From an uncultured Anaerolineales bacterium (lineage in GTDB: Bacteria; Chloroflexota; Anaerolineae; Anaerolineales; Villigracilaceae): 64,000 bases of DNA. This document shows positions 1-64,000 of this stretch, piece after piece (position 1 is the stretch's first letter; each line of letters begins with the position of its first letter). The stretch is taken from positions 62,001 through 126,000 of the forward strand of contig CALGPL010000010.1 of NCBI GenBank assembly GCA_937960595.1, read 5' to 3'. The translations under genes were made by a program, and so were the position numbers. The notes under the pieces are model-generated. The model had not been told where the DNA came from. It saw only the letters and a program-made list of their open reading frames with translations, and did no database searches.

Positions 1-1
1 C

Positions 2-97
2 CGGAGCGAGAAGTCCATTGCGGCGGGCAAAATGGTCCGTGTCATTGGACGCGAGGGCTTCGTCCTCGTCGTCGAAGCAGCCGATAAAACCAAATAG
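2..97 (+). CDS. NfeD family protein, C-terminal end (partial)
   Basis: Only the last 31 codons are in the window. They read through to TAG at 95-97 and show a short beta-rich stretch (GKMVRVIGREGFVLVVEA) that fits the C-terminal OB-fold of NfeD proteins. The stomatin gene starts 26 bases downstream, and NfeD-stomatin is a well-known conserved gene pair in which the two membrane proteins act together. The call rests mainly on that context, because the visible fragment is too short to stand alone. Confidence 0.6.
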   Translation, partial: RSEKSIAAGKMVRVIGREGFVLVVEAADKTK

Positions 98-123
98 ATC
101 GATCCAAAAGGAGGAACAGAACT

Positions 124-1017
124 ATGGAATGGACTCTCTTGTTGTGCGGCATCGCCTTCATCGTCATCTTGATGGTGATCTTCCTGGCCAACGCGATCCG
201 CATCGTGCCGGAATACCAGCGCCTGGTGGTCTTCCGCCTGGGACGCTGCATCGGCACCAAAGGCCCCGGCCTGATCCTGCTCATCCCGGTCATCGACCGG
301 GCCGTCAAGGTGGACCTGCGCGAGCAGGTGCGTGAAATTCCTCACCAGACCTCGATCACCAAAGACAACGCGCCCATCTCGATCGACTTCCTGTGGTACT
401 ACAAAGTGCTCGACCCGGCCGAGTCGGTCCTGCAGGTGGGGAACTTCGAAGTGGCCGCCCAGGGCATGGCCACCACCACGCTGCGCGCCGTCATCGGCGG
501 CATTCCGCTGGATGATGTGCTCTCGGAGCGCGAACACATCAACACCATGCTGCGCACCCGCCTGGACGAGGTCACCGAGCGTTGGGGCGTCAAAGTGACC
601 AACGTTGAGATCCGCGAGATCATCCCGCCGCGCGAGGTGCAGGAGGCGATGAACCGCCAGATGTCGGCCGAACGCGTCCGCCGCGCCGTGGTGACCGAGT
701 CGACCGGTACCCGCGAGGCAGCCATCAACGTGGCCGAAGGCGAGAAACAGGCGGCCATCCTGAAGGCCGAGGGCCAGAAACAGGCGGCCATCCTCCAGGC
801 CGAGGGTGAGAAACAAGCCCAGGTCCTGCGCGCCGAAGGGTTCTCGGTCGCACTGGAAAAGATCTTTGCAACCGCCAAGAGCGTCGATCAAAAGACGATG
901 ACCCTGCAATACTTCGAGACCCTCAAAGCGCTGGGCGGCAGCGCAGCCACCAAATTCATCTTCCCGCTGGAATTCACCTCGATGGTCGAGAACTTCACCC
1001 GAGGGAAAGAAAAGTAA
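124..1017 (+). CDS. Slipin/stomatin family SPFH-domain membrane protein
   Basis: The 297-residue protein has one N-terminal hydrophobic hairpin or helix (about residues 2-25), followed by an SPFH/prohibitin-like domain (about 25-190) and a charged coiled-coil region. Around residues 204-236 an 11-residue unit of the type AEGEKQAAILK occurs three times, typical of slipins. A good ribosome binding site (AAAGGAGG) precedes the ATG. Proteins of this family form oligomers that scaffold membrane microdomains and work with NfeD, whose gene ends just upstream. The start matches the family and needs no adjustment. A weak terminator hairpin follows. Confidence 0.93.
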   Translation: MEWTLLLCGIAFIVILMVIFLANAIRIVPEYQRLVVFRLGRCIGTKGPGLILLIPVIDRAVKVDLREQVREIPHQTSITKDNAPISIDFLWYYKVLDPAESVLQVGNFEVAAQGMATTTLRAVIGGIPLDDVLSEREHINTMLRTRLDEVTERWGVKVTNVEIREIIPPREVQEAMNRQMSAERVRRAVVTESTGTREAAINVAEGEKQAAILKAEGQKQAAILQAEGEKQAQVLRAEGFSVALEKIFATAKSVDQKTMTLQYFETLKALGGSAATKFIFPLEFTSMVENFTRGKEK

Positions 1018-1045
1018 CCGTCACCTCTCAAGAAGTGTTAGAATC

Positions 1046-1076
1046 GAGGCCTCCCGATCTTCCGGGAGGCCTCTTT
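1046..1076 (+). terminator. Hairpin after the stomatin gene
   Basis: GAGGCCTCCCG (1046-1056) pairs perfectly with CGGGAGGCCTC (1063-1073) around a six-base loop, followed by only three T. A TAGAAT box (1039-1044) lies just before it, so the hairpin could instead sit in the 5' leader of the next gene. Confidence 0.55.
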
Positions 1077-1090
1077 CACAAACCGCCCTC

Positions 1091-1534
1091 ATGGAAATCC
1101 TGCCCGCCTCCCTGCGTGACCTGGCCGGACTGCGCCGCCTCGAACAGGCCTGTTTCCCCCGCGACGCCTGGCCGCTGCTCGACCTGATCGCCGTCCTGAG
1201 CTGGCCCGACGTGGTGCGCCTGAAAGCCATCGCCGACGGTCAAATGGTCGGTTTCATCGCCGGCGACCTGAACCCCGCCGAACCGATTGCCTGGATTGCC
1301 ACCCTCGGCGTCCTGCCCGAATACCAGCGGCGCGGCATCGGACGGGCGCTCTTGCAAGCCTGCGAAAGCCGGCTGACAGGAAAACGCATCCGCCTGTGCG
1401 TGCGCCCCTCCAACCAGGCGGCCATTCAAATGTACCTGCAAGCAGGCTATCTCGCGGTGGACACCTGGCCTCACTATTACAAGGACGGAGAAGACGCCCT
1501 CGTGATGGAAAAAGTCCACCCGGCGGGTTTATAA
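1091..1534 (+). CDS. GNAT family N-acetyltransferase (RimI-like)
   Basis: The 147-residue protein has the GNAT fold signature: the acetyl-CoA loop in motif A reads LPEYQRRGIGRALL (Q/R-x-x-G-x-G/A type) near residues 75-90, and the C-terminal motif B has a tyrosine-containing GYLAVDTWPHYY segment. It resembles RimI, which acetylates the N-terminus of ribosomal protein S18, but small GNAT proteins have many substrates and the exact one cannot be read from sequence. The stop codon overlaps a TATAAT box that probably serves the RNase D gene directly downstream. Confidence 0.85.
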   Translation: MEILPASLRDLAGLRRLEQACFPRDAWPLLDLIAVLSWPDVVRLKAIADGQMVGFIAGDLNPAEPIAWIATLGVLPEYQRRGIGRALLQACESRLTGKRIRLCVRPSNQAAIQMYLQAGYLAVDTWPHYYKDGEDALVMEKVHPAGL

Positions 1535-1535
1535 T
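1530..1535 (+). promoter_or_regulatory. TATAAT box directly before RNase D
   Basis: A perfect TATAAT overlaps the stop codon of the acetyltransferase gene and ends 4 or 7 bases before the two in-frame ATG codons of the RNase D gene. No ribosome binding site is present. The spacing would put the transcription start at or next to the ATG. Confidence 0.5.
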
Positions 1536-1539
1536 CGAG

Positions 1540-2667
1540 ATGATGACGCCGCTCCCACCGCCTGTCTGGATTGCCACCCCCGAAGCCCTGGCGCGCCTCG
1601 CCTCCGACCTCTCCCATCAGCCGCGCCTGGCCGTGGACACCGAATCGAATTCCCTGCACGCCTACCGCGAACGAGTCTGTTTGCTGCAATTTTCGACGCC
1701 GCAGGCAGATTACCTGCTTGATCCGCTGGCACTGGAGGATCTCTCTCCCCTGGCCGGGCTGTTCGCCAACCCCGCCATCGAAAAAGTCTTCCACGCCGTC
1801 GAATACGATCTCATCGGTCTGCGCCGCGACCACGGCATCCAAATCGTCAACCTGTTCGACACCATGCAAGCCGCCCGCATCCTCGGATACAAGCGGGTCG
1901 GATTGGATGGGCTGTTGAGCGAAAAATTCGGCATTCAGTTGGACAAACGCTATCAGAAAGCCGACTGGGGCCGCCGGCCGCTGCCGCCCGACCTGCTCAA
2001 CTACGCCCGCCTGGATACGCACTATCTGCTCGACCTGCGTGACCTCCTGCAAGCCGAACTGGCGGCGCGAGGATTGTGGCCGCTGGCGCTCGAAGAATTC
2101 GCCCGCCTGGCATTGGGAAACGGAAACGCTCGCAGCGAAGAAACCCCCTGGCAGAAACTCGGCCGGGCGCATCATCTGGACGGTCAGCAACTGGCCGTCA
2201 TGCAGGAAGTATGGGCATGGCGAGAAGGGCGGGCCAGGTCTCTCGATCGGCCGGTCTTCAAAATCCTGGGCGAGAAATGGCTGGTTGCGCTTGCCCAGCA
2301 CATGCCCTCCCGCCTGGAAGACTTGAGTCGGCTCGGCCTGACCCCTCGCCAGGTTCGCGCCTACGGGCGAGACCTGCTGGCAGCCGTCGAACGTGGGCGG
2401 CGGGCCGCGCCTCTCCAACGGACGCGGCTGCCGCGTCCCGGCCAGACCTACCTCGACCGCCTGGACAGTCTGAGCGAATGGCGCAAGCAGGCTGCCCGCA
2501 AAATGGGCGTCGACTCGGACATTGTCCTGCCTCGGCCGTTCATGTATGCCATTGCCGAACGCGCCCCGAAAACGCTCGACGAACTGGCAGAGGCCATGCC
2601 CAACGCTCCCTGGCGAATTGAACGCTTCGGCACAGAAATCCTGGCCGCGATTCGCAGGAAGAAATGA
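1540..2667 (+). CDS. rnd: Ribonuclease D (DEDD 3'-5' exoribonuclease with HRDC domains)
   Basis: The 375-residue protein (ATG at 1540; the second ATG at 1543 is equally possible) begins with a DEDDy exonuclease domain: Exo I is VDTESNSLHAY, Exo II contains FHAVEYDLIGL and Exo III contains LLNYARLDTHYLLDL with the catalytic Tyr and Asp. Two HRDC-like helical regions follow, as in RNase D, which trims the 3' ends of tRNA precursors and other stable RNA. An open frame extends upstream into the acetyltransferase gene, but that part shows no homology and the family length favours this start. No Shine-Dalgarno sequence is visible. Confidence 0.92.
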   Translation: MMTPLPPPVWIATPEALARLASDLSHQPRLAVDTESNSLHAYRERVCLLQFSTPQADYLLDPLALEDLSPLAGLFANPAIEKVFHAVEYDLIGLRRDHGIQIVNLFDTMQAARILGYKRVGLDGLLSEKFGIQLDKRYQKADWGRRPLPPDLLNYARLDTHYLLDLRDLLQAELAARGLWPLALEEFARLALGNGNARSEETPWQKLGRAHHLDGQQLAVMQEVWAWREGRARSLDRPVFKILGEKWLVALAQHMPSRLEDLSRLGLTPRQVRAYGRDLLAAVERGRRAAPLQRTRLPRPGQTYLDRLDSLSEWRKQAARKMGVDSDIVLPRPFMYAIAERAPKTLDELAEAMPNAPWRIERFGTEILAAIRRKK

Positions 2668-2694
2668 TTTTGGGCTAGACAGACGAGAGACCCT

Positions 2695-4086
2695 ATGCAC
2701 ATCCACTTCAACGGCGCGGCCCGCACCGTCACCGGCTCCCAATACCTGCTGGAAGCCAATGGCGCCCGAATCCTGATCGAATGCGGCCTGTTCCAGGGCC
2801 GCCGGGCCGAGACCTACGAACGCAACCACAATTTCCGCTTCGACCCGGCCAGGCTCGACGCCGTTCTGCTCTCGCACGCTCACATTGACCATAGCGGCAA
2901 CCTGCCCAACCTGGTCAAGCAAGGATACGCCGGCCCGATCTACGCCACGCCGGCGACGGCCGACCTGGCCGACATCATGCTGCGCGACTCGGGTCACATC
3001 CAGGAAGCCGATGTCCTCTTCGTCAACAAGCGCAGGGCCGAGCGCGGCGAACCGCCGGTCGAACCGCTCTACACCGAGCGAGACGCTGCCCGGGTGGCAC
3101 CCCTCTTCCGCCCCCAGGAGTATGATCACCCCTTCGAAGTCGCGGCCGGCGTCACGGCCGAATTCATCGAGGCCGGGCACATCCTCGGCTCGGCCGCCAT
3201 CCGGCTCGAGGTCCGCGAAGGCAGCCGCGTCACCCGCCTGTGGTTCTCCGGCGACATCGGCCGCCGCGACCTGCCCCTCCTGCGCGATCCGGTCCTGCCG
3301 TCCGACGCCGACTACCTGATGATGGAATGCACCTATGGCGACAAGCCCCACCGCGACCCGGTCAAAGCGCACCTCGAATTCCACCAGGTCGTCCTGCGGA
3401 CCGCCCGGCGCGGCGGCAAGGTCATCGTCCCGGCGTTTGCCGTCGGCCGCACCCAGGAATTGGTCTACAGTTTGCATCTGATGGCCGTCGCCGGCACGCT
3501 GCGCGTTCCCGTCTATGTGGATAGTCCGTTGGCCCTCCAGGCCACCAAGATTTTCGAAAGACATCCCGAATGCTACGATGAGCAAACTCTGCAATTCATT
3601 CGCCTCGGCAAGCACCCGGCGCTCTCTTTCGAGGGACTCCGCTACATCCAAACCGTCGAGGAATCCAAAGCCCTCAACGAGCGCGCAGAGCCGATGGTCA
3701 TCATTTCGGCTTCCGGCATGGCCGAGGCCGGGCGCATTCTGCATCACCTGAAGAACAACATCGAGGACCCGAAGAATACCATCCTGATCGTTGGCTGGCA
3801 GGCGCCCTACACCCTGGGCCGCCGTCTGGCCGAGCGGGAGCAAACGGTTCGGATCTACGGCGAGACCTATTCTGTCCGCGCCGAGGTGGTGACGATCGGC
3901 GGACTCTCGGCTCACGCCGGCCAAGACCTGCTGACCGAATACGCCGCCGCGCTGAACGGTCGCGCCCGCGGGATCATCCTTGTCCATGGCGAGGAACGCG
4001 CCGCCAACGCCCTGCGCGAAAAATTGAGCGCAGCCGGCATCCGCCGGGTGGTCTATCCGGAGCCGTTCACGAGCCTCGAACTGTAG
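2695..4086 (+). CDS. Metallo-beta-lactamase fold RNase, beta-CASP family
   Basis: This 463-residue protein has the zinc-binding signature HAHIDHSG (about residues 61-68), further metal ligands in EAGHILGSA and FSGDIGRRD, then the beta-CASP insert and the C-terminal RNA-specificity segment with GLSAHAGQ (about residue 402). The layout matches the YSH1/CPSF-73-like bacterial nucleases, which cleave RNA hydrolytically with two zinc ions. A GAGAGA ribosome binding site lies eight bases before the ATG. Start and length fit the family. The exact RNA substrate is unknown. Confidence 0.92.
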   Translation: MHIHFNGAARTVTGSQYLLEANGARILIECGLFQGRRAETYERNHNFRFDPARLDAVLLSHAHIDHSGNLPNLVKQGYAGPIYATPATADLADIMLRDSGHIQEADVLFVNKRRAERGEPPVEPLYTERDAARVAPLFRPQEYDHPFEVAAGVTAEFIEAGHILGSAAIRLEVREGSRVTRLWFSGDIGRRDLPLLRDPVLPSDADYLMMECTYGDKPHRDPVKAHLEFHQVVLRTARRGGKVIVPAFAVGRTQELVYSLHLMAVAGTLRVPVYVDSPLALQATKIFERHPECYDEQTLQFIRLGKHPALSFEGLRYIQTVEESKALNERAEPMVIISASGMAEAGRILHHLKNNIEDPKNTILIVGWQAPYTLGRRLAEREQTVRIYGETYSVRAEVVTIGGLSAHAGQDLLTEYAAALNGRARGIILVHGEERAANALREKLSAAGIRRVVYPEPFTSLEL

Positions 4087-4134
4087 GGAAAGCGGCCTGA
4101 CCCGAAACCAATCCGGTCAGCCGCAGGAATTTAA

Positions 4135-4142
4135 GGTATAAT
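4135..4142 (+). promoter_or_regulatory. GGTATAAT box upstream of tRNA-Ser
   Basis: GG followed by a perfect TATAAT (4137-4142) lies 13 bases before the mature tRNA 5' end, a suitable place for its promoter -10 element. No convincing -35 hexamer is seen 16-18 bases upstream. Confidence 0.55.
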
Positions 4143-4155
4143 CCCCGCCGCAACC

Positions 4156-4243
4156 GGAGAGGTGCCAGAGCGGTTGAATGGGACGGTCTCGAAAACCGTT
4201 GTGGGGCTTGTCCCCACCGTGGGTTCGAATCCCACCCTCTCCG
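4156..4243 (+). tRNA. tRNA-Ser(CGA)
   Basis: The 88-base class II tRNA has acceptor arms GGAGAGG (4156-4162) and CCTCTCC (4236-4242) with discriminator G4243. The anticodon stem ACGGT/ACCGT encloses the loop CTCGAAA, giving anticodon CGA, which reads codon UCG. A long variable arm (GTGGGG...CCCCAC) and a T-arm with GTTCGAAT are present. The CCA end is not encoded. Confidence 0.97.
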
Positions 4244-4246
4244 CAG

Positions 4247-4293
4247 CCAAGAGGTGACAGTCGTTCGACAGACGGCTGTCACCTCTTGGGTTT
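4247..4293 (+). terminator. Terminator after tRNA-Ser
   Basis: Two perfect 14-base arms, CCAAGAGGTGACAG (4247-4260) and CTGTCACCTCTTGG (4276-4289), face each other across 15 bases and are followed by GTTTA. This strong hairpin directly follows the tRNA. Confidence 0.75.
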
Positions 4294-4309
4294 ATGGTAA
4301 GATTGACTC

Positions 4310-5158
4310 ATGAACGTCACCCTCGCCCTCGCCCAAATAAACACCAAACTGGGAGACATGCAGGCCAATCTGGAAAAACACCTGGCCCTGGCAAAAGAAG
4401 CCTGGTCATCGGGTGCCGACATCCTGCTCTTTCCCGAACTCTCGCTGACCGGTTACGTCCTGCAAGACCTGGTCCCGGCCGTTGCCCGCCGCCCCCAAAC
4501 CGACGACCCTCTCTTCAAGGCCTTGCTCAAAACCAGCCAAGACCTCGATCTGGTGGTGGGCTTCGTCGAAGAAGACCCCCGTCACCGCTTCTACATCGCC
4601 CATGCCTACCTCTCGCAAGGCGAAATCGTCCACATCCACCGCAAAGTCCACCTGCCGACCTACACCCTCTTCGACGAGAAGCGCTACCTGGCCCCCGGTG
4701 ACGGTTTGCGCGCCTTCGACACCCGCTTTGGCCGGCTGGGGATGCTCATCTGCGAGGATTTCTGGCACATTTCCTCGCCCTACCTGCTCTGGCTGGACGG
4801 CGCCGACCTGCTGTTGATGTCCTCGGCCTCCCCCGGGCGCGGCATCACCGGCGAGCAGATCGGCTCTGCCGAGGCAGTCGAGACCATGATGAAAACCTAC
4901 GCTCAACTGCTGACCGTCTTCGTCGCTCACACCAACCGGGTCGGATTCGAGGACGGCCTCAAGTTCTGGGGCGGCGCGACCGTCTACGATCCCGATGGTA
5001 CGCTCCTGGCCAAAGGCCCCTACGATGAAGAATCTCTGACCCTGGCCGAACTGGACCTCGAACAGTTGCGCCGCACCCGCACCCGTCTGCCCCTTCTGCG
5101 CGACGAGCGCCCCGAATTGGTCCGGCGCGAACTGGAAAGGATCTTGCGCCATGATTGA
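4310..5158 (+). CDS. Nitrilase-superfamily amidase, probable glutaminase partner of NAD synthase
   Basis: The 282-residue protein is a carbon-nitrogen hydrolase with the Glu-Lys-Cys triad visible as E43 (LLFPELSLTGY), K112 (HRKVHLPTY) and C148 (LICEDFWH). It corresponds to the N-terminal glutaminase domain of glutamine-dependent NAD synthases, which releases ammonia for the synthetase. The next gene is exactly that synthetase and overlaps it by eight bases, so the two are translationally coupled and probably form one enzyme. A TAAGAT box ends six bases before the ATG and there is no ribosome binding site, suggesting a leaderless message. Confidence 0.88.
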   Translation: MNVTLALAQINTKLGDMQANLEKHLALAKEAWSSGADILLFPELSLTGYVLQDLVPAVARRPQTDDPLFKALLKTSQDLDLVVGFVEEDPRHRFYIAHAYLSQGEIVHIHRKVHLPTYTLFDEKRYLAPGDGLRAFDTRFGRLGMLICEDFWHISSPYLLWLDGADLLLMSSASPGRGITGEQIGSAEAVETMMKTYAQLLTVFVAHTNRVGFEDGLKFWGGATVYDPDGTLLAKGPYDEESLTLAELDLEQLRRTRTRLPLLRDERPELVRRELERILRHD

Positions 5159-5972
5159 CCTCTCCATCAACCCTGCCCTGGTTCGCAAACTGCTGGTTGA
5201 GTTCATCCGCTCCGAAGTGACGAGGGTTGGCTATACGAAAGCCGTGGTCAACCTGTCCGGCGGGCTGGATTCGGCCGTTTCCTGCCTCCTGGCGGTCGAA
5301 GCCCTCGGCGCAGAGAACGTCCTCGCCCTGCGCCTGCCCTACAAGACCTCCTCCGCCGACTCGCTCGAACACGCCCAACTCATCCTCGACCAGACCGGCT
5401 GCCGGTCGCTGACCCTGCCCATCACCGAGATGGTCGAGCCGCTCCTCGAACGCTTCCCCGAGATGACTCCGGTGCGCAAGGGCAACATCATGGCGCGCAT
5501 GCGCATGATCATCGCCTACGACCAATCGGAGGCCTTTGGCGGCCTGGTAGTCGGCACCGGCAACAAGACCGAGATCCTGCTCGGCTACACCACCCTGTAC
5601 GGCGACTCGGCCTGCGCCCTGAACCCGATCGGCGACCTCTACAAGACCCAGGTCCGGCAACTGGCGCGGGCGCTGGAGATTCCCGAGGCGATCCTCGCCA
5701 AACCGCCCTCCGCCGACCTGTGGGCCGGTCAGACCGACGAGGGCGAACTGGGCTTCACCTACGAGGAAGTAGACCAATTGCTCTTCCTGATCGTCGACCA
5801 GCGCTACCGGCCGGAGGAATGTGTCGAGGCCGGTTTCGACGAGGCCTTCGTCCACAGGGTGATCGAGCGCGTCCGCCGCAACCAGTTCAAGCGCCTCCCC
5901 CCGCCGATTGCCAAACTGTCCAGCCGGACGGTCGGATATGATTTCTTATACCTGCGCGATTGGGGAACATAA
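5151..5972 (+). CDS. nadE: NAD(+) synthetase (ATP-pyrophosphatase domain)
   Basis: The 273-residue protein carries the PP-loop SGGLDSA (residues 36-42) that binds ATP and adenylates deamido-NAD, plus the conserved GTGNKTEILLGYTTLYGD segment (within residues 138-155). It converts nicotinate adenine dinucleotide to NAD in the last step of NAD synthesis. Its length is that of the stand-alone ammonia-dependent form, yet the amidase gene overlaps its start (shared ATGATTGA), so glutamine is the likely nitrogen donor through a partner subunit. Both genes have clean starts and stops, so this is not an obvious frameshift of a fused gene. Confidence 0.94.
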   Translation: MIDLSINPALVRKLLVEFIRSEVTRVGYTKAVVNLSGGLDSAVSCLLAVEALGAENVLALRLPYKTSSADSLEHAQLILDQTGCRSLTLPITEMVEPLLERFPEMTPVRKGNIMARMRMIIAYDQSEAFGGLVVGTGNKTEILLGYTTLYGDSACALNPIGDLYKTQVRQLARALEIPEAILAKPPSADLWAGQTDEGELGFTYEEVDQLLFLIVDQRYRPEECVEAGFDEAFVHRVIERVRRNQFKRLPPPIAKLSSRTVGYDFLYLRDWGT

Positions 5973-6007
5973 ACTTCTGACGAGAAACCTCTCTTCTGGC
6001 AAGTCCC

Positions 6008-7306
6008 ATGCACATTCCCCCCGCCCTGCGTCACCGCCGCTACCTCTATTTGTGGTCGGGACAACTGATTTCCATCGCCGGCTCGCAGATGCAGTGGGCC
6101 GCCCTGCACTGGCACATTCGCGCCCTGAGCAGCGAACCGAATCCGCTCGCCCTGGGCGGAATCGGGCTGGTGCGCATCTTGCCCGTCATCGTCTTCTCGT
6201 TCCTCGGCGGCCCGGCAGCCGACACCTACAACCGGCGGCGCATCTTGTTTCTGACTCAAACCGTCATGGCGCTGGCCGCCCTGGCGCTGGCCGCGCTGAC
6301 CTTCGAGGGCCACATCACCATCTGGTCTATCTATCTGCTGACCGCCGTCCAGGCCGCCGCCCAGGCCTTTGACGGACCGGCGCGCCAATCGTTGATCCCC
6401 AACATCGTCCCCGCCCGCGACTTGCCCAACGCCTTCAGCATGTCCTCGATTGCGATGAACACCGGCGCCATCCTCGGGCCGGTGCTGAGCGGAGTCGTCA
6501 TCGCCACCCTCGGACAGGGATACACCTACCTGTTCAATGCTCTCTCCTTCCTGGCCGTCCTCCTGGCGCTGATTCTGATGGGCGCCGTGACCCAGGACAC
6601 GCGCAACGCCCCGGGGATTCATCTCTCGGCTGCCCTCGAAGGCTTCCGCTTCATATTTTCTACCCAGATCATCCTCTCCACCATGCTGATCGACTTTGTG
6701 GCGACCTTTTTTGCCTCGGCCAAGACGATGATGCCGATCGTCGCCCGCGACATCCTGCACGTCGGCGAGATCGGCTACGGCTGGCTCTCGGCGGCCGAAT
6801 CGATCGGCTCGGTAATCGCCGGCGGCGTCCTCTCCCAGGTCGCCACCCTGCGCCGACAGGGGCGGTTGTTTCTCTCGGCGGTGACCGTCTTCGGCCTCTC
6901 TGCCATCCTGTTCGGCTTTGCCTCCCGCATCGGGCCGACGGTCGTCGTGCTGGCCCTGCCCGGCCTGCCGGTGACTCTGGCCTTCCTGGTGGCCTTCCTG
7001 GCCCTCGCCCTGGGCGGCGCGGCAGACGCGGTCAGCACCATCATCCGCAACACCATTCGGCAACTAAACACACCCGATCGCCTGCGCGGCCGGATGGTCT
7101 CCGTCAACCAGATCTTCTTCCAGGGCGGGCCTCAACTGGGCGAGGTGGAGGCCGGTCTCGTCGCCAGCCTCTTTGGGGTCCCGTTTGCAATCATCAGCGG
7201 CGGAATCGGCTGCCTGTTGGGAACGTTCCTGATCGCCATCCGCTGGCCGGAACTGCGCCGCTACAACGGCGACGAGCATCTGGCCGCCCCGGCGCCGGCA
7301 GCCTGA
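6008..7306 (+). CDS. MFS transporter, EntS-like efflux group
   Basis: The 432-residue polytopic protein has about 12 hydrophobic segments in two halves. It begins with the FRRLWxGQ-like segment RHRRYLYLWSGQLISIAGSQMQ and has DGPARQSLIPNIVP in the loop after helix 4, both typical of the enterobactin-exporter/DUF894 group of the major facilitator superfamily. It is likely an inner-membrane exporter. The substrate cannot be told from sequence, and the neighbours (NAD synthase, SWIM protein) give no hint. It starts 35 bases after nadE and may be cotranscribed with it. Confidence 0.88.
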   Translation: MHIPPALRHRRYLYLWSGQLISIAGSQMQWAALHWHIRALSSEPNPLALGGIGLVRILPVIVFSFLGGPAADTYNRRRILFLTQTVMALAALALAALTFEGHITIWSIYLLTAVQAAAQAFDGPARQSLIPNIVPARDLPNAFSMSSIAMNTGAILGPVLSGVVIATLGQGYTYLFNALSFLAVLLALILMGAVTQDTRNAPGIHLSAALEGFRFIFSTQIILSTMLIDFVATFFASAKTMMPIVARDILHVGEIGYGWLSAAESIGSVIAGGVLSQVATLRRQGRLFLSAVTVFGLSAILFGFASRIGPTVVVLALPGLPVTLAFLVAFLALALGGAADAVSTIIRNTIRQLNTPDRLRGRMVSVNQIFFQGGPQLGEVEAGLVASLFGVPFAIISGGIGCLLGTFLIAIRWPELRRYNGDEHLAAPAPAA

Positions 7307-7344
7307 CGTTTTCCTGACAGAATCCGTACAAATTCCTCGAGCGG

Positions 7345-7373
7345 TTGACTTCGGAAGAAAATCGCACTATACT
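7345..7373 (+). promoter_or_regulatory. Strong sigma70-type promoter of the SWIM gene
   Basis: TTGACT (7345-7350) and TATACT (7368-7373) are separated by exactly 17 bases. This is the best -35/-10 pair in the window. The predicted start near 7380 leaves a leader of about 108 bases before the ATG at 7488. Confidence 0.8.
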
Positions 7374-7427
7374 GTGTTCAGGTACCGCCTATGCGAGTGG
7401 CTGTCAAATCTCCCAGGTTCGTTTTTT

Positions 7428-7458
7428 GAAAGGCACGCCGTTGTTTCGCGTGCCTTTC
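7428..7458 (+). promoter_or_regulatory. Perfect hairpin in the 5' leader of the SWIM gene
   Basis: GAAAGGCACGC (7428-7438) and GCGTGCCTTTC (7448-7458) form an 11-base-pair stem with a nine-base loop, 29 bases before the start codon. It is preceded, not followed, by a T tract, so it is unlikely to be a terminator on the plus strand. It may stabilise the message or regulate it. Confidence 0.5.
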
Positions 7459-7487
7459 ACCATCTTCAATGACAGAAGGAGATGCCC

Positions 7488-7730
7488 ATGGATTCTGGAA
7501 TGATCGGTAAGATTCAGAAAGCCAAGCGTTACGCCCAAGAACGACATCGTTTCACCTTTGAGTCGTTTACGGTTAGCATTGCCGGAGAAAACAACTCTCA
7601 CCGCGTCCACTACGAGAACGGCCAATGGTCGTGCGATTGCGACTTCTTCCACACCCGCAATGTCTGCACGCACACCATGGCCCTCGAGGAACTGCTCAAA
7701 GACATGCTTCCCGCCCCGCAACGGGCCTGA
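7488..7730 (+). CDS. Small SWIM zinc-finger protein
   Basis: The 80-residue protein ends with a SWIM-type zinc motif CxCx8CxH, visible as CDCDFFHTRNVCTH, preceded by short beta-strands. SWIM domains usually occur inside helicases, transposases or recombination proteins and bind nucleic acid or protein, so a stand-alone copy is notable. An upstream ATG at 7482 is in frame, but the AGAAGGAG ribosome binding site fits 7488. The gene has its own strong promoter, a structured leader and a strong terminator, so it is probably an abundant single-gene transcript. Its function is unknown. Confidence 0.82.
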   Translation: MDSGMIGKIQKAKRYAQERHRFTFESFTVSIAGENNSHRVHYENGQWSCDCDFFHTRNVCTHTMALEELLKDMLPAPQRA

Positions 7731-7750
7731 TCCGCTCCTGCCGTCCACAC

Positions 7751-7790
7751 GACCTCCGGGGCCAAACGAGACCCCGGAGGTCTCTTTTTC
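7751..7790 (+). terminator. Rho-independent terminator of the SWIM gene
   Basis: GACCTCCGGGG (7751-7761) pairs with CCCCGGAGGTC (7772-7782), followed by TCTTTTTC. Confidence 0.88.
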
Positions 7791-7807
7791 AGGTAAAATT
7801 CGACTCC

Positions 7808-8854
7808 ATGAAACGTTCTCTCTCGCGGCGCGACTTTTTCAAATTGGGCGGGCTGACGCTGGGCAGCCTGGCTTTTGCCCCCTTCCTGCCCGAAGCCGGC
7901 GCTTTTGACGATGTGGAACTGGTGCGGGTGGCCAAGGATTCGGTCAGCGTTCACGTTCAACCGAACGATCAGTACCGCATCGTGGCCACCTGGCCGCGCG
8001 ACTCGGTCGTCCACGTCTACGAGACGGTGGTGGCCGAGACGCCTGCCTACAACCCGGTCTGGTACCGCGTCTGGGGCGGCTACATGCACCGCGCCCGCCT
8101 CCAGAAAGTCAAGGTCATCTACAACCAGCCGCTGACCACCATCCCCGAAAGCGGCCTGCTGGGCGAAATCACCGTCCCCTACGCCCAAGCCTACCGCTAC
8201 GATTCCTTCAATCGTTGGCAGACCACCTACCGGCTGTACTACGAGTCGGTCCACTGGATCACCGCCGTGGAGGCAGGCCCCGACCGTCAGCCCTGGTACC
8301 GCATCCTGGATGAACTGGACGAATCGATCTACTACGTCCCCGCCACCCAGGTGCGCATCATTCCGCCCGCCGAACTAGACCCCATCTCTCCCGACGTGCC
8401 GTTCGAGCAAAAGCGCGTCGAGGTTTCGCTCGCCACCCAAACCCTGACCTGCTTCGAATATGATCAGCCCGTCTTCGAGACGACCATCTCGTCTGGTCTG
8501 GCCGGTCTGAGCGGCCCCGACCGCGAGCCGACCAACACACCGACCGGCCGCTTCAACATCCGGGTCAAGATGCCCTCCAAACACATGGGCAACGCCGACC
8601 TGGCCGCCGACATCGACGACTACGTCATCCCCGGCGTGCCGTGGGTGGCTTTCTTCACCGAGCGCGGCCATGCTTTCCACGGCACCTACTGGCACGACAA
8701 CTTCGGCGTGCCCATGAGTCACGGCTGCATCAATATGCGCACGCCGGAGGCCAAATGGCTGTTCCGCTGGCTGCAACCTGCCGCCGCCTTCGAGGAGATT
8801 GACAAACGCACCCTCGACCGCCGCGGATTTGGGACCCAGGTCATCATCTACTAG
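7808..8854 (+). CDS. Tat-exported L,D-transpeptidase (YkuD family)
   Basis: The 348-residue protein starts with a twin-arginine signal (SRRDFFKLGG) and a hydrophobic stretch, so it is exported folded. SH3-like beta segments fill the middle, and the YkuD catalytic domain lies at the C-terminus with SHGCINMR holding C307 and H305. Such enzymes make 3-3 peptide crosslinks in peptidoglycan or attach proteins to it. The open frame runs further upstream, but the Tat signal fixes the start here. TAAAAT (7794-7799) ends eight bases before this ATG and no ribosome binding site is seen, so the transcript may be leaderless. Confidence 0.92.
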   Translation: MKRSLSRRDFFKLGGLTLGSLAFAPFLPEAGAFDDVELVRVAKDSVSVHVQPNDQYRIVATWPRDSVVHVYETVVAETPAYNPVWYRVWGGYMHRARLQKVKVIYNQPLTTIPESGLLGEITVPYAQAYRYDSFNRWQTTYRLYYESVHWITAVEAGPDRQPWYRILDELDESIYYVPATQVRIIPPAELDPISPDVPFEQKRVEVSLATQTLTCFEYDQPVFETTISSGLAGLSGPDREPTNTPTGRFNIRVKMPSKHMGNADLAADIDDYVIPGVPWVAFFTERGHAFHGTYWHDNFGVPMSHGCINMRTPEAKWLFRWLQPAAAFEEIDKRTLDRRGFGTQVIIY

Positions 8855-8857
8855 CCC

Positions 8858-10087
8858 ATGCCCACTCTCATCTGGCCATCCAAAGCGAAACCTGCCGTCC
8901 CGCCTGCCGCGCTCACCACCGAGGCAATCGTCTACCCGGGCGGCCGGGGCTATCCGCAGCCGGCCGCCAACCGTCTCATCCTGGGCGACAACCTGAAAGT
9001 CATGGCCGCTCTCCTGCCCGAGTATGCAGGCCGTTTCGATCTCATCTACGCCGATCCGCCCTTCTTTACCAACAAACGATACCCGGCCCGTATCGGTCGC
9101 GGCGAGGACTCGCGCCGCCCGCGCGAATGGCAACTGGCCGAAGGCTACGCCGATCACTGGTCTGATCTGGACGCTTATCTGGATTTCCTCTATCCGCGTC
9201 TGGACCTGATGACGCGCCTGCTCGCTCCCCACGGGACCCTGTACCTGCACCTCGACTGGCACGCCGACGCCTATGCCCGTCTCCTGCTCGACGAACTCCT
9301 CGGCCGCGAACACCTGCTCAACGAAATCGTCTGGGTCTATCATGGCCCTTCGCCTGTCAGGCGGGCGTTCAACCGCAAGCACGATATCATCCTGGCCTAC
9401 ACCAAGAGCAAAAACTATACCTTCAACGCCGACGCTGTCCGCGAACCATACAATCCGAATACCGTCAAAACGTTCGAAGCCTCGCCAAAAGCCGGCTTCG
9501 GCAAAGTCCCCGACCTGGAACGCGGCAAAGTGCCGGAGGATTGGTGGTACTTCCCGGTGGTGGCCCGCCTGCATTCCGAACGCACCGGCTACCCGACTCA
9601 GAAACCGGAGGCCTTGCTCGAACGCATCCTGCTGGCCTCTTCCCGGCCGGGCGACTTAGTCGCCGACTTTTTCTGCGGCTCCGGCACCCTACCGCTCGTC
9701 GCCGCCCGCCATGGACGGCGCTTCTTGGCCTGCGATGTGGCCTGGCGGGCCGTCCATACCACCCGCCTGCGCCTCTTGGATCAGGAGACCGCCTTCTCCC
9801 TCGAACGCGAAGCAGACAGCCGTCCGCCTGCCGCGGAAACGAAAATCGGCCTGGAGATTTCCGGCCGCACCGTGACCCTCCAGCCGGGCAGCCTTGACCT
9901 GGACTACTGGGAAGCCGATCCCGACTGGGACGGGAAAATGTTTCGCAGCGTTTGTCAGGCGCGGCGCCCAAACCGCCTCAGCGACATCCCCCTCCGCCTC
10001 GATCTGCCGCACCCGCCCCGGCGGCTGTGTGTGCGCGCCGTCACGGTCGGCGGCAGACAAATCCAAACAACGCCGGGGCAGGTCTGA
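8858..10087 (+). CDS. Site-specific DNA methyltransferase (adenine/N4-cytosine, beta-class order)
   Basis: The 409-residue protein has the catalytic motif IV DPPF (residues 66-69, in LIYADPPFFTN) before the AdoMet-binding motif I DFFCGSGT (270-277). This is the beta-class order of N6-adenine or N4-cytosine methylases such as type III Mod subunits. No restriction enzyme, specificity subunit or mobile element is nearby, so it is an orphan that may act in regulation or genome marking. It starts three bases after the transpeptidase stop without a clear ribosome binding site, which suggests coupled translation. The recognition sequence is unknown. Confidence 0.88.
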   Translation: MPTLIWPSKAKPAVPPAALTTEAIVYPGGRGYPQPAANRLILGDNLKVMAALLPEYAGRFDLIYADPPFFTNKRYPARIGRGEDSRRPREWQLAEGYADHWSDLDAYLDFLYPRLDLMTRLLAPHGTLYLHLDWHADAYARLLLDELLGREHLLNEIVWVYHGPSPVRRAFNRKHDIILAYTKSKNYTFNADAVREPYNPNTVKTFEASPKAGFGKVPDLERGKVPEDWWYFPVVARLHSERTGYPTQKPEALLERILLASSRPGDLVADFFCGSGTLPLVAARHGRRFLACDVAWRAVHTTRLRLLDQETAFSLEREADSRPPAAETKIGLEISGRTVTLQPGSLDLDYWEADPDWDGKMFRSVCQARRPNRLSDIPLRLDLPHPPRRLCVRAVTVGGRQIQTTPGQV

Positions 10088-10104
10088 GACCCGCCCCGGT
10101 TTTC
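10073..10104 (+). terminator. Terminator overlapping the methyltransferase stop
   Basis: CCGGGGC (10073-10079) pairs with GCCCCGG (10093-10099), with an inner GGT/ACC extension, followed by TTTTC. The stop codon lies inside the loop. Confidence 0.7.
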
Positions 10105-10765
10105 AAAGATCCAGCCGGTAGCCCACCCCTCGCACCGTTTTCAACAAGGTCGGCCTCTTCGGATCGGCTTCGATCGCCTCGCGCAGCCAAGAGATGTGAA
10201 CATCCAGCGTGCGTGTGTCGTCTGTGTAATCCGTCTCCCAGACCTGCGAAAACAGTTCCTTGCGGTTGACCACCTCACCGTTATGCTCCATAAGAATCTT
10301 GAGCAGGCGCACCAGGCGCGGGGTCAAACGCGCCTTCTTGCCCGGCGCGCGAACAAGACGATTCTCCACATCCAGCCGGATCGATCCCACATGCAAAATT
10401 GCCTTCCCATCACATGGGAGAAGATGACGAATCCGATTGGTCAGTTTTTGCACCGTGAAGGGCAGGGTCAAAATGACATCGGCATCGCTTTTCGTCGCCT
10501 CGTGCTGGGGCGCCAGAATCAGGACGATGGGTAGATTTTTGGCCTCCTCTCGCAACGCCTGACAAATGCGCTTGCCGCTGGTCCGCAGGGAGGCGGCGTT
10601 GACCACCGCCACTTCGAACGTGTTTTTCTGGCCCAATAATTTTAAAGCCTCACTCCCGCTCGAAACCGATTCGATCTCGAATCCTTTCTTGCGAAGAGCG
10701 GGAACAAAGGCCGGATACTCTGCGTGTTTGCCCTCGATGACCAAGAGTTTCGCAGTATTCTTCAT
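10103..10765 (-). CDS. OmpR-type response regulator with a degenerate receiver domain
   Basis: The 220-residue protein has an N-terminal receiver-like domain and a C-terminal winged helix (LLKILMEHNGEVVNRKEL ... VRGVGYRLDL) of OmpR/PhoB type. The receiver lacks the key residues: N56 replaces the phospho-acceptor Asp (VAVVNAASLR), only one acidic residue is seen at the end of strand 1 (VIEGK), and Leu replaces the conserved Lys (LTLPF). It is therefore probably phosphorylation-independent. No kinase is adjacent. A GTG at 10783 is in frame, but the ATG at 10765 matches the receiver start. A perfect TATAAT (minus strand, 10780-10775) ends nine bases before that ATG, so the message may be leaderless. 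Confidence 0.87.
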   Translation of the reverse strand: MKNTAKLLVIEGKHAEYPAFVPALRKKGFEIESVSSGSEALKLLGQKNTFEVAVVNAASLRTSGKRICQALREEAKNLPIVLILAPQHEATKSDADVILTLPFTVQKLTNRIRHLLPCDGKAILHVGSIRLDVENRLVRAPGKKARLTPRLVRLLKILMEHNGEVVNRKELFSQVWETDYTDDTRTLDVHISWLREAIEADPKRPTLLKTVRGVGYRLDL

Positions 10766-10849
10766 GTTGCTTTGATTATACACCTATCTTAAATATTTAC
10801 GCCATAGTCCCGCCGCTCAAAAAACACCTTCCCATCCCTCCCACCCTCT

Positions 10850-10857
10850 GGTACAAT
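10850..10857 (+). promoter_or_regulatory. GGTACAAT box upstream of rplI
   Basis: GG plus TACAAT (10852-10857) lies 62 bases before the L9 start codon in the region between the divergent regulator and rplI. No clear -35 element is seen. Confidence 0.4.
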
Positions 10858-10919
10858 GGGCCGCCGGAACGTTGTACCCTTCGTTCCAAAATTCACTCAA
10901 TTCTGAAAGGGCTTGTGAA

Positions 10920-11468
10920 ATGAAAGTGTTGTTGATCAAAGATGTCTACAAACTGGGGCGGGCCGGCGATGTGAAACGCGTCGCCGACGGTTACGGCCGC
11001 AACTACCTCATCCCGCAGGGATTGGCCGTCTTAGCCACGCCGGGGGCGCTGACTCAGGCCGACCGCATCCGCGCCAAGGCTGCCGAACACCGCGCCCTCC
11101 TCAACGATGAGATGGCCGCCGTCGCCGAACAACTGACCAACATCCGGCTGGCCTTCAGCGCCCGCGCAGGCGAGACCGGAAAACTGTATGGCTCGATCAC
11201 CAGTCAGGATGTGGTCGAGGCCATCCAGGCCAAGACCGGCATCGTCCTCAAGCGCCATCAGATCGATATGCAGCCGCTGCGCTCCCTCGGCGAACACACC
11301 ATTCACGTCCGCCTGACGATGGACCTGATCCCTGCCATCAAGGTGGTCGTCTTCCGCGAGGGCGAGCCCGAGCCGGCCCTGACCGATGCAGCCGGGACGC
11401 CCAAAGAGGTCGCCGCCGAATCCCCCCAGGCCGAGCCAACCGCTCAGGAACAACCGTCCAACGACTGA
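10920..11468 (+). CDS. rplI: Ribosomal protein bL9
   Basis: The first residues MKVLLIKDVYKLGRAGDV and the following GYGRNYLIPQGLA are the hallmark of L9, which binds 23S rRNA near the L1 stalk. The N- and C-terminal domains end near residue 150, and the rest of the 182 residues is an Ala/Glu/Pro-rich acidic tail (AEPTAQEQPSND end) not found in the standard protein. An in-frame ATG 48 bases upstream is rejected because the family starts exactly at MKVLL. In many bacteria rplI sits with rpsF and rpsR. Here it stands before a RodZ-like gene. Confidence 0.96.
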   Translation: MKVLLIKDVYKLGRAGDVKRVADGYGRNYLIPQGLAVLATPGALTQADRIRAKAAEHRALLNDEMAAVAEQLTNIRLAFSARAGETGKLYGSITSQDVVEAIQAKTGIVLKRHQIDMQPLRSLGEHTIHVRLTMDLIPAIKVVVFREGEPEPALTDAAGTPKEVAAESPQAEPTAQEQPSND

Positions 11469-11487
11469 GTCAAAAACAATCCGCAAA

Positions 11488-11529
11488 CAAGTCTCACCGG
11501 TTATAATTACAGAGAAACCGGTGAGGCTT
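11488..11529. promoter_or_regulatory. Long inverted repeat enclosing a TATAAT box
   Basis: CTCACCGGTT (11493-11502) and AACCGGTGAG (11516-11525) are perfect arms. With one mismatch the repeat extends to 15-16 base pairs. The 13-base loop holds TATAAT (11502-11507), and the downstream gene starts at 11535. It may be the terminator of rplI, an operator over the promoter of the next gene, or both. Confidence 0.5.
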
Positions 11530-11534
11530 GTTCT

Positions 11535-13532
11535 ATGACAGAAACTATTGGCCAACGTCTGCGAAGACGCCGCGAAGAACGCCTTCTGAGCATCGCCTCT
11601 GTGGTAGAAGCGACCCGCATCCGGTCTCACTACATCGAAGCAATCGAGGCAGATCATTACGAGGCCTTTCCTTCTCCTGTCCAGGCGCGCGGCTTCCTGC
11701 GCAGTTATGCTGAATTTCTTGGCTTTTCACTCGAAGAACTATCTCGCCAGGAAAGCGAACAAACGCCACCCGCCTCTGTGCAGGCCGGTGAATCTGCGCC
11801 CCAAAGCGAAACGCCTTCCGCGGCAAGTGAGACGCCCATCGGTGATGACCGCCTCCCCAAAGCGCCAGAACCCCAGGAGGCAGGCGGAACGCTGCCGTTA
11901 GCAGAGACACGCCCGGCCGCAAACGAGATACCGGTCGCGCCCGCCCCCGAAGACTCGGGCCGCCCTCGGCCGGAGTACGAGACCGGCCGGACCATTCCTG
12001 CTCCTCTGTCGCCACTTCAGCCTGCCGCCGAACAGCCGCCCGCAGCCGCCCCCAGTCCAAAAGAAAAATCCATCCGCCCGAAAAGCCCAGCGCGCCGGAC
12101 GCCAAAGTCCGCGCCGGCCAAGCCGACCCGCGAAACTCCTCCCGCGGCGAAAACGGCAGCCAAAGCCCGCCCGGCGCCGACCCCCATCCCGCCCGCCCAA
12201 AAACCGACCGCAGCCAAAAAGCCCGCCGCGGCCGCTCCCGCAAAGTCGGCAGCCAAAGCCCGCCCGGCGTCGGCCTCCGCCCCGCCCGCCCAAAAACCGA
12301 CCGCAGCCCGGCCGGTCAGTTCGACGGGCAGCAAGAGCAGCCGCAAGAAAACCACCGCCCGGAACCGGCGCAAGGCGGCCGAATCTCCCGCCGAACCGGA
12401 GTCCCCGCCGGGTTTAGCCTCCGTCGAGGCTCCGCCGGAGACCGTCCTGCCGGCCGCGGCCGAGACGGCAATCCCTTCCCCCCTCAGCCCTCTTGACGAA
12501 CCGCTCCCTGCCGAGCCAAGTGACGCCCTTGCTCTTGGCGAGGAGAAACCCCAGCCAGAAGAAGCGGCCGGGCACCCCCCGTCCTCGCGGGAGATTTTGC
12601 TGTCCATCGGCGAACGCCTGCGACAGCGGCGCGAATTGTTAGGCTTACATCTGGCCGAGATCGAACAACACACCGGCCTCCGCCAGTCTTATCTCGAAAA
12701 AATAGAATCCGCCGACTTCGACGGTCTGCCCTCGCCCGTTCAGGCGCGCGGCATGCTCAGTCAGTACGCCAGTTTCCTCGACCTGGACGCCGACGCCATC
12801 CTCCTGCGCTTTGCCGAGGGCCTTCAACAGCGGCGCCTGGAACGGCATCCCCCTTCTAAAGAAAAGAGCGCTGCTGCAGAGAAAAAGCCTCTCTCGCCCC
12901 GTCTGAGACGATTTCTCTCGGCCGATCTGCTGATTGGCATCCCCCTCATCGTCATAGTGCTGGTCGTCGTCTTCTGGGGCCTATCGCGGACAATGGCGCT
13001 CCGCACGGCCCCCACCCCCGCCGTGACGCTGCCTCCGATTTCGGATCTTCTCCTCGAAACGCCAACCCTTCCGCTCTCCGAGACCGCCGCCGAAACCCCT
13101 GCTTCTGCCGTTGCTCTACCGACCTCCGCCGTGATTGCCCCGGCCCCCGTCGGACCGCTGCCCACCCAGGCAGAGGGCGTGGTTCAGATCGTCATCGTTT
13201 CCCTGGAACGGACATGGATGCGCGTGACCGTGGACGGCAGGATTGCCTTCGAAGGCCGGACGACCGCCAGCACGCCCTATACCTTTGCTGCCGACAACCA
13301 GATCGAGGTCCAAACGGGCAACGGTGCTGCGCTGCGCATCTACCATCAAGGCCAGGACTTGGGCATGCTGGGGAGTTTCGGTCAGGCGGTCGACCGCATC
13401 TACACCTCGAGCGCAGTCCTCGACCCGACGCCGACGGTCACCCCCTCTCCCACCGTCACGCCGACGCCGACGCGCACCCCTATCCCCTCGCCAACGCCGC
13501 GGCCCTCCCCCACCCCGCGTCCGACGCCGTAA
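11535..13532 (+). CDS. RodZ-like membrane protein with two HTH domains
   Basis: The 665-residue protein has two RodZ-type helix-turn-helix domains: residues about 5-70 (IGQRLRRRREERLLSIASVV) and about 356-425 (IGERLRQRRELLGLHLAEIE). Each ends in a near-identical FPSPVQARGFL/LPSPVQARGML segment. A 280-residue Ala/Pro/Lys-rich disordered stretch separates them. One transmembrane helix follows (about 465-487), then a DUF4115-like beta domain (about 548-615) outside, and a Thr/Pro-rich tail. RodZ links the MreB cytoskeleton to cell-wall synthesis. The doubled HTH points to an internal duplication. The gene lies between rplI and rimO. Confidence 0.85.
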   Translation: MTETIGQRLRRRREERLLSIASVVEATRIRSHYIEAIEADHYEAFPSPVQARGFLRSYAEFLGFSLEELSRQESEQTPPASVQAGESAPQSETPSAASETPIGDDRLPKAPEPQEAGGTLPLAETRPAANEIPVAPAPEDSGRPRPEYETGRTIPAPLSPLQPAAEQPPAAAPSPKEKSIRPKSPARRTPKSAPAKPTRETPPAAKTAAKARPAPTPIPPAQKPTAAKKPAAAAPAKSAAKARPASASAPPAQKPTAARPVSSTGSKSSRKKTTARNRRKAAESPAEPESPPGLASVEAPPETVLPAAAETAIPSPLSPLDEPLPAEPSDALALGEEKPQPEEAAGHPPSSREILLSIGERLRQRRELLGLHLAEIEQHTGLRQSYLEKIESADFDGLPSPVQARGMLSQYASFLDLDADAILLRFAEGLQQRRLERHPPSKEKSAAAEKKPLSPRLRRFLSADLLIGIPLIVIVLVVVFWGLSRTMALRTAPTPAVTLPPISDLLLETPTLPLSETAAETPASAVALPTSAVIAPAPVGPLPTQAEGVVQIVIVSLERTWMRVTVDGRIAFEGRTTASTPYTFAADNQIEVQTGNGAALRIYHQGQDLGMLGSFGQAVDRIYTSSAVLDPTPTVTPSPTVTPTPTRTPIPSPTPRPSPTPRPTP

Positions 13533-13569
13533 TCGGACCGGCGGGCAAATCCCCGGCGCCGCATTCTCC

Positions 13570-14928
13570 ATGAATCCGAAAACATTTCACCTGACCTCTC
13601 TCGGTTGTGCCAAAAACACCGTCGACTCCGAATCCATGGCCCAGTTGTTGATGCAAGACGGCTATCGGCCGGTCAAAGATCCCTGGCGGGCGGGAGTGCT
13701 GATCGTCAACACCTGCGGCTTCATCGGTCCGGCGCGCCAGGAGGCCTACACCGTCCTGCGCGCCCTGGCCGAGGCCAAGCGCCCCGGTCAACTGCTGATT
13801 GCCGCCGGCTGTCTGACCCAGCGCTACGGAGCCGAGGTGGCCCGTCAGGTCCCCGGGGTTGACGGCGTGCTGGGCACCCGCCGCTGGATGGACATCGTCG
13901 AGGTGGTGCAGCGTCTGCGGCAGAGGCCCCATCCTCGCCCGCTCTATCACCTGCCCGACGAAGCCGAGACGATGGGCGCCGATCCGGTCGGGCCGGATGA
14001 GCGTCCGCGGGTGTTGCGCGCCAGCAGAATGGGGGCCAGCGCCTACTTAAAAATCGCAGACGGCTGCCGCCGCCCCTGCGCTTTCTGTGCCATCCCGCTC
14101 ATCAAAGGGCCGGCCGTCAGCCGGCCGCTCAACGTTCTATTAGATGAAGCCGCGCAATTACGCCAGAGCGGCGTGCGGGAACTGATTCTGATCGCGCAGG
14201 ATACCACTGACTATGGCTCCGATTGGGGGCTGCAAGACGGCCTGGCTGTCTTGTTAGAACGACTGGTCGAGCGCGTCCCAGAGATGGACTGGATTCGCCT
14301 CCTCTATGCCTACCCCGGCTACGTCACCGACCGGCTGATCGAGTTGATGGCCTCCCGGCCGCAGATTCTGCCCTATCTCGATATCCCCCTGCAACACGCT
14401 CACCCCGACACTCTCCTGCGCATGCGCCGCCCCGCCAACGTCGAGTGGGTCCGCGCCACGATTGCCAAAATGCGGGCGGCCATGCCGGGGCTGGCGATCC
14501 GCACGACGTTCATCGTCGGTTATCCCGGCGAGACGGAAGCAGAGTTCCAGACGCTGCTCGATTTCGTCGCCGAAATGCGCTTCGACCGGGTGGGGGCTTT
14601 CCCGTTTTCGTTCGAACCAGGGACGGCGTCCGAGCCGCTTGGCGACCCGATTCCGGCAGAGGTCAAGGAGGAGCGTTATCAAAGGCTGATGGAACTTCAG
14701 CAGAGCATCTCGCTGCAAAACAACCAGGCCTTCGTCGGCCAGACGCTGCAAGTCCTGATCGAGGGCGGCGATCAGAAAAAAAGGATTTCCATCGGGCGCA
14801 GTTATCGCGACGCCCCCGAGGTGGACGGCGTGGTTCTGGTGGAAGGACTACTCCCCCCCGGCAGCCTGGTGCCGGTCCGAATCACCGGGGCAATGACCTA
14901 CGATTTGACCGGCGTTCCGGTCGAATAA
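13570..14928 (+). CDS. rimO: Ribosomal protein uS12 methylthiotransferase RimO
   Basis: The 452-residue radical-SAM enzyme has the N-terminal cluster cysteines C13 (SLGCAKN), C49 (NTCGF) and C81 (AGCLTQRYG), the SAM-cluster cysteines C166-C170-C173 (CRRPCAFC), and a C-terminal TRAM domain. It adds a methylthio group to an aspartate of ribosomal protein S12. MNPKTFHLTSLGCAKNTVDS is characteristic of RimO rather than MiaB. The open frame continues upstream into the preceding gene, but the family start and the 37-base gap after that gene fix this ATG. Confidence 0.95.
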   Translation: MNPKTFHLTSLGCAKNTVDSESMAQLLMQDGYRPVKDPWRAGVLIVNTCGFIGPARQEAYTVLRALAEAKRPGQLLIAAGCLTQRYGAEVARQVPGVDGVLGTRRWMDIVEVVQRLRQRPHPRPLYHLPDEAETMGADPVGPDERPRVLRASRMGASAYLKIADGCRRPCAFCAIPLIKGPAVSRPLNVLLDEAAQLRQSGVRELILIAQDTTDYGSDWGLQDGLAVLLERLVERVPEMDWIRLLYAYPGYVTDRLIELMASRPQILPYLDIPLQHAHPDTLLRMRRPANVEWVRATIAKMRAAMPGLAIRTTFIVGYPGETEAEFQTLLDFVAEMRFDRVGAFPFSFEPGTASEPLGDPIPAEVKEERYQRLMELQQSISLQNNQAFVGQTLQVLIEGGDQKKRISIGRSYRDAPEVDGVVLVEGLLPPGSLVPVRITGAMTYDLTGVPVE

Positions 14929-14962
14929 AGGCCGGGGGCGGGCCGGCCATTCTCATCCCGCC

Positions 14963-14995
14963 AAAAAACTTGCGGCGCGAACGGGCGCGCCGCAA
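14963..14995 (-). terminator. Terminator of the TPR-protein operon (minus strand)
   Basis: TTGCGGCGCG (14970-14979) pairs with CGCGCCGCAA (14986-14995). On the minus strand the stem is followed by GTTTTTTGG (complement of 14962-14969). Confidence 0.88.
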
Positions 14996-15034
14996 CAGCA
15001 ATTATGGATTGATGCAAACGAATACGGGCCGGCC

Positions 15035-16057
15035 TCAGGGCGTCGGTATGGGCGTCTCGATAGGGGTCGGTGTGGCGGTTGGGACGGGCGTTCCGTAGCA
15101 GAGATAATAGACCTGCGTCGCCACAGGGTAATATTGCTCATTCTCGGCGTTATAGACCGTGAAGGCTTCCTCGTAGAGGGAGGAGGCCGTGCAGTAGTCG
15201 CCCGCTTCCTGCTTTTGGGCCGCCAACTGGATCGTTGCGTAGCGCCAGCGTTCGTTAGCCGTCAGACAGGAGGTGTCCATCATGTTGGGGGAAGAGAGGG
15301 CCACCTGCCCGAAATAGTAACGGGCGTTCTCCCAGTCGAGTTGCCAGAAACTGGCGGCGGTCAGATACAGCCGGGCGTTGGCTCGCAGGGCAATCGCGGT
15401 CGAATCCAGCGGGCCGAAGCGCTCGGCCAGCGTAATGTCGTAGATGCCGCCTTCCAGGTTGATGTCCTGGCAGCGATAGGCCAGGATTTTGCCAACTCCC
15501 CGGTTGCGCAGCGCGATGTAATACATCCCATCCACGTCAATCGTGCGATAGGTGGGGGCGACGCGGCGCAAGGAGTCGAGGTGAGCCACTGCCGCGTTCC
15601 AATCGCTGCTGTTGAGGGCCTCGACAGCCGAAGCGTAGATGGCCTCGGCCTCGCGCAGGTCGGGGGTCGGTGTGATGGTGGGCGTCAGCGTATAGGTCGG
15701 CGTCGGCGTGATGTTGATGCGCAGGAGGAGTTCGCGATAGGCATCCTGGACGCCCGGGTAATCCGGATTGTTGCGGATGACAAATTCCAGATGCATACGG
15801 GCGACCTCGTAGCGGCCGGCTTCCATGGCCTGGAGGCCCAGTTGGTACTGTTCCTGTACCTGCTGAGCGACGAGCGTCGCCTGGGCGCTGCGGCGAACGC
15901 CAATCCCCGACCCGTAGCCGGCCAGCCCTCCCAGCGCCAGGATCAGGAGCAAGCCAAGGACGGCCAGCAGCCGGGCGCGGCCTTTGGCCGGTTTCTCGGC
16001 CTTGTTCGGTTGCGTATCTTTGACGAGCGTGGGTTGCGTATCGTTCATATCAGACAT
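15035..16057 (-). CDS. Membrane-anchored TPR-like protein with Thr/Pro-rich linkers
   Basis: The 340-residue protein has a charged N-terminus, one transmembrane helix (about residues 29-50), a TPR-like helical hairpin (YQLGLQAMEAGRYEVARMHL), a TPTPTYTLTPTITPTP linker, further helical repeats (AIYASAVEALNSSDWNAAVA) and a TPTP tail. It is probably anchored in the membrane with its repeats outside, as a scaffold for other proteins. No enzyme domain is seen. It lies 20 bases downstream of murJ, but TATAAT (minus 16070-16065) ends seven bases before the ATG, so it may have its own leaderless transcript. Confidence 0.72.
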   Translation of the reverse strand: MSDMNDTQPTLVKDTQPNKAEKPAKGRARLLAVLGLLLILALGGLAGYGSGIGVRRSAQATLVAQQVQEQYQLGLQAMEAGRYEVARMHLEFVIRNNPDYPGVQDAYRELLLRINITPTPTYTLTPTITPTPDLREAEAIYASAVEALNSSDWNAAVAHLDSLRRVAPTYRTIDVDGMYYIALRNRGVGKILAYRCQDINLEGGIYDITLAERFGPLDSTAIALRANARLYLTAASFWQLDWENARYYFGQVALSSPNMMDTSCLTANERWRYATIQLAAQKQEAGDYCTASSLYEEAFTVYNAENEQYYPVATQVYYLCYGTPVPTATPTPIETPIPTP

Positions 16058-16077
16058 GGCGGCAATTATACTCCACG

Positions 16078-17622
16078 TTAGAGGCGGAAAAGTAGACGGA
16101 ATTCGGGCCAGATGACCGGCAAGGCGATCAGGCCGCCCACGAGCATGCCGGCCAGGGCGGTCAGATAGCCCGGCCCCGGCAGGTAGAGGGCAAGCGCGTA
16201 AGCAGCCGCGCCGCTCAGGAGCGCCGCCAACCCGCCGCGTCCCAGCGCGCCCCAGGCGGTGACCGGACGATCCATTTTCCGATTCAACCAGAGCAACATG
16301 AAGAGCGCCTCAACCGTCAGGGAAATCTCGGCGAAGGCGATGACCAGCGCGCCAATCTCCTGCAGGCGGGTGACGCCCAGCACCCCGATCCCCACGTAGA
16401 GCGCCAGGCGGATCAACACGCTCCGAAACGGATACCACGGCTGCTTGCGGGCATAGAAGGAGCGCGCCATCACCTCCTGGAGAGTGTAGCCGGTCAGGGT
16501 CAGAAGATAGACGCGCGTCGTCCAGGTCATGAGCGCCGTGCCGGCCTCGTCGAAGCCGAAGACGAGAGCCACCAGCGGGCGCAGACCGGCGGCCAGGATT
16601 GCCGCGACAGGCACGGTCAAGGCGACCAGAATGCGCACCGCCTTCTCGACCGTCTGCCGGAAGGCCGCCCACTCCTGGCGGGCGGCGAACTCCGAGAGAG
16701 TGGGCAGGAGCGCCGTAGCAATGGCCGTGCCGAGCAGCGTCTCCGGGACCTGCATAATCATCCAGCCATAGGTCAGCGAGGAAACGGCGCCGACCTGATC
16801 GAGGCGGGAGGCCAGATTGTCGCGGGCAATGAACATCAACTGAATGCCAAACATGGTCAACAGGCGAGGGGCGATCAGGCGCAGCGCCTCGATCAGCCCG
16901 CTGTGACGGATATCGAGCGCCGGCGTCCAGCGGAAACGGTAACGCACCAGACCCGGCACCTGGATCGCCAGATGCAGGACCGCGCCCACAATGACGCCGT
17001 ACACCAGGCCATGAATCCCCATCCCGAATGCAGGCAATGACAAGGCACCGATTCGGTAAGGCTCCGTAGGCGAGAGAACGACCGCCCCGAAAATCTGTCC
17101 CAGATTGTAGAGCAGAGGGGCGATGGCCGGCAGAACGAAATGCTGATTGGCTTGCAGGCCGGCCATGACCAGGCCGCTGATCGAAAAAATCAGCGTGGCA
17201 ATCAAATTGAGGCGCATCAACTCTGCGACCAGGTCTTGTTGCCGGGACTCAAAGCCAGGCGCAATGCCCATTTCGGCGCGCACAATCTGCTCGGCAAAGA
17301 TGGCGATCAAAACCGCCAGCGAGGCGGTCACCAGAAAAGCCAGATTAGCGACACGCGAAAACAAATCCCAGGCAGCGGCATAGCCCTTCTGGGTCAGATA
17401 CTCGCTCAACAGCGGAATAAAGGCCATCGCCAGCGCCCCGCCAGAAATGAGCGCGAACAATAAATCCGGCAGATTATTGGCGACATTGAAAACGTCCAGT
17501 TCCACGGAGAGGCGGAACTGGCGGGCAATGATCACCGAGCGAACGAAGGCCACGATTTTGTCCAGGGCAAACAGAAAGCCCAGGAGAAGCGAGGTGCGAG
17601 TCAGGTGCGAGAGACGTTTCAT
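16078..17622 (-). CDS. murJ: Lipid II flippase MurJ
   Basis: The 514-residue polytopic protein has about 14 hydrophobic helices and the MVF-family features: an N-terminal charged helix with KIVAFVRSVIIARQF, LSGGALAMAFIP-like LISGGALAMAFIPLLSEY in helix 2, and LPTLSE near residue 300. It flips lipid-linked peptidoglycan precursors across the membrane. An upstream in-frame start exists at 17676, but MKRLSHLTRTS at 17622 matches the family N-terminus. The TPR membrane protein follows on the same strand. Confidence 0.92.
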   Translation of the reverse strand: MKRLSHLTRTSLLLGFLFALDKIVAFVRSVIIARQFRLSVELDVFNVANNLPDLLFALISGGALAMAFIPLLSEYLTQKGYAAAWDLFSRVANLAFLVTASLAVLIAIFAEQIVRAEMGIAPGFESRQQDLVAELMRLNLIATLIFSISGLVMAGLQANQHFVLPAIAPLLYNLGQIFGAVVLSPTEPYRIGALSLPAFGMGIHGLVYGVIVGAVLHLAIQVPGLVRYRFRWTPALDIRHSGLIEALRLIAPRLLTMFGIQLMFIARDNLASRLDQVGAVSSLTYGWMIMQVPETLLGTAIATALLPTLSEFAARQEWAAFRQTVEKAVRILVALTVPVAAILAAGLRPLVALVFGFDEAGTALMTWTTRVYLLTLTGYTLQEVMARSFYARKQPWYPFRSVLIRLALYVGIGVLGVTRLQEIGALVIAFAEISLTVEALFMLLWLNRKMDRPVTAWGALGRGGLAALLSGAAAYALALYLPGPGYLTALAGMLVGGLIALPVIWPEFRLLFRL

Positions 17623-17712
17623 GAAAGCATCTGCGACAAAAAGTTCACCCAAAAGCCGGTCACCGGATGATAACACAGGTCAGAGCGATTTTGTTCAAAA
17701 AGGGAGAAACGG

Positions 17713-17758
17713 AAAAAAAAGTCGAAGCCTCCCGCCGGAGGAGAAAGCGGGAGGCTTC
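17713..17758 (-). terminator. Terminator of the sugar-importer operon (minus strand)
   Basis: GAAGCCTCCCGC (17724-17735) pairs with GCGGGAGGCTTC (17747-17758). On the minus strand GACTTTTTTTT follows. An A tract on the other side would also give T on the plus strand, so it may serve both directions. Confidence 0.88.
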
Positions 17759-17776
17759 CAAAAAAACGGCAACGGC

Positions 17777-18613
17777 TCAACCCTTAAGCGCACCGGCCAT
17801 CAGACCGCGCAAGAAGTAACGCCCAAGGAAAATGTAAACCAACAAGGTGGGCAAAGCCGTCAACAACGAACCGGCCATTTGAACGTTCCAGGCAATGATC
17901 TGACTGCCCGCCATGTTGTTGAGCGCAACGGTAATGGGCCAAAACTCGGGCTTGGTCAGGACGACCGCGAAGAGAAAATCATTCCAGGCAGAGGTGAATT
18001 GCCAGATCAAAACCACCACAAAACCAGGGATCGAGACGGGGAGAATGATATGCCGATAGGTCTTGAGCAGGTTGGCCCCGTCGATGCGAGCGGCTTCGAT
18101 GATCTCCTTGGGAATGGTCGCATAATAATTGCGGAAGGTCAACGTCGTGATCGGTATCCCGTAGATAATGTGCGCCAGGATCAGACCAGGCAGGCCGCCA
18201 TAGAGGTGGATCGTCCGCATGAATTCGACCAGGGGAATCAGAATGCTCTGGTAGGGAATGAACATCCCAAAGAGAAGCAACGGGAAGATGATATCCGCGC
18301 CGCGGAACTTCCAGCGCGAGAGCACGAAGCCGTTGATCGAACCGATGAAGGACGAGATGATGGCAGCCGGGAAAACCATGTTGATGCTGTTCCAAAGCGC
18401 CGGCGCCAGATTCCGATAGGCCTCCACGTAATTGTCGAGACGTAAAGATGTGGGCAGAACCCACATTGTCCGTAGATTAACTTCCTCAAAGCCCTTGAAG
18501 CCGGTCACGATGACCACGTACATGGGTACGAGGTAGAAAGCCGTCATGAACAGCAAAGGAATATAAAGCCAATAACGGCGCTGAAAGCGGAAACGGCGAG
18601 GGATAGCGCTCAT
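17777..18613 (-). CDS. Sugar ABC transporter permease, MalG type
   Basis: The 278-residue protein has six predicted membrane helices and the EAA loop that contacts the ATPase (EIIEAARIDGANLLKTYRHI ending in LP). It belongs to the CUT1 carbohydrate importer permeases. It overlaps the start region of its partner by four bases (18610-18613), so the two are coupled. It is the last gene of the operon before the terminator. No ATPase gene is present in this cluster. Confidence 0.93.
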   Translation of the reverse strand: MSAIPRRFRFQRRYWLYIPLLFMTAFYLVPMYVVIVTGFKGFEEVNLRTMWVLPTSLRLDNYVEAYRNLAPALWNSINMVFPAAIISSFIGSINGFVLSRWKFRGADIIFPLLLFGMFIPYQSILIPLVEFMRTIHLYGGLPGLILAHIIYGIPITTLTFRNYYATIPKEIIEAARIDGANLLKTYRHIILPVSIPGFVVVLIWQFTSAWNDFLFAVVLTKPEFWPITVALNNMAGSQIIAWNVQMAGSLLTALPTLLVYIFLGRYFLRGLMAGALKG

Positions 18614-19524
18614 AGGTCTACCTCGTTCTTGACATTGAAGTAAATGTAAGGAATGATGAGCAGAGAAACGGCCAGCAAGAGCAAAATAGCAATGGCTGCC
18701 CCGCGCCCAAAGAAATAACCATCAAAAGTGGCCTGCCACATATAAATAGCCGGCACATCCAGCGGCAGTTGTTTGCCGGCAATTGCGATGATCAGATCGA
18801 ACACCTTCAAGGAGATGTGACCGAGAATGATCAACGCACTGAGCGTAACCGGGCTGAGCATGGGAAGGACGATGTAACGATAGATCTCCAGTTCGTTCGC
18901 CCCGTCAACCCGCGCCGCCTCGCGCAGTTCTTCGGGGACGCTGCGCAATCCTCCCAGATAGAGCGCCATCGTAAAACCAGACATTTGCCAGATGGCCGCC
19001 AACGCCACTGCCGCAATCCCCCACTTGGGGGTCGTATGCCAAGCATTGATCAGAAAATCCAGTCCCGCCATATCGAACAACTGGTTGAAACCACTGATCC
19101 GGCTGCCCGTGGCCGGATTCATCAGCCAGCGCCAGACAACGCCCGTGACGATGAACGAAATCGCCATCGGGAACAAGAAAAGGCTGCGGAAAAAATTCTC
19201 GCCCGGCAGGTTTTGATCGAGCAGAATGGCTAAAGTCAACCCCAGCAAGATCGAACCGGCGACAAACACAACCGTGAAAATCACCGTATTACGAATATCG
19301 ACAAAAAAGCGCGGGTCAGAAAATAGTTCGATATAGTTCCTCAGACCCACCCAGGTGTAATCGGGCAACAGCCCCTTCCATGCACTCAACGAGACTCTCA
19401 GCGACCAACCAATAAAGCCATAAACAAAGATGCCAACGGCCAAAATGGACGGCAGGACCAACCCTACCGCTGTCATGGTATCCTGATTGCGGCTACGCAT
19501 TAAGAAATTTTTCAATCTGTTCAT
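18610..19524 (-). CDS. Sugar ABC transporter permease, MalF type
   Basis: The 304-residue protein has six membrane helices and the EAA-loop motif ELREAARVDGANELEIYRYI. An N-terminal positively charged segment precedes the first helix. It pairs with the MalG-type permease encoded immediately downstream and with the binding lipoprotein encoded upstream. The 98-base gap to the binding-protein gene holds a perfect hairpin that could lower expression of the permeases relative to the binding protein. Confidence 0.93.
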   Translation of the reverse strand: MNRLKNFLMRSRNQDTMTAVGLVLPSILAVGIFVYGFIGWSLRVSLSAWKGLLPDYTWVGLRNYIELFSDPRFFVDIRNTVIFTVVFVAGSILLGLTLAILLDQNLPGENFFRSLFLFPMAISFIVTGVVWRWLMNPATGSRISGFNQLFDMAGLDFLINAWHTTPKWGIAAVALAAIWQMSGFTMALYLGGLRSVPEELREAARVDGANELEIYRYIVLPMLSPVTLSALIILGHISLKVFDLIIAIAGKQLPLDVPAIYMWQATFDGYFFGRGAAIAILLLLAVSLLIIPYIYFNVKNEVDL

Positions 19525-19577
19525 CGTAGGGATCGCCTCTGCCTGGAATTATAAATGGGGAACCATATTTAGAAAAT

Positions 19578-19608
19578 GCGGGGGATACCCCGGGAGGGTA
19601 TCCCCCGC
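19578..19608 (-). promoter_or_regulatory. Perfect 13-bp hairpin between binding-protein and permease genes
   Basis: GCGGGGGATACCC (19578-19590) pairs with GGGTATCCCCCGC (19596-19608) across five bases. On the minus strand it is followed by ATTTTCT, a weak T tract. It probably causes partial termination or protects the 3' end of the binding-protein message. Confidence 0.65.
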
Positions 19609-19622
19609 CCAATCAAAGGAGG

Positions 19623-20954
19623 TTACCGGCAAGGACCGGACGTGGAGCAGGCTTGAGTCAGGGCCGCCTGGAAATTGGCAACATTACGATCGGCAAGGAA
19701 AATGCCGAGGGCATTGTTGATTTCGGTCTTCCAGGAGTCGTTCGCCACCACGCCATGGGTCAGCGAGCCGACGACTACGTTGGTGGCCCAATCGTCCATG
19801 GCCGATTGCAGATATTCGCCGAAGAGGGCGCGGTCGCAGTCGGTGCGGGCACAGATGGAACCCTTGACCGGGTTGAAAGCCTCCTGGCCCTCACGCGAAC
19901 CGGCGACCGTCAGCCAGGCAATGGCCGCGTCGCGGTGCGGCGCGTTGACCGGCAGGACGAAGGAGTCGGACAGGAACTGGAACGTGCCGACCGTCCCGGG
20001 AACCGGCGCCCAGCCATAGTCGACCGTGGGCCGCATGCCAAGTTCGCGGAAATACCCTTCGGCCCAGTCGCCCATCACGTTGAAGGCGGCGTCGCCGTTG
20101 ACGACCAGTTGAGCCGCATCTTGCCAGGTCAGCGAAGAGGCATCGCTGTTGGTGTACGTCAGCACCCTGTCAAAATTCTGCAGCGCCACCGTGACCTCCG
20201 GGCTGTCCCAGCCCAGTTCGCCCGTCCACAGTTGGTTGTAGGCGTTCGGGCCCAGCGTGGCCAGCAAAATGGTCTCGAACAGATGCATGGCGGTCCACTG
20301 CTCTCCCATCGCCAGCGGAATCACGCCCGCTTCCTTGAGGATGTCCATGGCCGCGAACCACTCTTCCAGGGTGGTCGGCACGGCAATGTTATTCTCACTC
20401 AAGATCGCCGGGTTGTACCACAGGACATTGGCGCGGTGGATGTTGACCGGAACCGAGTAGATGTTGCCGTCCTGCGAAATGAGCGGGATGAGCGTCTCGG
20501 GCATGACATCCAACCAGCCCTGTTCCTCATACAGGAAATTCAGGGGCTCGATCTGACCGGCCGCCACATAGGTGCCGATCAGTTCCTGGCCGGCATGACC
20601 CTGCCACGAGTCGGGCGGATCGCCCGCCTGCAGGCGGGTGGCCAGAACCGCGCGCGCGTTTGTCCCCGCCCCACCGGCAACAGCCGCGTTGATGAATTCG
20701 ATCTCCGGATACCGGGCGCCGAAAACGCCGATCATGGCTTCTAGGCCGGCCGCTTCACCGCCGCCCGTCCACCAGGAAAACACTTCTACCTGAGACATGC
20801 TGCCGCCCGTTGTCTGAGCGCCAGACGACGTGGTCGTTTCGCCCGCCTGCGTCTCGGCAACGGCCGTACCCGCTTCTCCTCCGCCGCAAGCGGTCAGAAT
20901 CACAGACAGCACCAAAAGCATGCTCAGGACAGTCCAATGGATTTTCTTGAACAT
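19623..20954 (-). CDS. Sugar-binding lipoprotein of an ABC importer
   Basis: The 443-residue protein starts with a lipoprotein signal (VLSVILTACGGGE; lipobox LTAC) and a Ser/Thr-rich linker, then the extracellular solute-binding family 1 fold (VEVFSWWTGGGEAAGLEAMI). It would capture a sugar or oligosaccharide outside the membrane and deliver it to the two permeases encoded downstream. A good ribosome binding site (GGAGAAAGAG) precedes the ATG. The ligand is unknown. No glycosidase gene is next to this cluster. Confidence 0.93.
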   Translation of the reverse strand: MFKKIHWTVLSMLLVLSVILTACGGGEAGTAVAETQAGETTTSSGAQTTGGSMSQVEVFSWWTGGGEAAGLEAMIGVFGARYPEIEFINAAVAGGAGTNARAVLATRLQAGDPPDSWQGHAGQELIGTYVAAGQIEPLNFLYEEQGWLDVMPETLIPLISQDGNIYSVPVNIHRANVLWYNPAILSENNIAVPTTLEEWFAAMDILKEAGVIPLAMGEQWTAMHLFETILLATLGPNAYNQLWTGELGWDSPEVTVALQNFDRVLTYTNSDASSLTWQDAAQLVVNGDAAFNVMGDWAEGYFRELGMRPTVDYGWAPVPGTVGTFQFLSDSFVLPVNAPHRDAAIAWLTVAGSREGQEAFNPVKGSICARTDCDRALFGEYLQSAMDDWATNVVVGSLTHGVVANDSWKTEINNALGIFLADRNVANFQAALTQACSTSGPCR

Positions 20955-21061
20955 CTCTCTTTCTCCTTTCAGAAATTAACGTGGGAATTGGAGCAAATGC
21001 AAACTGGAGCAATTTAGGGATCGAAAGCACCTCCTCTTCAACTTACATCGGCTTGCAAACA

Positions 21062-21115
21062 AGAAGATATCTCTTCTCAGTATATAAATTATAATGACCA
21101 GGTATCGCCAGACAA
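21062..21115. promoter_or_regulatory. Divergent promoter region with palindrome
   Basis: On the minus strand TTGTCT (21115-21110) and TATAAT (21093-21088) are 16 bases apart and face the binding-protein gene. On the plus strand TATAAT (21090-21095) faces the regulator gene. AGAAGA (21062-21067) and TCTTCT (21072-21077) flank TATC close to the predicted minus-strand start, which is a likely operator. Confidence 0.55.
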
Positions 21116-21133
21116 TCGTTTCCCGGCCAAAAA

Positions 21134-22333
21134 ATGGACATAGAGCGGCCAAACATGATGGATCAACATATTTTTCTAGACCTCTTCAAAGATCTGCTTC
21201 TTCATCTTTATGACCGCGCCTCGGTCGAAACCCACCCCCTGGCTGCACGTTTCCCTCTTCCACCTCGTTCCACCTCTCACCGCGCCGAGGCAGTCCAAAA
21301 TCTCGTTTTTTCCGAGATCGAACAGTTGCGGCCCGGCTCGGGCGAACCGGACGTCCGATCGCCAGAGTGGCGTCCCTACCTGATTCTCTATCGCCGTTAT
21401 GTGGAAGGGCGAGAGCCGGCCGAGATCGCCGCCTCGCTGTTCATCAGCGAACGTCAGTTTCGCCGCGACCATAGCCGCGCCGTTCAGGCGCTCAGCATGC
21501 GCGTCTGGGAACGCTACTTCGAACCGCCAGAGCGAACCGAGAACGGCGAGCCGCCCGAATTGGATCTGAATATTGAGCGGCTGGACCTGCACGAAGTGCT
21601 GAAAGGCGTCCTGGACCTGATCGCCCCCCGTCTGACCGACGAGGCCATAGAAGTCCACCTCGACCTGTCATCCGTTCCTCCCCTCATCGTAACCGACCGC
21701 GTCCTGCTGCGGCAGATTCTGCTCAATCTGCTCAATTCTTTTCTCCACCTTCGCCGCCAGCCTCACCTCTATCTCAGTACCCACGCCTCTCCCGCCCCGC
21801 TCCTGCGCCTGGCCTTTGACACTCGGGCAGATCGCGAAGCAAGGGCTGCCGAAATTGGAACGCTCATCCGCGAGATGGGCAGCCGCCTCCACATCCGCAT
21901 AGACGAAAAAATCCCCGCCGCCGGGCAGGAGGGCCGGGCAGAAATTTCTCTGCTCTTCCCCTTGGCGCGATCCAAAACCATTCTCATCATCGATGACCAG
22001 CCGGCAGCCCTGCGAATGTATCAACGCTATCTGAGCCGCACTGCCCTGGACGTGATCGGCATCGGCGACCCCGCTCAGGCCTTGAAAGCCATCCGCCACC
22101 ACCGGCCTGCCCTGATCATTCTAGATGTAATGATGCCGCGCCTGGATGGCTGGGAGGTCCTCCAGGCTCTCAAAGTGGATCCCGCCCTGCATTCGATCCC
22201 GGTCATTGTCTGCTCGGCCTGGGCAGAACCCGATCTGGCCCAATCGCTGGGAGCAGCGATCTTCCTGAAAAAACCCATCTTCCAAAAAGATTTGCTCGAA
22301 GCCCTGGGGCGTTTCGGTCTGATCGAGAGTTGA
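21134..22333 (+). CDS. Response regulator with N-terminal HTH, kinase-like middle and C-terminal receiver
   Basis: The 399-residue protein (starts at 21155 or 21158 also possible) has a sigma-region-4-like HTH (EIAASLFISERQFRRDHSRA), then a region like a histidine-kinase ATPase domain that keeps the N-box-like RQILLNLLNSFLHL but lacks recognisable G-boxes. A complete receiver follows with acidic pair IIDDQ, phospho-acceptor D331 (LDVMMP) and Lys in LKKPI. The receiver lies at the C-terminus, opposite to the usual order. Its stop overlaps the region before the hybrid kinase gene, so the two form a signalling pair, facing the sugar importer. Confidence 0.75.
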   Translation: MDIERPNMMDQHIFLDLFKDLLLHLYDRASVETHPLAARFPLPPRSTSHRAEAVQNLVFSEIEQLRPGSGEPDVRSPEWRPYLILYRRYVEGREPAEIAASLFISERQFRRDHSRAVQALSMRVWERYFEPPERTENGEPPELDLNIERLDLHEVLKGVLDLIAPRLTDEAIEVHLDLSSVPPLIVTDRVLLRQILLNLLNSFLHLRRQPHLYLSTHASPAPLLRLAFDTRADREARAAEIGTLIREMGSRLHIRIDEKIPAAGQEGRAEISLLFPLARSKTILIIDDQPAALRMYQRYLSRTALDVIGIGDPAQALKAIRHHRPALIILDVMMPRLDGWEVLQALKVDPALHSIPVIVCSAWAEPDLAQSLGAAIFLKKPIFQKDLLEALGRFGLIES

Positions 22334-22335
22334 AC

Positions 22336-24486
22336 ATGCGCTGGCTGGATCTATTTTCCCCCAAACCAGAATTGAGCGAGCTCATGCATTCGACGGCTCG
22401 CAATGTGGTAGGAACGGTCGCCGGACTTTATCTCGCTTGGCACATCATTGCAACGATCGGATATCCTGCTCAGTTCAGCCCCAGTCTGTGGCTCATTTCG
22501 ATTTTTATGGCCGCCCTGGTTGCCACCACCCTGCACTTGAGCAAACGTCACTATTTGCTCTCCCAAATTCTCTGGTTATTCGGCCTGATGGGCGCCATTC
22601 TCCTGGGATATCATATCTACCATTTCCCGGGCATACTCTACCTGTTGACGATTCTGCCGATCCTCTCGATCGTCACGGTCGGCCTACCGGTCACGGGCCT
22701 GACCATCCTAAGCGGAACAGTCATCACCGTCTTTCTCGTTTACAGCGAGGGCTTGCCGAAGATCCTGCCGGGAGAAATCTTCCTGGGAAGCCTGTTCAGC
22801 GCCCTGCTTGGCTGGGGCATCTCCAGCAACCTACTGGAAGCGCTGAACGCGGCATCGTATCACTATAACGAGGCCCGCCGTCTACTGGAGGAAACCCGCA
22901 AGCACCGCGCCGAAATCAGCCGCATGCTCAAAGATCGCAACCAGGTTAATTACCAACTGGAACGGATGAATGAGATGTTGACTGCAGCGCGCGCCCAGGC
23001 CGAAGAGGCGCGCGAGAATCGCAATCGCTTCATGTTGGCCGTCAGCCATGAGTTACGCAGTCCGCTGAACTTCATCATCGGCTTTAGCGACCTGATGGTC
23101 AACGCCCCAGAAACTTACGCGCCTCCCGAACACTGGCCCCCCGGGCTGTACGACGACATCCAGGAAATCTACACTTCCAGTCGTCACCTGATGCGCCTGA
23201 TCAACGACATCCTGGACATGGGCAAGATTGAGGCCCGTCAAATGCAATTGTTTCGCGAAAAAGCCAACCTGCACCAAATTGTGGTCGATGTCACAGAAAT
23301 GTTACGCGGCGCCTTTGAACAAAAAGGGATTGCTCTCGAAATCGACCTCCCCCCCGACCTGCCGCCGGTTTTCGTGGACACCACCCGCATCCGACAAGTA
23401 TTGCTCAACCTGCTCAACAACGGCCTGCGTTTCACCGATCAAGGATGCGTCACCCTGCGGGTTGAGCGACAAGAACAACATCTTCTGGTCAGCGTCGAAG
23501 ATACCGGCACCGGAATCGCAGCCGAGGATTTGCCCAAGGTATTCAGCGAATTTCGACAGGTTGGAGACGAGAATTGGCGACGACGGGCCGGCAGCGGCCT
23601 GGGACTCTATATCAGCCGCCAATTCATCGAACTGCACGGCGGCCAAATGGACGTTCAAAGCACCCCTGGAAAAGGAACGCGCTTCTATTTCACCCTGCCG
23701 TTGAGCACTCTGCATCCCGAACTCCCCGAAGTGATTTCATCCGCGCAACCCTCTCAACCCGACAACCGGCTGATCTTCCTGGTCACGCCCCATCCAGAAG
23801 ACGCGGACGTTCTCCAGCACGAGATGCAAGATTACACGATCAAAACCTTCGCTGGCCTGGACGAAGCCGTTCTTCAGGCCGGGAAATTGTTCCCGCGCGC
23901 CATCCTCGTGGCGACAGAAAAAGGCGACCTCCGCGCAGACAAATTACCTTACGACCTGCCGGTGATCCGCTTCCATCTCGCGCGCACCAACGCCCAGGCC
24001 GGCAACATCCGCAGCCAACTGGTCAAACCGGTTTCGCGCAAAATTCTGATGGACGCCATCCACGCCCTCGGGTCCGGTCAACGCAGTTTGCTGATCGTAG
24101 ACGACGACCCCGCAATGGTGCGCTTTGTCAATCAATCGTTGCGAGCCGACAAAACCCCCGACCATTACATTCTCTTGAGCGCCTTCACCGCCAACCAGGC
24201 CCTTCAATTGATCGAGACCCATCCCATTGACGCCATGCTGCTCGACCTGGAACTGCCCGATATGAACGGTTGGGAACTGCTGGCCCGCATTCGCAAACGG
24301 CCCGGGCTGGCCGATCTGCCGGTCATCATCATCTCGGCTCAAGACTTGCCGGAGATGAACTTCGTCCCCGGCAAGAGCGCCCTGGAAGTCGTCCTGCGTC
24401 GTCCGCTGCGGCCGACCGAACTGATTGAGATGCTCGAATCGGCGCTCGAAACGCTTCCGCCGCAATACCCTAACGAGAGGATATAA
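22336..24486 (+). CDS. Hybrid sensor histidine kinase with pseudo-receiver and receiver
   Basis: The 716-residue protein has about five to six N-terminal membrane helices (residues about 15-165), a coiled coil, the dimerisation domain with H238 (SHELRSPLN), and an ATPase domain with G-boxes (EDTGTGIA, GSGLGLYISRQ). A receiver-like domain without the usual Asp (RLIFLVTPHPEDADVL...) follows, and a final receiver with D637 (LLDLELPDMNGWE). A TTG at 22330 is in frame, but the ATG at 22336 is preferred. It lies two bases after the regulator gene and probably phosphorylates it. The membrane part has no recognised ligand domain. Confidence 0.86.
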   Translation: MRWLDLFSPKPELSELMHSTARNVVGTVAGLYLAWHIIATIGYPAQFSPSLWLISIFMAALVATTLHLSKRHYLLSQILWLFGLMGAILLGYHIYHFPGILYLLTILPILSIVTVGLPVTGLTILSGTVITVFLVYSEGLPKILPGEIFLGSLFSALLGWGISSNLLEALNAASYHYNEARRLLEETRKHRAEISRMLKDRNQVNYQLERMNEMLTAARAQAEEARENRNRFMLAVSHELRSPLNFIIGFSDLMVNAPETYAPPEHWPPGLYDDIQEIYTSSRHLMRLINDILDMGKIEARQMQLFREKANLHQIVVDVTEMLRGAFEQKGIALEIDLPPDLPPVFVDTTRIRQVLLNLLNNGLRFTDQGCVTLRVERQEQHLLVSVEDTGTGIAAEDLPKVFSEFRQVGDENWRRRAGSGLGLYISRQFIELHGGQMDVQSTPGKGTRFYFTLPLSTLHPELPEVISSAQPSQPDNRLIFLVTPHPEDADVLQHEMQDYTIKTFAGLDEAVLQAGKLFPRAILVATEKGDLRADKLPYDLPVIRFHLARTNAQAGNIRSQLVKPVSRKILMDAIHALGSGQRSLLIVDDDPAMVRFVNQSLRADKTPDHYILLSAFTANQALQLIETHPIDAMLLDLELPDMNGWELLARIRKRPGLADLPVIIISAQDLPEMNFVPGKSALEVVLRRPLRPTELIEMLESALETLPPQYPNERI

Positions 24487-24530
24487 AAAACCTTCCCCGC
24501 AGCGCGCCTCCCGCCTCGGGGAAGATTTTC
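24485..24530. terminator. Bidirectional terminator between convergent genes
   Basis: CTTCCCCG (24492-24499) pairs with CGGGGAAG (24517-24524). ATTTTC follows on the plus strand, and GGTTTTTTAT follows on the minus strand. Confidence 0.75.
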
Positions 24531-24569
24531 ATTCCGGTCTTCTCTGACCCGACGCCCCCAAAGCGCATC

Positions 24570-26093
24570 TCAATCCAGGGGGCCAACGACCCGCTCGACC
24601 TCCTCGAGAATCTCACCCGAACGGACCAGCGCCTTCATAGCATTGTGATCGTTGAAGAGCGGGCGGTCGATGTCGAGGTGGGCTACATGGCGGCGGATGA
24701 CCTGGCGTGCTTTCTGCGTCCCCTTGCCCGGCGTAAAGTCCCGGAAGTCGAGCGCCTGGGCCGCGGCCATGAATTCGATTCCGAGAATCCCATAGGCATT
24801 GTCCATGATCTGCAAATTCTTCAGGGCGGTATTCATCCCCATCGAGACGAAATCCTCCTGATCGGCAGCGGCCGGGATAGACTGGATGCTGGCCGGCGCC
24901 GAAAGGATGCGCTGCTCGACGATCAGCATGTCGGCCGTGTACTGGCTGAGCATCAGCCCCGAATAGAAGCCGGGTTCGTGGGCCAGGAAATCGGGCAACC
25001 CCTGAGAGAGGGCCGGGTTGGTCAGGCGGTTCAGCCGCCGTTCGGAGAGCACGCTGACCATCGTAATCGCCGCCCCTGCCATGTCCATCGGCAAGGCCAC
25101 CGGGCTGCCCTGGAAGTTCGCGCCCGTCAACGTCAGGCGATCCTCGGTGACGAAGATCGGATTGTCGGCCACGGCGTTGAGTTCGATCTCGACCTGCGAG
25201 CGGGCATAGTCGATCGCGTCGTGGGCCGCGCCGATGACCTGCGGCGTCGAACGCATCGAATAGGCATCCTGAACCTTGGTCTTCATCTTCCCCGTCGTCA
25301 AGTCGGAGCCTTCGATGACCTTGCGGATGGCGCGCGCCGCCCGCATGGCGCCCTTGAAGCCGCGCAACTCGTGCAGTTTGGCATGATAGGGCTTCAGATT
25401 TCCCAACAGCGCCTCGATCGACATGGCCGCCGCAATTTCGGCCTGCTTCAGCCAGCGCTCCATATCGTAGAGCGTCAAGGCGCTGATGGCCGTCAACAGA
25501 TTCGAGCCGTTGATCGCCGCCAACCCATCGCGGGCGTGCAGACCCGGCACCGGGATGCCGGCGCGCCGCATCGCCTCCGCGCCGGGCAGCCGTTCGCCCT
25601 GATAGAATGCCTCGCCCTCCCCCATCAGCAGGAGAGCAGCCTGGGCCATCGGCGCCAGATCGCCGCAGGCCCCCACCGAGCCTTTCTGGCAAACGACCGG
25701 CGTCACGCCCCGGTTGAGCATCTCGACATACGTCAGCGTGATTTCGGGTCGGCAGCCCGAATAGCCGCGGGCGTGCACGTTGACCCGACTGGCCAGGGCA
25801 GCGCGCACATGCTCGATCGGAATCGGATCCCCAATGCCGGCCGCATGATTGTAGACCAGATAGCGCTGGAATTGCTTGACCTGCTCATCATCGAGCACCT
25901 TCTCAGAAAACTCGCCGATGCCGGTGTTCGTGCCGTACATGATTTCGTGAGCAGCCAGTTTTTCCTCCAGCATGGCCCGGCAAGCCCGAATGCGTTCCAG
26001 GGCAGCCGGATCGAGTTCGACTTTCTCGCCGAAACGAGCAATGGACACCAGTTTTTCGATCGTGAGAGAAGAACCATCCAGAATAATCGTCAT
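24570..26093 (-). CDS. hutH: Histidine ammonia-lyase family protein with Ala-Cys-Gly MIO motif
   Basis: The 507-residue protein covers the full aromatic amino-acid lyase fold. The segment that cyclises to the MIO electrophile reads GSVGACGDLAPM, with C143 (codon TGC, 25665-25667) where the family has Ser. Other active-site segments are YGTNTGIGEF, YNHAAGIGDP, YSGCRPE and QEDFVSMGMN. The His after Asn in YNHAAG corresponds to the His of HutH that favours histidine as substrate, so deamination of L-histidine to urocanate is the best guess. Tyr or Phe lyase or aminomutase activity is possible. No other hut genes are nearby. Confidence 0.82.
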   Translation of the reverse strand: MTIILDGSSLTIEKLVSIARFGEKVELDPAALERIRACRAMLEEKLAAHEIMYGTNTGIGEFSEKVLDDEQVKQFQRYLVYNHAAGIGDPIPIEHVRAALASRVNVHARGYSGCRPEITLTYVEMLNRGVTPVVCQKGSVGACGDLAPMAQAALLLMGEGEAFYQGERLPGAEAMRRAGIPVPGLHARDGLAAINGSNLLTAISALTLYDMERWLKQAEIAAAMSIEALLGNLKPYHAKLHELRGFKGAMRAARAIRKVIEGSDLTTGKMKTKVQDAYSMRSTPQVIGAAHDAIDYARSQVEIELNAVADNPIFVTEDRLTLTGANFQGSPVALPMDMAGAAITMVSVLSERRLNRLTNPALSQGLPDFLAHEPGFYSGLMLSQYTADMLIVEQRILSAPASIQSIPAAADQEDFVSMGMNTALKNLQIMDNAYGILGIEFMAAAQALDFRDFTPGKGTQKARQVIRRHVAHLDIDRPLFNDHNAMKALVRSGEILEEVERVVGPLD

Positions 26094-26207
26094 CTTTTCT
26101 CCTTGGCCGTGAATTCCAGGCCTCTCCCTGCGTCATGTTGACGAACCGCTTTGTCCACACACAAGGAGACCGCCCTATTCCGATTGTACCTCCACTGAAA
26201 AGAGAAG

Positions 26208-26224
26208 GACATCTGGCAGATGTC
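26208..26224. promoter_or_regulatory. 17-base palindrome upstream of the ammonia-lyase gene
   Basis: GACATCTG and CAGATGTC are perfect arms around one G. On the minus strand a TACAAT box (26188-26183) lies 20 bases further toward the gene, so the palindrome would cover the -35 region of its promoter and may be an operator. Confidence 0.45.
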
Positions 26225-26254
26225 ACCAAAGCCGTGGAAAGGTCTCCTGCTTCC

Positions 26255-26290
26255 AAAAAGCCAAGAGGGACAGCGAGGCTGTCCCTCTTG
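26255..26290 (-). terminator. Terminator of the beta-helix gene (minus strand)
   Basis: CAAGAGGGACAG (26262-26273) pairs with CTGTCCCTCTTG (26279-26290) around CGAGG. On the minus strand GCTTTTTGG follows. Confidence 0.87.
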
Positions 26291-26321
26291 AATTGAAATG
26301 TATTCGGGTTACTGCCGGGCG

Positions 26322-29300
26322 TCAACGGCAGGCACGACGATGAGAGCCGCCTCGATGGCCGGATGGACGAGAGTTGCACACCCCTCCGTCCACGAAGATG
26401 CTGCCCAGGGTGTTGTCGGCAAACACCGGCGCGCCATCCTGAGTCAGCACACCGTTGACGACCTTCAAACCATAACCGCCGTTTTGAACATAGACGCCAT
26501 CTGTGACGAAGACACGGATGCAGCAATTGCCCGTGACCGAGACGCCATGAGAACTGTTGCCCCACGCCGTCAAGCCGGTCAAGGCCACGTCGCCCGAGGT
26601 GGTGATGGCAAGACCGCTCTGCTGGTTGTTCTTGTACTGACCGCCGGTCACCGTCACCGCGCCCCGGTTGGAGACGACCGCCCCAGCCTGGCCGTTGCCG
26701 AACGCGATCACCGAGACCAGTTCGACCGTGCCGGGCGCCGTTACCGACAGGCCGGCCTCGCGGACATTGTTGCTGAACGCGCCTCCGACGACGAGGACGT
26801 CCCGGCCGGCGCTGAGACGAGCGCCATAGAGGGCATTGTCCTCCGCCGAAACATCGTTCAGCGTGATCGTCCCGCCGGCAATCACCTGCAAGCCGTACCC
26901 GCCGACACAACCACCGCGGTACGTGCACTTGTAGAACAAATGGCCGGAGAAAGCGCTCTCCTCGATGGTCACATCGCCGGCGGCTTGAATGTAGGCTCCG
27001 TACAGGCTGTTGTCATAGGCCTGCACGTTGACCAGCGACACATTGCCGCCGCTGACAGCCTTCAGCCCGTACCCGACTTCGACCTTGCTCGACCGATCAA
27101 AGCGGTTGTCGCTGAATTCGCTGTCCGCAATGGTAATGTCCCCATCGGCTTTGAGGCTGGCGCCGTAAAGATAGTTGCCATTGGCCACAACGTCCCGCAG
27201 ATCAATCTGCCCCTTGCTCTCGACCAGCAAGCCATATCCATAGACGGTGTAGCCGCTGCAAGAAGAATAGCGATAGGCTCCATTGTCCGAGAAATTGGCC
27301 GCCTGGATGGTCACATTCCCCACGGCCCGGATCTTGGCGCCGAAGAGGTTGTTGTCCACCGCCTGAACATCCCACAACCAGACGTTTCCGCGGCTGATCA
27401 CCTGCAGGCCATAACCATCTCTGACCTTGCCTGCGCTATACGCATTATGGCTGAAGCGGCTACTGGTGATATACACATCGCCGTCGGTCTTGAGGTAGGT
27501 GCCATAGAGGACATTGTCTTCGGTAGTGACATCGTACAGGTAGATCGTGCCCTTGGTTACGATCTTGAGACCATAGCCGTAGGGCGTGCAACCGCCGCAT
27601 TCGTAGTTGGTCGAGCAGGTGTACAGATCATGACCGGAGAAACTCGCCGCCATGACCGAGACGTCGCCGACTGCTTGCACATCGGCCCCAAACAGGCGGT
27701 TGTGATTGGCCTGTACGCCGGCCAGGGAAACAAATCCACCGCTGACGATCTTGAGCCCATACCCAACTTGCAGGCTCTGCGACTGCCGGAAGGCATTGTT
27801 GCTGAAAATGCTGTTGTTGACCGAGACGTTCGCCCCGGCTTGCAGAGAAGCGCCATAGAGATAGTTGCGCTCCGCCCGGACGCCGTCCAGTTGGATGCTT
27901 CCTCCAGCCGTCACTTTCAGGCCATATCCATAAACGGTGTATCCGCTGCATGCCGAACCGGTGTACGAACGATTGTCAGAGAAATCGCTGTAGTAGATTG
28001 AAACGTTCGTGCCGGCCTGGATGGAGGCGCCATACAGGTTGTTCGCCGAGGCAGCCACATTCGTCAACCCGACCGCGCCGCCGCTGACGATCTGCAGCCC
28101 GTAGCCGACGCGGGTTCCGCCCTGGCCAAAGGCGTTCTGGCTGAAACTGCCCGTGTAGATGAAAACATCGCCTGCGGCCTTCAGATAAGCGCCATACAAC
28201 GCGTTGCGGTCGGCGGTCACCTGATACAAATAGATGCTGCCGTCCGTCATCACTTTCAGGCCGTAACCGTAGGGCGTACATCCGCCGCCGCATTCGTAAT
28301 TGGACGAGCACGAATACAAGCGGTGGCCAGAAAAACCAGCGGTCGTGATAGAAACATCCCCTGCCGCCTGAATCGTGGCGCCATACAGGCTGTTGTCGTT
28401 GGCCTGCACCCCCGAAAGGGTGACATAGCCGCCGCTCACGATATTCAACCCATATCCAACCTGATTGCGGCTGGAGCGGTCGAAGCGGTTGTTGCTGAAG
28501 CGGCTATCGGCGACAAAGACCCAGTCATTGGCTTTGATCGAAGCGCCGTAGAGGTAATTCCGCTCGGCAGTGACATTGACCAAGGTCACCGTCGCGGCCG
28601 AGTCTACCCGCAGGCCATAGCCATAGACCACGTAATTGTTGTTGCACCACGAGCAGGTATAAGCGCGATTCTCGGAGAAATCTCCCTGGGTGACAACCAC
28701 GCTGCCCGCTGCCCCGATTCGAGCGCCATACAGACGGTTGCGATTGGCTTGCACATTGGTCAAGGCCACATCCCCATCGCTTGTCACGTAGAGACCGTAA
28801 CCCACGACAGTGTGATTGCGCAAGATGGCTCCATTGTCGTTGAAAGTGCTGTCCACAACGGCGACATCGCCATCTGCATCGAGCCGGGCGCCCGCCCTCC
28901 GATTTTGGTCGGCCGCGACGTTCTCCAAAGTCACATCACCGCCGGCCACGACGACCAGGCCGGTGTCGCTGTGAGTAACCTGGACGTTGACCACCGTCAC
29001 GTCGCTCTGCGAGACCAGCACCAGAGCAGCCTGCTGGGTCACGCCGGAGATGTTGATGTTGCGAACGATCAACGCCCCTGTCCACGGCTTCTCCTCTACG
29101 CCGATGGTGATGGGAATCGTGAAAGTAGTGCGGTCGTCTGGGTCAATCAACGACAGATTCGGATTCCAGCCACCCTGGAGCGAGAGGTCATACTGGCTCA
29201 GGTTGACAAAAGGGAACGAGTTGAAGTTGATGCTCGTCTCACCCCCGCTGTAGTCGCCAACCGCAATATAGATGACGCCGGCCTGTTGATAGAGAGGCTC

Positions 29301-29735
29301 CGTCTCGTTGGCCAGCAAAAAGCCGAGAAGGGCGGTGACGCTTCCAAACGTGGAGGTACAACCGTTCTCGCCAGGAACAGCCGGCTGCCCAGCCGGGCAC
29401 CAGAACGAATCGCCAGGATTGGCAAGGATCGTCGGAGCCGCGGCCGGTTCCTCGGTCGGAGCCGCGGGCGGAGAATCGGGCGGGGGAGCGCCCTCGTCGT
29501 CCGGCGCTGCGGCGTCGTCATCGGGTGTATTTTCGTCTGGGCTTTGGGTGGATAGATTTGGATCGTCTGGGGTTGCTTCCCCCTCAGTCGTTTGCTGAAT
29601 GTCGTCGCCGATCACGGTCGTCGGGGTTTCCGGCGGCGGGGCCTCATCGGCCCGCGCGACCGTCGGCAAGACTGCACTGAGAAGGATGGCAAAGACAACA
29701 GCAAGAAAAAAATGGAACAGCCTTCGTTGTATCAT
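26322..29735 (-). CDS. Large secreted right-handed beta-helix repeat protein
   Basis: The 1137-residue protein (start at MIQRRLFHF) has a signal peptide ending near residue 28 (TVARA-DE), a Pro/Glu/Asp-rich linker (about 30-85), and then about 12 repeats of 60-70 residues. The consensus is YGLxVxSGGxVxLxxVxAxxNxLYGAxIxAxGDVxIxxxxFSxN. Regular turns with V, I and N rows are typical of parallel beta-helices in surface adhesins and polysaccharide-binding proteins. Cys pairs (CSSNYECGGGC, CSWCNNN) recur. No sortase motif, membrane anchor or catalytic residue pattern is seen. The last 20 residues (SRPSGHRGGSHRRACR) look unlike the rest and might reflect a frameshift near the end. Confidence 0.82.
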   Translation of the reverse strand: MIQRRLFHFFLAVVFAILLSAVLPTVARADEAPPPETPTTVIGDDIQQTTEGEATPDDPNLSTQSPDENTPDDDAAAPDDEGAPPPDSPPAAPTEEPAAAPTILANPGDSFWCPAGQPAVPGENGCTSTFGSVTALLGFLLANETEPLYQQAGVIYIAVGDYSGGETSINFNSFPFVNLSQYDLSLQGGWNPNLSLIDPDDRTTFTIPITIGVEEKPWTGALIVRNINISGVTQQAALVLVSQSDVTVVNVQVTHSDTGLVVVAGGDVTLENVAADQNRRAGARLDADGDVAVVDSTFNDNGAILRNHTVVGYGLYVTSDGDVALTNVQANRNRLYGARIGAAGSVVVTQGDFSENRAYTCSWCNNNYVVYGYGLRVDSAATVTLVNVTAERNYLYGASIKANDWVFVADSRFSNNRFDRSSRNQVGYGLNIVSGGYVTLSGVQANDNSLYGATIQAAGDVSITTAGFSGHRLYSCSSNYECGGGCTPYGYGLKVMTDGSIYLYQVTADRNALYGAYLKAAGDVFIYTGSFSQNAFGQGGTRVGYGLQIVSGGAVGLTNVAASANNLYGASIQAGTNVSIYYSDFSDNRSYTGSACSGYTVYGYGLKVTAGGSIQLDGVRAERNYLYGASLQAGANVSVNNSIFSNNAFRQSQSLQVGYGLKIVSGGFVSLAGVQANHNRLFGADVQAVGDVSVMAASFSGHDLYTCSTNYECGGCTPYGYGLKIVTKGTIYLYDVTTEDNVLYGTYLKTDGDVYITSSRFSHNAYSAGKVRDGYGLQVISRGNVWLWDVQAVDNNLFGAKIRAVGNVTIQAANFSDNGAYRYSSCSGYTVYGYGLLVESKGQIDLRDVVANGNYLYGASLKADGDITIADSEFSDNRFDRSSKVEVGYGLKAVSGGNVSLVNVQAYDNSLYGAYIQAAGDVTIEESAFSGHLFYKCTYRGGCVGGYGLQVIAGGTITLNDVSAEDNALYGARLSAGRDVLVVGGAFSNNVREAGLSVTAPGTVELVSVIAFGNGQAGAVVSNRGAVTVTGGQYKNNQQSGLAITTSGDVALTGLTAWGNSSHGVSVTGNCCIRVFVTDGVYVQNGGYGLKVVNGVLTQDGAPVFADNTLGSIFVDGGVCNSRPSGHRGGSHRRACR

Positions 29736-30007
29736 GCAGGGACCTCCTCGATTTCCCACTTGCGCCCGCTAATCCCTGTGGGACGAACAGGCGCGTTCAA
29801 CTATCCCTTCTGAACTACATCAGATGAATGGATATCAAGAGAAAAAAGTCTCGTCAGATCGTTTCATTTCCCTCCTTTTTTCAATGGACATTCCACCCAA
29901 AATCCCAATGACAAATCTATTTTACTGCAATTTCGGGCTGCGGATGGTAACAAAACGATAACAAAATGAGACCAGATACGACCTTTCTTAGTGATGGCCC
30001 CGCCCAA
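29736..30007. other. Intergenic region before the beta-helix gene
   Basis: This AT-richer stretch holds the ribosome binding site of the beta-helix gene (GGAGG on the minus strand, 29741-29745). No open frame with coding character, repeat or clear promoter pair was found here. Confidence 0.5.
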
Positions 30008-30055
30008 AGAAAAAGCAGAAATTGAAGACCTGCCACGGGTCAGATGGCAGGTCTT
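30008..30055 (-). terminator. Terminator of the DUF2917 gene (minus strand)
   Basis: AAGACCTGCCA (30025-30035) pairs with TGGCAGGTCTT (30045-30055). On the minus strand CAATTTCTGCTTTTTC follows. Confidence 0.75.
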
Positions 30056-30076
30056 GTGATGAGATGCTGCAATGGA

Positions 30077-30286
30077 TTAGTTCAGGCTGAAGGTGGAGGA
30101 GTGATTCAGCGCCTGCAGCACCACTTTCCCCTTGCGATCGGTTCGGAACGAATCGCCGGCCTTCAGGATGTAATCCCGCACATCGCCCTCCTGGGTGATC
30201 CAAAGCATTCCCTCCAGGCAACGAATTTCCGAACCGCCCCGGACGACCAGCGATTTCTGCGCATTCTGCGGAAGATTGACTGTCAT
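30077..30286 (-). CDS. DUF2917 family small protein
   Basis: The 69-residue protein resembles DUF2917: a small beta-rich fold with CLEGMLWITQEGDVRDYILKAGDSF, like a short cupin-type barrel with the pattern W-T-x-x-G-D-x-x-D-Y-x-L-x-x-G-D. The function of the family is unknown. It is transcribed divergently from a MocR regulator, with a perfect inverted repeat between them, and may be its regulatory target. The gene has its own terminator. Confidence 0.8.
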   Translation of the reverse strand: MTVNLPQNAQKSLVVRGGSEIRCLEGMLWITQEGDVRDYILKAGDSFRTDRKGKVVLQALNHSSTFSLN

Positions 30287-30376
30287 ATCGACCTCCGATC
30301 CAGCAATCCTTGTTCGAGCGCTTTTATTTTAGGGCATTTCAGAGTAAAATAACAGATGCAGAAATATTCAATTGTA

Positions 30377-30412
30377 ACCGGTACAGTTATCAATAGAAAA
30401 AACTGTACCGGT
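30377..30412. promoter_or_regulatory. Perfect 12-bp inverted repeat, probable MocR operator
   Basis: ACCGGTACAGTT (30377-30388) and AACTGTACCGGT (30401-30412) are separated by 12 bases. Arm centres are about 24 bases apart, or roughly two helical turns, which suits a dimeric regulator. The repeat lies 37 bases before the MocR start codon. Confidence 0.68.
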
Positions 30413-30448
30413 CGGCACACCGACCAACTGTATTGGGAGAAGAGTCCT

Positions 30449-31879
30449 ATGTCCGCTGTCCGCGAACCGCTCTACGAACAACTTGCCGAGGAAATTGCGC
30501 GCCTGATTGCTTCGGGCACGTTTCGGCCCGGCGACCGTCTGCCCTCGGTGCGCACCATGAGTCAGCAAAAACGTCTCAGCATCAGCACCATCCTGCAAGC
30601 CTATCTCCAGTTAGAGAATCGCGGCCTGATCGAGGCCCGTCCGCAGTCCGGCTACTATGTGCGGCGGCCGCTCGAGGCCGAATTGCCCGAACCGGCCATC
30701 TCGTCCCCGCGGCCGGATCCCTCCCAGGTCAGCATCCAGGAACTGACCATGATGGTCCTGCGCGACATCACCAACCCCCAATTAGTGCAACTCGGCACCG
30801 CCCTGCCCAACCCGGACCTGCTTCCGTCTGCCAAACTGAGCCGCATCGTGGGCGCGCTGGCGCGTGAAGATGAAGCCCTGGCCAACACCTATGACCTGCC
30901 GCCCGGTCTGGAACGGCTGCGCGTTCAGATCGCCCAACGCCAGGTGGAAACCGGCTGCAACCTCACCCCTGCCGACATTGTCATCACCTCCGGCTGCATG
31001 GAAGCCATCGACCTCTCCCTGCGCGCCACCTGCCGGCCGGGGGATATCGTCGCCATCGAATCGCCAATTTACTTCGGCATGCTGCAGACCTTGCAGGCGC
31101 TCGGCCTCAAGGCGCTCGAAATCCCCACCCACCCGCGCGACGGCATCAGCCTAGACGCGCTGCGCTTTGCCATTGCCCACAACTCGATCCGCGCCTGCCT
31201 GGTCATTTCGAACTTTAACAACCCCCTCGGCAGTTGCATCCCCGACGAAAACAAGAAACAACTGGTCGAACTGCTCAGCCATCACGACATTCCGCTCATT
31301 GAGAACGCCATCTCGACCGAACTGTATTTTGCCGAGCAGCGCCCGGCCGTCTGCAAAGCCTTCGACCGAAAGGGGCTGGTGATGTTATGCTCCTCTTTCT
31401 CGAAAGACATCAGCCCCGGCTATCGCGTTGGCTGGGTGGCTCCTGGCAAATTCAAATCGGAAGTGGAATGGTTGAAATACACCGCCAACATCGGCTCGGC
31501 GCCGTTGGTCCAGATGACCATCGCCCGCTACCTGGAGACCGGCGGCTACGATCACCATCTGCGCCGCATCCGCCGCGAATACGCCCGCAACGTCAGCCTG
31601 ATGTCGCAGGCTGTGGTGCGTTATTTTCCGCCCGAGACGCGCGTCACCCGCCCGAGCGGCGGATTCGTGCTGTGGGTGCAATTGCCCGAAAAGGTCGACT
31701 CGCTCGAACTCTACCGGCGGGCTTTGCGCTCCGGAATCACCCTGACCCCCGGCTACCTTTTCTCCGCCTCCCAACAATTCCGCAACTTCATCCGCCTCAA
31801 CGCCGCCAAATGGAATCTGGACATCGAACGCGCTTTGCAAACCCTCGGCCTGCTGGTCGGCGAGATGGCGCGTAAATAA
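30449..31879 (+). CDS. MocR family regulator (GntR HTH plus aminotransferase domain)
   Basis: The 476-residue protein has an N-terminal GntR winged helix (YEQLAEEIARLIASGTFRPG ... LPSVRTMSQQKRLSISTIL) and a class I aminotransferase-like domain that binds PLP through K319 (SSFSKDISPGYR), with NFNNPLGS before it. MocR proteins use PLP or a PLP adduct as effector and often control vitamin B6, GABA or taurine genes. The frame is open from 30356, but the family start and a GGGAGAAG ribosome binding site mark 30449. The inverted repeat upstream suggests autoregulation and control of the divergent DUF2917 gene. Confidence 0.91.
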   Translation: MSAVREPLYEQLAEEIARLIASGTFRPGDRLPSVRTMSQQKRLSISTILQAYLQLENRGLIEARPQSGYYVRRPLEAELPEPAISSPRPDPSQVSIQELTMMVLRDITNPQLVQLGTALPNPDLLPSAKLSRIVGALAREDEALANTYDLPPGLERLRVQIAQRQVETGCNLTPADIVITSGCMEAIDLSLRATCRPGDIVAIESPIYFGMLQTLQALGLKALEIPTHPRDGISLDALRFAIAHNSIRACLVISNFNNPLGSCIPDENKKQLVELLSHHDIPLIENAISTELYFAEQRPAVCKAFDRKGLVMLCSSFSKDISPGYRVGWVAPGKFKSEVEWLKYTANIGSAPLVQMTIARYLETGGYDHHLRRIRREYARNVSLMSQAVVRYFPPETRVTRPSGGFVLWVQLPEKVDSLELYRRALRSGITLTPGYLFSASQQFRNFIRLNAAKWNLDIERALQTLGLLVGEMARK

Positions 31880-31890
31880 ACGGCAACAAC

Positions 31891-32310
31891 CTACTCGCCG
31901 ATGATCTTGACCAGGACGCGCTTTCGCCGCCGGCCGTCGAATTCCCCGTAGAAAATCTGCTCCCAAGGGCCGAAGTCCAGCCGCCCGCCCGTCACCGCGA
32001 CGACAACCTCGCGCCCCATCACCTGCCGCTTGAGGTGGGCGTCGGCGTTGTCCTCACCGGTGCGGTTGTGCCAGTACATCTCCACCGGCTCGTGCGGCGC
32101 CAATTTTTCCAGCCATTGCTCGTAATCATGATGCAGCCCCGACTCATCATCGTTGATGAAGACCGAGGCCGTGATGTGCATGGCATTGACCAGGCACAAC
32201 CCCTCTTGGATGCCGCTTTCCTTCAGGCAACGTTCGACCTCGTCTGTAATATTGACAAAGCCGCGCCGCGAGGGAATGTTGAACCACAACTCTTTACGAT
32301 ACGATTTCAT
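31891..32310 (-). CDS. YjbQ/UPF0047 family protein
   Basis: The 139-residue protein has the conserved YjbQ features: [39 protein letters not shown] and the C-terminal [18 protein letters not shown]-like segment with His and Glu residues. Members have been linked to weak thiamine-phosphate synthase activity, but their main role is unsettled. The gene overlaps the upstream membrane-protein gene by 17 bases and is the last of a four-gene minus-strand run. Confidence 0.92.
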
Positions 32311-33520
32311 GCCTCCGCCTCCAGAGAAGATTGTCTCCGCCGCCGATTCTATCAGGAAACCATAATCCCGCCAGCAGCGCCAGCATCAGCAAATAAGGCA
32401 GGCTGTATTGCAAAAGAGGAGCAAAGTAGCCGCAGAGCAGCAGGAACGAGGCCGCCAGCGGCAAGGAGGCTGCATCCTGTGCCGGAAGACGCCGCGCCGC
32501 CCTCAACGTGATTCCCAGCCCGGTGAGCGGGAGGAGCAACAAAACCAGGTCGTGAAAATGCAAATGCGGGGCGGTGAACAGGGTCAGCAGGACGGCCGTC
32601 CCCGCCTGGGACCAGCCCAGGGTGCGGCCGCGCCCCCACCAGAAGCAAAGCCCGACGATCGTCCCTGCATAAGCGCCCCACCCGATCATGCGCACCAGCG
32701 AAGGCCGCGCCGCCGGGAACAGCCGCAACAGGAGGCCGAGCAGATTGACCATCCGGTCTTCGTTAATGTGATACGCCTCGCCGCTTCCACTGAGAAACAA
32801 GAGGCGCACGAAACCCTCGATTCCCTCCAGACCCACATAAGCCAGGCTGACGAGCGCCAGCGCGCCGCAGCCGACTGCGAACCACAGGAAAACCCGCCGC
32901 CGCCGGAAAAGGAAGGGCAGCGCCAGCGGCAGAGCCAGATGTGGACGGATCGTCATCAGAGCCAGCCCCAGCCCGGCCGGCCCATCGCGCCCCGAAAACA
33001 ATCCCAGCGCCCACAAGCCGCCGCCCAACACCAGGAGGGCGCTGTCTTGCCCGTTGATCAAACTGACAAAAGCGGGAAAGAAAAGCAGATAGCCTGCCAG
33101 CAAAAGACGCCGCGCCGGCGCCTCGAACCACGCCTGGCTGACTTTGAGCAGCGTCGCCGCCGCCAGAAACAAAACGCCGAACATCAGCCCGCTCCAGGCC
33201 AGGAAGGACAGGCGATAGTTTTCGCCAGCCACGGCGCAGACGAGCGGAAGGAGGAACGGCGGGTGGGGAAAGGGAAAGGTATCTTCGGCCTCGATCTCGA
33301 AGCCGGCGACCTGCTCCTCGTAGCGTTGCTGGAGTCCAAGATCATAGGCGCGTCCCGGCCCCTCCTGACGGGCAATCCGGCCGGCAGCATAGAAAGCAAC
33401 GAAGTCCGCGCCGGTCACCTGGAGGGGATCGGCCAGCATTCTCGCATACAACAACAAATAGGAAATGGGCAGAGCGAGCAGGCTGACGGTCAAGAACACG
33501 CGGCGAAAGTTGACGCCCAT
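32294..33520 (-). CDS. Polytopic membrane protein, GT87/DUF2029-like
   Basis: The 408-residue protein has about ten hydrophobic helices. After helix 1 an Asp motif is seen ([18 protein letters not shown]), followed by [12 protein letters not shown]. This is the arrangement of GT87 (DUF2029) polyprenol-phosphate mannosyltransferases, in which the Asp is catalytic. It may add a sugar from a lipid donor to an envelope glycan. The frame opens further upstream, but that part overlaps the DUF4342 gene and is an Arg/Trp-rich artefact, so MGVNFRRVF is taken as the start. Confidence 0.75.
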
Positions 33521-33536
33521 CGTCAGAAGAACGGCC

Positions 33537-33782
33537 TCAGTCCGTCTTTTCGACCACCACCGTCGCCTCGCTGACCAGCGCCGCGATCGCCCCCACTGCC
33601 GCCAGCGTCGGCGCCAAGACAAGTCCAACGACGCCAAAGGTAAGCGGAAACTCCATTAACACCTTTCCATCCCGATCTTGGATGATCACCCGCCGGACAT
33701 TGCCCTCGTGAATCAACTGCTTGATTTTGGCCAGCAACTCCTCGCCGCTGACGCGGAATTCCTCCGTATGGCTCTCGGTCAT
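33537..33782 (-). CDS. DUF4342 family membrane-associated protein
   Basis: The 81-residue protein begins with VSGEELLAKIKQLIHEGNVRRVIIQDRDGK and ends with a hydrophobic segment (FGVVGLVLAPTLAAVGAIAA), the pattern of DUF4342. The function is unknown. The ATG begins one base after the stop of the YqaE-like gene, and the ribosome binding site GAGAGG lies inside that gene, so translation is coupled. Confidence 0.8.
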   Translation of the reverse strand: MTESHTEEFRVSGEELLAKIKQLIHEGNVRRVIIQDRDGKVLMEFPLTFGVVGLVLAPTLAAVGAIAALVSEATVVVEKTD

Positions 33783-33783
33783 A

Positions 33784-33993
33784 TCACCTCTCCCTGGCCG
33801 GAAAATTCTCGGCGCCTCTTTCCTTGACGATCACCACCGTCCTCTCGGGGCGGTTGAACAGAATCGCCGCAATCACGCCCGGCACCCAGCCGACCAGTGT
33901 CAGGATCGTAGTCAAGAGGATCGCACCGCAGCCTTTGTCCAAGACAGCCAGCGGAGGCAGCAAGATGCACACCAACACACGTCCAACACTCAT
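33784..33993 (-). CDS. YqaE/Pmp3 family small membrane protein
   Basis: The 69-residue protein has two hydrophobic helices, with LPPLAVLDKGCGAILLTTILTLVGWVPGVIAAI as the Pmp3 core. Relatives are stress-induced membrane proteins thought to influence membrane potential. An in-frame start at 34017 exists, but AAAGGAG eight to nine bases before 33993 supports the shorter form. The protein carries a charged tail after the second helix. It heads the operon with DUF4342, the GT87-like gene and yjbQ. Confidence 0.82.
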   Translation of the reverse strand: MSVGRVLVCILLPPLAVLDKGCGAILLTTILTLVGWVPGVIAAILFNRPERTVVIVKERGAENFPARER

Positions 33994-34058
33994 CGCAACG
34001 CTCCTTTCCGGACGCAAAAGGCAATCGGGATTCTACCGCGCCCGCGCCAAAGGTGTTA

Positions 34059-34064
34059 TATACT
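34059..34064 (+). promoter_or_regulatory. TATACT box before the GNAT-like gene
   Basis: TATACT lies 43 bases upstream of the ATG at 34108. No good -35 hexamer is seen. Confidence 0.35.
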
Positions 34065-34107
34065 TAAGAGACGTTCACCTAACACAACCCTGCCAAAGGA
34101 GAGGCCC

Positions 34108-35241
34108 ATGGTCACCATCGAAAAAATCGATACGGAGAACAAGGCGCAGGTCAAGCGTTTCGTTGAATTCTACTATAGACTCTACGAAGGATGCCCTCAG
34201 TGGGTTCCGCCGCTTTACGTGGACGCCTACCTGCCGCTCAACCGCAAGAAACATCCTTTCTTCGAGCATTCGGAGGCAGATTTCTTCTTGGCCGTCCAGG
34301 ATGGCGAAGTGGTCGGGCGCATCTGCGCCGCCGAGAACAAACCCTTCAATGCCTACCACAACACCCGCAAAGCGCATTTCTACGCCTTCGACAGCGTGAA
34401 CGACCAGGAAGTGGCCAACGCGCTCTTCGAGGCCGTCTTCGACTGGGCGCGCCAACGCGGCCTGGACACGGTGATCGGCCCGAAAGGCCTCTCGCCCTTC
34501 GACGGCTACGGCATCTTGATCGAGGGCTTCGAACACCGTCAAATGATGACGATGACGAACTATAACTACGATTACTACCCCCGCTTGGTGGAGGCGCTCG
34601 GCTTCGAAAAGGAAGTCGATTTCGTCTCCTGCTACCTGCCGGCCGACTCGTTCCGGCTGCCGGAACGGGTGGAGCGCATTGCCCAGCGCGTCAAGGAGCG
34701 CGGCCGCTTACAGGTCAAGCAATTCCGTTCCAAGCGCGAACTCATCCAATGGGCGCCCCGCATCGGCCAGGCCTACAACAAAGCCTTCATCCAAAACTGG
34801 GAATACTATCCTTTCTCACAGGGCGACATTCAATACGCGGTCGACAACGTCTTCCTGGTGGCCGACCACCGCCTCATCAAGATCATCCTGCACGGCGACG
34901 AAATCGTCGGCTTCCTGTTTGCCTTCCCAGATGTCTCCGCTGCGCTGCAACGCGCCCGCGGCCGCCTCTTCCCCTTTGGCCTCGTGGATATCCTGCTCGA
35001 AATGCGCCGCACCAAGACCATCTCCGGCAACGGGATGGGCATCCTGCCCGAATATCAGGGCCTGGGCGGCAACGCTTTGCTCTATTACGAAATGGCTCAA
35101 ACCATTCTGGGGTTCAAACAATTCGAACACGTCGAGATGACTCAAGTGGCCGAAACCACCCATCAGATGCGGGCCGACTTAAAAAATCTCAACGGGGTGG
35201 AATACAAAAACCACCGCGTCTACCGCCGGAGTATTGCCTGA
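34108..35241 (+). CDS. GNAT-like acetyltransferase-fold protein of unknown substrate
   Basis: The 377-residue protein begins with a domain of about 190 residues (FYYRLYEGCPQWVPPLY, FLAVQDGEVVGRICAAEN) and has a second GNAT-like half with NGMGILPEYQGLGGNALLY, which resembles the acetyl-CoA loop Q-x-x-G-x-G/A. The family is widespread and usually annotated as hypothetical or GNAT. A start at 33721 is open, but AAAGGAG seven bases before 34108 fixes the start. The stop codon shares a base with the start of the membrane-protein gene that follows. Confidence 0.8.
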   Translation: MVTIEKIDTENKAQVKRFVEFYYRLYEGCPQWVPPLYVDAYLPLNRKKHPFFEHSEADFFLAVQDGEVVGRICAAENKPFNAYHNTRKAHFYAFDSVNDQEVANALFEAVFDWARQRGLDTVIGPKGLSPFDGYGILIEGFEHRQMMTMTNYNYDYYPRLVEALGFEKEVDFVSCYLPADSFRLPERVERIAQRVKERGRLQVKQFRSKRELIQWAPRIGQAYNKAFIQNWEYYPFSQGDIQYAVDNVFLVADHRLIKIILHGDEIVGFLFAFPDVSAALQRARGRLFPFGLVDILLEMRRTKTISGNGMGILPEYQGLGGNALLYYEMAQTILGFKQFEHVEMTQVAETTHQMRADLKNLNGVEYKNHRVYRRSIA

Positions 35242-35768
35242 TGAATGCGCCCCTCGCCTGGATTCCCAACCCGAGGCGCAAGCCCCTGTTCTACACTTTC
35301 CTGCTTGCGACGGCTGTCCTGCTCATCCTCTTCCAGCCGCTGAACCGGCCGCTGACGAACGCCGTCGCCCCGGCCGGGATCGTTTCCCTGCAACTCGCCG
35401 CGGCGCCGGAGCGGGCCCAATCCATCCTCGACTCCTGGGACGCCCGCGCGCGCCTGTTTGCGGCGTTTGGCCTGGGCTTCGATTACCTGTTCATGTTCGC
35501 CTACGCCGCGGCCCTGGCGCTCGGCGCCCTGCTGGCGGCCGGACGTCATCCGGGCCGGTTTGCCCGCCTGGGCGAGTGGGCAGGCTGGGGGGCGTGGGCG
35601 GCGGCTCTTCTGGACGCGCTCGAAAATTTCGGCCAATTCCAGCAACTCTTCAACGGGCGCGTCGACCTGGCGGCGCCGATCGCCGTCCTGGCAAGCCTGA
35701 AATTCGCGCTGATCCTGCTGGCCGCGATCTACGATTTGTTCGGCTGGCTGTGGCCGAGATCGCAGTAG
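35241..35768 (+). CDS. Small polytopic membrane protein, unknown function
   Basis: The 175-residue protein has four predicted helices: residues about 17-33 (FYTFLLATAVLLILFQ), 73-97, 107-122 and 146-170. No family is recognised. The start ATG overlaps the stop TGA of the GNAT-like gene by one base, which indicates translational coupling and perhaps a joint role. Charged residues are few and no metal or catalytic motif is visible. Confidence 0.72.
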   Translation: MNAPLAWIPNPRRKPLFYTFLLATAVLLILFQPLNRPLTNAVAPAGIVSLQLAAAPERAQSILDSWDARARLFAAFGLGFDYLFMFAYAAALALGALLAAGRHPGRFARLGEWAGWGAWAAALLDALENFGQFQQLFNGRVDLAAPIAVLASLKFALILLAAIYDLFGWLWPRSQ

Positions 35769-35784
35769 CAAAAGAGGCAGAATC

Positions 35785-35818
35785 GGCAGAGCCGTTCCTG
35801 TCGGGGAACGGCTCTGCC
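35785..35818. terminator. Bidirectional hairpin between convergent genes
   Basis: GGCAGAGCCGTTCC (35785-35798) and GGAACGGCTCTGCC (35805-35818) form a perfect 14-base-pair stem with a six-base loop. T tracts are weak on both sides. Confidence 0.7.
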
Positions 35819-35844
35819 ATTGGATTGTAATTTCCGGTGCGAGT

Positions 35845-36054
35845 CTACAGAACGGTCACCCGAACCGCCTGCGGGCCTTTCTGGCCTTGTTCGACCGAGA
35901 ATTCGACTTTCTGGCCTTCCTCGAGCGTGCGGAACCCGTCGCTCTGGATGGCGGAATAGTGGACGAAGACATCCGGGCCGCTTTGGCGGGCGATGAATCC
36001 GTAGCCTTTGCCGCCGTTGAACCACTTGACCGTGCCGATGATACGTTCAGACAT
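35845..36054 (-). CDS. Cold-shock protein (CspA family)
   Basis: The 69-residue protein has the cold-shock fold with both RNA-binding motifs, GKGYGFI (RNP1) and VFVHYSAI (RNP2), and starts with [11 protein letters not shown]. It binds single-stranded RNA and DNA and can melt RNA structure. The open frame runs upstream, but the family start and the ribosome binding site AAGGAG fix 36054. A leader containing a GC-rich hairpin lies before it. Confidence 0.96.
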
Positions 36055-36124
36055 TTGATTTGCTCCTTGTAGCAAAAAGAATAGGGTGTGACAGGTTCGT
36101 TCCATCGGACGATCGAAAAGAAAC

Positions 36125-36148
36125 GACCCGCGCAAGAAACCGCGGGCC
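36125..36148 (-). promoter_or_regulatory. Hairpin in the region upstream of the cold-shock gene
   Basis: On the minus strand GGCCCGCG and CGCGGGTC pair over eight bases (one G-T pair) around GTTTCTTG. It lies about 70 bases before the start codon. It could be part of a regulatory leader or the terminator of the preceding kinase gene. Confidence 0.4.
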
Positions 36149-36237
36149 ACTGATCTTATCTTCCAACGTGAACTGACTGGCATCTTACGAAGGGGATGAT
36201 AACGCCTAAATTCAGATATGTCAAGTGCGAATTTCGC

Positions 36238-38523
36238 TTACAACTTCAGCCGCGCCCCCTCCGAGATGCGCACCGTCTCGCTCTCGCCCTGGCGGCGCAA
36301 CGGCAAGACGACGTGGAACTGACTGCCCGGGCAGGTGACCTCGTCGTAGCCCGGCGATTCGACCCAGATTCGTCCGCCGTGGGCCTCGACGATGCCGCGC
36401 GAGAGCGCCAGCCCCAACCCGGCCCCCGAACCCTTGAACTTGGTCTTGCCGGTCGAGTGTTTGTTCAGGTCCTCCTCGGGTTGATAGAACTTGGTGAAGA
36501 TCAAATCATGGTACTCGGGGGCGACGCCGACGCCGGTATCGGCCACCACGATCTCGACGCCCCCCTCCGGCAAGTCGCGCTGATTGGGCGTCAACGCCCG
36601 CCCCAGGATGGTGATCCGGCCGCCGTTGGGGGTGAATTTGATGGCATTGCTCAGCAAGTGCTGGAAAACCTTGCGCAGAGTCTTCGGGTCGGCTTTGATG
36701 GCCGGAAGAGCGGGCAGGTCGAGGGTCAGGGTTTGATTGCGCTCCTTGAGCGCCGCGGCCATGCCGCTGCTGACCGAGCGAATCAACTCCGGCACGTCCA
36801 CCGCCTGCCAGGACAGTTCCAGCGTGCGGGCGTCGATCTGGGCAATATCGAACATCGAATCCATGATCTCGTGCAGCCGTAGCGTGCCTTTGTGGATGCC
36901 CTCGATTGTCTGATAATGATAGCGATTTTCCTTGATGGCGGGGTCCTCGAGCAGCATTTCGGTATAGCCGCGCAGGACGGTCAGCGGAGTACGCAACTCG
37001 TGTGAGGCGATGCTGATGAAATCCGACTTGGTTTGGTCGAGCCGCTCCAGGTTGCGGTTGGCGCGGTCGAGGGCTTGATAGGCCTGGCGAATCTCCTGGT
37101 TCAGGCGAATCAGATTCTCGACCAGACGGGCGTTCTCGAGGGCGACGGCCGTCTGATTGGCCAGGGTAGTCAGGACGTTGAGATCGTCATCCGTGTAGCG
37201 GTTGCCCGAGGACTTGGCCCCCAGCGCCAACATGCCGATCCATTCTTTCTTGGCGAAAATGGGAACATAGACTTCGGTATCCAGACTGCTCAGCCACTCG
37301 CGTTCAGAGGCCGGCCCCTGACGAAATTCGGGCAGCATATCCACATCATACTGGAGCAGAGGACGATGCCCCTGGGCAAAGAAACGGGCAAAGGGTCCGG
37401 CTGCGCTCAACACGCCGACCCGCAGCGGCCGCTCGCCGGCGCCGCGCACTGCCCGCAGGCGGTAGGTCACCCGGCCGTGCAGATCGGTATCTTTGTCCAC
37501 CAGGAACAGAAACCCTCGGCGGATATCCATCGCTTCGATGATCAATCCGACCGCCACCGTTGCCAACCGCTCGACATCCAGAATGTTGCTGATGGAGATG
37601 CTGTAATCCCGCAGAGTCTGGCTGGGATTGTAACTTTCGACCGGCAGCAAGCGATACACCAACGGGCGAAGCAGGCCGAACAGAGAAAAGGAAATCAGCG
37701 CCAGAAAAGCCGTAATGACCAGACCCAGCAAGAACGGATCCACGTCGGGCAAGAAGCCCGGCAGAAGGCCGAACAAAGTATAACCGGCCACATAAGCGCC
37801 CACCAACAGGCCGATGCCCAACAGATAGAGAATCGCGCCGCGGAAAATGCGCCGGGCATCGGCCAGACGATGCTTGGTGAGCATATACGTCATCAACCAG
37901 ACGGCCAGCAGGCGCAACAGGCCGCCCCAGCCGCTCCGACCGCTCAACAGCAGGATGTCGTTCGCTGCCAAGAGGGAAAGAATCGGCAGCCAGTAACTGA
38001 TCCGATTGCGGTGCAGCGGCTGGCGGGTGCGCCGAAAGACTGCCCGGGTGACCAGCAGCGCAGCCGCAAAGAAGACGATCCAGCCCAGCAAAAGGATCAG
38101 AAATCCCAGCCGGGCGCTCGGCAACTGATAACGGCCATTCGACCAGAGAATCTCGGGCAGGGGCAAGACCCCGCCCGAGAACAGCGCCGACAGGACAAAA
38201 ACCAGCGTTCCCCCTCCCAGCCAGGCGCTGCGGCCCGGCAGGCGCAAAAAGGCCCGGTTGACCAGCACCATCAGCACGGCCAGGAAAAAAAGGCCGTAGA
38301 CCTGAAAGCGCCAGACCAGGCTGCCCGTCAGCGGAATGAGATTCAAGCGCCAGAGCGCCTCGAAGACGGTCAGGGCCAGCGCCGCCAGGGCATACAACCC
38401 CAACAGCGAGGCCGCCTCCTCCTGGCCGGTGCGATGCCGCAGCGCCTGCAGGATCAAGATCAGGTAAACCAGACCCTCGATCCCTAACAAGATGGCAAAG
38501 AGAAGATTGGCATCGAAGAGCAT
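36238..38523 (-). CDS. Membrane sensor histidine kinase with GAF domain
   Basis: The 761-residue protein has about nine N-terminal membrane helices (residues about 5-290), a GAF domain (about 315-470, LDTEVYVPIFAKKEWIGMLALG at its end), a coiled coil, H508 in SHELRTPLTVLRGY, and the ATPase G-boxes VADTGVGVAPE and GSGAGLGLALSRGIVEAHGG. No receiver or response regulator gene is adjacent. A TATACT box (minus 38537-38532) ends eight bases before the ATG without a ribosome binding site, so the transcript may be leaderless. Confidence 0.92.
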   Translation of the reverse strand: MLFDANLLFAILLGIEGLVYLILILQALRHRTGQEEAASLLGLYALAALALTVFEALWRLNLIPLTGSLVWRFQVYGLFFLAVLMVLVNRAFLRLPGRSAWLGGGTLVFVLSALFSGGVLPLPEILWSNGRYQLPSARLGFLILLLGWIVFFAAALLVTRAVFRRTRQPLHRNRISYWLPILSLLAANDILLLSGRSGWGGLLRLLAVWLMTYMLTKHRLADARRIFRGAILYLLGIGLLVGAYVAGYTLFGLLPGFLPDVDPFLLGLVITAFLALISFSLFGLLRPLVYRLLPVESYNPSQTLRDYSISISNILDVERLATVAVGLIIEAMDIRRGFLFLVDKDTDLHGRVTYRLRAVRGAGERPLRVGVLSAAGPFARFFAQGHRPLLQYDVDMLPEFRQGPASEREWLSSLDTEVYVPIFAKKEWIGMLALGAKSSGNRYTDDDLNVLTTLANQTAVALENARLVENLIRLNQEIRQAYQALDRANRNLERLDQTKSDFISIASHELRTPLTVLRGYTEMLLEDPAIKENRYHYQTIEGIHKGTLRLHEIMDSMFDIAQIDARTLELSWQAVDVPELIRSVSSGMAAALKERNQTLTLDLPALPAIKADPKTLRKVFQHLLSNAIKFTPNGGRITILGRALTPNQRDLPEGGVEIVVADTGVGVAPEYHDLIFTKFYQPEEDLNKHSTGKTKFKGSGAGLGLALSRGIVEAHGGRIWVESPGYDEVTCPGSQFHVVLPLRRQGESETVRISEGARLKL

Positions 38524-38570
38524 ACACTAAAAGTATACTCGAAATCGGTTATCTGGTTGGCGGCAAGTAG

Positions 38571-38578
38571 GGTATGAT
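38571..38578 (+). promoter_or_regulatory. GGTATGAT box before the large GH13 gene
   Basis: GG plus TATGAT (38573-38578) lies 45 bases upstream of the ATG at 38624, in the 100-base region shared with the divergent kinase gene. Confidence 0.4.
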
Positions 38579-38623
38579 TAAGCATCGGCAAGAGCAATCT
38601 GCACTTCGAGCCAACGAGGCAAA

Positions 38624-41344
38624 ATGAATCAATACGAATTCCACGTTTCCCGAAAGGCCCGCCAAAAATATCAATTCGACGAGGGCCTCTTCGCCCTGAA
38701 CGGCAACGTTGTCCTGGCCGACTTTGCCGCCGCCCGGCGTTTCGCCGAGGCGATGAGCCGTGTGCGCGGCCAGCCGGTGCCTGCCAGCGACATCAACGCG
38801 ATGGGCCTGATCGATGAAGTTCTGCACCTCCTCATCCGCCAATACGAACGGCAGAATCCCGGCCTGATACGCCGCGCCCTGGAAACTCTGACCGGCCTGG
38901 AGGCCGAACCTGCCCTGCTGAAATTCACCGAGGAGTTTCCTCCTCTTCCCGTCCAGCGCGGCGAAATGACCGCCCGCGCCTACCTGGACGGGGAAACGGC
39001 CGGCGGCACGCCCCACCGCCAATCCACGCTGGAGGAGATGCTCCTGCTGCACCTGGCCAACGCCAACCCGGCCTACACCCCCTATCAGGAACTGTTCGAT
39101 GACCGGGAACTGCGCCAGAAGACCGCCTACCCGCTCATCCTGGCCCGCCTACAGGAATTCCTGCGCGCCGGCCCCCCTTTTGGCGCAGGCGGCGAGACCC
39201 TCCTCGACGTTCTGGCCGCCCCCGGCCGGGTGGCCCCCCACTCCCTGACTGCCCAACTCGAATATCTGCTCCAGCGCTGGGCCCCGCTCCTGGGCGAACA
39301 GTTCGTCCTGCGCCTCTTGCGCGGCCTCGACCATCTCAAAGAAGAAATCATCCGCGGCGCTTTCGCCGGCGGCTTTGCCGGTCAGGCCCCCGTCCTGACC
39401 TTCGGCGGCTACGCCGAATACGAACGTTTCAGCCCCGACCGCGACTGGATGCCGCGCTGCGTCCTGATCGCCAAAAACTCCTACGTCTGGCTCGAACAAC
39501 TCTCGCGCAAATACAAATTCTGGGTCAAGACCCTCGACCTGATCCCCGACCAGGAACTGGACCTCCTGGCCGAGCGCGGCTTCACCGGCCTGTGGCTGAT
39601 CGGCCTGTGGGAACGCAGCCGCGCCAGTCAGCGCATCAAACAGCGCATGGGCGACCAGGACGCCGTCGCCTCGGCCTATTCGCTCTACGCCTACGACATC
39701 GCCGCCGACCTGGGCGGCTGGGAAGCGCTCGCCAACCTGCGCGCCCGCGCCTGGCAGCGCGGCATCCGCCTGGCCGCCGACATGGTCCCCAATCACATGG
39801 GCATCGACTCGCGCTGGGTCGCCGAACGCCCCGACTGGTTCCTCTCGCTGCCCTATCCCCCCTACCCCAACTACACCTTCAACAGCGAAGACCTCTCCGA
39901 CGACCCCCGCATGGCGGTCGTCATCGAAGACCATTACTACGACCGCAGCGACGCCGCGGTGGTCTTCAAACGCGTCGACCGCCTCACCGGCGAGACGCGC
40001 TACATTTATCACGGCAACGACGGCACCTCCATGCCCTGGAACGACACCGCCCAACTGGATTACTCGAAAGCCGAAGTGCGCGAAGCCGTCATCCAAGCCA
40101 TCCTGCACGTAGCGCGCAACTTCCCCATCATCCGCTTCGACGCGGCGATGACCCTGGCCAAGAAGCACATCCAGCGCCTGTGGTTCCCCCCGCCCGGACA
40201 GGGCGGCGCCATCCCGTCGCGCGCCGAACACGGCATGACCCAGGCCGAATTCGACGCCGCCATCCCCAACGAATTCTGGCGCGAGGTCGTGGACCGCGTC
40301 GCCGCCGAAGTGCCGGATACCCTCCTCCTGGCCGAAGCCTTCTGGTTGATGGAGGGTTACTTCGTCCGCACCCTGGGCATGCACCGCGTCTACAACTCGG
40401 CCTTCATGCACATGCTGCGCGACGAGGACAACGCCAAGTACCGCCAGGTAATGAAGAACGTCCTGGAATTCGACCCGCAGGTGCTCAAACGTTTTGTCAA
40501 CTTCATGAACAACCCCGACGAGAAGACCGCCATCGAACAATTCGGCGACGGCGACAAGTACTTCGGCGTCTGCATGCTCATGTCCACCCTGCCCGGCCTG
40601 CCGATGTTCGGCCACGGTCAGATCGAAGGCTATCGCGAAAAGTACGGCATGGAATTCCGCACCCCCAAGTGGGACGAATGGCCGAACGAAGGCCTCATCA
40701 AAGGCCACGAATGGAAAGTCTTTCCGCTCCTGCACCGGCGCTACCTCTTTGCCGAGGTGGACAACTTCCTGCTTTACGACTTCTACACCCCCGAAGGCCA
40801 CGTCAACGAGGACGTCTTCGCCTTCTCCAACCGCGCCGGCCTGGAGCGCGGCCTGGTCGTCTACCACAACAAATATGCTGCGACGCGCGGCTGGATCAAG
40901 ACCTCGGTCGCTTTCATGGACAAAGCCTCCGGGGCCCTCGTCCAGCGAACGCTTGCCGACGGGCTGGCCCTGCCCTCCGAGGGCTACGTCATCTTCCGCG
41001 ATTACGTCACCCACCTGGAATACCTCCGCCCCTGCCGCGACCTGGTCGAGCGCGGCCTGTACGTGGAACTGGGCGCCTACCAGCACCATGCCTTCCTCGA
41101 CTGGCGCTTCGTGAGCGACGACGGCGGGCGCTGGACTGAGGTGTATCGCGCCCTGGGCGAGGCGGGGGTCGAATCGGTCCAGGCGAAATACGACGAGCGG
41201 TTCGCCCCTCAGCCTGCCCCAGAACCGGCACCGAAGAAGAAGCCGGCCAAGCGGACACCCACAAAGGGCCAGACGGCCAAGAGCAGCAGAAATTCGAAAA
41301 AAGCCAAACGATCGTCGAAGAAGACCCCGCCGCCGGAATCATGA
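38624..41344 (+). CDS. Large GH13-type protein with N-terminal extension and Lys-rich tail
   Basis: The 906-residue protein has an unassigned helical N-terminus (about 1-270) and a GH13 barrel. Region I is DMVPNH, region II IRFDAAM with nucleophile D506, region III LLAEAF with acid/base E571. In region IV the usual NHD reads NNPDE: D632 is kept but Pro replaces His. No signal peptide is seen, so it probably acts in the cytoplasm on glycogen-like glucans. The last 60 residues are Lys/Pro/Ser-rich, ending KKTPPPES. The next gene overlaps the stop codon. The exact GH13 activity is unknown. Confidence 0.82.
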   Translation: MNQYEFHVSRKARQKYQFDEGLFALNGNVVLADFAAARRFAEAMSRVRGQPVPASDINAMGLIDEVLHLLIRQYERQNPGLIRRALETLTGLEAEPALLKFTEEFPPLPVQRGEMTARAYLDGETAGGTPHRQSTLEEMLLLHLANANPAYTPYQELFDDRELRQKTAYPLILARLQEFLRAGPPFGAGGETLLDVLAAPGRVAPHSLTAQLEYLLQRWAPLLGEQFVLRLLRGLDHLKEEIIRGAFAGGFAGQAPVLTFGGYAEYERFSPDRDWMPRCVLIAKNSYVWLEQLSRKYKFWVKTLDLIPDQELDLLAERGFTGLWLIGLWERSRASQRIKQRMGDQDAVASAYSLYAYDIAADLGGWEALANLRARAWQRGIRLAADMVPNHMGIDSRWVAERPDWFLSLPYPPYPNYTFNSEDLSDDPRMAVVIEDHYYDRSDAAVVFKRVDRLTGETRYIYHGNDGTSMPWNDTAQLDYSKAEVREAVIQAILHVARNFPIIRFDAAMTLAKKHIQRLWFPPPGQGGAIPSRAEHGMTQAEFDAAIPNEFWREVVDRVAAEVPDTLLLAEAFWLMEGYFVRTLGMHRVYNSAFMHMLRDEDNAKYRQVMKNVLEFDPQVLKRFVNFMNNPDEKTAIEQFGDGDKYFGVCMLMSTLPGLPMFGHGQIEGYREKYGMEFRTPKWDEWPNEGLIKGHEWKVFPLLHRRYLFAEVDNFLLYDFYTPEGHVNEDVFAFSNRAGLERGLVVYHNKYAATRGWIKTSVAFMDKASGALVQRTLADGLALPSEGYVIFRDYVTHLEYLRPCRDLVERGLYVELGAYQHHAFLDWRFVSDDGGRWTEVYRALGEAGVESVQAKYDERFAPQPAPEPAPKKKPAKRTPTKGQTAKSSRNSKKAKRSSKKTPPPES

Positions 41345-42936
41345 GTGGCAAAGCCATCGAGGATCGCGATCGCCTGCCAAACCGCGCTGCAATGGACTCT
41401 CCCCAAAACCCGATCCCTGCCCCGGAAAAGCCCACCGCGCCTCTCTCGCCCCTGCCCCTGGCCGCGCTGACAACCCTCTACCTGCTCTTGCCGGCGCTGC
41501 TCTTCGCCTGGGGCTGGCTGCGGACGCCGTATGCCCTGACCGTCACCCTCATTGCCGGGATCGCGGTTTTCTTTGACTGGCGAGAGGCCTGGCGCGAGCG
41601 CGACCGGACCTTCCACCGGCGTCTGCGCTCCCTCTGGCCGGCGCTGCTGCTCCTGCTCGCCTGGCTGCTGCTCTCGGGTGTGGGCGGCTTCGGCCTGCAA
41701 AACGGCGACTACAAATCCAGCAATGCCCTGCTGCGCGGCCTGATCGAATCCGACTGGCCGCTGCAAATCGAGTTCGAACGTCAGACCGTGCCGGTGGTCT
41801 ATTACCTGGCCTACTTCCTCCCGGCGGCGGCAGTCGGCAAGGCCTTCGGCTGGGGAGCGGCCAACATTTTCATCTTCTTCTGGACCCTGACGGGCGTCCT
41901 GCTGGCCTTCGGCTGGTTCCGGCGGCTGACCTCTCTCCCGGCCAGAGTCTGGCCGACCCTGGCGCTGGCCCTGCTCTTCTGCCTGGCCAGCGGCCTGGAC
42001 GCGGTCGGCCATTACACCGACCCCGAAACGCCCTTCCAATGGGGCGCCCACATCGAAAACTGGGCCAAACTCTTCCAGTTCTCCTCTCAGACCACCCTGC
42101 TCTACTGGGTGCCGCAACAGGCGCTGGCCGCCTGGCTGATGGCCGGCCTGACCCTCGCCTGCCTCGACGACCCGCGCCTGTTCCGTTCCCTGGGCCTGGC
42201 CGTCGCCGCCGGCATCCTCTGGACCCCCTTCGGGGTGGTGGGCGCGGCACCCTATCTGCTGGCGGCGGGGATCACGCTGCTGGTCAGGAAACAGGCGCGG
42301 GTCCTGTTGGCGCCGCTTCCCGTCGCGCTCAACCTGGGCGCCGGACTGGTCGCCGTCATCCACGCCCTCTACATTCTCTCCAACCGCTACGCCTTTCCCG
42401 TCGGCCTGCTCTGGACTCTGGCCGAAGACCGAAACGCTTATCTTTGGACAGCCCTCGAATTCTGGTCGCTGGAATTCGGCCTGCTGGCCGCCTGCGCGGC
42501 CGTCGCCCGTCTGCTGGGCCGGGCCGCCTCGCAAGGCGAAAAGAAGGCCGGCCTCCCGCCCGGCTGGTTCGGCCTGCTCTGCCTGATCCTCTCGGCCCTG
42601 CCGCTGTTCAAGATGGGCTACAACAACGACCTGGTGATGCGCGCCTCGATTCCTTCGCTGTTCTACTTCTGGATCTTCATCGGCCAGACGTTGATGGGCG
42701 CCGCTCCGCCGCGTCGGCGCGGCTGGAGCCTGGCGCTGCGGATTGTGCTGCTCCTCCTTCTGCTGGCCGGCAGTTACACCAGTTTCTCGGAAATCATCCG
42801 CTCGGTCAACAATTTCCACTTCGGCCCTCCGAATCCGGAAGAGGTCAAACCCATCGCCGAGGCCTCCTATCCTCACATTGTTGCCCAGCGAATCGGGAAC
42901 GACGAATCTCTCTTCTTCCGTCTGCTGGGACGCTGA
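41341..42936 (+). CDS. Polytopic membrane protein, unknown function
   Basis: The 531-residue protein has an N-terminal hydrophilic stretch of about 40 residues and then roughly 11 hydrophobic helices, with a large loop after helix 3 (ALLRGLIESDWPLQIEFERQ). The layout resembles multi-pass glycosyltransferases of the GT-C fold, but no clear catalytic Asp motif is recognised. Its ATG overlaps the stop codon of the GH13 gene (ATGA), so both are translated together. A function in glucan or envelope polysaccharide handling is inference from that coupling only. Confidence 0.75.
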   Translation: MSGKAIEDRDRLPNRAAMDSPQNPIPAPEKPTAPLSPLPLAALTTLYLLLPALLFAWGWLRTPYALTVTLIAGIAVFFDWREAWRERDRTFHRRLRSLWPALLLLLAWLLLSGVGGFGLQNGDYKSSNALLRGLIESDWPLQIEFERQTVPVVYYLAYFLPAAAVGKAFGWGAANIFIFFWTLTGVLLAFGWFRRLTSLPARVWPTLALALLFCLASGLDAVGHYTDPETPFQWGAHIENWAKLFQFSSQTTLLYWVPQQALAAWLMAGLTLACLDDPRLFRSLGLAVAAGILWTPFGVVGAAPYLLAAGITLLVRKQARVLLAPLPVALNLGAGLVAVIHALYILSNRYAFPVGLLWTLAEDRNAYLWTALEFWSLEFGLLAACAAVARLLGRAASQGEKKAGLPPGWFGLLCLILSALPLFKMGYNNDLVMRASIPSLFYFWIFIGQTLMGAAPPRRRGWSLALRIVLLLLLLAGSYTSFSEIIRSVNNFHFGPPNPEEVKPIAEASYPHIVAQRIGNDESLFFRLLGR

Positions 42937-43003
42937 ACGGATGCCCCCCTTGCGTTCTTTTGTTAGGAAATCTTTCCTATTGTGTTAGGCTGAGCATTTC
43001 ACA

Positions 43004-43011
43004 GGTATAAT
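43004..43011 (+). promoter_or_regulatory. GGTATAAT box before the cation efflux gene
   Basis: GG plus a perfect TATAAT (43006-43011) ends 24 bases before the ATG. A weak hairpin AGGAAA/TTTCCT (42965-42978) precedes it and may end the previous transcript. Confidence 0.55.
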
Positions 43012-43035
43012 CAGGCCGTTTCACAAAGAGGTTTC

Positions 43036-43989
43036 ATGACTTCCGAATCGGCTCAAAAAGAAAAACGCTCGGTAGCCTTCCTCTCCGTCCTGGCGGCGGT
43101 GGGACTGACGACCTTCAAACTCATCGTCGGCTTGCTGACCAACTCGCTCGGCATCCTGGCCGAAGCGGCCCATTCGGGGCTGGACCTGGTGGCCGCCGCC
43201 ATGACGTACTTTGCCGTGCGCGTCTCCGACAAGCCTGCTGACCGCACTCACCAGTACGGCCACGGCAAGATCGAGAATCTCTCGGCGCTGTTCGAGACCC
43301 TCCTGCTGCTGGCCACCTCCGGCTGGATCATCTACGAGGCCATTGATCGGCTCTTCTTTCATCCTGCCCGCGTCGAGGCCTCGGTCTGGGCCTTCGTGGT
43401 GATGGGGATTTCGATCATCATCGACATCAACCGTTCCAAGATGCTCTACAAGGCGGCCAGGAAATACAACAGCCAGGCGCTGGAGGCCGACGCCTTGCAT
43501 TTCCGCACCGACATCTGGTCGTCGTCGGTCGTCATCGTCGGCCTGATCGGCGTGACGGTGGCGCGCTTCCTCCCCGGCCTGGACTGGATGCACGCTGCCG
43601 ACTCGCTCGCCGCCCTGGTGGTGGCTCTGATCGTCATCTACGTCAGCGGCGAACTCGGCTGGCGGACCGTCTCGGCCTTGCTGGACAGCGCCCCGCAGGG
43701 CATGGCCGAGAAGATCGAGCAGGCCGCCGCGGCCGTGCCGGGCGTGGTCAACGCCCATGCTGTACGCATCCGCCCGTCGGGGGCGCATTGGTTTGTGGAT
43801 ATGCACGTCACGATGGACGGCAATGCCACCCTCAACGACGCCCACGCCGCCACGGAGAAGATCGAAGCGGCCGTGCAGGAATTTGTGACCCTGGCCGATG
43901 TGACCGTGCATGTGGAGCCGGTCGATCATGTGCCCTCCCCAAAGAGCAAGGGCGCGCCCAAAAAGAATCGGCGCCAACGCCCGGCATAA
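43036..43989 (+). CDS. Cation diffusion facilitator transporter
   Basis: The 317-residue protein has six predicted helices and the metal-site residues of the CDF family: H46 and D50 in AAHSGLD (helix 2), the YGHGKIE motif, and ALHFRTDIWSS with His and Asp in helix 5. A C-terminal cytoplasmic ferredoxin-like domain follows. It exports divalent metals such as zinc, cobalt or iron in exchange for protons. The metal cannot be assigned with certainty. The gene is monocistronic with its own -10 box. Confidence 0.93.
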   Translation: MTSESAQKEKRSVAFLSVLAAVGLTTFKLIVGLLTNSLGILAEAAHSGLDLVAAAMTYFAVRVSDKPADRTHQYGHGKIENLSALFETLLLLATSGWIIYEAIDRLFFHPARVEASVWAFVVMGISIIIDINRSKMLYKAARKYNSQALEADALHFRTDIWSSSVVIVGLIGVTVARFLPGLDWMHAADSLAALVVALIVIYVSGELGWRTVSALLDSAPQGMAEKIEQAAAAVPGVVNAHAVRIRPSGAHWFVDMHVTMDGNATLNDAHAATEKIEAAVQEFVTLADVTVHVEPVDHVPSPKSKGAPKKNRRQRPA

Positions 43990-44044
43990 TTGGCGGCAAC
44001 CAGGACTTGCAGGCAATCTCCAACCTGCAATCTCCGGCCTCTGA

Positions 44045-44050
44045 TATAAT
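44045..44050 (+). promoter_or_regulatory. TATAAT box before the roadblock gene
   Basis: A perfect TATAAT lies 40 bases before the ATG at 44091. Confidence 0.45.
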
Positions 44051-44090
44051 TATGTGGTAAACTCAGGCAAGCACTTCCGGAGAGACAATG

Positions 44091-44465
44091 ATGAGCGTCA
44101 ATCGCAGCGAACAAATGGTCAACCGCCTGCGTTCCATGCAGGCCTCCGCCCCGGATATCGAAGCCTCCGCCATCGTCTCGGTTGACGGGTTGATCATGGC
44201 CTCGGCCCTGCCGGCCGATGTGGAAGAAGACCGCGTCTCGGCCATGTCGGCTGCCATGCTCAGCCTGGGCGAACGCATCGCCACCGAACTCGGGCGCGGC
44301 GGCCTGGACCAAGTCTATATCAAAGGGAACAATGGCTTCATTGTGCTGACCTCGGTCGGCTCCGAAGCCGTCCTGACTGCGCTGGCCCGTCAGGAGGCCA
44401 AATTGGGCCTGATCTTTCTCGAAATGCGCCGCGCCGCGGAAGATTTGATCAAACTGGTCGGATGA
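44091..44465 (+). CDS. Roadblock/LC7 domain protein
   Basis: The 124-residue protein consists of a single roadblock/LC7 domain (VSVDGLIMASALPADVEEDRVSAMSAAMLSLGERIATEL). In bacteria such proteins act as partners of small MglA-type GTPases in polarity or motility, but no GTPase gene is in this neighbourhood. An ATG at 44088 is also in frame. The GGAGAG site fits 44091 better. The gene has its own -10 box. Confidence 0.9.
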   Translation: MSVNRSEQMVNRLRSMQASAPDIEASAIVSVDGLIMASALPADVEEDRVSAMSAAMLSLGERIATELGRGGLDQVYIKGNNGFIVLTSVGSEAVLTALARQEAKLGLIFLEMRRAAEDLIKLVG

Positions 44466-44507
44466 AGCGTCTCCAGCCAAACTTCCTGTCCAAAACGCAC
44501 AACCCCT

Positions 44508-44546
44508 CGGGGAGGTCGCCGCAACACCGGCCCTCCCCGCTTCTTT
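44508..44546 (+). terminator. Possible terminator after the roadblock gene
   Basis: CGGGGAGG (44508-44515) pairs with CCTCCCCG (44532-44539), followed by CTTCTTTTG. The loop is long (16 bases), so confidence is moderate. Confidence 0.45.
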
Positions 44547-44625
44547 TGCATTTCAGCCCAGGCCAGGCAAAGCCGGCGTCGAAGAGTCGGCCCCAACGAG
44601 CCCATTTCCCGTTTGAGAGGTGGCC

Positions 44626-46245
44626 ATGATCACAAAATATCTGTTCTTCACCGGCGGCGTCGTCAGTTCGGTCGGCAAAGGGGTGACCGCCGCGGCAGTC
44701 GGGTTGCTGCTCAAGGAGCGCGGCTTCAAGGTCGCCGTCCAGAAACTCGACCCCTACATCAACGTTGACCCCGGAACGATGAGTCCCTACCAGCACGGCG
44801 AGGTCTTTGTGCTCGATGACGGCGCCGAAACCGACCTCGATCTGGGTCACTACGAACGCTTCATTGACGTGCGCCTGAACCACGTCTGCAACGTGACCAC
44901 CGGCCAGGTCTACGCCGAGGTGATCGCCAAAGAGCGCCGCGGCGACTACCTGGGCGGCACCATCCAGGTTATTCCGCACATCACCAACGAGATCAAGCAC
45001 CGCATCGGCGCGGTCGCCAAGACCACCGGCGCGGAGATCGTCCTGGTCGAGGTCGGCGGGACGGTCGGCGACATCGAGTCGCAGCCCTTTCTAGAGGCCC
45101 TGCGCCAGATGCGCTCCGAACTGGGGCGCGAGAACACCTTTGCCACCCACGTCACCTGGCTGCCCTACATCGGCGCCACCGACGAACTGAAGACCAAGCC
45201 GACCCAGCACTCGGTGCGCGAATTGCGCTCGATCGGCATTTCGCCCGATATGATCGTCGCCCGCGCCGACTTCCCGATCGAGGAAAACCTGTGCGACAAA
45301 ATCGCCCTGTTCTGCGACGTGGAAAAGCGGGCGGTCATCCCGATGATGACCACCCGCATCCTGTACGAGGTCCCTCTTCTGATCGAACGAGCCGGGGTCG
45401 CCGACTACATCCTGGAAAAACTCGGCCTGGAAGCCCGCCGCCAGCCAGACTGGTCGGCCTGGGAGCGGCTGGTCGAGGAAGTGCGCCGCCCCAAGCCGCC
45501 GCTCAAGATCGCCCTGGTGGGCAAGTACGTGGAACTGCATGACGCTTACATCTCTGTGCGCGAGGCCCTCAAACACGCCGCCCTGGCGCAGGGCGTCGAA
45601 CTGGAAATTCTGTGGGTCCATTCGGCGGACCTGGAAAAGGGCAAGGGCTGGGAGGTGCTCGAAAGCGCCGCCGGCATCGTCGTCCCGGGCGGATTCGGCT
45701 CGCGCGGCACGGAGGGCAAAATCCAGGCGGCCAAATATGCCCGCGAACAGAAAATCCCCTATCTGGGGTTGTGTCTGGGCATGCAGGTCATGGTGATCGA
45801 TTTCGCTCGTCACGTCTTGGGATTGGAAAACGCCAACTCGTCCGAATTCGACCGTTCAACCCCCTACCCGGTCATTGACCTGATGCTCGAGCAGCGCGCC
45901 ATCACCGACATGGGCGGGACCATGCGCCTGGGCCTCTATCCCTGCGTGCTCAAGCCGGAGACAAAGGCCGCCGCGGCTTACGGCGCCGAGAAGGTCGAAG
46001 AACGCCACCGTCACCGCTTCGAACTCAACAACAACTACCGCGCCGCGCTCGAAAAGGGCGGCATGGTCTTCTCCGGCCTCTCGCCCGATGGCATGTTGGT
46101 CGAAATTGCAGAGGTCAAAGATCATCCTTACATGGTCGGTAGCCAGTTCCATCCCGAATTTCTCTCGCGGCCGATGCGCCCGCATCCGCTGTTCGTGGGG
46201 TTGATTCGCGCCGCCAAAGAGAGAGCCGGTTGCGCCGACGGCTAA
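44626..46245 (+). CDS. pyrG: CTP synthase
   Basis: The 539-residue enzyme has the synthetase domain (KYLFFTGGVVSSVGKGVTAA, P-loop; LDPYINVDPGTMSPYQHGEV) and a class I glutamine amidotransferase domain with nucleophile C383 (GLCLGMQ) and a C-terminal His-Pro-Glu (QFHPEF). It makes CTP from UTP using glutamine and ATP. A GTG at 44620 is in frame, but the site GAGAGG before the ATG at 44626 supports the shorter form. Confidence 0.98.
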   Translation: MITKYLFFTGGVVSSVGKGVTAAAVGLLLKERGFKVAVQKLDPYINVDPGTMSPYQHGEVFVLDDGAETDLDLGHYERFIDVRLNHVCNVTTGQVYAEVIAKERRGDYLGGTIQVIPHITNEIKHRIGAVAKTTGAEIVLVEVGGTVGDIESQPFLEALRQMRSELGRENTFATHVTWLPYIGATDELKTKPTQHSVRELRSIGISPDMIVARADFPIEENLCDKIALFCDVEKRAVIPMMTTRILYEVPLLIERAGVADYILEKLGLEARRQPDWSAWERLVEEVRRPKPPLKIALVGKYVELHDAYISVREALKHAALAQGVELEILWVHSADLEKGKGWEVLESAAGIVVPGGFGSRGTEGKIQAAKYAREQKIPYLGLCLGMQVMVIDFARHVLGLENANSSEFDRSTPYPVIDLMLEQRAITDMGGTMRLGLYPCVLKPETKAAAAYGAEKVEERHRHRFELNNNYRAALEKGGMVFSGLSPDGMLVEIAEVKDHPYMVGSQFHPEFLSRPMRPHPLFVGLIRAAKERAGCADG

Positions 46246-46312
46246 CCCGCCGCAGATTCGACCAATTCGGCCAGGTGATGCAACTTTCTCTCTTGGAGCG
46301 CATCTAAAGAAC

Positions 46313-46429
46313 ATGACGCAAACGGAAAACACCCCCAAAATGAAAATCTTCAAACTGGCCTTCGTTTGCGCGCTTTGCATCGGCCTGGTAGCAGGGCTGG
46401 CCTATCTGATCCAACTCTTTATCTCATAA
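46313..46429 (+). CDS. Possible 38-residue small membrane protein
   Basis: A short frame encodes 38 residues with one hydrophobic helix (LAFVCALCIGLVAGLAYLIQ) after a charged N-terminus. It ends 19 bases before the DUF2892 gene, and a weak GGAG lies about 16 bases upstream. The hydrophobic pattern and position suggest a real small protein, but there is no homology evidence. Confidence 0.4.
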   Translation: MTQTENTPKMKIFKLAFVCALCIGLVAGLAYLIQLFIS

Positions 46430-46448
46430 ATATCGAAGGAGAATTCAT

Positions 46449-48103
<1,655 letters not shown>

Positions 48104-48127
48104 ACGGTCATCATACTCGAGAATCGG

Positions 48128-48160
48128 CATGCGCGTCTTTCTGACGCGCATGATTTTTTA
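48128..48160 (+). terminator. Rho-independent terminator of eno
   Basis: CATGCGCGTC (48128-48137) pairs with GACGCGCATG (48143-48152), followed by ATTTTTTAA. Confidence 0.92.
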
Positions 48161-48302
48161 AAGGCGCCCCGCTGCCTTTACGCCGGCGGCCCTTGCGCCG
48201 GGGGACCGGATTCGTCATCGCCGCCAAGACGCGACGAACGGCAAGGCCCCAAAAATCTACCAGGAAACGTCCTGGGCAGCCCAAATTCTTCTGGGCGCCT
48301 TT
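48160..48302. repeat. Noncoding element with inverted ends, possible repeat remnant
   Basis: The stretch between the enolase terminator and the ROK promoter starts with AAAGGCGCC (48160-48168) and ends near GGCGCCTTT (48294-48302). It contains small hairpins (AGGAaacgTCCT; CCCAaattcttcTGGG) and the phrase GCCTTTGCGTCTC. A similar phrase, TCTTTGCGTGCG, occurs near 56262. No coding frame is seen. It looks like a degenerate short interspersed repeat, but with only this window it cannot be confirmed. Confidence 0.35.
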
Positions 48303-48367
48303 GCGTCTCGAAAGAAAACCCTTAATTCATACAACCGCTTTTTCACGGACACGGTTAGTTAAAAGAC

Positions 48368-48395
48368 TTGACAAAGTTTAAATTCGTGCTATTAT
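48368..48395 (+). promoter_or_regulatory. Promoter of the ROK gene
   Basis: TTGACA (48368-48373) and TATTAT (48390-48395) are 16 bases apart. AT-rich TTAGTTAAAAG and GTTTAAATTC flank the -35 element and could be the binding site of the ROK repressor itself. Confidence 0.7.
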
Positions 48396-48435
48396 ATTCC
48401 AAGAAGTCTGGCGAAAATTCCCCCTTTTTGGGCGA

Positions 48436-49710
48436 ATGAACACCTTTTCGTGGTCCGATTACCCCCAAAATGTAAAAAGTGTTAACAAACACGCCGTTTT
48501 GGATTTAATCCGCTTTACCCCAGGCGGTATCTCCAGAGTTGAAATTGCCCGGCGGCTCGGCCTGACCCGCGCCGCCGTGACCGTCATCGTCAACGATTTG
48601 TTGACCAGCGGCCTGATTCGCGAGGCCGAAAGCATCAACGCCCACAGCGGCCGTCCGCCGGTTGTCCTCGAAATCAACGCCGGGCGCGGCTATGTGGTTG
48701 GAGTCGACTTCGGCGCTACCCATCTGAGCGTACTGGTGGCCGATCTGGCGGCCCGCATCATAGAAGAAATCGAGGTGCCAATCGCCATCCAGGATGGCCC
48801 CAAAGTCTGTCTGGCTAAAGCCGATCAACTGGTGGGCGAGGCGCTCGCCAAAGCCGGATTAAGCCTTCGGGAGGTGCTGGCCATCGGCGTAGGCGTCCCC
48901 GGCCCGATGGTGACCGAAATCGGCATGGTCGTCTCGCCGCCGATCATGCCCGGCTGGGACCGCTATCCGATTCGCGACACGCTCGAAAAGATGTGGAACT
49001 GCCCGGTTTCGGTCAGCAACGACGCCGAACTGGGCGCCCTGGGGGAATGGGCAGCCGGCGCGGGTCGCGGTGAGCGCAATCTCGCCTATATCAAAGTCGG
49101 CACCGGCATCGGGGCCGGCCTCCTGCTCGACGGTCGCATTTACCACGGCGTGACCGGTTCGGCCGGAGAAATCGGTCACCTGACCATCGAAGAGAACGGC
49201 CCCCTGTGCACCTGCGGCAATCACGGCTGCCTGGAGGCCATTGCCGGTGGACGGGCCATCGCGCTGCAAGCCCAACAGGCCGTCCGCGAGGGCAAACGCA
49301 CCGCCCTGGCGGCGATCCAGCCCATCGAGAGCATCACCGCCCGCGAGGTGGCCGCCGCCGCCCGCCGCGGTGATTTGATTGCCCAGCAAATTCTGGCCCG
49401 CGCCGGGTCGCACATCGGGATTGCCATCGCCGGCCTGGTCAATTTGTTCAACCCCGGCATGGTCATCATTGGCGGCGGCGTGGCCCAAACCGGCGACATT
49501 CTGCTCGAACCCATGCGGCAGGCAGTTCAGCGGCGCAGTCTCCCCGCCGCGACCCGCGTGGTTCGCATTACCACCGCCATGCTCGGCCGACGCTCCTCCA
49601 GCCTGGGAGCGGTCGTGCAGGCGCTGACCATCGCGCTCCATCAAGGCACAGAACGAAAGGAGGTGAGGCCCCCCCAGGCTGCTCCCCAAAACAGCCTGGC
49701 TACCGTCTAA
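48436..49710 (+). CDS. ROK family transcriptional regulator of the glucan locus
   Basis: The 424-residue protein has an N-terminal winged helix (ISRVEIARRLGLTRAAVTVIVNDLL) and a ROK sugar-kinase-like domain with VDFGAT, GTGIGAGL, the zinc site CTCGNHGCLEA and GHLTIEENGP. ROK repressors of this type release DNA when they bind a sugar. It stands first in a run of maltodextrin genes on the same strand and is 74 bases before the binding-protein gene, so it is the probable local repressor. The kinase-fold part has a ROK signature, so sugar binding is likely. Confidence 0.92.
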   Translation: MNTFSWSDYPQNVKSVNKHAVLDLIRFTPGGISRVEIARRLGLTRAAVTVIVNDLLTSGLIREAESINAHSGRPPVVLEINAGRGYVVGVDFGATHLSVLVADLAARIIEEIEVPIAIQDGPKVCLAKADQLVGEALAKAGLSLREVLAIGVGVPGPMVTEIGMVVSPPIMPGWDRYPIRDTLEKMWNCPVSVSNDAELGALGEWAAGAGRGERNLAYIKVGTGIGAGLLLDGRIYHGVTGSAGEIGHLTIEENGPLCTCGNHGCLEAIAGGRAIALQAQQAVREGKRTALAAIQPIESITAREVAAAARRGDLIAQQILARAGSHIGIAIAGLVNLFNPGMVIIGGGVAQTGDILLEPMRQAVQRRSLPAATRVVRITTAMLGRRSSSLGAVVQALTIALHQGTERKEVRPPQAAPQNSLATV

Positions 49711-49784
49711 ATCCCCTGCCATTCCCCCTGCGGTTTGCATGGCAAACCAAATCCTCATTTCACACACTCTAAGGAGAAGGAAAG

Positions 49785-50987
49785 ATGAAACGCAAGATTT
49801 TTGTCCTTGTCAGCATTCTGGTGGTTGCCACTATGTTGCTGACCGCCTGCGGCGGACGCAGAGCTGCCAACGTCAGCGGTACCGTCACCCTCTGGCATGC
49901 CTGGAAGGAAAACGAGATCGCCAGCCTGAACGACGTGATCGCCGCTTTCCAGGCCCAATACCCGAACGTCCAGGTAGATGTTCTCTACGTCCCGTTCGAT
50001 GACCTGCGCGGCAAGTTCGAGACCTCCGTTGCCACCGGCGAAGGCCCGACCGTCCTGATCGGCGCGGCCGACTGGGGTCCCGCCTTCTACGATGCCGCCC
50101 TGATCGCCGACATCTCCGACGACATCGATCAGGATCTGCTGGACACCATCAACCCGGCCGCCCTCGGCGCGGTGCAATACAACGGCGCGCTGATCGGCCT
50201 GCCGCAGACCCTCAAGGGCGTGGTCATGTTCCGCAACCGCAACATCGTCCCGAACCCGGCCGCGACCTTCGATGAACTGGTCGCCAACGCTCAGGCGGCG
50301 ACCCGCGGCGATGTCTATGGCGCCTATCTGGAATACGGCTTCTTCTTTGCGGCCGGCCACCTGAACGGCGTCGGCGGGGCGCTGATGACCCCCGAAGGCG
50401 ATCCGGCCTTCATCGAGAACGGCGGCGCCGACTGGGTGGCGTTGATCCAGCGCTTCCCCGAAGCCGGCCCGGTCACCAACTACACCGATGACGACGTCAA
50501 CCTGTTCAAGGCCGGGCAGGTCGGCATCATCATTGACGGCACCTGGAACACGGCCACTCTGGCCGAGGCGATCGGCCCCGATAACCTGGCCATCGATCCC
50601 TGGCCGGCCCCCCTGTCCGGTTACGTCCAGACCGAGAACATCTACCTGAGCGCCAACGCCACCGGCGCCGACCGCGAAGCCTCGCTGGCCTTCATCGAGT
50701 TCTTCCTCTCGCCCGAGGCCCAGGCGCTCCTGGCCGACCCGACCAAGGCCGCTCACATTCCTGCCATCTCCGGCGTCGAAATCTCCGACCGCCTGATGCA
50801 GGAGACCGTGGCTGCCTTCGCCGGCGGCGCGCCGTTCCCGGTCATCCCCGAAATGGGCGCTTACTGGGATCCGATGAACAACATGCTCAAACTGGTCATG
50901 GATGAGGGCGTCAACCCTGCAACCGCTCTCCAGGATGCATTCAACTCCGTGACCGCCAAAGTCGCCGAAATCCGCGGCGGTCAGTAA
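49785..50987 (+). CDS. Maltodextrin-type binding lipoprotein
   Basis: The 400-residue protein has a lipoprotein signal (MLLTACGGR) and the family 1 solute-binding fold (VTLWHAWKENEIASLNDVIA, VDVLYVPFDDLRGKFE), like MalE. It would bind maltose or maltodextrin, judged by the two GH13 genes downstream. AAGGAGAAGG lies before the ATG. A perfect hairpin separates it from the permease genes. Confidence 0.93.
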   Translation: MKRKIFVLVSILVVATMLLTACGGRRAANVSGTVTLWHAWKENEIASLNDVIAAFQAQYPNVQVDVLYVPFDDLRGKFETSVATGEGPTVLIGAADWGPAFYDAALIADISDDIDQDLLDTINPAALGAVQYNGALIGLPQTLKGVVMFRNRNIVPNPAATFDELVANAQAATRGDVYGAYLEYGFFFAAGHLNGVGGALMTPEGDPAFIENGGADWVALIQRFPEAGPVTNYTDDDVNLFKAGQVGIIIDGTWNTATLAEAIGPDNLAIDPWPAPLSGYVQTENIYLSANATGADREASLAFIEFFLSPEAQALLADPTKAAHIPAISGVEISDRLMQETVAAFAGGAPFPVIPEMGAYWDPMNNMLKLVMDEGVNPATALQDAFNSVTAKVAEIRGGQ

Positions 50988-50999
50988 GATTCGATTCCG

Positions 51000-51024
51000 G
51001 CAGGCGGGAGTTCTTCCCGCCTGC
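51000..51024 (+). promoter_or_regulatory. Perfect hairpin between binding-protein and permease genes
   Basis: GCAGGCGGGA (51000-51009) pairs with TCCCGCCTGC (51015-51024) around GTTCT, followed by TTTGCTATT. Position and form match the hairpin in the other sugar importer, so it is a likely attenuator or message stabiliser. Confidence 0.7.
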
Positions 51025-51064
51025 TTTGCTATTATTCGATTTATTTTGACCAGGAGGTGCATCC

Positions 51065-52117
51065 ATGGCTGTTGCACAGCCCAAAGAGGCTCCCTACGAC
51101 CCCTCGAGCAAGCGCCAGCAACTCCGCCAGACTCTCAAGAGAACCTGGCTGGCCTGGGCTTACATCGCCCCGGCTGGCCTGTTGATGGCGATCATTTCGT
51201 TCTTCCCGCAGATTTTCCAGGTCTGGATGGCTTTCACCAACTTCCGCATCCAGAATCTGCGCTTCAATCTGCTGCGACCCGAAACCTGGGAACAATTCGC
51301 CCCCGACTTCGTCGGCCTGAGCAACTTCGTCAAGATCATCACCAGCAATCTGGCCATCGAAAACTACGATTTCGGGCGGCTGCTCCTGTTCAACATCACC
51401 TGGACCTTCACCAACGTGATTCTCCATGTGGTGCTGGGCGTGTTGATCGCCCTGGCGCTGAACAGCAAGAATTTGATCGGCCGGCGCATTTATCGCGCCC
51501 TGTTCATCCTGCCCTGGGCAATCCCCGGCTACATCAACGCCCTGACCTGGCGCAACATGTTCGACCAGAACTTCGGCGCAATCAACTTCCTGATCGGCTA
51601 CCTCAACAACTGGCTGGGCACCTCTTTCGATACCCGCATCCGCTGGCTGGACGCCACCACCCCGCCGATTGGCGGCCTGCTGAGTTTCCTGCCGCTGGCC
51701 TTCTACGCCCTGCTGGTGACCAACGTCTGGCTCGGCTGGCCCTTCATGACCGTCGTCGCCACCGGCGCCTTGCAGGCCATCCCCGACGAACTCTACGAAG
51801 CCGCCGGCATCGACGGCGCCAACGGCTGGCAAAAATTCTGGAACGTGACCGTCCCCATGATTCGCCCGGCCATGGTCCCCGCCATCATGCTCGGTACGAT
51901 CTGGACCTTCAACAACTTCAACGTCATCTACTTCATCAGCCGCGGCGGCCCCTTCGGGCGGACCGAAATCCTCGTCACCCAGGCCTTCAAATTGGTTTTC
52001 GAGCAGCGACTCTACGGCGTGGCTGCCGCCTTCAGCCTGATCGTCTTCGTGATCCTGCTCATCATCACGTTGATCAACAACCGGGTCACGCGCGCAACGG
52101 AGGCCTACAATGCTTAG
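51065..52117 (+). CDS. Maltodextrin ABC permease, MalF type
   Basis: The 350-residue protein has eight hydrophobic stretches and the EAA motif ELYEAAGIDGANGWQKFWNV followed by TVPMIRP. The insertion after the first helix (TNFRIQNLRFNLLRPETWEQ) is typical of MalF-like permeases. The ribosome binding site CAGGAGG lies nine bases before the start. It overlaps the following MalG-type gene by eight bases. Confidence 0.94.
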   Translation: MAVAQPKEAPYDPSSKRQQLRQTLKRTWLAWAYIAPAGLLMAIISFFPQIFQVWMAFTNFRIQNLRFNLLRPETWEQFAPDFVGLSNFVKIITSNLAIENYDFGRLLLFNITWTFTNVILHVVLGVLIALALNSKNLIGRRIYRALFILPWAIPGYINALTWRNMFDQNFGAINFLIGYLNNWLGTSFDTRIRWLDATTPPIGGLLSFLPLAFYALLVTNVWLGWPFMTVVATGALQAIPDELYEAAGIDGANGWQKFWNVTVPMIRPAMVPAIMLGTIWTFNNFNVIYFISRGGPFGRTEILVTQAFKLVFEQRLYGVAAAFSLIVFVILLIITLINNRVTRATEAYNA

Positions 52118-53156
52118 CAACTTCTTCTCTTTCCTCGAGTTCTTGAGCAGCACGCCGGCCGGTCGGGCCCGCCGGGCCGCCTTCGCCCATCGGATTCAAG
52201 TCGGATTCTCGCTGTTTGGGCAAAACCTTCTGCACTTCTTCCGCCCCACCGAACGCGGCAGCAAGGTACGCAAAGCCTTCTTCCGTCAGTTGGGATTGCA
52301 GTTGTTCCTGCTGACCATTGCGCTGATCGTCCTCTTCCCCATCCTGTGGATCTTCTCGATGGCGCTCGACCCGCGCAACATTGACAAGCCCCTCGACCTG
52401 ACCCTGATCCCGCCGGGCGCCTCGCTGGCCGCCTTCCGCAAAGTGTTGATCGAGCCTTTCCCTCTGCTCTGCTCGAATCCCACCGATTTGAGCACCTGCA
52501 TGACCTTCAGCCGGCTGCTGATCAACAGCCTGATCGTTGCCCTCGGCACCAGCGTCTTTGCGGTGGTTTTGGGCGCCTCGGCCGCCTACGCCTTCTCGCG
52601 CTTCAATTTCATCGGACGCCAGGCCGGCATGATCGGATTCATCGTCCTGTTGATGCTGCCCTCCACGGCCACCCTGGCCCCCCTCTACGTCCTGCTCAGT
52701 CAGATTCGGATCGGCGGCGAAGCCCTGCGCCAAACGCTGCCCGGCCTGATGATCGCCTACGCCTCCGGCACCTTGCCTTTTGCCATCTGGAACCTAAAAG
52801 GCTACTTCGACACCGTCCCCAAAGAACTGGAAGAAGCGGCCATCATTGACGGCGCCAGCGTCACCCAGACCTTCCTGCGCATCATCCTGCCGCTCTCCGT
52901 CCCCGCCCTGGCCGTGACCGTCCTCTTCTCTTTCATGTCCGGCTGGACCGAATTCGTCCTGGCCTGGACCTTCCTCGACAACCCCTCGCGCTTCACCCTG
53001 GCCATGGCGCTGCGCTCGATGCAGGGACAGTTCGCCACCCCCTGGTCTGAATTCTCGGCCATGTCCATCCTGATGAGCATCCCCATCATCCTGCTGTTCT
53101 TTGCCATGCAGCGCTACATCGTTTCCGGCCTGACGGTCGGCGGCGTGAAAGGTTAA
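52110..53156 (+). CDS. Maltodextrin ABC permease, MalG type
   Basis: The 348-residue protein has six core helices and the EAA motif ELEEAAIIDGASVTQTFLRI ending in LP. It has a longer N-terminal part than usual (about 60 residues before the first core helix). No ATPase gene is in the operon, so the importer must use an ATPase encoded elsewhere, as known for MsmK or MsmX-type shared ATPases. Confidence 0.94.
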   Translation: MLSNFFSFLEFLSSTPAGRARRAAFAHRIQVGFSLFGQNLLHFFRPTERGSKVRKAFFRQLGLQLFLLTIALIVLFPILWIFSMALDPRNIDKPLDLTLIPPGASLAAFRKVLIEPFPLLCSNPTDLSTCMTFSRLLINSLIVALGTSVFAVVLGASAAYAFSRFNFIGRQAGMIGFIVLLMLPSTATLAPLYVLLSQIRIGGEALRQTLPGLMIAYASGTLPFAIWNLKGYFDTVPKELEEAAIIDGASVTQTFLRIILPLSVPALAVTVLFSFMSGWTEFVLAWTFLDNPSRFTLAMALRSMQGQFATPWSEFSAMSILMSIPIILLFFAMQRYIVSGLTVGGVKG

Positions 53157-53160
53157 TCCC

Positions 53161-53186
53161 TCGGGGCGGCCGACCAGCCGCCCCGA
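53161..53186 (+). promoter_or_regulatory. Hairpin between permease and amylase genes
   Basis: TCGGGGCGGC (53161-53170) pairs perfectly with GCCGCCCCGA (53177-53186) across six bases, but only AAACATTCTTC follows. It may shape expression of the downstream glycosidases. Confidence 0.6.
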
Positions 53187-53203
53187 AACATTCTTCTCCA
53201 TCC

Positions 53204-54784
53204 ATGAAAAAATATCTCCTCTCCCTGCTCCTCCTCTTGACCCTCCTGGCCGCCTGCCAGCCGACGCTTGCCGGACGGCCCCCAGCCGCGTCCCCCTCGG
53301 CCGCCCCTCTCCCCTACACCACCCCCGACTGGTTCGACGGCCAGATTCTCTACGAAATCTTCGTCCGCTCCTTCTGCGACTCGGACGGCGACGGCATCGG
53401 CGACCTGCGCGGCGTCGAGCAAAAACTGGACTACCTGCAATCGCTCAACGTCACCGTCCTCTGGCTGATGCCCATCCACCCCTCCCCCTCCGAACATGGC
53501 TACGACGTGGCCGATTACTTCGCCGTCAACCCCGAGTACGGCACGCTCGCCGACCTGCAATCGCTGGTGGCCGCCGCCCACGCCCGCGGCATGCGCATCC
53601 TGCTCGACTTCGTCCCATCCCATCTCTCCAATCAGAACCCCATCTTCCAGGACGCCTACGCCAACCCGCAATCGCCCTACAGCGATTGGTTCGTCTGGCG
53701 CAACGACGCCCACACCCTCTACGCCGGCTTCGCCGACAGCGAAGCCATGCCGCGCTTCAACCACTACAACCCCGCCGTGGTAGACTACCTCTCCCAGGCC
53801 GCCCTCTTCTGGCTCGACCTGGACGGCGACGGCGATTACACCGACGGCGTGGACGGCTTCCGCGTCGACAACGCCACCTTCCCGCCGGTAGAATTCCTGA
53901 CCACCCTGCGCGCCCGCATCAAAGCCGCCAACCCCGAGGCGCTCCTGCTCGGCGAAACCTGGGTCAACAGCCCCGGCGACCTGGGCCGTTTCTTCACCGA
54001 CCAATTCGACGCCCTCTTCGACTTCCCGCTCTACCAGACCCTCACCGGCGGCCAGACCTCCAACGGCGACGGCGTCCTCAACGGCCGCGCCCGCCCGGTC
54101 CTCCTGACCATGCTCTTTGAAGAAGAAGCGCGCTTTCCCGAAGAAGCCATGGCCGTCCGCTTCCTCGCCAACCACGACACCAACCGCCTCTACACCAAAA
54201 CCGGCGGCAACGCCGACCGCCTGCGCCTCGGCGCCGACCTGCTGGCCTGCCTGCCCGGCCCCATCCTGATCTACTACGGCGAGGAAATCGGCATGCCCGG
54301 CCAGAAAGGCGGCCCGCCCTACTGGGACAACTACCGCCGCGAACCGATGGACTGGTATGCCCTCGAGGCCGGCCCCGGCCAGGCCACCTGGTTCATGCCC
54401 AACGACCGCTGGAACCGCCCCGCCGACGGCATCTCGGTCGAAGAGCAGGAGGCCGACCCCGCCTCGCTCCTCCACCACTACCGCGCCGTCCTGAGCCTGC
54501 GCGCCGCTTCCCCGGCCCTGCTCTCCGGCGACTTCACCCTGCTCGAACTGGACGCCCCGCCCTCCGCCTGGGGCTTCCTCCGTCAGCAAGGAAATGAGCA
54601 GGTCATCTGCCTCTACAACTTCTCCGACCAGCCGCTCGAGGCCACCCTCCCCGCCTGGCCGCTCGCCGACGGCGCGCCCCTCGATCTGCTGACCGGCTCC
54701 GAGGTCCCGCCCGCCGCGGCCGGCGCGCCCTACCGCCTGTCCCTGCCGCCCACCTCTGCCGTCTGGCTCGTCTCACCGCCCTAA
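53204..54784 (+). CDS. Surface GH13 alpha-amylase-type lipoprotein
   Basis: The 526-residue protein has a lipoprotein signal (LLTLLAAC) and a GH13 barrel. Region II is GFRVDNATF with nucleophile D222, region III LLGETW with E251, region IV FLANHD with D325. In region I the usual Asn is replaced: DFVPSH (S139). Calcium-loop-like DSDGDGIGDL and DLDGDGDYTDG segments are seen. It probably cuts starch or maltodextrin outside the membrane, feeding the importer encoded upstream. A beta-rich C-terminal domain follows the barrel. Confidence 0.9.
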   Translation: MKKYLLSLLLLLTLLAACQPTLAGRPPAASPSAAPLPYTTPDWFDGQILYEIFVRSFCDSDGDGIGDLRGVEQKLDYLQSLNVTVLWLMPIHPSPSEHGYDVADYFAVNPEYGTLADLQSLVAAAHARGMRILLDFVPSHLSNQNPIFQDAYANPQSPYSDWFVWRNDAHTLYAGFADSEAMPRFNHYNPAVVDYLSQAALFWLDLDGDGDYTDGVDGFRVDNATFPPVEFLTTLRARIKAANPEALLLGETWVNSPGDLGRFFTDQFDALFDFPLYQTLTGGQTSNGDGVLNGRARPVLLTMLFEEEARFPEEAMAVRFLANHDTNRLYTKTGGNADRLRLGADLLACLPGPILIYYGEEIGMPGQKGGPPYWDNYRREPMDWYALEAGPGQATWFMPNDRWNRPADGISVEEQEADPASLLHHYRAVLSLRAASPALLSGDFTLLELDAPPSAWGFLRQQGNEQVICLYNFSDQPLEATLPAWPLADGAPLDLLTGSEVPPAAAGAPYRLSLPPTSAVWLVSPP

Positions 54785-54789
54785 AATGA

Positions 54790-54797
54790 GGTAAAAT
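54790..54797 (+). promoter_or_regulatory. GGTAAAAT box before the second GH13 gene
   Basis: GG plus TAAAAT (54792-54797) lies 38 bases before the ATG and just after the lipoprotein stop. It may give the cytoplasmic enzyme an additional promoter. Confidence 0.4.
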
Positions 54798-54835
54798 TCG
54801 TCCGTTCGCCCAAACTCCTCGCCCCAAGAGCCCGC

Positions 54836-56233
54836 ATGACCACACCCTACTGGGTCCCGGACGCCATCTTCTACCAAATCTTCCCCGACCGTTTCGCCAA
54901 CGGTGACCCTGACAACGACCCGCCCAACGTGGTGCCCTGGGGGACGCCGCCCACCCTGCACGGATTCCAGGGCGGAGACCTGCGCGGCATCCTCCGCCGC
55001 TTCGACTACCTGCTCGAACTGGGCGTCAACGCGCTCTACCTCAACCCCATCTTCGCCTCCCCCTCCACCCACCGCTACAACACGACCGATTACTACCAAA
55101 TCGACCCCAAACTCGGCACGCTGGCCGACTTCCGCGCCCTGCTCAACCTGGCCCACAGCAACGGAGTGCGCGTCATCCTGGACGGCGTCTTCAACCATTG
55201 CGGCCGGGGCTTCTTCGCCTTTGCCGATGTGCTCGAAAACGAAACCGAGTCCCCCTACCAAGATTGGTTCCATATCAAGAAATTCCCCCTCGAGGCCTAC
55301 ACGCCCGGCGAAGCCCAGAATTACCTCGGCTGGTGGAATCACAAAAGCCTGCCCAAATTCAACACCGACAACCCCCGCGTGCGCCGCTACCTCCTGGATG
55401 TCGCCCGCTACTGGATCGAACAAGGCGCCGACGGCTGGCGGCTGGACGTCCCCAACGAAATCGATGACGACGACTTCTGGGCGGAATTCCGTCAGGTGGT
55501 CAAATCGGCCAACCGCGACGCTTACTTGTTGGGCGAAATCTGGACGATCGATCCGCGCTGGGTCAACGACAAGCACTTCGACGGCCTGATGAATTACCCC
55601 TTCCGCGATGCTCTCCTGCGCCTTCTATACGCCGGCACCCTCGACCTGCCCCACTTCATCGAAAAGATCGAGGGCCTCCTCACCGCCTACCCGCAGGAAA
55701 ACGTCTATGCCATGTACGTCCCGCTTGGCTCGCACGATACCGAGCGCCTGTTCACCAAAGTCGAAGGCAACGCCGACAAAGTCAAACTGGCCTTCCTGCT
55801 CCAGATGGCCTACCCCGGCGCCCCGGCCATCTACTACGGCGACGAAATCGGCCTGCCCGGCGGCAAAGACCCCGACTGCCGGCGGGCCTTCCCCTGGGAG
55901 CGCCGAGAGTGGAATCTCGAACTCCAGCACTGGGTGCGCACCCTCATCCGCCTGCGCAAACAATCTCCGGCCCTGCGGCGCGGCGAATACAAACGCCTGT
56001 TTGCCGACCCCAACAACGGCCACTTCGCCTTCGCCCGCATCCTGGGCGAGGAAAAGATCGTCGTCGCCATCAACGCCTCCAGCAGTCCGCAGCAATTCAA
56101 AATCCCTTGCGCCCCTCTGGGCTGGAGCGAAGGACAAGTGGTGCGCAATCTCATCACCGGCCAGCGATACACCATCGAGGGCAAGAAATTTCACGTCAAA
56201 CTGCCCGCCTGGAGCGGCATGTGGGTCACATGA
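54836..56233 (+). CDS. Cytoplasmic GH13 enzyme, neopullulanase/cyclomaltodextrinase-like
   Basis: The 465-residue protein has no signal peptide and the GH13 set DGVFNH (region I), GWRLDVPNEI with nucleophile D204 (II), LLGEIW with E234 (III) and PLGSHD with D301 (IV). MPNEI/VPNEI in region II and FYQIFPDRFANGD at the start are typical of neopullulanases, cyclomaltodextrinases and maltogenic amylases. The N-terminal carbohydrate module of those enzymes is missing. It likely hydrolyses imported maltodextrins in the cytoplasm. Confidence 0.91.
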   Translation: MTTPYWVPDAIFYQIFPDRFANGDPDNDPPNVVPWGTPPTLHGFQGGDLRGILRRFDYLLELGVNALYLNPIFASPSTHRYNTTDYYQIDPKLGTLADFRALLNLAHSNGVRVILDGVFNHCGRGFFAFADVLENETESPYQDWFHIKKFPLEAYTPGEAQNYLGWWNHKSLPKFNTDNPRVRRYLLDVARYWIEQGADGWRLDVPNEIDDDDFWAEFRQVVKSANRDAYLLGEIWTIDPRWVNDKHFDGLMNYPFRDALLRLLYAGTLDLPHFIEKIEGLLTAYPQENVYAMYVPLGSHDTERLFTKVEGNADKVKLAFLLQMAYPGAPAIYYGDEIGLPGGKDPDCRRAFPWERREWNLELQHWVRTLIRLRKQSPALRRGEYKRLFADPNNGHFAFARILGEEKIVVAINASSSPQQFKIPCAPLGWSEGQVVRNLITGQRYTIEGKKFHVKLPAWSGMWVT

Positions 56234-56280
56234 AAGCGCGTCTCGTCGCCACGCTCTCAAAGTCTTTGCGTGCGATGAAA

Positions 56281-57033
56281 CTACCCCCACACCGCCGTCA
56301 CCAGCGCCGGTAAAATCTGGCCGGATTTGCCCCGCAGGAAGAAATCCACCCAGGGCGTCAGCGGCGTCGGCTCCAGGTTGATCTCCACCACCGTCGCGCC
56401 GCCCTCCTTGGCCACATGCGCCAGCGAGGCCGCCGGTTGCACCAGCCCCGAGGTCCCGATCGAAAAGAAAACCTGACAGGCGCGCGTCGCCGCCCAGGCC
56501 GCCTCCAGCGCCTCGGGCGGCAGCCTCTCCCCAAACCAGACCACGTCCGGGCGCAGCAAGCCTCCGCAGGCCGCGCAGGTCGGGACGGATTGACCGTCAC
56601 CATGCCACTCCGCGGCGGGTTTCCCGCAATCGAAGCACTTGACCCGCCGAATATTGCCATGCAATTCGATTACGTTGGGGCTGCCGGCCCTGGCGTGCAG
56701 GCCGTCCACGTTCTGGGTGATGAGGGTGAAATCGGCGATCTGGCGGGCCATCGCGACGAGGGCGTAGTGACCGGGATTCGGCGCGACCGAGTCTGCCCGG
56801 GCGCGGCGCATCGCATACCAATCCCAGACCAGTTTGGGATGGCGCCGGAAGGCCTCGGGCGTCGCCAGGTCTTCGGGGCGGTACTGCGCCCACAGGCCGC
56901 TCTGGGAATCGCGGAAGGTCGGCACCCCCGACTCCTGCGAGACGCCCGCCCCCGTCAAGGCCGCGGCGCGCTGGCAGGCGCGCAGCAGGCTGACCAATTC
57001 GGCAGGTAGGTTCATCCCCATCCGCTCAGACAT
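56281..57033 (-). CDS. Sirtuin, NAD-dependent protein deacylase
   Basis: The 250-residue protein has the sirtuin NAD motif GAGVSQESGVPTFRD, TQNVDGLH, catalytic His in ELHGN, and four zinc cysteines (CFDCG ... CAACGG). WYAMRRA contains the Tyr-x-x-Arg pair of class III (SIRT5/CobB-like) sirtuins, which prefer succinyl or malonyl lysine. The start ATG at 57033 overlaps the stop of the exonuclease gene by eight bases. ATG codons at 57021 and 57015 are alternatives. Confidence 0.92.
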   Translation of the reverse strand: MSERMGMNLPAELVSLLRACQRAAALTGAGVSQESGVPTFRDSQSGLWAQYRPEDLATPEAFRRHPKLVWDWYAMRRARADSVAPNPGHYALVAMARQIADFTLITQNVDGLHARAGSPNVIELHGNIRRVKCFDCGKPAAEWHGDGQSVPTCAACGGLLRPDVVWFGERLPPEALEAAWAATRACQVFFSIGTSGLVQPAASLAHVAKEGGATVVEINLEPTPLTPWVDFFLRGKSGQILPALVTAVWG

Positions 57034-57796
57034 CGAGCACCAGACTGACCGGACAATGGTCCGAGCCCATCACCTCGTCATGGATTTCGGCAGCCAAGAT
57101 GCGTTCCCGCAAATCGGGCGAGACCAGGAAGTAATCCAGCCGCCAGCCGACGTTGCGCTCGCGGGCGCGCGTGACCATGTCCCACCAGGTGTACTTGACC
57201 GTATCGGGATGCAAATGCCGGAAGGTATCCACCAGGCCGGCCTCGAAAAATTCGCCCAGCCCGGCGCGTTCCTCGGGCAGGAAACCGCTGGTCTTGACGT
57301 TCTCTTTCGGACGGGCGAGATCGATCTCAGCGTAGGCCGTGTTGAAATCGCCGGCCACGACCACGCGCCGGCCGGCTTCCAGGTAGCCCCGCGCCAGGTC
57401 CAGAAAGCGCTTGTAAAAGGCCAGTTTGTGAGCGACCCATTCGGGGCCGCGCCCGCCATTGGGAAAATAGATGTTGAAAAAGACGAACGGCTCGAACTCA
57501 TGGATGAGCGTGCGACCGTCTGTGTCGAAGCGCGGATCCCCCAGCCCCTCGACTACCCGCTGCGGGGCGCGGCGGGAGAAAGTCGCCACGCCGCTGTACC
57601 CCTTGCGCTCGGCCGCGCTCCAGGCCGCCTGGTACCCCGACGGGCTGCGCAGCGCCGCCGAGAGTTGGTCGGGGTGCGCTTTCGTCTCCTGAACGGCGAC
57701 CACGTCCGCCCCGCAGCCGGCCAGCCAATCGAGGAAACCTTTCTTCTCTGCCGCCCGAATGCCGTTGACGTTCCACGAAATCAATTTCCAGGTCAT
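57026..57796 (-). CDS. xthA: Exodeoxyribonuclease III (AP endonuclease family)
   Basis: The 256-residue enzyme begins KLISWNVNGIRAAEKKGFLDWL and has QETK, VAGDFNTAYAEIDL, WWDMVTRARERNVGWRLDYF and the final MGSDHCPV, the metal-binding and catalytic motifs of ExoIII. It cuts DNA at abasic sites and degrades 3' ends. MTWKLIS at 57796 is chosen over the upstream in-frame start. It sits between a small unknown gene and the sirtuin on the same strand. Confidence 0.95.
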   Translation of the reverse strand: MTWKLISWNVNGIRAAEKKGFLDWLAGCGADVVAVQETKAHPDQLSAALRSPSGYQAAWSAAERKGYSGVATFSRRAPQRVVEGLGDPRFDTDGRTLIHEFEPFVFFNIYFPNGGRGPEWVAHKLAFYKRFLDLARGYLEAGRRVVVAGDFNTAYAEIDLARPKENVKTSGFLPEERAGLGEFFEAGLVDTFRHLHPDTVKYTWWDMVTRARERNVGWRLDYFLVSPDLRERILAAEIHDEVMGSDHCPVSLVLDV

Positions 57797-57819
57797 GCTC
57801 GCTCTGCGTCCAACGCGTC

Positions 57820-58047
57820 TCAATGCCAGCCGCCGGTTTGCATCCGGTTGCGGATTTCATCCTGCAAGGCAGAGAGCATTTCCAGATAGGACTCGCGGTT
57901 GGCCGGACTGCCCAGGGTGGCCTGTTCCTCGAAACGGGCCAGGAAATACACCACCCACGAGAGCCAGGTGCGTGGGTTACTCTGCAATCGGGCAATCTGT
58001 TTGACAATCTCGAGCAATTCGTCGCGCAACATACTTTCTTTGCTCAT
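57820..58047 (-). CDS. Small helical protein, unknown function
   Basis: The 75-residue protein is mostly helical, with LRDELLEIVKQIARLQSNPRTWLSW and FEEQATLGSPANRESYLEML. No family is recognised. AAGGAG lies before the ATG and a TACAAT box (minus 58104-58099) is a possible -10 element. It heads the run with xthA and the sirtuin gene, and ends 23 bases before xthA. Confidence 0.65.
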   Translation of the reverse strand: MSKESMLRDELLEIVKQIARLQSNPRTWLSWVVYFLARFEEQATLGSPANRESYLEMLSALQDEIRNRMQTGGWH

Positions 58048-58180
58048 CGTTCACTCCTTATGAATCATTTCAAATCGTTGCCGCGCCATCACCGATTAAT
58101 TGTATCACTTCGACGCCGGAAAATGACAAAACGGCGGATCCAGGAGAAGCGCATTTTCCGCCGCGCCGCCCAAAATCAAG

Positions 58181-58186
58181 TATAAT
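58181..58186 (+). promoter_or_regulatory. TATAAT box before the DUF3597 gene
   Basis: A perfect TATAAT lies 49 bases before the ATG at 58236, and AAGGGAAAAG forms the ribosome binding site. Confidence 0.55.
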
Positions 58187-58235
58187 AAAAAGAGTACAAA
58201 CCTTATCATATTTTCCAAGAAAGGGAAAAGAAAAA

Positions 58236-58673
58236 ATGAGCATTTTCAAGACCATCATGAGCAAACTGGGCCTCGGCAAGAAAGAGGAACCGGCCAAGGC
58301 CACAGCAGCCCCGGCCCGCCCGGCTGCCAATGCGCCCGAATACAAGCCGATGACCCCGATGGCGAAAGCCCCGGCCCAGCCCGCCGTCCCCGCCCGGCCG
58401 GCCGCCATCTCCGAGGTGGACGTGGTCAGCAAACTGGAAGAGATGGCCAAGTCCAACCCCGAACAACTCGACTGGAAAGTCTCCATCGTTGACCTGCTGA
58501 AACTGCTGGGCATCGACAGCAGCCTGGAAGCCCGCAAAGAACTGGCCACCGAACTCGGCTGCCCGGCCGATCTGATGGGCGATTCGGCCAAGATGAACGT
58601 CTGGCTGCACAAGACGGTGCTGAAGAAAATTGCCGAAAACGGCGGCAACATTCCGCGCGAACTGCTCGACTGA
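58236..58673 (+). CDS. DUF3597 family protein
   Basis: The 145-residue protein has an N-terminal amphipathic segment (MSIFKTIMSKLGLGKKEE), an Ala/Pro-rich linker (about 22-62) and a compact helical domain (VDVVSKLEEMAKSNPEQLDWKVSIVDLLKLLGIDSSLEARKELATELG, split here by family pattern) of DUF3597. The function is unknown, though the domain resembles a small peptidoglycan or LysM-neighbour module in some annotations. It is a single-gene transcript with its own promoter box and terminator. Confidence 0.86.
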   Translation: MSIFKTIMSKLGLGKKEEPAKATAAPARPAANAPEYKPMTPMAKAPAQPAVPARPAAISEVDVVSKLEEMAKSNPEQLDWKVSIVDLLKLLGIDSSLEARKELATELGCPADLMGDSAKMNVWLHKTVLKKIAENGGNIPRELLD

Positions 58674-58703
58674 TCCAAGCAACCTGCCAAACCAAACTGC
58701 CAG

Positions 58704-58736
58704 CCCGGACGAATCCCGTCCGGGTTTTGCTTTTTC
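58704..58736 (+). terminator. Rho-independent terminator of the DUF3597 gene
   Basis: CCCGGACG (58704-58711) pairs with CGTCCGGG (58717-58724), followed by TTTTGCTTTTTC. Confidence 0.92.
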
Positions 58737-58848
58737 GCACAGCCTGTTAGACGGAACGTTCATATTCGGCTAAAATAGACTCCTCCCGCCGGCGCATCGC
58801 CCCGTGTGTGCGCCGCCGAAAACGTTGACCCTCGCCGGAAAGGCAAAC

Positions 58849-59847
58849 ATGCCTGCCATTCAAGTCAAGAATCTAACCAAAACGTTCCAAACCAGGCACA
58901 AGGCAGCCGGGCTGACAGCCAGTGTGCGCGCCCTCTTCCGGCCGCAGGTCAGCGCCGTCGAGGCGGTACGCGGCATTTCGTTCGAGATGGAAGCCGGTGA
59001 ACTTCTGGGCTTCATCGGACCGAACGGGGCCGGGAAATCGACCACCATCAAAATCCTGACCGGGATTCTCTTCCCCACCTCCGGCGAGGCCAGCGTGCTC
59101 GGATACACCCCCTGGCGACAGCGCCGCCAGTTGGCCTACCACATCGGGACCGTTTTCGGTCAGCGGCCGCAGTTGTGGTACCACCTGCCGGCCATCGACA
59201 CCCTGACCCTCTTCGGCAAGATCTACGAACTGGACGACCGCCAGACCAAAAGGCGGATTGCCGAACTGGCCGAAGCCTTCGAGATCCAGGACCTGCTCGA
59301 GACGCCGGTGCGCAAACTCTCTCTCGGTCAACGCATGCGCTGCGAGGTGGCCGCCTCCCTGCTCCACAAGCCCAAATTGCTCCTACTCGACGAACCGTCC
59401 ATCGGCCTGGACGTGGTGGCCAAACAGCACATCCGCGACGCCATCCGCGAAATGGCCGCCCGCGAAAACGTCGGCGTCCTGCTCACCTCGCACGACGCCG
59501 GCGACCTGGAAGCGCTCTGCAAACGGGTCATCATCCTCCATCATGGACAGATCGTCTATCAGGATAAAGTTTCGACCCTCAAACGCTCCTTCCTGACCTC
59601 CAAACTGGTCGAGGTGCGTTACGCCCAGCAGGTCGCCCCCGACTTCGAGATAGCCGGCACCGAGACGCTCAAAATCGCCCGCGAACGCTACGGCGTCAAA
59701 CTGCGCTTCGACACCCGCCGCACGCCCGTCGAAAGCGTGCTGGCCCGCCTGACCGAGGCCGGCGACGTGGTCGACATCACCATCTCCGACCCGCCGCTCG
59801 AGGAGGTCATTGCCGCTATCTACGCCCAAGCCGAGAGGAACGCCTAG
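58849..59847 (+). CDS. ABC transporter ATP-binding protein (ABC-2/DUF990 group)
   Basis: The 332-residue protein has Walker A GPNGAGKST, signature LSLGQRMR, Walker B LLLLDEPSIGLD and switch His in LTSHDAGDLE. A C-terminal extension of about 90 residues (YAQQVAPDFEIAG...) is typical of exporters of the ABC-2 type. The start at 58849 follows GGAAAGG and removes an upstream in-frame extension. Two ABC-2 permease genes lie downstream after a fucosidase gene. The transported substrate is unknown. Confidence 0.93.
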   Translation: MPAIQVKNLTKTFQTRHKAAGLTASVRALFRPQVSAVEAVRGISFEMEAGELLGFIGPNGAGKSTTIKILTGILFPTSGEASVLGYTPWRQRRQLAYHIGTVFGQRPQLWYHLPAIDTLTLFGKIYELDDRQTKRRIAELAEAFEIQDLLETPVRKLSLGQRMRCEVAASLLHKPKLLLLDEPSIGLDVVAKQHIRDAIREMAARENVGVLLTSHDAGDLEALCKRVIILHHGQIVYQDKVSTLKRSFLTSKLVEVRYAQQVAPDFEIAGTETLKIARERYGVKLRFDTRRTPVESVLARLTEAGDVVDITISDPPLEEVIAAIYAQAERNA

Positions 59848-59887
59848 CAGCCTGCCTTTCCGGCCCTTGCCACGAATAGGAGGACCC

Positions 59888-61183
59888 ATGCTCACTCCTC
59901 AGCCTACCCAGGGCGACACCGCCTGGTTCGTCCACGACCGTTTCGGGATGTTCATCCACTGGGGCTTGTACAGCCTGGCTGCCCGTCACGAGTGGGTCCA
60001 ATCGCGCGAAAAAATCGCCCCCGACGACTACCAGGCGCGCTACTTCCCCCGCTTCGACCCGCAGCGCTACGACCCGCGCGCCTGGGCGCGTCTGGCCCGC
60101 CAGGCCGGGATGAGGTACGCCGTCATCACGGCCAAACACCACGAGGGCTTCTGTTTGTGGGACTCGCAATTCACCGATTTCAAGGCCCCCAACACCCCGG
60201 CGGGCCGCGACCTGCTCGTCCCCTTCGTCGAAGCCTTCCGGGCCGAGGGGCTGCGGGTCGGCTTCTACTATTCCCTCCTCGACTGGCATCACCCCGACTT
60301 CACCCTCGACGTCTATCACCCGCTGCGCGACCACCCCGCGGCCGCCCGGCTGAACCGCGGCCGCAAAATGACGCGCTACGCCGAGTACATCCGCAACCAA
60401 GTGGCCGAACTGCTGACCCGCTTCCAGCCCGACATCTTGTGGTGCGACTTTTCCTACCCGAACAAGACCTACAAGAACTTCCCCGGCAAGGGACGCAAGG
60501 ATTGGGAGAGCGAGAAACTATACGCCCTGATTCGCGAACTGGCCCCGCGCCTCATTCTGAACAACCGCCTCGACCTGCCGCCCGAACAGGCCGACGTCCA
60601 CACCCCCGAACAGGTCCAGCCGACCGAGTGGGTGCGCGTCCATGGCCGGCCGGTTGTCTGGGAGGTCTGCCAGACGTTTAGCGGCTCGTGGGGCTATCAC
60701 CGCGACGAGGAAACCTGGAAAAGTCCCGCTCAACTGATTCGGATGCTGATCAACACGGTCGCCTGCGGCGGCAACCTGCTCATGAACATCGGCCCGACCG
60801 CCCTGGGGACCTTCGACCCGCGCGCCGTCGCCGCCCTGGGCGTCTACGCCGACTGGATGGCCCTGCACGCCGAATCGATCTACGGCTGCACCCAAAGCGA
60901 ATTCTCCGCCCCGCAAGACTGCCGCCTAACCCAGCGCGGAAACAAGGTCTACGTTCACATCTTCGCCTGGCCGTTCCGGACGCTGATCCTGCGCGGACTG
61001 GGCGGGCGCGTCGACTACGCCCGCTTTCTCCACGATGGCAGCGAGGTCCAGATCCGGCCGCCGACCTGGGAGGCAGAACAACTCGGGCTGAGTGAACAGG
61101 ACTTGCTGCTCTGGCTGCCGGTCAAACAGCCCGAGGTCATCGTCCCGGTCATCGAACTGACCCTGAAACCGACGCCCCTCTGA
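59888..61183 (+). CDS. Alpha-L-fucosidase (GH29)
   Basis: The 431-residue protein starts FVHDRFGMFIHWGLYS and has YAVITAKHHEGFCLWDS, the nucleophile D187 in DILWCDFSYP and the later MNIGPTALG segment of GH29. It releases alpha-L-fucose from glycans. No signal peptide is present, so it acts in the cytoplasm on imported oligosaccharides. A very good ribosome binding site (TAGGAGG) precedes it. The gene lies between the ATPase and the two permeases of an ABC-2 transporter. Confidence 0.92.
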   Translation: MLTPQPTQGDTAWFVHDRFGMFIHWGLYSLAARHEWVQSREKIAPDDYQARYFPRFDPQRYDPRAWARLARQAGMRYAVITAKHHEGFCLWDSQFTDFKAPNTPAGRDLLVPFVEAFRAEGLRVGFYYSLLDWHHPDFTLDVYHPLRDHPAAARLNRGRKMTRYAEYIRNQVAELLTRFQPDILWCDFSYPNKTYKNFPGKGRKDWESEKLYALIRELAPRLILNNRLDLPPEQADVHTPEQVQPTEWVRVHGRPVVWEVCQTFSGSWGYHRDEETWKSPAQLIRMLINTVACGGNLLMNIGPTALGTFDPRAVAALGVYADWMALHAESIYGCTQSEFSAPQDCRLTQRGNKVYVHIFAWPFRTLILRGLGGRVDYARFLHDGSEVQIRPPTWEAEQLGLSEQDLLLWLPVKQPEVIVPVIELTLKPTPL

Positions 61184-61193
61184 GCGGGCAGAG

Positions 61194-61979
61194 ATGAAAA
61201 AATACCTCGCCATCCTCAAGATCAATCTGCTCAACAGCCTGGCTTATCCGGCCGAATTGTTGACGCGCGCCCTCGTGATCGTGCTGTTCATGTGGATTTT
61301 CTTCCAATTGTGGCGCGTGACCTTTGCCGCTGCCGGGACCGAAGCCATCCACGGCCTGACCCTGCGGGACACGATGTGGTACCTCCTGCTGGCCGAGACG
61401 CTCGAACTCGGCCGCCCTCGCCTTGCCCGTCTCATCTCGCAGCAGGTCAAGGATGGATCCATCGCCTACCTGCTCAACAAGCCCTATCATTTCCTGTTCT
61501 ATCAGTTGGCCAGCGGGCTGGGAGACAGCCTGCCGCGCATGGGGATGCTCTTCCTGCTGGGCGGCGTCGTGGTCTGGGCATTGGCCGGGCCGCCGCCGGC
61601 AATCGCCCACTGGCCGCCGGCCTTCCTGGCCCTGGCCGGGGCCTGGCTGCTGCATTTCTGTTTCAATGCCCTGATCGGCCTGGCAGCCTTCCTTGCCGAA
61701 GAGGTGGCTCCCTTCGAATGGATCTATCAGAAGATGGTCTTCATCCTGGGCGGCATGCTCATTCCGCTCGACTTCTACCCCGCCTGGCTGCAAACCGTCT
61801 GCCGCAGCCTGCCCTTCGCCTACATGATGTACGGGCCGGCGCGCCTCTTCGTCCGCCCGGAGACGACCGTCTTCGTGCAAACTCTCCTCGGCCAAATTCT
61901 CTGGCTCGCCGTCCTGGGCGGCGGCCTGGCCCTGGCCTTCGGAAGCGGCATGAGACGGCTGGCCATCAACGGCGGCTGA
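61194..61979 (+). CDS. ABC-2 family permease (DUF990/ABC2_membrane_6 type)
   Basis: The 261-residue protein has six predicted helices, starting KKYLAILKINLLNSLAYPAE with a first helix and ending in a short polar tail. DGSIAYLLNKPYHFLFYQL in the loop after helix 2 is typical of this permease group. It pairs with the next permease gene and the ATPase encoded upstream to form a transporter. It begins 10 bases after the fucosidase stop. Confidence 0.87.
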   Translation: MKKYLAILKINLLNSLAYPAELLTRALVIVLFMWIFFQLWRVTFAAAGTEAIHGLTLRDTMWYLLLAETLELGRPRLARLISQQVKDGSIAYLLNKPYHFLFYQLASGLGDSLPRMGMLFLLGGVVVWALAGPPPAIAHWPPAFLALAGAWLLHFCFNALIGLAAFLAEEVAPFEWIYQKMVFILGGMLIPLDFYPAWLQTVCRSLPFAYMMYGPARLFVRPETTVFVQTLLGQILWLAVLGGGLALAFGSGMRRLAINGG

Positions 61980-62034
61980 CGACACCCTTCGGCCCCCCGG
62001 CGCGTTCTGGCAAACCGCTCCTTTGCAGGCAACC

Positions 62035-62817
62035 ATGCGTGAACTGAATTTCCTCCTCTCCCTCTGGAAGACCAACCTGGCCTCGGCCATGGAATACCGC
62101 GCTGCTTTCCTTTCCCAGGCAATTGGCATGATCCTCAACGATGGAGTTTACTTCCTGGTTTGGGTGCTGTTCTTCGACCGCTTCAAAGAGGTGCGCGGCT
62201 GGGAACTGAGCGATATGTTCCTCGTCTTCGGCATCGCCGCCGGCGCCTTTGGTCTGGCCGGCGCGTTCTTCGGCAACGCCTTCAATTTGGCCGAAATCAT
62301 CACCGGCGGCCGGTTGGACTACTACCTCTCCCTGCCGCGCTCCGTCCTGCTGCACGTCCTCGCCAGCCGCGTCGTCCCGAGCGGTTTCGGCGACCTGCTC
62401 TACGGTTTCCTCAGTTATTTCGCCTCCGGCCAGGCCTCCTGGGGCGGGCTGGGTCGCTTCATCCTGGCGATCCTGTTGGCAACAGCCATCTTTATCGCCT
62501 TCTTGATCCTCGTCCAGAGCCTGGCCTTCTGGCTGGGCACCGGCGGGACGTTCACCGCTCTGGCGGTCAACGCCATCATCACGTTCGCCATCTATCCGAT
62601 TACCCTCTTCAACCAGGCCGCCAAAGTGGTCCTCTTTCTGATTGTGCCGGCCGCCTTCCTGGGCGCGGTGCCGGCCGGTTTCGTGCGCGCCTTTTCCTGG
62701 CCCACCCTGGGGAGCATGGCGCTGGCAGCCGCCGGTTTCCTCGCTCTGGCACTGACCCTCTTCCATCTCGGCCTGCGCCGTTACGAAAGCGGCAGCGCCA
62801 TCCAAGTCGAAGTTTGA
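62035..62817 (+). CDS. ABC-2 family permease (second subunit)
   Basis: The 260-residue protein has six predicted helices. GGRLDYYLSLPRSVLLHVLASR is the counterpart of the loop motif in its partner. A TTG at 62023 is in frame, but the ATG at 62035 matches the family start. With the preceding permease and the ATPase it forms an ABC-2 type exporter-like complex. Confidence 0.87.
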   Translation: MRELNFLLSLWKTNLASAMEYRAAFLSQAIGMILNDGVYFLVWVLFFDRFKEVRGWELSDMFLVFGIAAGAFGLAGAFFGNAFNLAEIITGGRLDYYLSLPRSVLLHVLASRVVPSGFGDLLYGFLSYFASGQASWGGLGRFILAILLATAIFIAFLILVQSLAFWLGTGGTFTALAVNAIITFAIYPITLFNQAAKVVLFLIVPAAFLGAVPAGFVRAFSWPTLGSMALAAAGFLALALTLFHLGLRRYESGSAIQVEV

Positions 62818-62841
62818 ATTGTGGATAACAACAGGAGACGT

Positions 62842-63264
62842 ATGACCCCCACTCAAGCACAAATCGACTCTTTTCTTGCCACCCCCGGCCTGCTCGGCCG
62901 CCTGGCCACCGTCTCGGCCGACGGCGCGCCGCACGTCGTGCCGGTCTGGTATCTGTGGGAGGAGAACTGCCTCTGGATTCATTCGTTTGCCTCGACCCGC
63001 AAAGTGCGTCACCTGCGCAAACGACCCGCCTGCGCCCTGGTGGTGGATGTCGCCGACAAGATCGAGGGGCTGACCGCCGTCCTGATCGAGGGCCAGGCAG
63101 ACCTGATCACCGCGCCGCGCCCCGAGGTGCGCGCCCGCGCCGAACGCGTCTACCGCCGTTACCTCAGCCCAGACGAACTGGCCAAGCCCGATCCGCAATC
63201 CTGGCTCGATTCCGAAGAGGGGTTGATTGTGAAAATCACCCCTCGCCAAATCATCGCCTGGTAA
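62842..63264 (+). CDS. Pyridoxamine 5'-phosphate oxidase-like flavin-binding protein
   Basis: The 140-residue protein has the split-barrel fold pattern LGRLATVSADGAPHVVPVWYL and FASTRKVRHLRKRPACALVV, which binds FMN or F420 in this superfamily. It may be a small oxidoreductase. The substrate is unknown. AGGAG lies six bases before the ATG. The in-frame GTG at 62821 is rejected. Confidence 0.86.
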   Translation: MTPTQAQIDSFLATPGLLGRLATVSADGAPHVVPVWYLWEENCLWIHSFASTRKVRHLRKRPACALVVDVADKIEGLTAVLIEGQADLITAPRPEVRARAERVYRRYLSPDELAKPDPQSWLDSEEGLIVKITPRQIIAW

Positions 63265-63266
63265 GA

Positions 63267-63272
63267 TACAAT
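63267..63272 (+). promoter_or_regulatory. TACAAT box before the final gene
   Basis: TACAAT lies 112 bases before the ATG at 63385, and an overlapping GGTAAGAT (63260-63267) is an alternative. An 18-codon frame (63321-63377) lies between and might be a leader peptide. Confidence 0.3.
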
Positions 63273-63384
63273 CCAAACGCACCCACAAGTTTCCAGACCC
63301 CGATTTGCCCCGGAGACGCCATGAAGGACGGCTTTTGGAGAGCGCTCCAGAGAGCCATCCGTGTTTTTCTCTTCTAGGATATCT

Positions 63385-64000
63385 ATGCGCAAAAACCTTC
63401 TTCTTGTCCCCTTTCTCCTCCTGTTGCTCTCCTGTCTTTGTCTCCCCGGCGGCATCCGCCAGGAGCCGGCCGCCCCGACGCCCTCCCCAACGCCGACCGC
63501 CTCTGCCACATCTGCGCCGCCATCTCCCCTGCCGCCGCCCCCCATCGAGTGGGCCGATCGCACCGTCTTCCGCGCCGGTTGGAGGCAATCGCAATGGAGC
63601 GCGCTCGAAACCCTGCCGCCTCTCACCATTTATAATCTAAGCCTTTCCCTGGCCGAAGACATGCAACACGCGGCGGGAATCGAAGAAATCGATTACACCA
63701 ACAACGAAGAGACCGCCCTGGATTCGGTCTGGTTGGCGCTCTTCCCCGAAATTCTCGGCGGCGAAATCGAGATTGGCGCCGTGCGCGTCGACGGCGCCGC
63801 CGTGACCCCCGAACGCGCCGTCGGCATGCTGCGCATCCCCCTCGCGCCGCCGCTGGAAACCGGCGATGCCCGCCTGCTTTACATCGAGTTTGCTGTGACC
63901 GTTCCCACCCGCGGCGGGCAATATTATTACGGCATCTTTGGTTACAATCAGGGAGTGCTCTCGCTCGCCCATGCCTATCCAACCGTGCTGGTCTATGACC
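63385..64000 (+). CDS. Secreted M1-peptidase-like lipoprotein (partial, runs off the end)
   Basis: The frame is open from ATG at 63385 to the window end (205 codons, no stop). It has a lipoprotein-type signal (LLLLLSCLCLPGG), a Pro/Thr/Ser-rich linker (TPSPTPTASATSAPPSPLPP) and a beta-rich domain with YTNNEETALDSVWLALFPE and YGIFGYNQGVLSLAHAYP. That pattern resembles the N-terminal domain of M1 family metallopeptidases. The zinc site (HExxH) would lie beyond the window, so the activity cannot be checked. Confidence 0.7.
   Translation, partial: MRKNLLLVPFLLLLLSCLCLPGGIRQEPAAPTPSPTPTASATSAPPSPLPPPPIEWADRTVFRAGWRQSQWSALETLPPLTIYNLSLSLAEDMQHAAGIEEIDYTNNEETALDSVWLALFPEILGGEIEIGAVRVDGAAVTPERAVGMLRIPLAPPLETGDARLLYIEFAVTVPTRGGQYYYGIFGYNQGVLSLAHAYPTVLVYD

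Follow-up and report, generated by a model that had tools for sequence, protein, structure and literature searches.

What does a bacterial sensor pair control when its DNA-binding regulator carries the remains of a kinase ATPase, and in what capacity is such a domain kept? The question is raised by two genes, P1 and P2, in a window of 64,000 nucleotides (i.e., the whole stretch of DNA that was analysed) from an uncultured Anaerolineales bacterium, whose assembly is fragmented (2.47 Mb, 86.6% complete) and whose named relatives are Anaerolineae/Chloroflexota. To our knowledge, few regulators of sugar uptake have been described for the Anaerolineae, most of which are uncultured degraders. The reading that we favour, with a probability of about 0.72, is that the two genes would encode a lineage-specific two-component system dedicated to an importer, in which P2 would signal to P1, P1 would activate the importer through three DNA repeats, and the dead HATPase domain of P1 would be structural. 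The features on which the argument rests are these:

17777..18613, minus strand: permease 2 of the importer (BPD_transp_1, Pfam)
18610..19524, minus strand: permease 1 of the importer (BPD_transp_1, Pfam)
19623..20954, minus strand: solute-binding protein (SBP), sugar-type (SBP_bac_1, Pfam)
21088..21115, minus strand: predicted importer-operon promoter; -35 TTGTCT at 21115-21110, spacer 16, -10 TATAAT at 21093-21088
21124..21151, plus strand: predicted operator, three direct repeats with an 11-bp period, CGGCCA-N5-TGGACA-N5-CGGCCA
21155..22333, plus strand: gene of the regulator P1; 21155 or 21158 is a likelier start than the 21134 of the preliminary description
21161..21523, plus strand: predicted N-terminal DNA-binding domain of P1, six helices; recognition helix at residues 106-129, Arg110 codon at 21461-21463
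21572..21955, plus strand: pseudo-HATPase of P1, residues 147-274, lacking G boxes, ATP lid and N-box Asn
21977..22312, plus strand: intact receiver of P1, residues 282-393; phospho-Asp331 codon at 22124-22126
22330..24486, plus strand: P2 membrane hybrid histidine kinase gene; start at TTG 22330 or ATG 22336
22366..22839, plus strand: six predicted membrane helices of P2, without a large extracellular domain (model)
23020..23235, plus strand: HisKA/DHp of P2; phospho-His240 codon at 23047-23049, His in 72/72
23377..23706, plus strand: active-type HATPase_c of P2, residues 350-459 (Pfam, conserved residues)
23770..24069, plus strand: first receiver of P2, a pseudo-receiver, residues 481-580; without its acidic site but still with Lys566-Pro567
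24091..24441, plus strand: second receiver of P2, residues 588-704; retains the acidic pair and Asp639 but not the Lys before Pro

The preliminary description of this DNA had pictured a coupled pair facing a sugar importer, with a regulator ordered as HTH, ATPase-like middle without G-boxes and intact C-terminal receiver, and with a membrane hybrid kinase whose second receiver is preceded by a receiver-like domain lacking the Asp; all of this stands. The importer operon (SBP and two permeases) lies upstream of P1-P2 on the minus strand and diverges from it, and TTG 22330 of P2 overlaps the stop of P1. The earlier start of P1, ATG 21134, falls within the operator, and orthologues are better matched by ATG 21155 or 21158. 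The N-terminal HTH region of P1 (residues 84-120) has a Pfam match to Sigma70_r4 that is too weak to reach the cut-off (E 0.0069), and among 40 members the best Pfam matches of this region are Sigma70_r4 models, with no AraC-type HTH model for P1 among the 25 families listed. The receiver is matched at 283-391 (Pfam, E 2.7e-20), and its site is complete across the family (Asp288 in 135/135, Asp331 in 133/133, Lys380 in 131/131, Ser/Thr361 in 132/132). The VIA-align comparison of P1 spans residues 279-399 only, i.e., the receiver part, and three members truncated by contig ends (L152, L153, L141) were left out of the domain alignments.

The structure model of P2 places membrane helices at residues 13-44, 53-73, 75-97, 100-116, 119-140 and the start of 146-258, the last of which continues as a long helix to the DHp; the model has a pTM of 0.40 and was built from 66 alignment rows, 6 of the 72 P2 sequences having been left out. 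The kinase core is intact, with His240, Asn364, Asp391, Gly393, Gly395, Gly423 and Gly425 present in 100% of 72. Pfam detects no receiver in residues 470-585, a region whose family profile matches receivers in a profile comparison; the position of the phospho-Asp is A528 in the window, 48 of the 72 family members, the window among them, have no Asp there, and the acidic pair is broken in most, with Lys-Pro kept in 71/72. The second receiver is matched by Pfam at 588-702 and keeps Asp639 in 72/72; its beta5 region is poorly ordered in the model. The Lys that usually precedes its Pro, whose loss the preliminary description overlooked, is missing from the strict column in 72/72, nine members having a Lys 1-2 residues off. 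Since this domain retains Asp639, an HPt step or a phosphate sink through it is possible; we also considered a single active site that the two receivers might build jointly, the first supplying Lys-Pro and the second the acids.

The predicted operator and the importer promoter

The family was sampled in two sets. The first comprises 82 members, namely 60 class-search regions taken in list order, 21 loci from a named collection and the window, and is not a random sample because the 21 come from a scan for close relatives. The putative operator consists of three copies of the unit xGnCA, located upstream of the P1 or the SBP gene. In a lag test that assumes no motif, triple repeats with a lag of 11 were significant (p<0.01) in 40 of the 80 regions upstream of P1, as against 0-2 of 80 for the other lags from 8 to 15, and in 1 of 82 P2 upstream regions; counting with the unit YGNCA misses sites of CGGAC type, and a repeat finder run on six intergenic regions did not detect the array. 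Scoring for G.CA in triplicate recovered sites at 8/9 or better in 51/80 P1 upstream regions (shuffles 1.8%), perfect in 35 (shuffles 0.06%), two of the 82 members having too little upstream DNA to enter the operator counts. At the chosen score the operator also lies upstream of P1 in 18 of 52 members of the second set, and it was not found there in 29/80 of the first set and 34/52 of the second. Eight members of the first set carry it before the SBP gene instead of P1.

The position of the operator ties it to the importer. A promoter search on the SBP strand found one candidate (shuffles, mean 0.7), and the operator at 21124-21151 sits just upstream of its -35. Its TTG keeps a distance of precisely 9 nt to base x in 18/18 close orthologues, 17 of which have the -10 at 16-18 bp. 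At the eight co-directional loci that were read, the operator precedes SBP, not P1, and at six a -35 TTG with a 17-bp spacer begins 9-10 nt past it: Where gene order changes, the predicted operator remains with the SBP promoter. Among wider members the fixed -35 spacing occurs in 3/33 only, and at three loci (L117, L121, L129) TTGACA...CATAAT lies on the P1 side of the operator; the geometry of control therefore varies among members.

Where the geometry is fixed it corresponds to an activator site, which suggests that P1 would activate the importer operon. If P1 instead repressed the importer or its own gene, an operator covering the start region of P1, as in the window, would be readily explained; yet in all 18 close orthologues and in six of the eight co-directional loci the site is upstream of the SBP -35 rather than on the -10 or the start, and we consider repression unlikely.

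An inactive ATPase domain in the regulator

The middle region of P1 has no match in a Pfam search, and its nature emerges from structure prediction and profile comparison. In the AlphaFold2 model (82 family sequences, mean pLDDT 91.8), residues 147-274 have their strands and helices arranged as in GHKL domains, the ATP-lid segment being absent. Profile comparison with hhalign aligned the region to the HATPase of P2 itself at 99.5% (E 2.7e-23, 130 columns), and its best matches among profiles of solved structures are kinase catalytic regions, e.g., those of ZraS and RetS. By predicted fold and by homology, the middle of P1 is a GHKL/HATPase domain, and as the preliminary description anticipated it has no functional ATP site: GxG[LIV]G is found in 0, DxGxG in 4 and the N-box Asn in 2 of 135 P1 members, none of which has both G motifs together, as compared to 71/72 and 72/72 for the identical G1 and G2 patterns in the P2 family. 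Because the motifs are missing family-wide, i.e., in 135 aligned members, the dead ATPase domain is old and has been kept; and because the pseudo-HATPases of 31 P1 members form one clade in a tree (SH-aLRT 98), the loss is old and shared and not a recent decay.

We suggest that the dead HATPase is a non-catalytic part retained for structure, its role probably lying in dimerisation or in docking on the kinase. A different role, as a second sensory input that binds a nucleotide or a sugar phosphate, would accord with the conservation of the region, in which Gln194 is invariant and Asp188 is present in 91% of 82 P1 members; however, the motifs that contact nucleotide have been lost across the family, making ligand binding quite improbable as compared with a structural role.

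A possible operator code, gene linkage and the origin of the pair

Of 116 positions of P1 scanned for mutual information, residue 110, in the recognition helix, tells most about base x of the repeats. The pairs of residue and base in the first set were R-G in 23/23, Y-T in 13/13, F-T in 2/2, Q-C in 7/8 and H-T in 3/5; in a held-out set, from which L219 was omitted, they were Y/F-T in 9/9, Q-C in 2/3, R-G in 1/2 and H-T in 1/3. In the held-out set the rule gave the right base for 13 of 17 members, as against 11 for an unvarying guess of T, so that these counts confirm the operator and the Y/F part but not the rule as a whole. Phylogenetic contrasts offered 1-3 independent pairs on supported branches and were not significant, and they seldom contradict the rule (for R-G, in 2/200 pairings). 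Base x thus appears for the most part to follow residue 110 (R-G, Y/F-T, Q-C).

The Pho boxes bound by PhoB-like proteins share the 11-bp period, and it could be argued from this spacing, and from those P1 members that have no site, that another regulator (e.g., a PhoB-like one) occupies the repeats and that P1 acts elsewhere. Three observations speak against such a regulator. The site motif covaries with residue 110 of P1; the sites are concentrated beside P1 and SBP, with 129 perfect triples in 134 loci (1.48 Mb; strands and overlaps counted separately) as against 11.3 expected, 55 of them upstream of P1 and 33 upstream of SBP, and with 3 as against 2.3 expected in 20 control stretches; and, unlike the sites of a global regulon, 21124-21151 is the sole match with at most one mismatch in its own 2.47-Mb assembly. 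At the same tolerance there is one match each in G001, G002 and G018, and three each in G015 and G012, one of them at P1. We judge the involvement of another regulator to be very doubtful, and P1 to be the probable reader of the site.

Homologues of P1 are common in their class. The window's own genome has one full-length P1, and a search of relatives found full-length P1 in 8 of 41 genomes (own genome counted). The module is also present in Thermanaerothrix daxensis, a relative that can be cultured (L070). Copies of the P1 N-domain number 38, 20, 18 and 13 in G099, G289, G269 and G063, each count including one protein of about 650 residues and different build; in 12 genomes a P1-type HTH domain also terminates a 7TM protein of about 650 residues, once per genome; five of these proteins were read. 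The class search gave matches in 379/396 genomes at 1e-8, many of them weak and perhaps HATPases of other kinases, so that this figure is not a prevalence. The phylum search gave 35/121 genomes at 1e-18, mostly with the protein of about 650 residues only; few of the 121 phylum genomes yielded, beyond the class itself, frames of some 400-450 residues, and G517 has 11 N-domain matches.

The preliminary description named co-occurrence of the pair with sugar ABC genes in other genomes as a check, and the neighbourhoods bear out a link to transport. Among members with 3 kb of contig on either side (49 of 82 in the first set, 34 of 53 in the second), an importer gene, SBP or permease, lies within 3 kb of P1 in 46/49 and 33/34 (79/83 together), and a P2-type kinase in 47/49 and 34/34 (81/83 together). 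Twenty random 15-kb stretches from four class genomes yielded SBP in 5, a permease in 6 and P2 in 0. The orientation of the kinase to P1 in the first set is convergent in 55, same-strand downstream in 14 and same-strand upstream in 6. Across 49 loci, distances are correlated at 0.92 between P1 and P2, at 0.93 between SBP and permease, and at 0.37 between P1 and SBP (permutation maxima 0.14-0.25); therefore, the signalling pair and the importer are two units, re-paired yet adjacent, and importers have been exchanged between P1-P2 pairs. That an ordinary regulator stands beside a transporter by vertical inheritance alone would suit the close orthologues L060-L076, which have a single synteny in common, but is scarcely credible given that the module recurs at dozens of loci with different importers and changed gene order, and that the linkage persists though importer and signalling distances disagree.

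As to the origin of P1, the preliminary description derived it from a kinase that had lost activity and gained DNA binding. In receiver trees, which have a midpoint root, long branches and few columns, and in which a long read-through frame containing a P1 member (L077) is labelled as a hybrid kinase, the P1 receiver clusters with those receivers of tandem hybrid kinases that come first after the HATPase, and is separate from second receivers and simple regulators. Given this placement and the HATPase-receiver order, that part of P1 looks like the remnant of a hybrid kinase to which an HTH was joined. To this extent a kinase origin holds; recent decay does not, the pseudo-HATPases forming one old clade, nor was a DHp remnant seen in the P1 structure model, and the HATPase tree leaves the attachment of the P1 pseudo-HATPase open, singling out no donor. 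Duplication of the P2 HATPase within the locus is unproven as the source of the P1 middle: In three genomes P2-type kinases are the best scorers after P1 itself, and in a wider set other hybrid kinases score equally. A more far-reaching scenario, which we hold tentatively and at somewhat less than even odds, is that the pairs would be phylum-specific, plug-in controllers of importers that arose when a hybrid kinase was split and its parts decayed reciprocally, P2 keeping the ATPase and losing the phospho-site of its first receiver and P1 doing the reverse, after which P1 gained an HTH whose DNA preference can be read from a single residue and the pair was combined anew with many importers.

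Proposed mechanism and known systems

The mechanism that we propose begins with P2, which may monitor, within the membrane and through its six helices, the importer's condition or that of its sugar. The preliminary description likewise supposed that the pair may sense the imported sugar; the link seen in the sequence is with the promoter of the importer. P2 would then autophosphorylate on His240, from where the phosphate would move to the C-terminal receiver of P1, at Asp331. Once phosphorylated, P1 would bind the three 11-bp repeats head to tail through its sigma-4-like HTH and, positioned directly upstream of the -35, activate the SBP-permease operon; in the window, where the operator overlaps the start region of P1 itself, binding may also damp P1.

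The two genes apparently represent a large and undescribed family of sensors beside sugar importers, no description of P1-P2 having been found in the open-licence literature, to which most subscription papers do not belong. If the proposal is true, importers would have a family of switches of their own whose binding site can be predicted, and controllers could therefore be assigned to many importers from sequence. The family would also be a natural test case for the way in which an inactive kinase ATPase can be built permanently into a regulator that binds DNA, and for what a pseudo-receiver does in a genetically paired system.

Several known systems share parts of this design. PhoB/OmpR regulators bind 11-bp direct repeats near the -35, and the repeats described here are likewise close to that element, but P1 has no winged helix, carries its receiver at the C-terminus (283-391) and has its HTH at 84-120. 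In the Firmicutes, kinase-regulator pairs of YesM/YesN type adjoin sugar ABC importers, much as P1 and P2 do; YesN-type regulators have an N-terminal receiver and an AraC-type HTH, whereas P1 has the reversed order, a sigma-4-like HTH and a pseudo-HATPase.

Bce-type modules (PMC10314905) combine an ABC transporter with a transporter-sensing kinase that has no large outer domain and serve in peptide resistance. P2 is likewise without such a domain and is tied to its importer by gene linkage; the importers here have an SBP. According to PMC12632262, pseudo-receivers occur widely, and for most of them the mode of control is not known. In ShkA of Caulobacter, as in GacS/BarA and RcsC, the likeness to P2 lies in a pseudo-receiver between the CA domain and a further receiver (in P2, that with Asp639), and Foldseek ranks ShkA (6qrj) first for P2 (E 3.2e-20) and also, by domains, for P1. 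PMC7010744 describes the first receiver (REC1) of ShkA as a pseudo-receiver that binds c-di-GMP and has no helix alpha3, a helix that is also missing from the first receiver in the P2 model. A second receiver with all conserved residues, as in ShkA-like kinases, was not found in P2, where the Lys is absent from the strict column throughout; P2 differs from ShkA further in its six membrane helices and in having, as its partner, a co-evolving HTH regulator that bears a receiver of its own.

The intergenic region upstream of P1

In three fetched regions (L117, L121 and L129), a TTGACA-17-CATAAT promoter lies upstream of P1, the regulator gene, and is directed at it, starting a few bases past the operator, the three direct repeats proposed as the P1 site; judged by this operator-promoter layout, the arrangement is as if P1 itself were the activated gene in these loci. 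An 8-mer recurs among the regions between P1 and the divergent solute-binding protein (SBP) gene in the window and its orthologues:

20955-21133, SBP-P1 intergenic region of the window

The 8-mer CACCTCCT, which reads AGGAGGTG on the SBP messenger strand, is present in 10 of the 14 regions (window and orthologues) and lies apart from the SBP ribosome site.

Variation and neighbours of the locus

The SBP genes of L132, L136, L143, L148, L165 and L167 encode two SBP domains within one chain (857-920 residues). Beyond P2, the hybrid kinase gene, the window holds:

24570-26093, minus strand, histidine ammonia-lyase type gene, adjoining P2
26322-29759, minus strand, on its translation a 1145-residue secreted-looking repeat protein

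The lyase-type gene also falls inside the fetched stretches of L060, L061, L071, L073 and L075; nothing indicates that it is part of the P1-P2-importer module.

P1-like domains in other proteins

Within the same genome, the P1 receiver is nearest (47% identity) to that of the GAF hybrid kinase in L196, whose gene is immediately followed by:

L196:3076-4752 (contig C57), PALP (pyridoxal-phosphate enzyme) fused to a C-terminal receiver

The P1-type HTH domain also forms the C-terminal end of a protein (L190-L194) that is ~650-730 residues long and carries a 7TM region at its N-terminus, represented in this genome by:

L190:185-2134 (contig C5, about 13184-15133), 7TM-HTH protein, Pfam HisKA_7TM

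By N-domain search, this frame occurs once per genome in each of 12 genomes.
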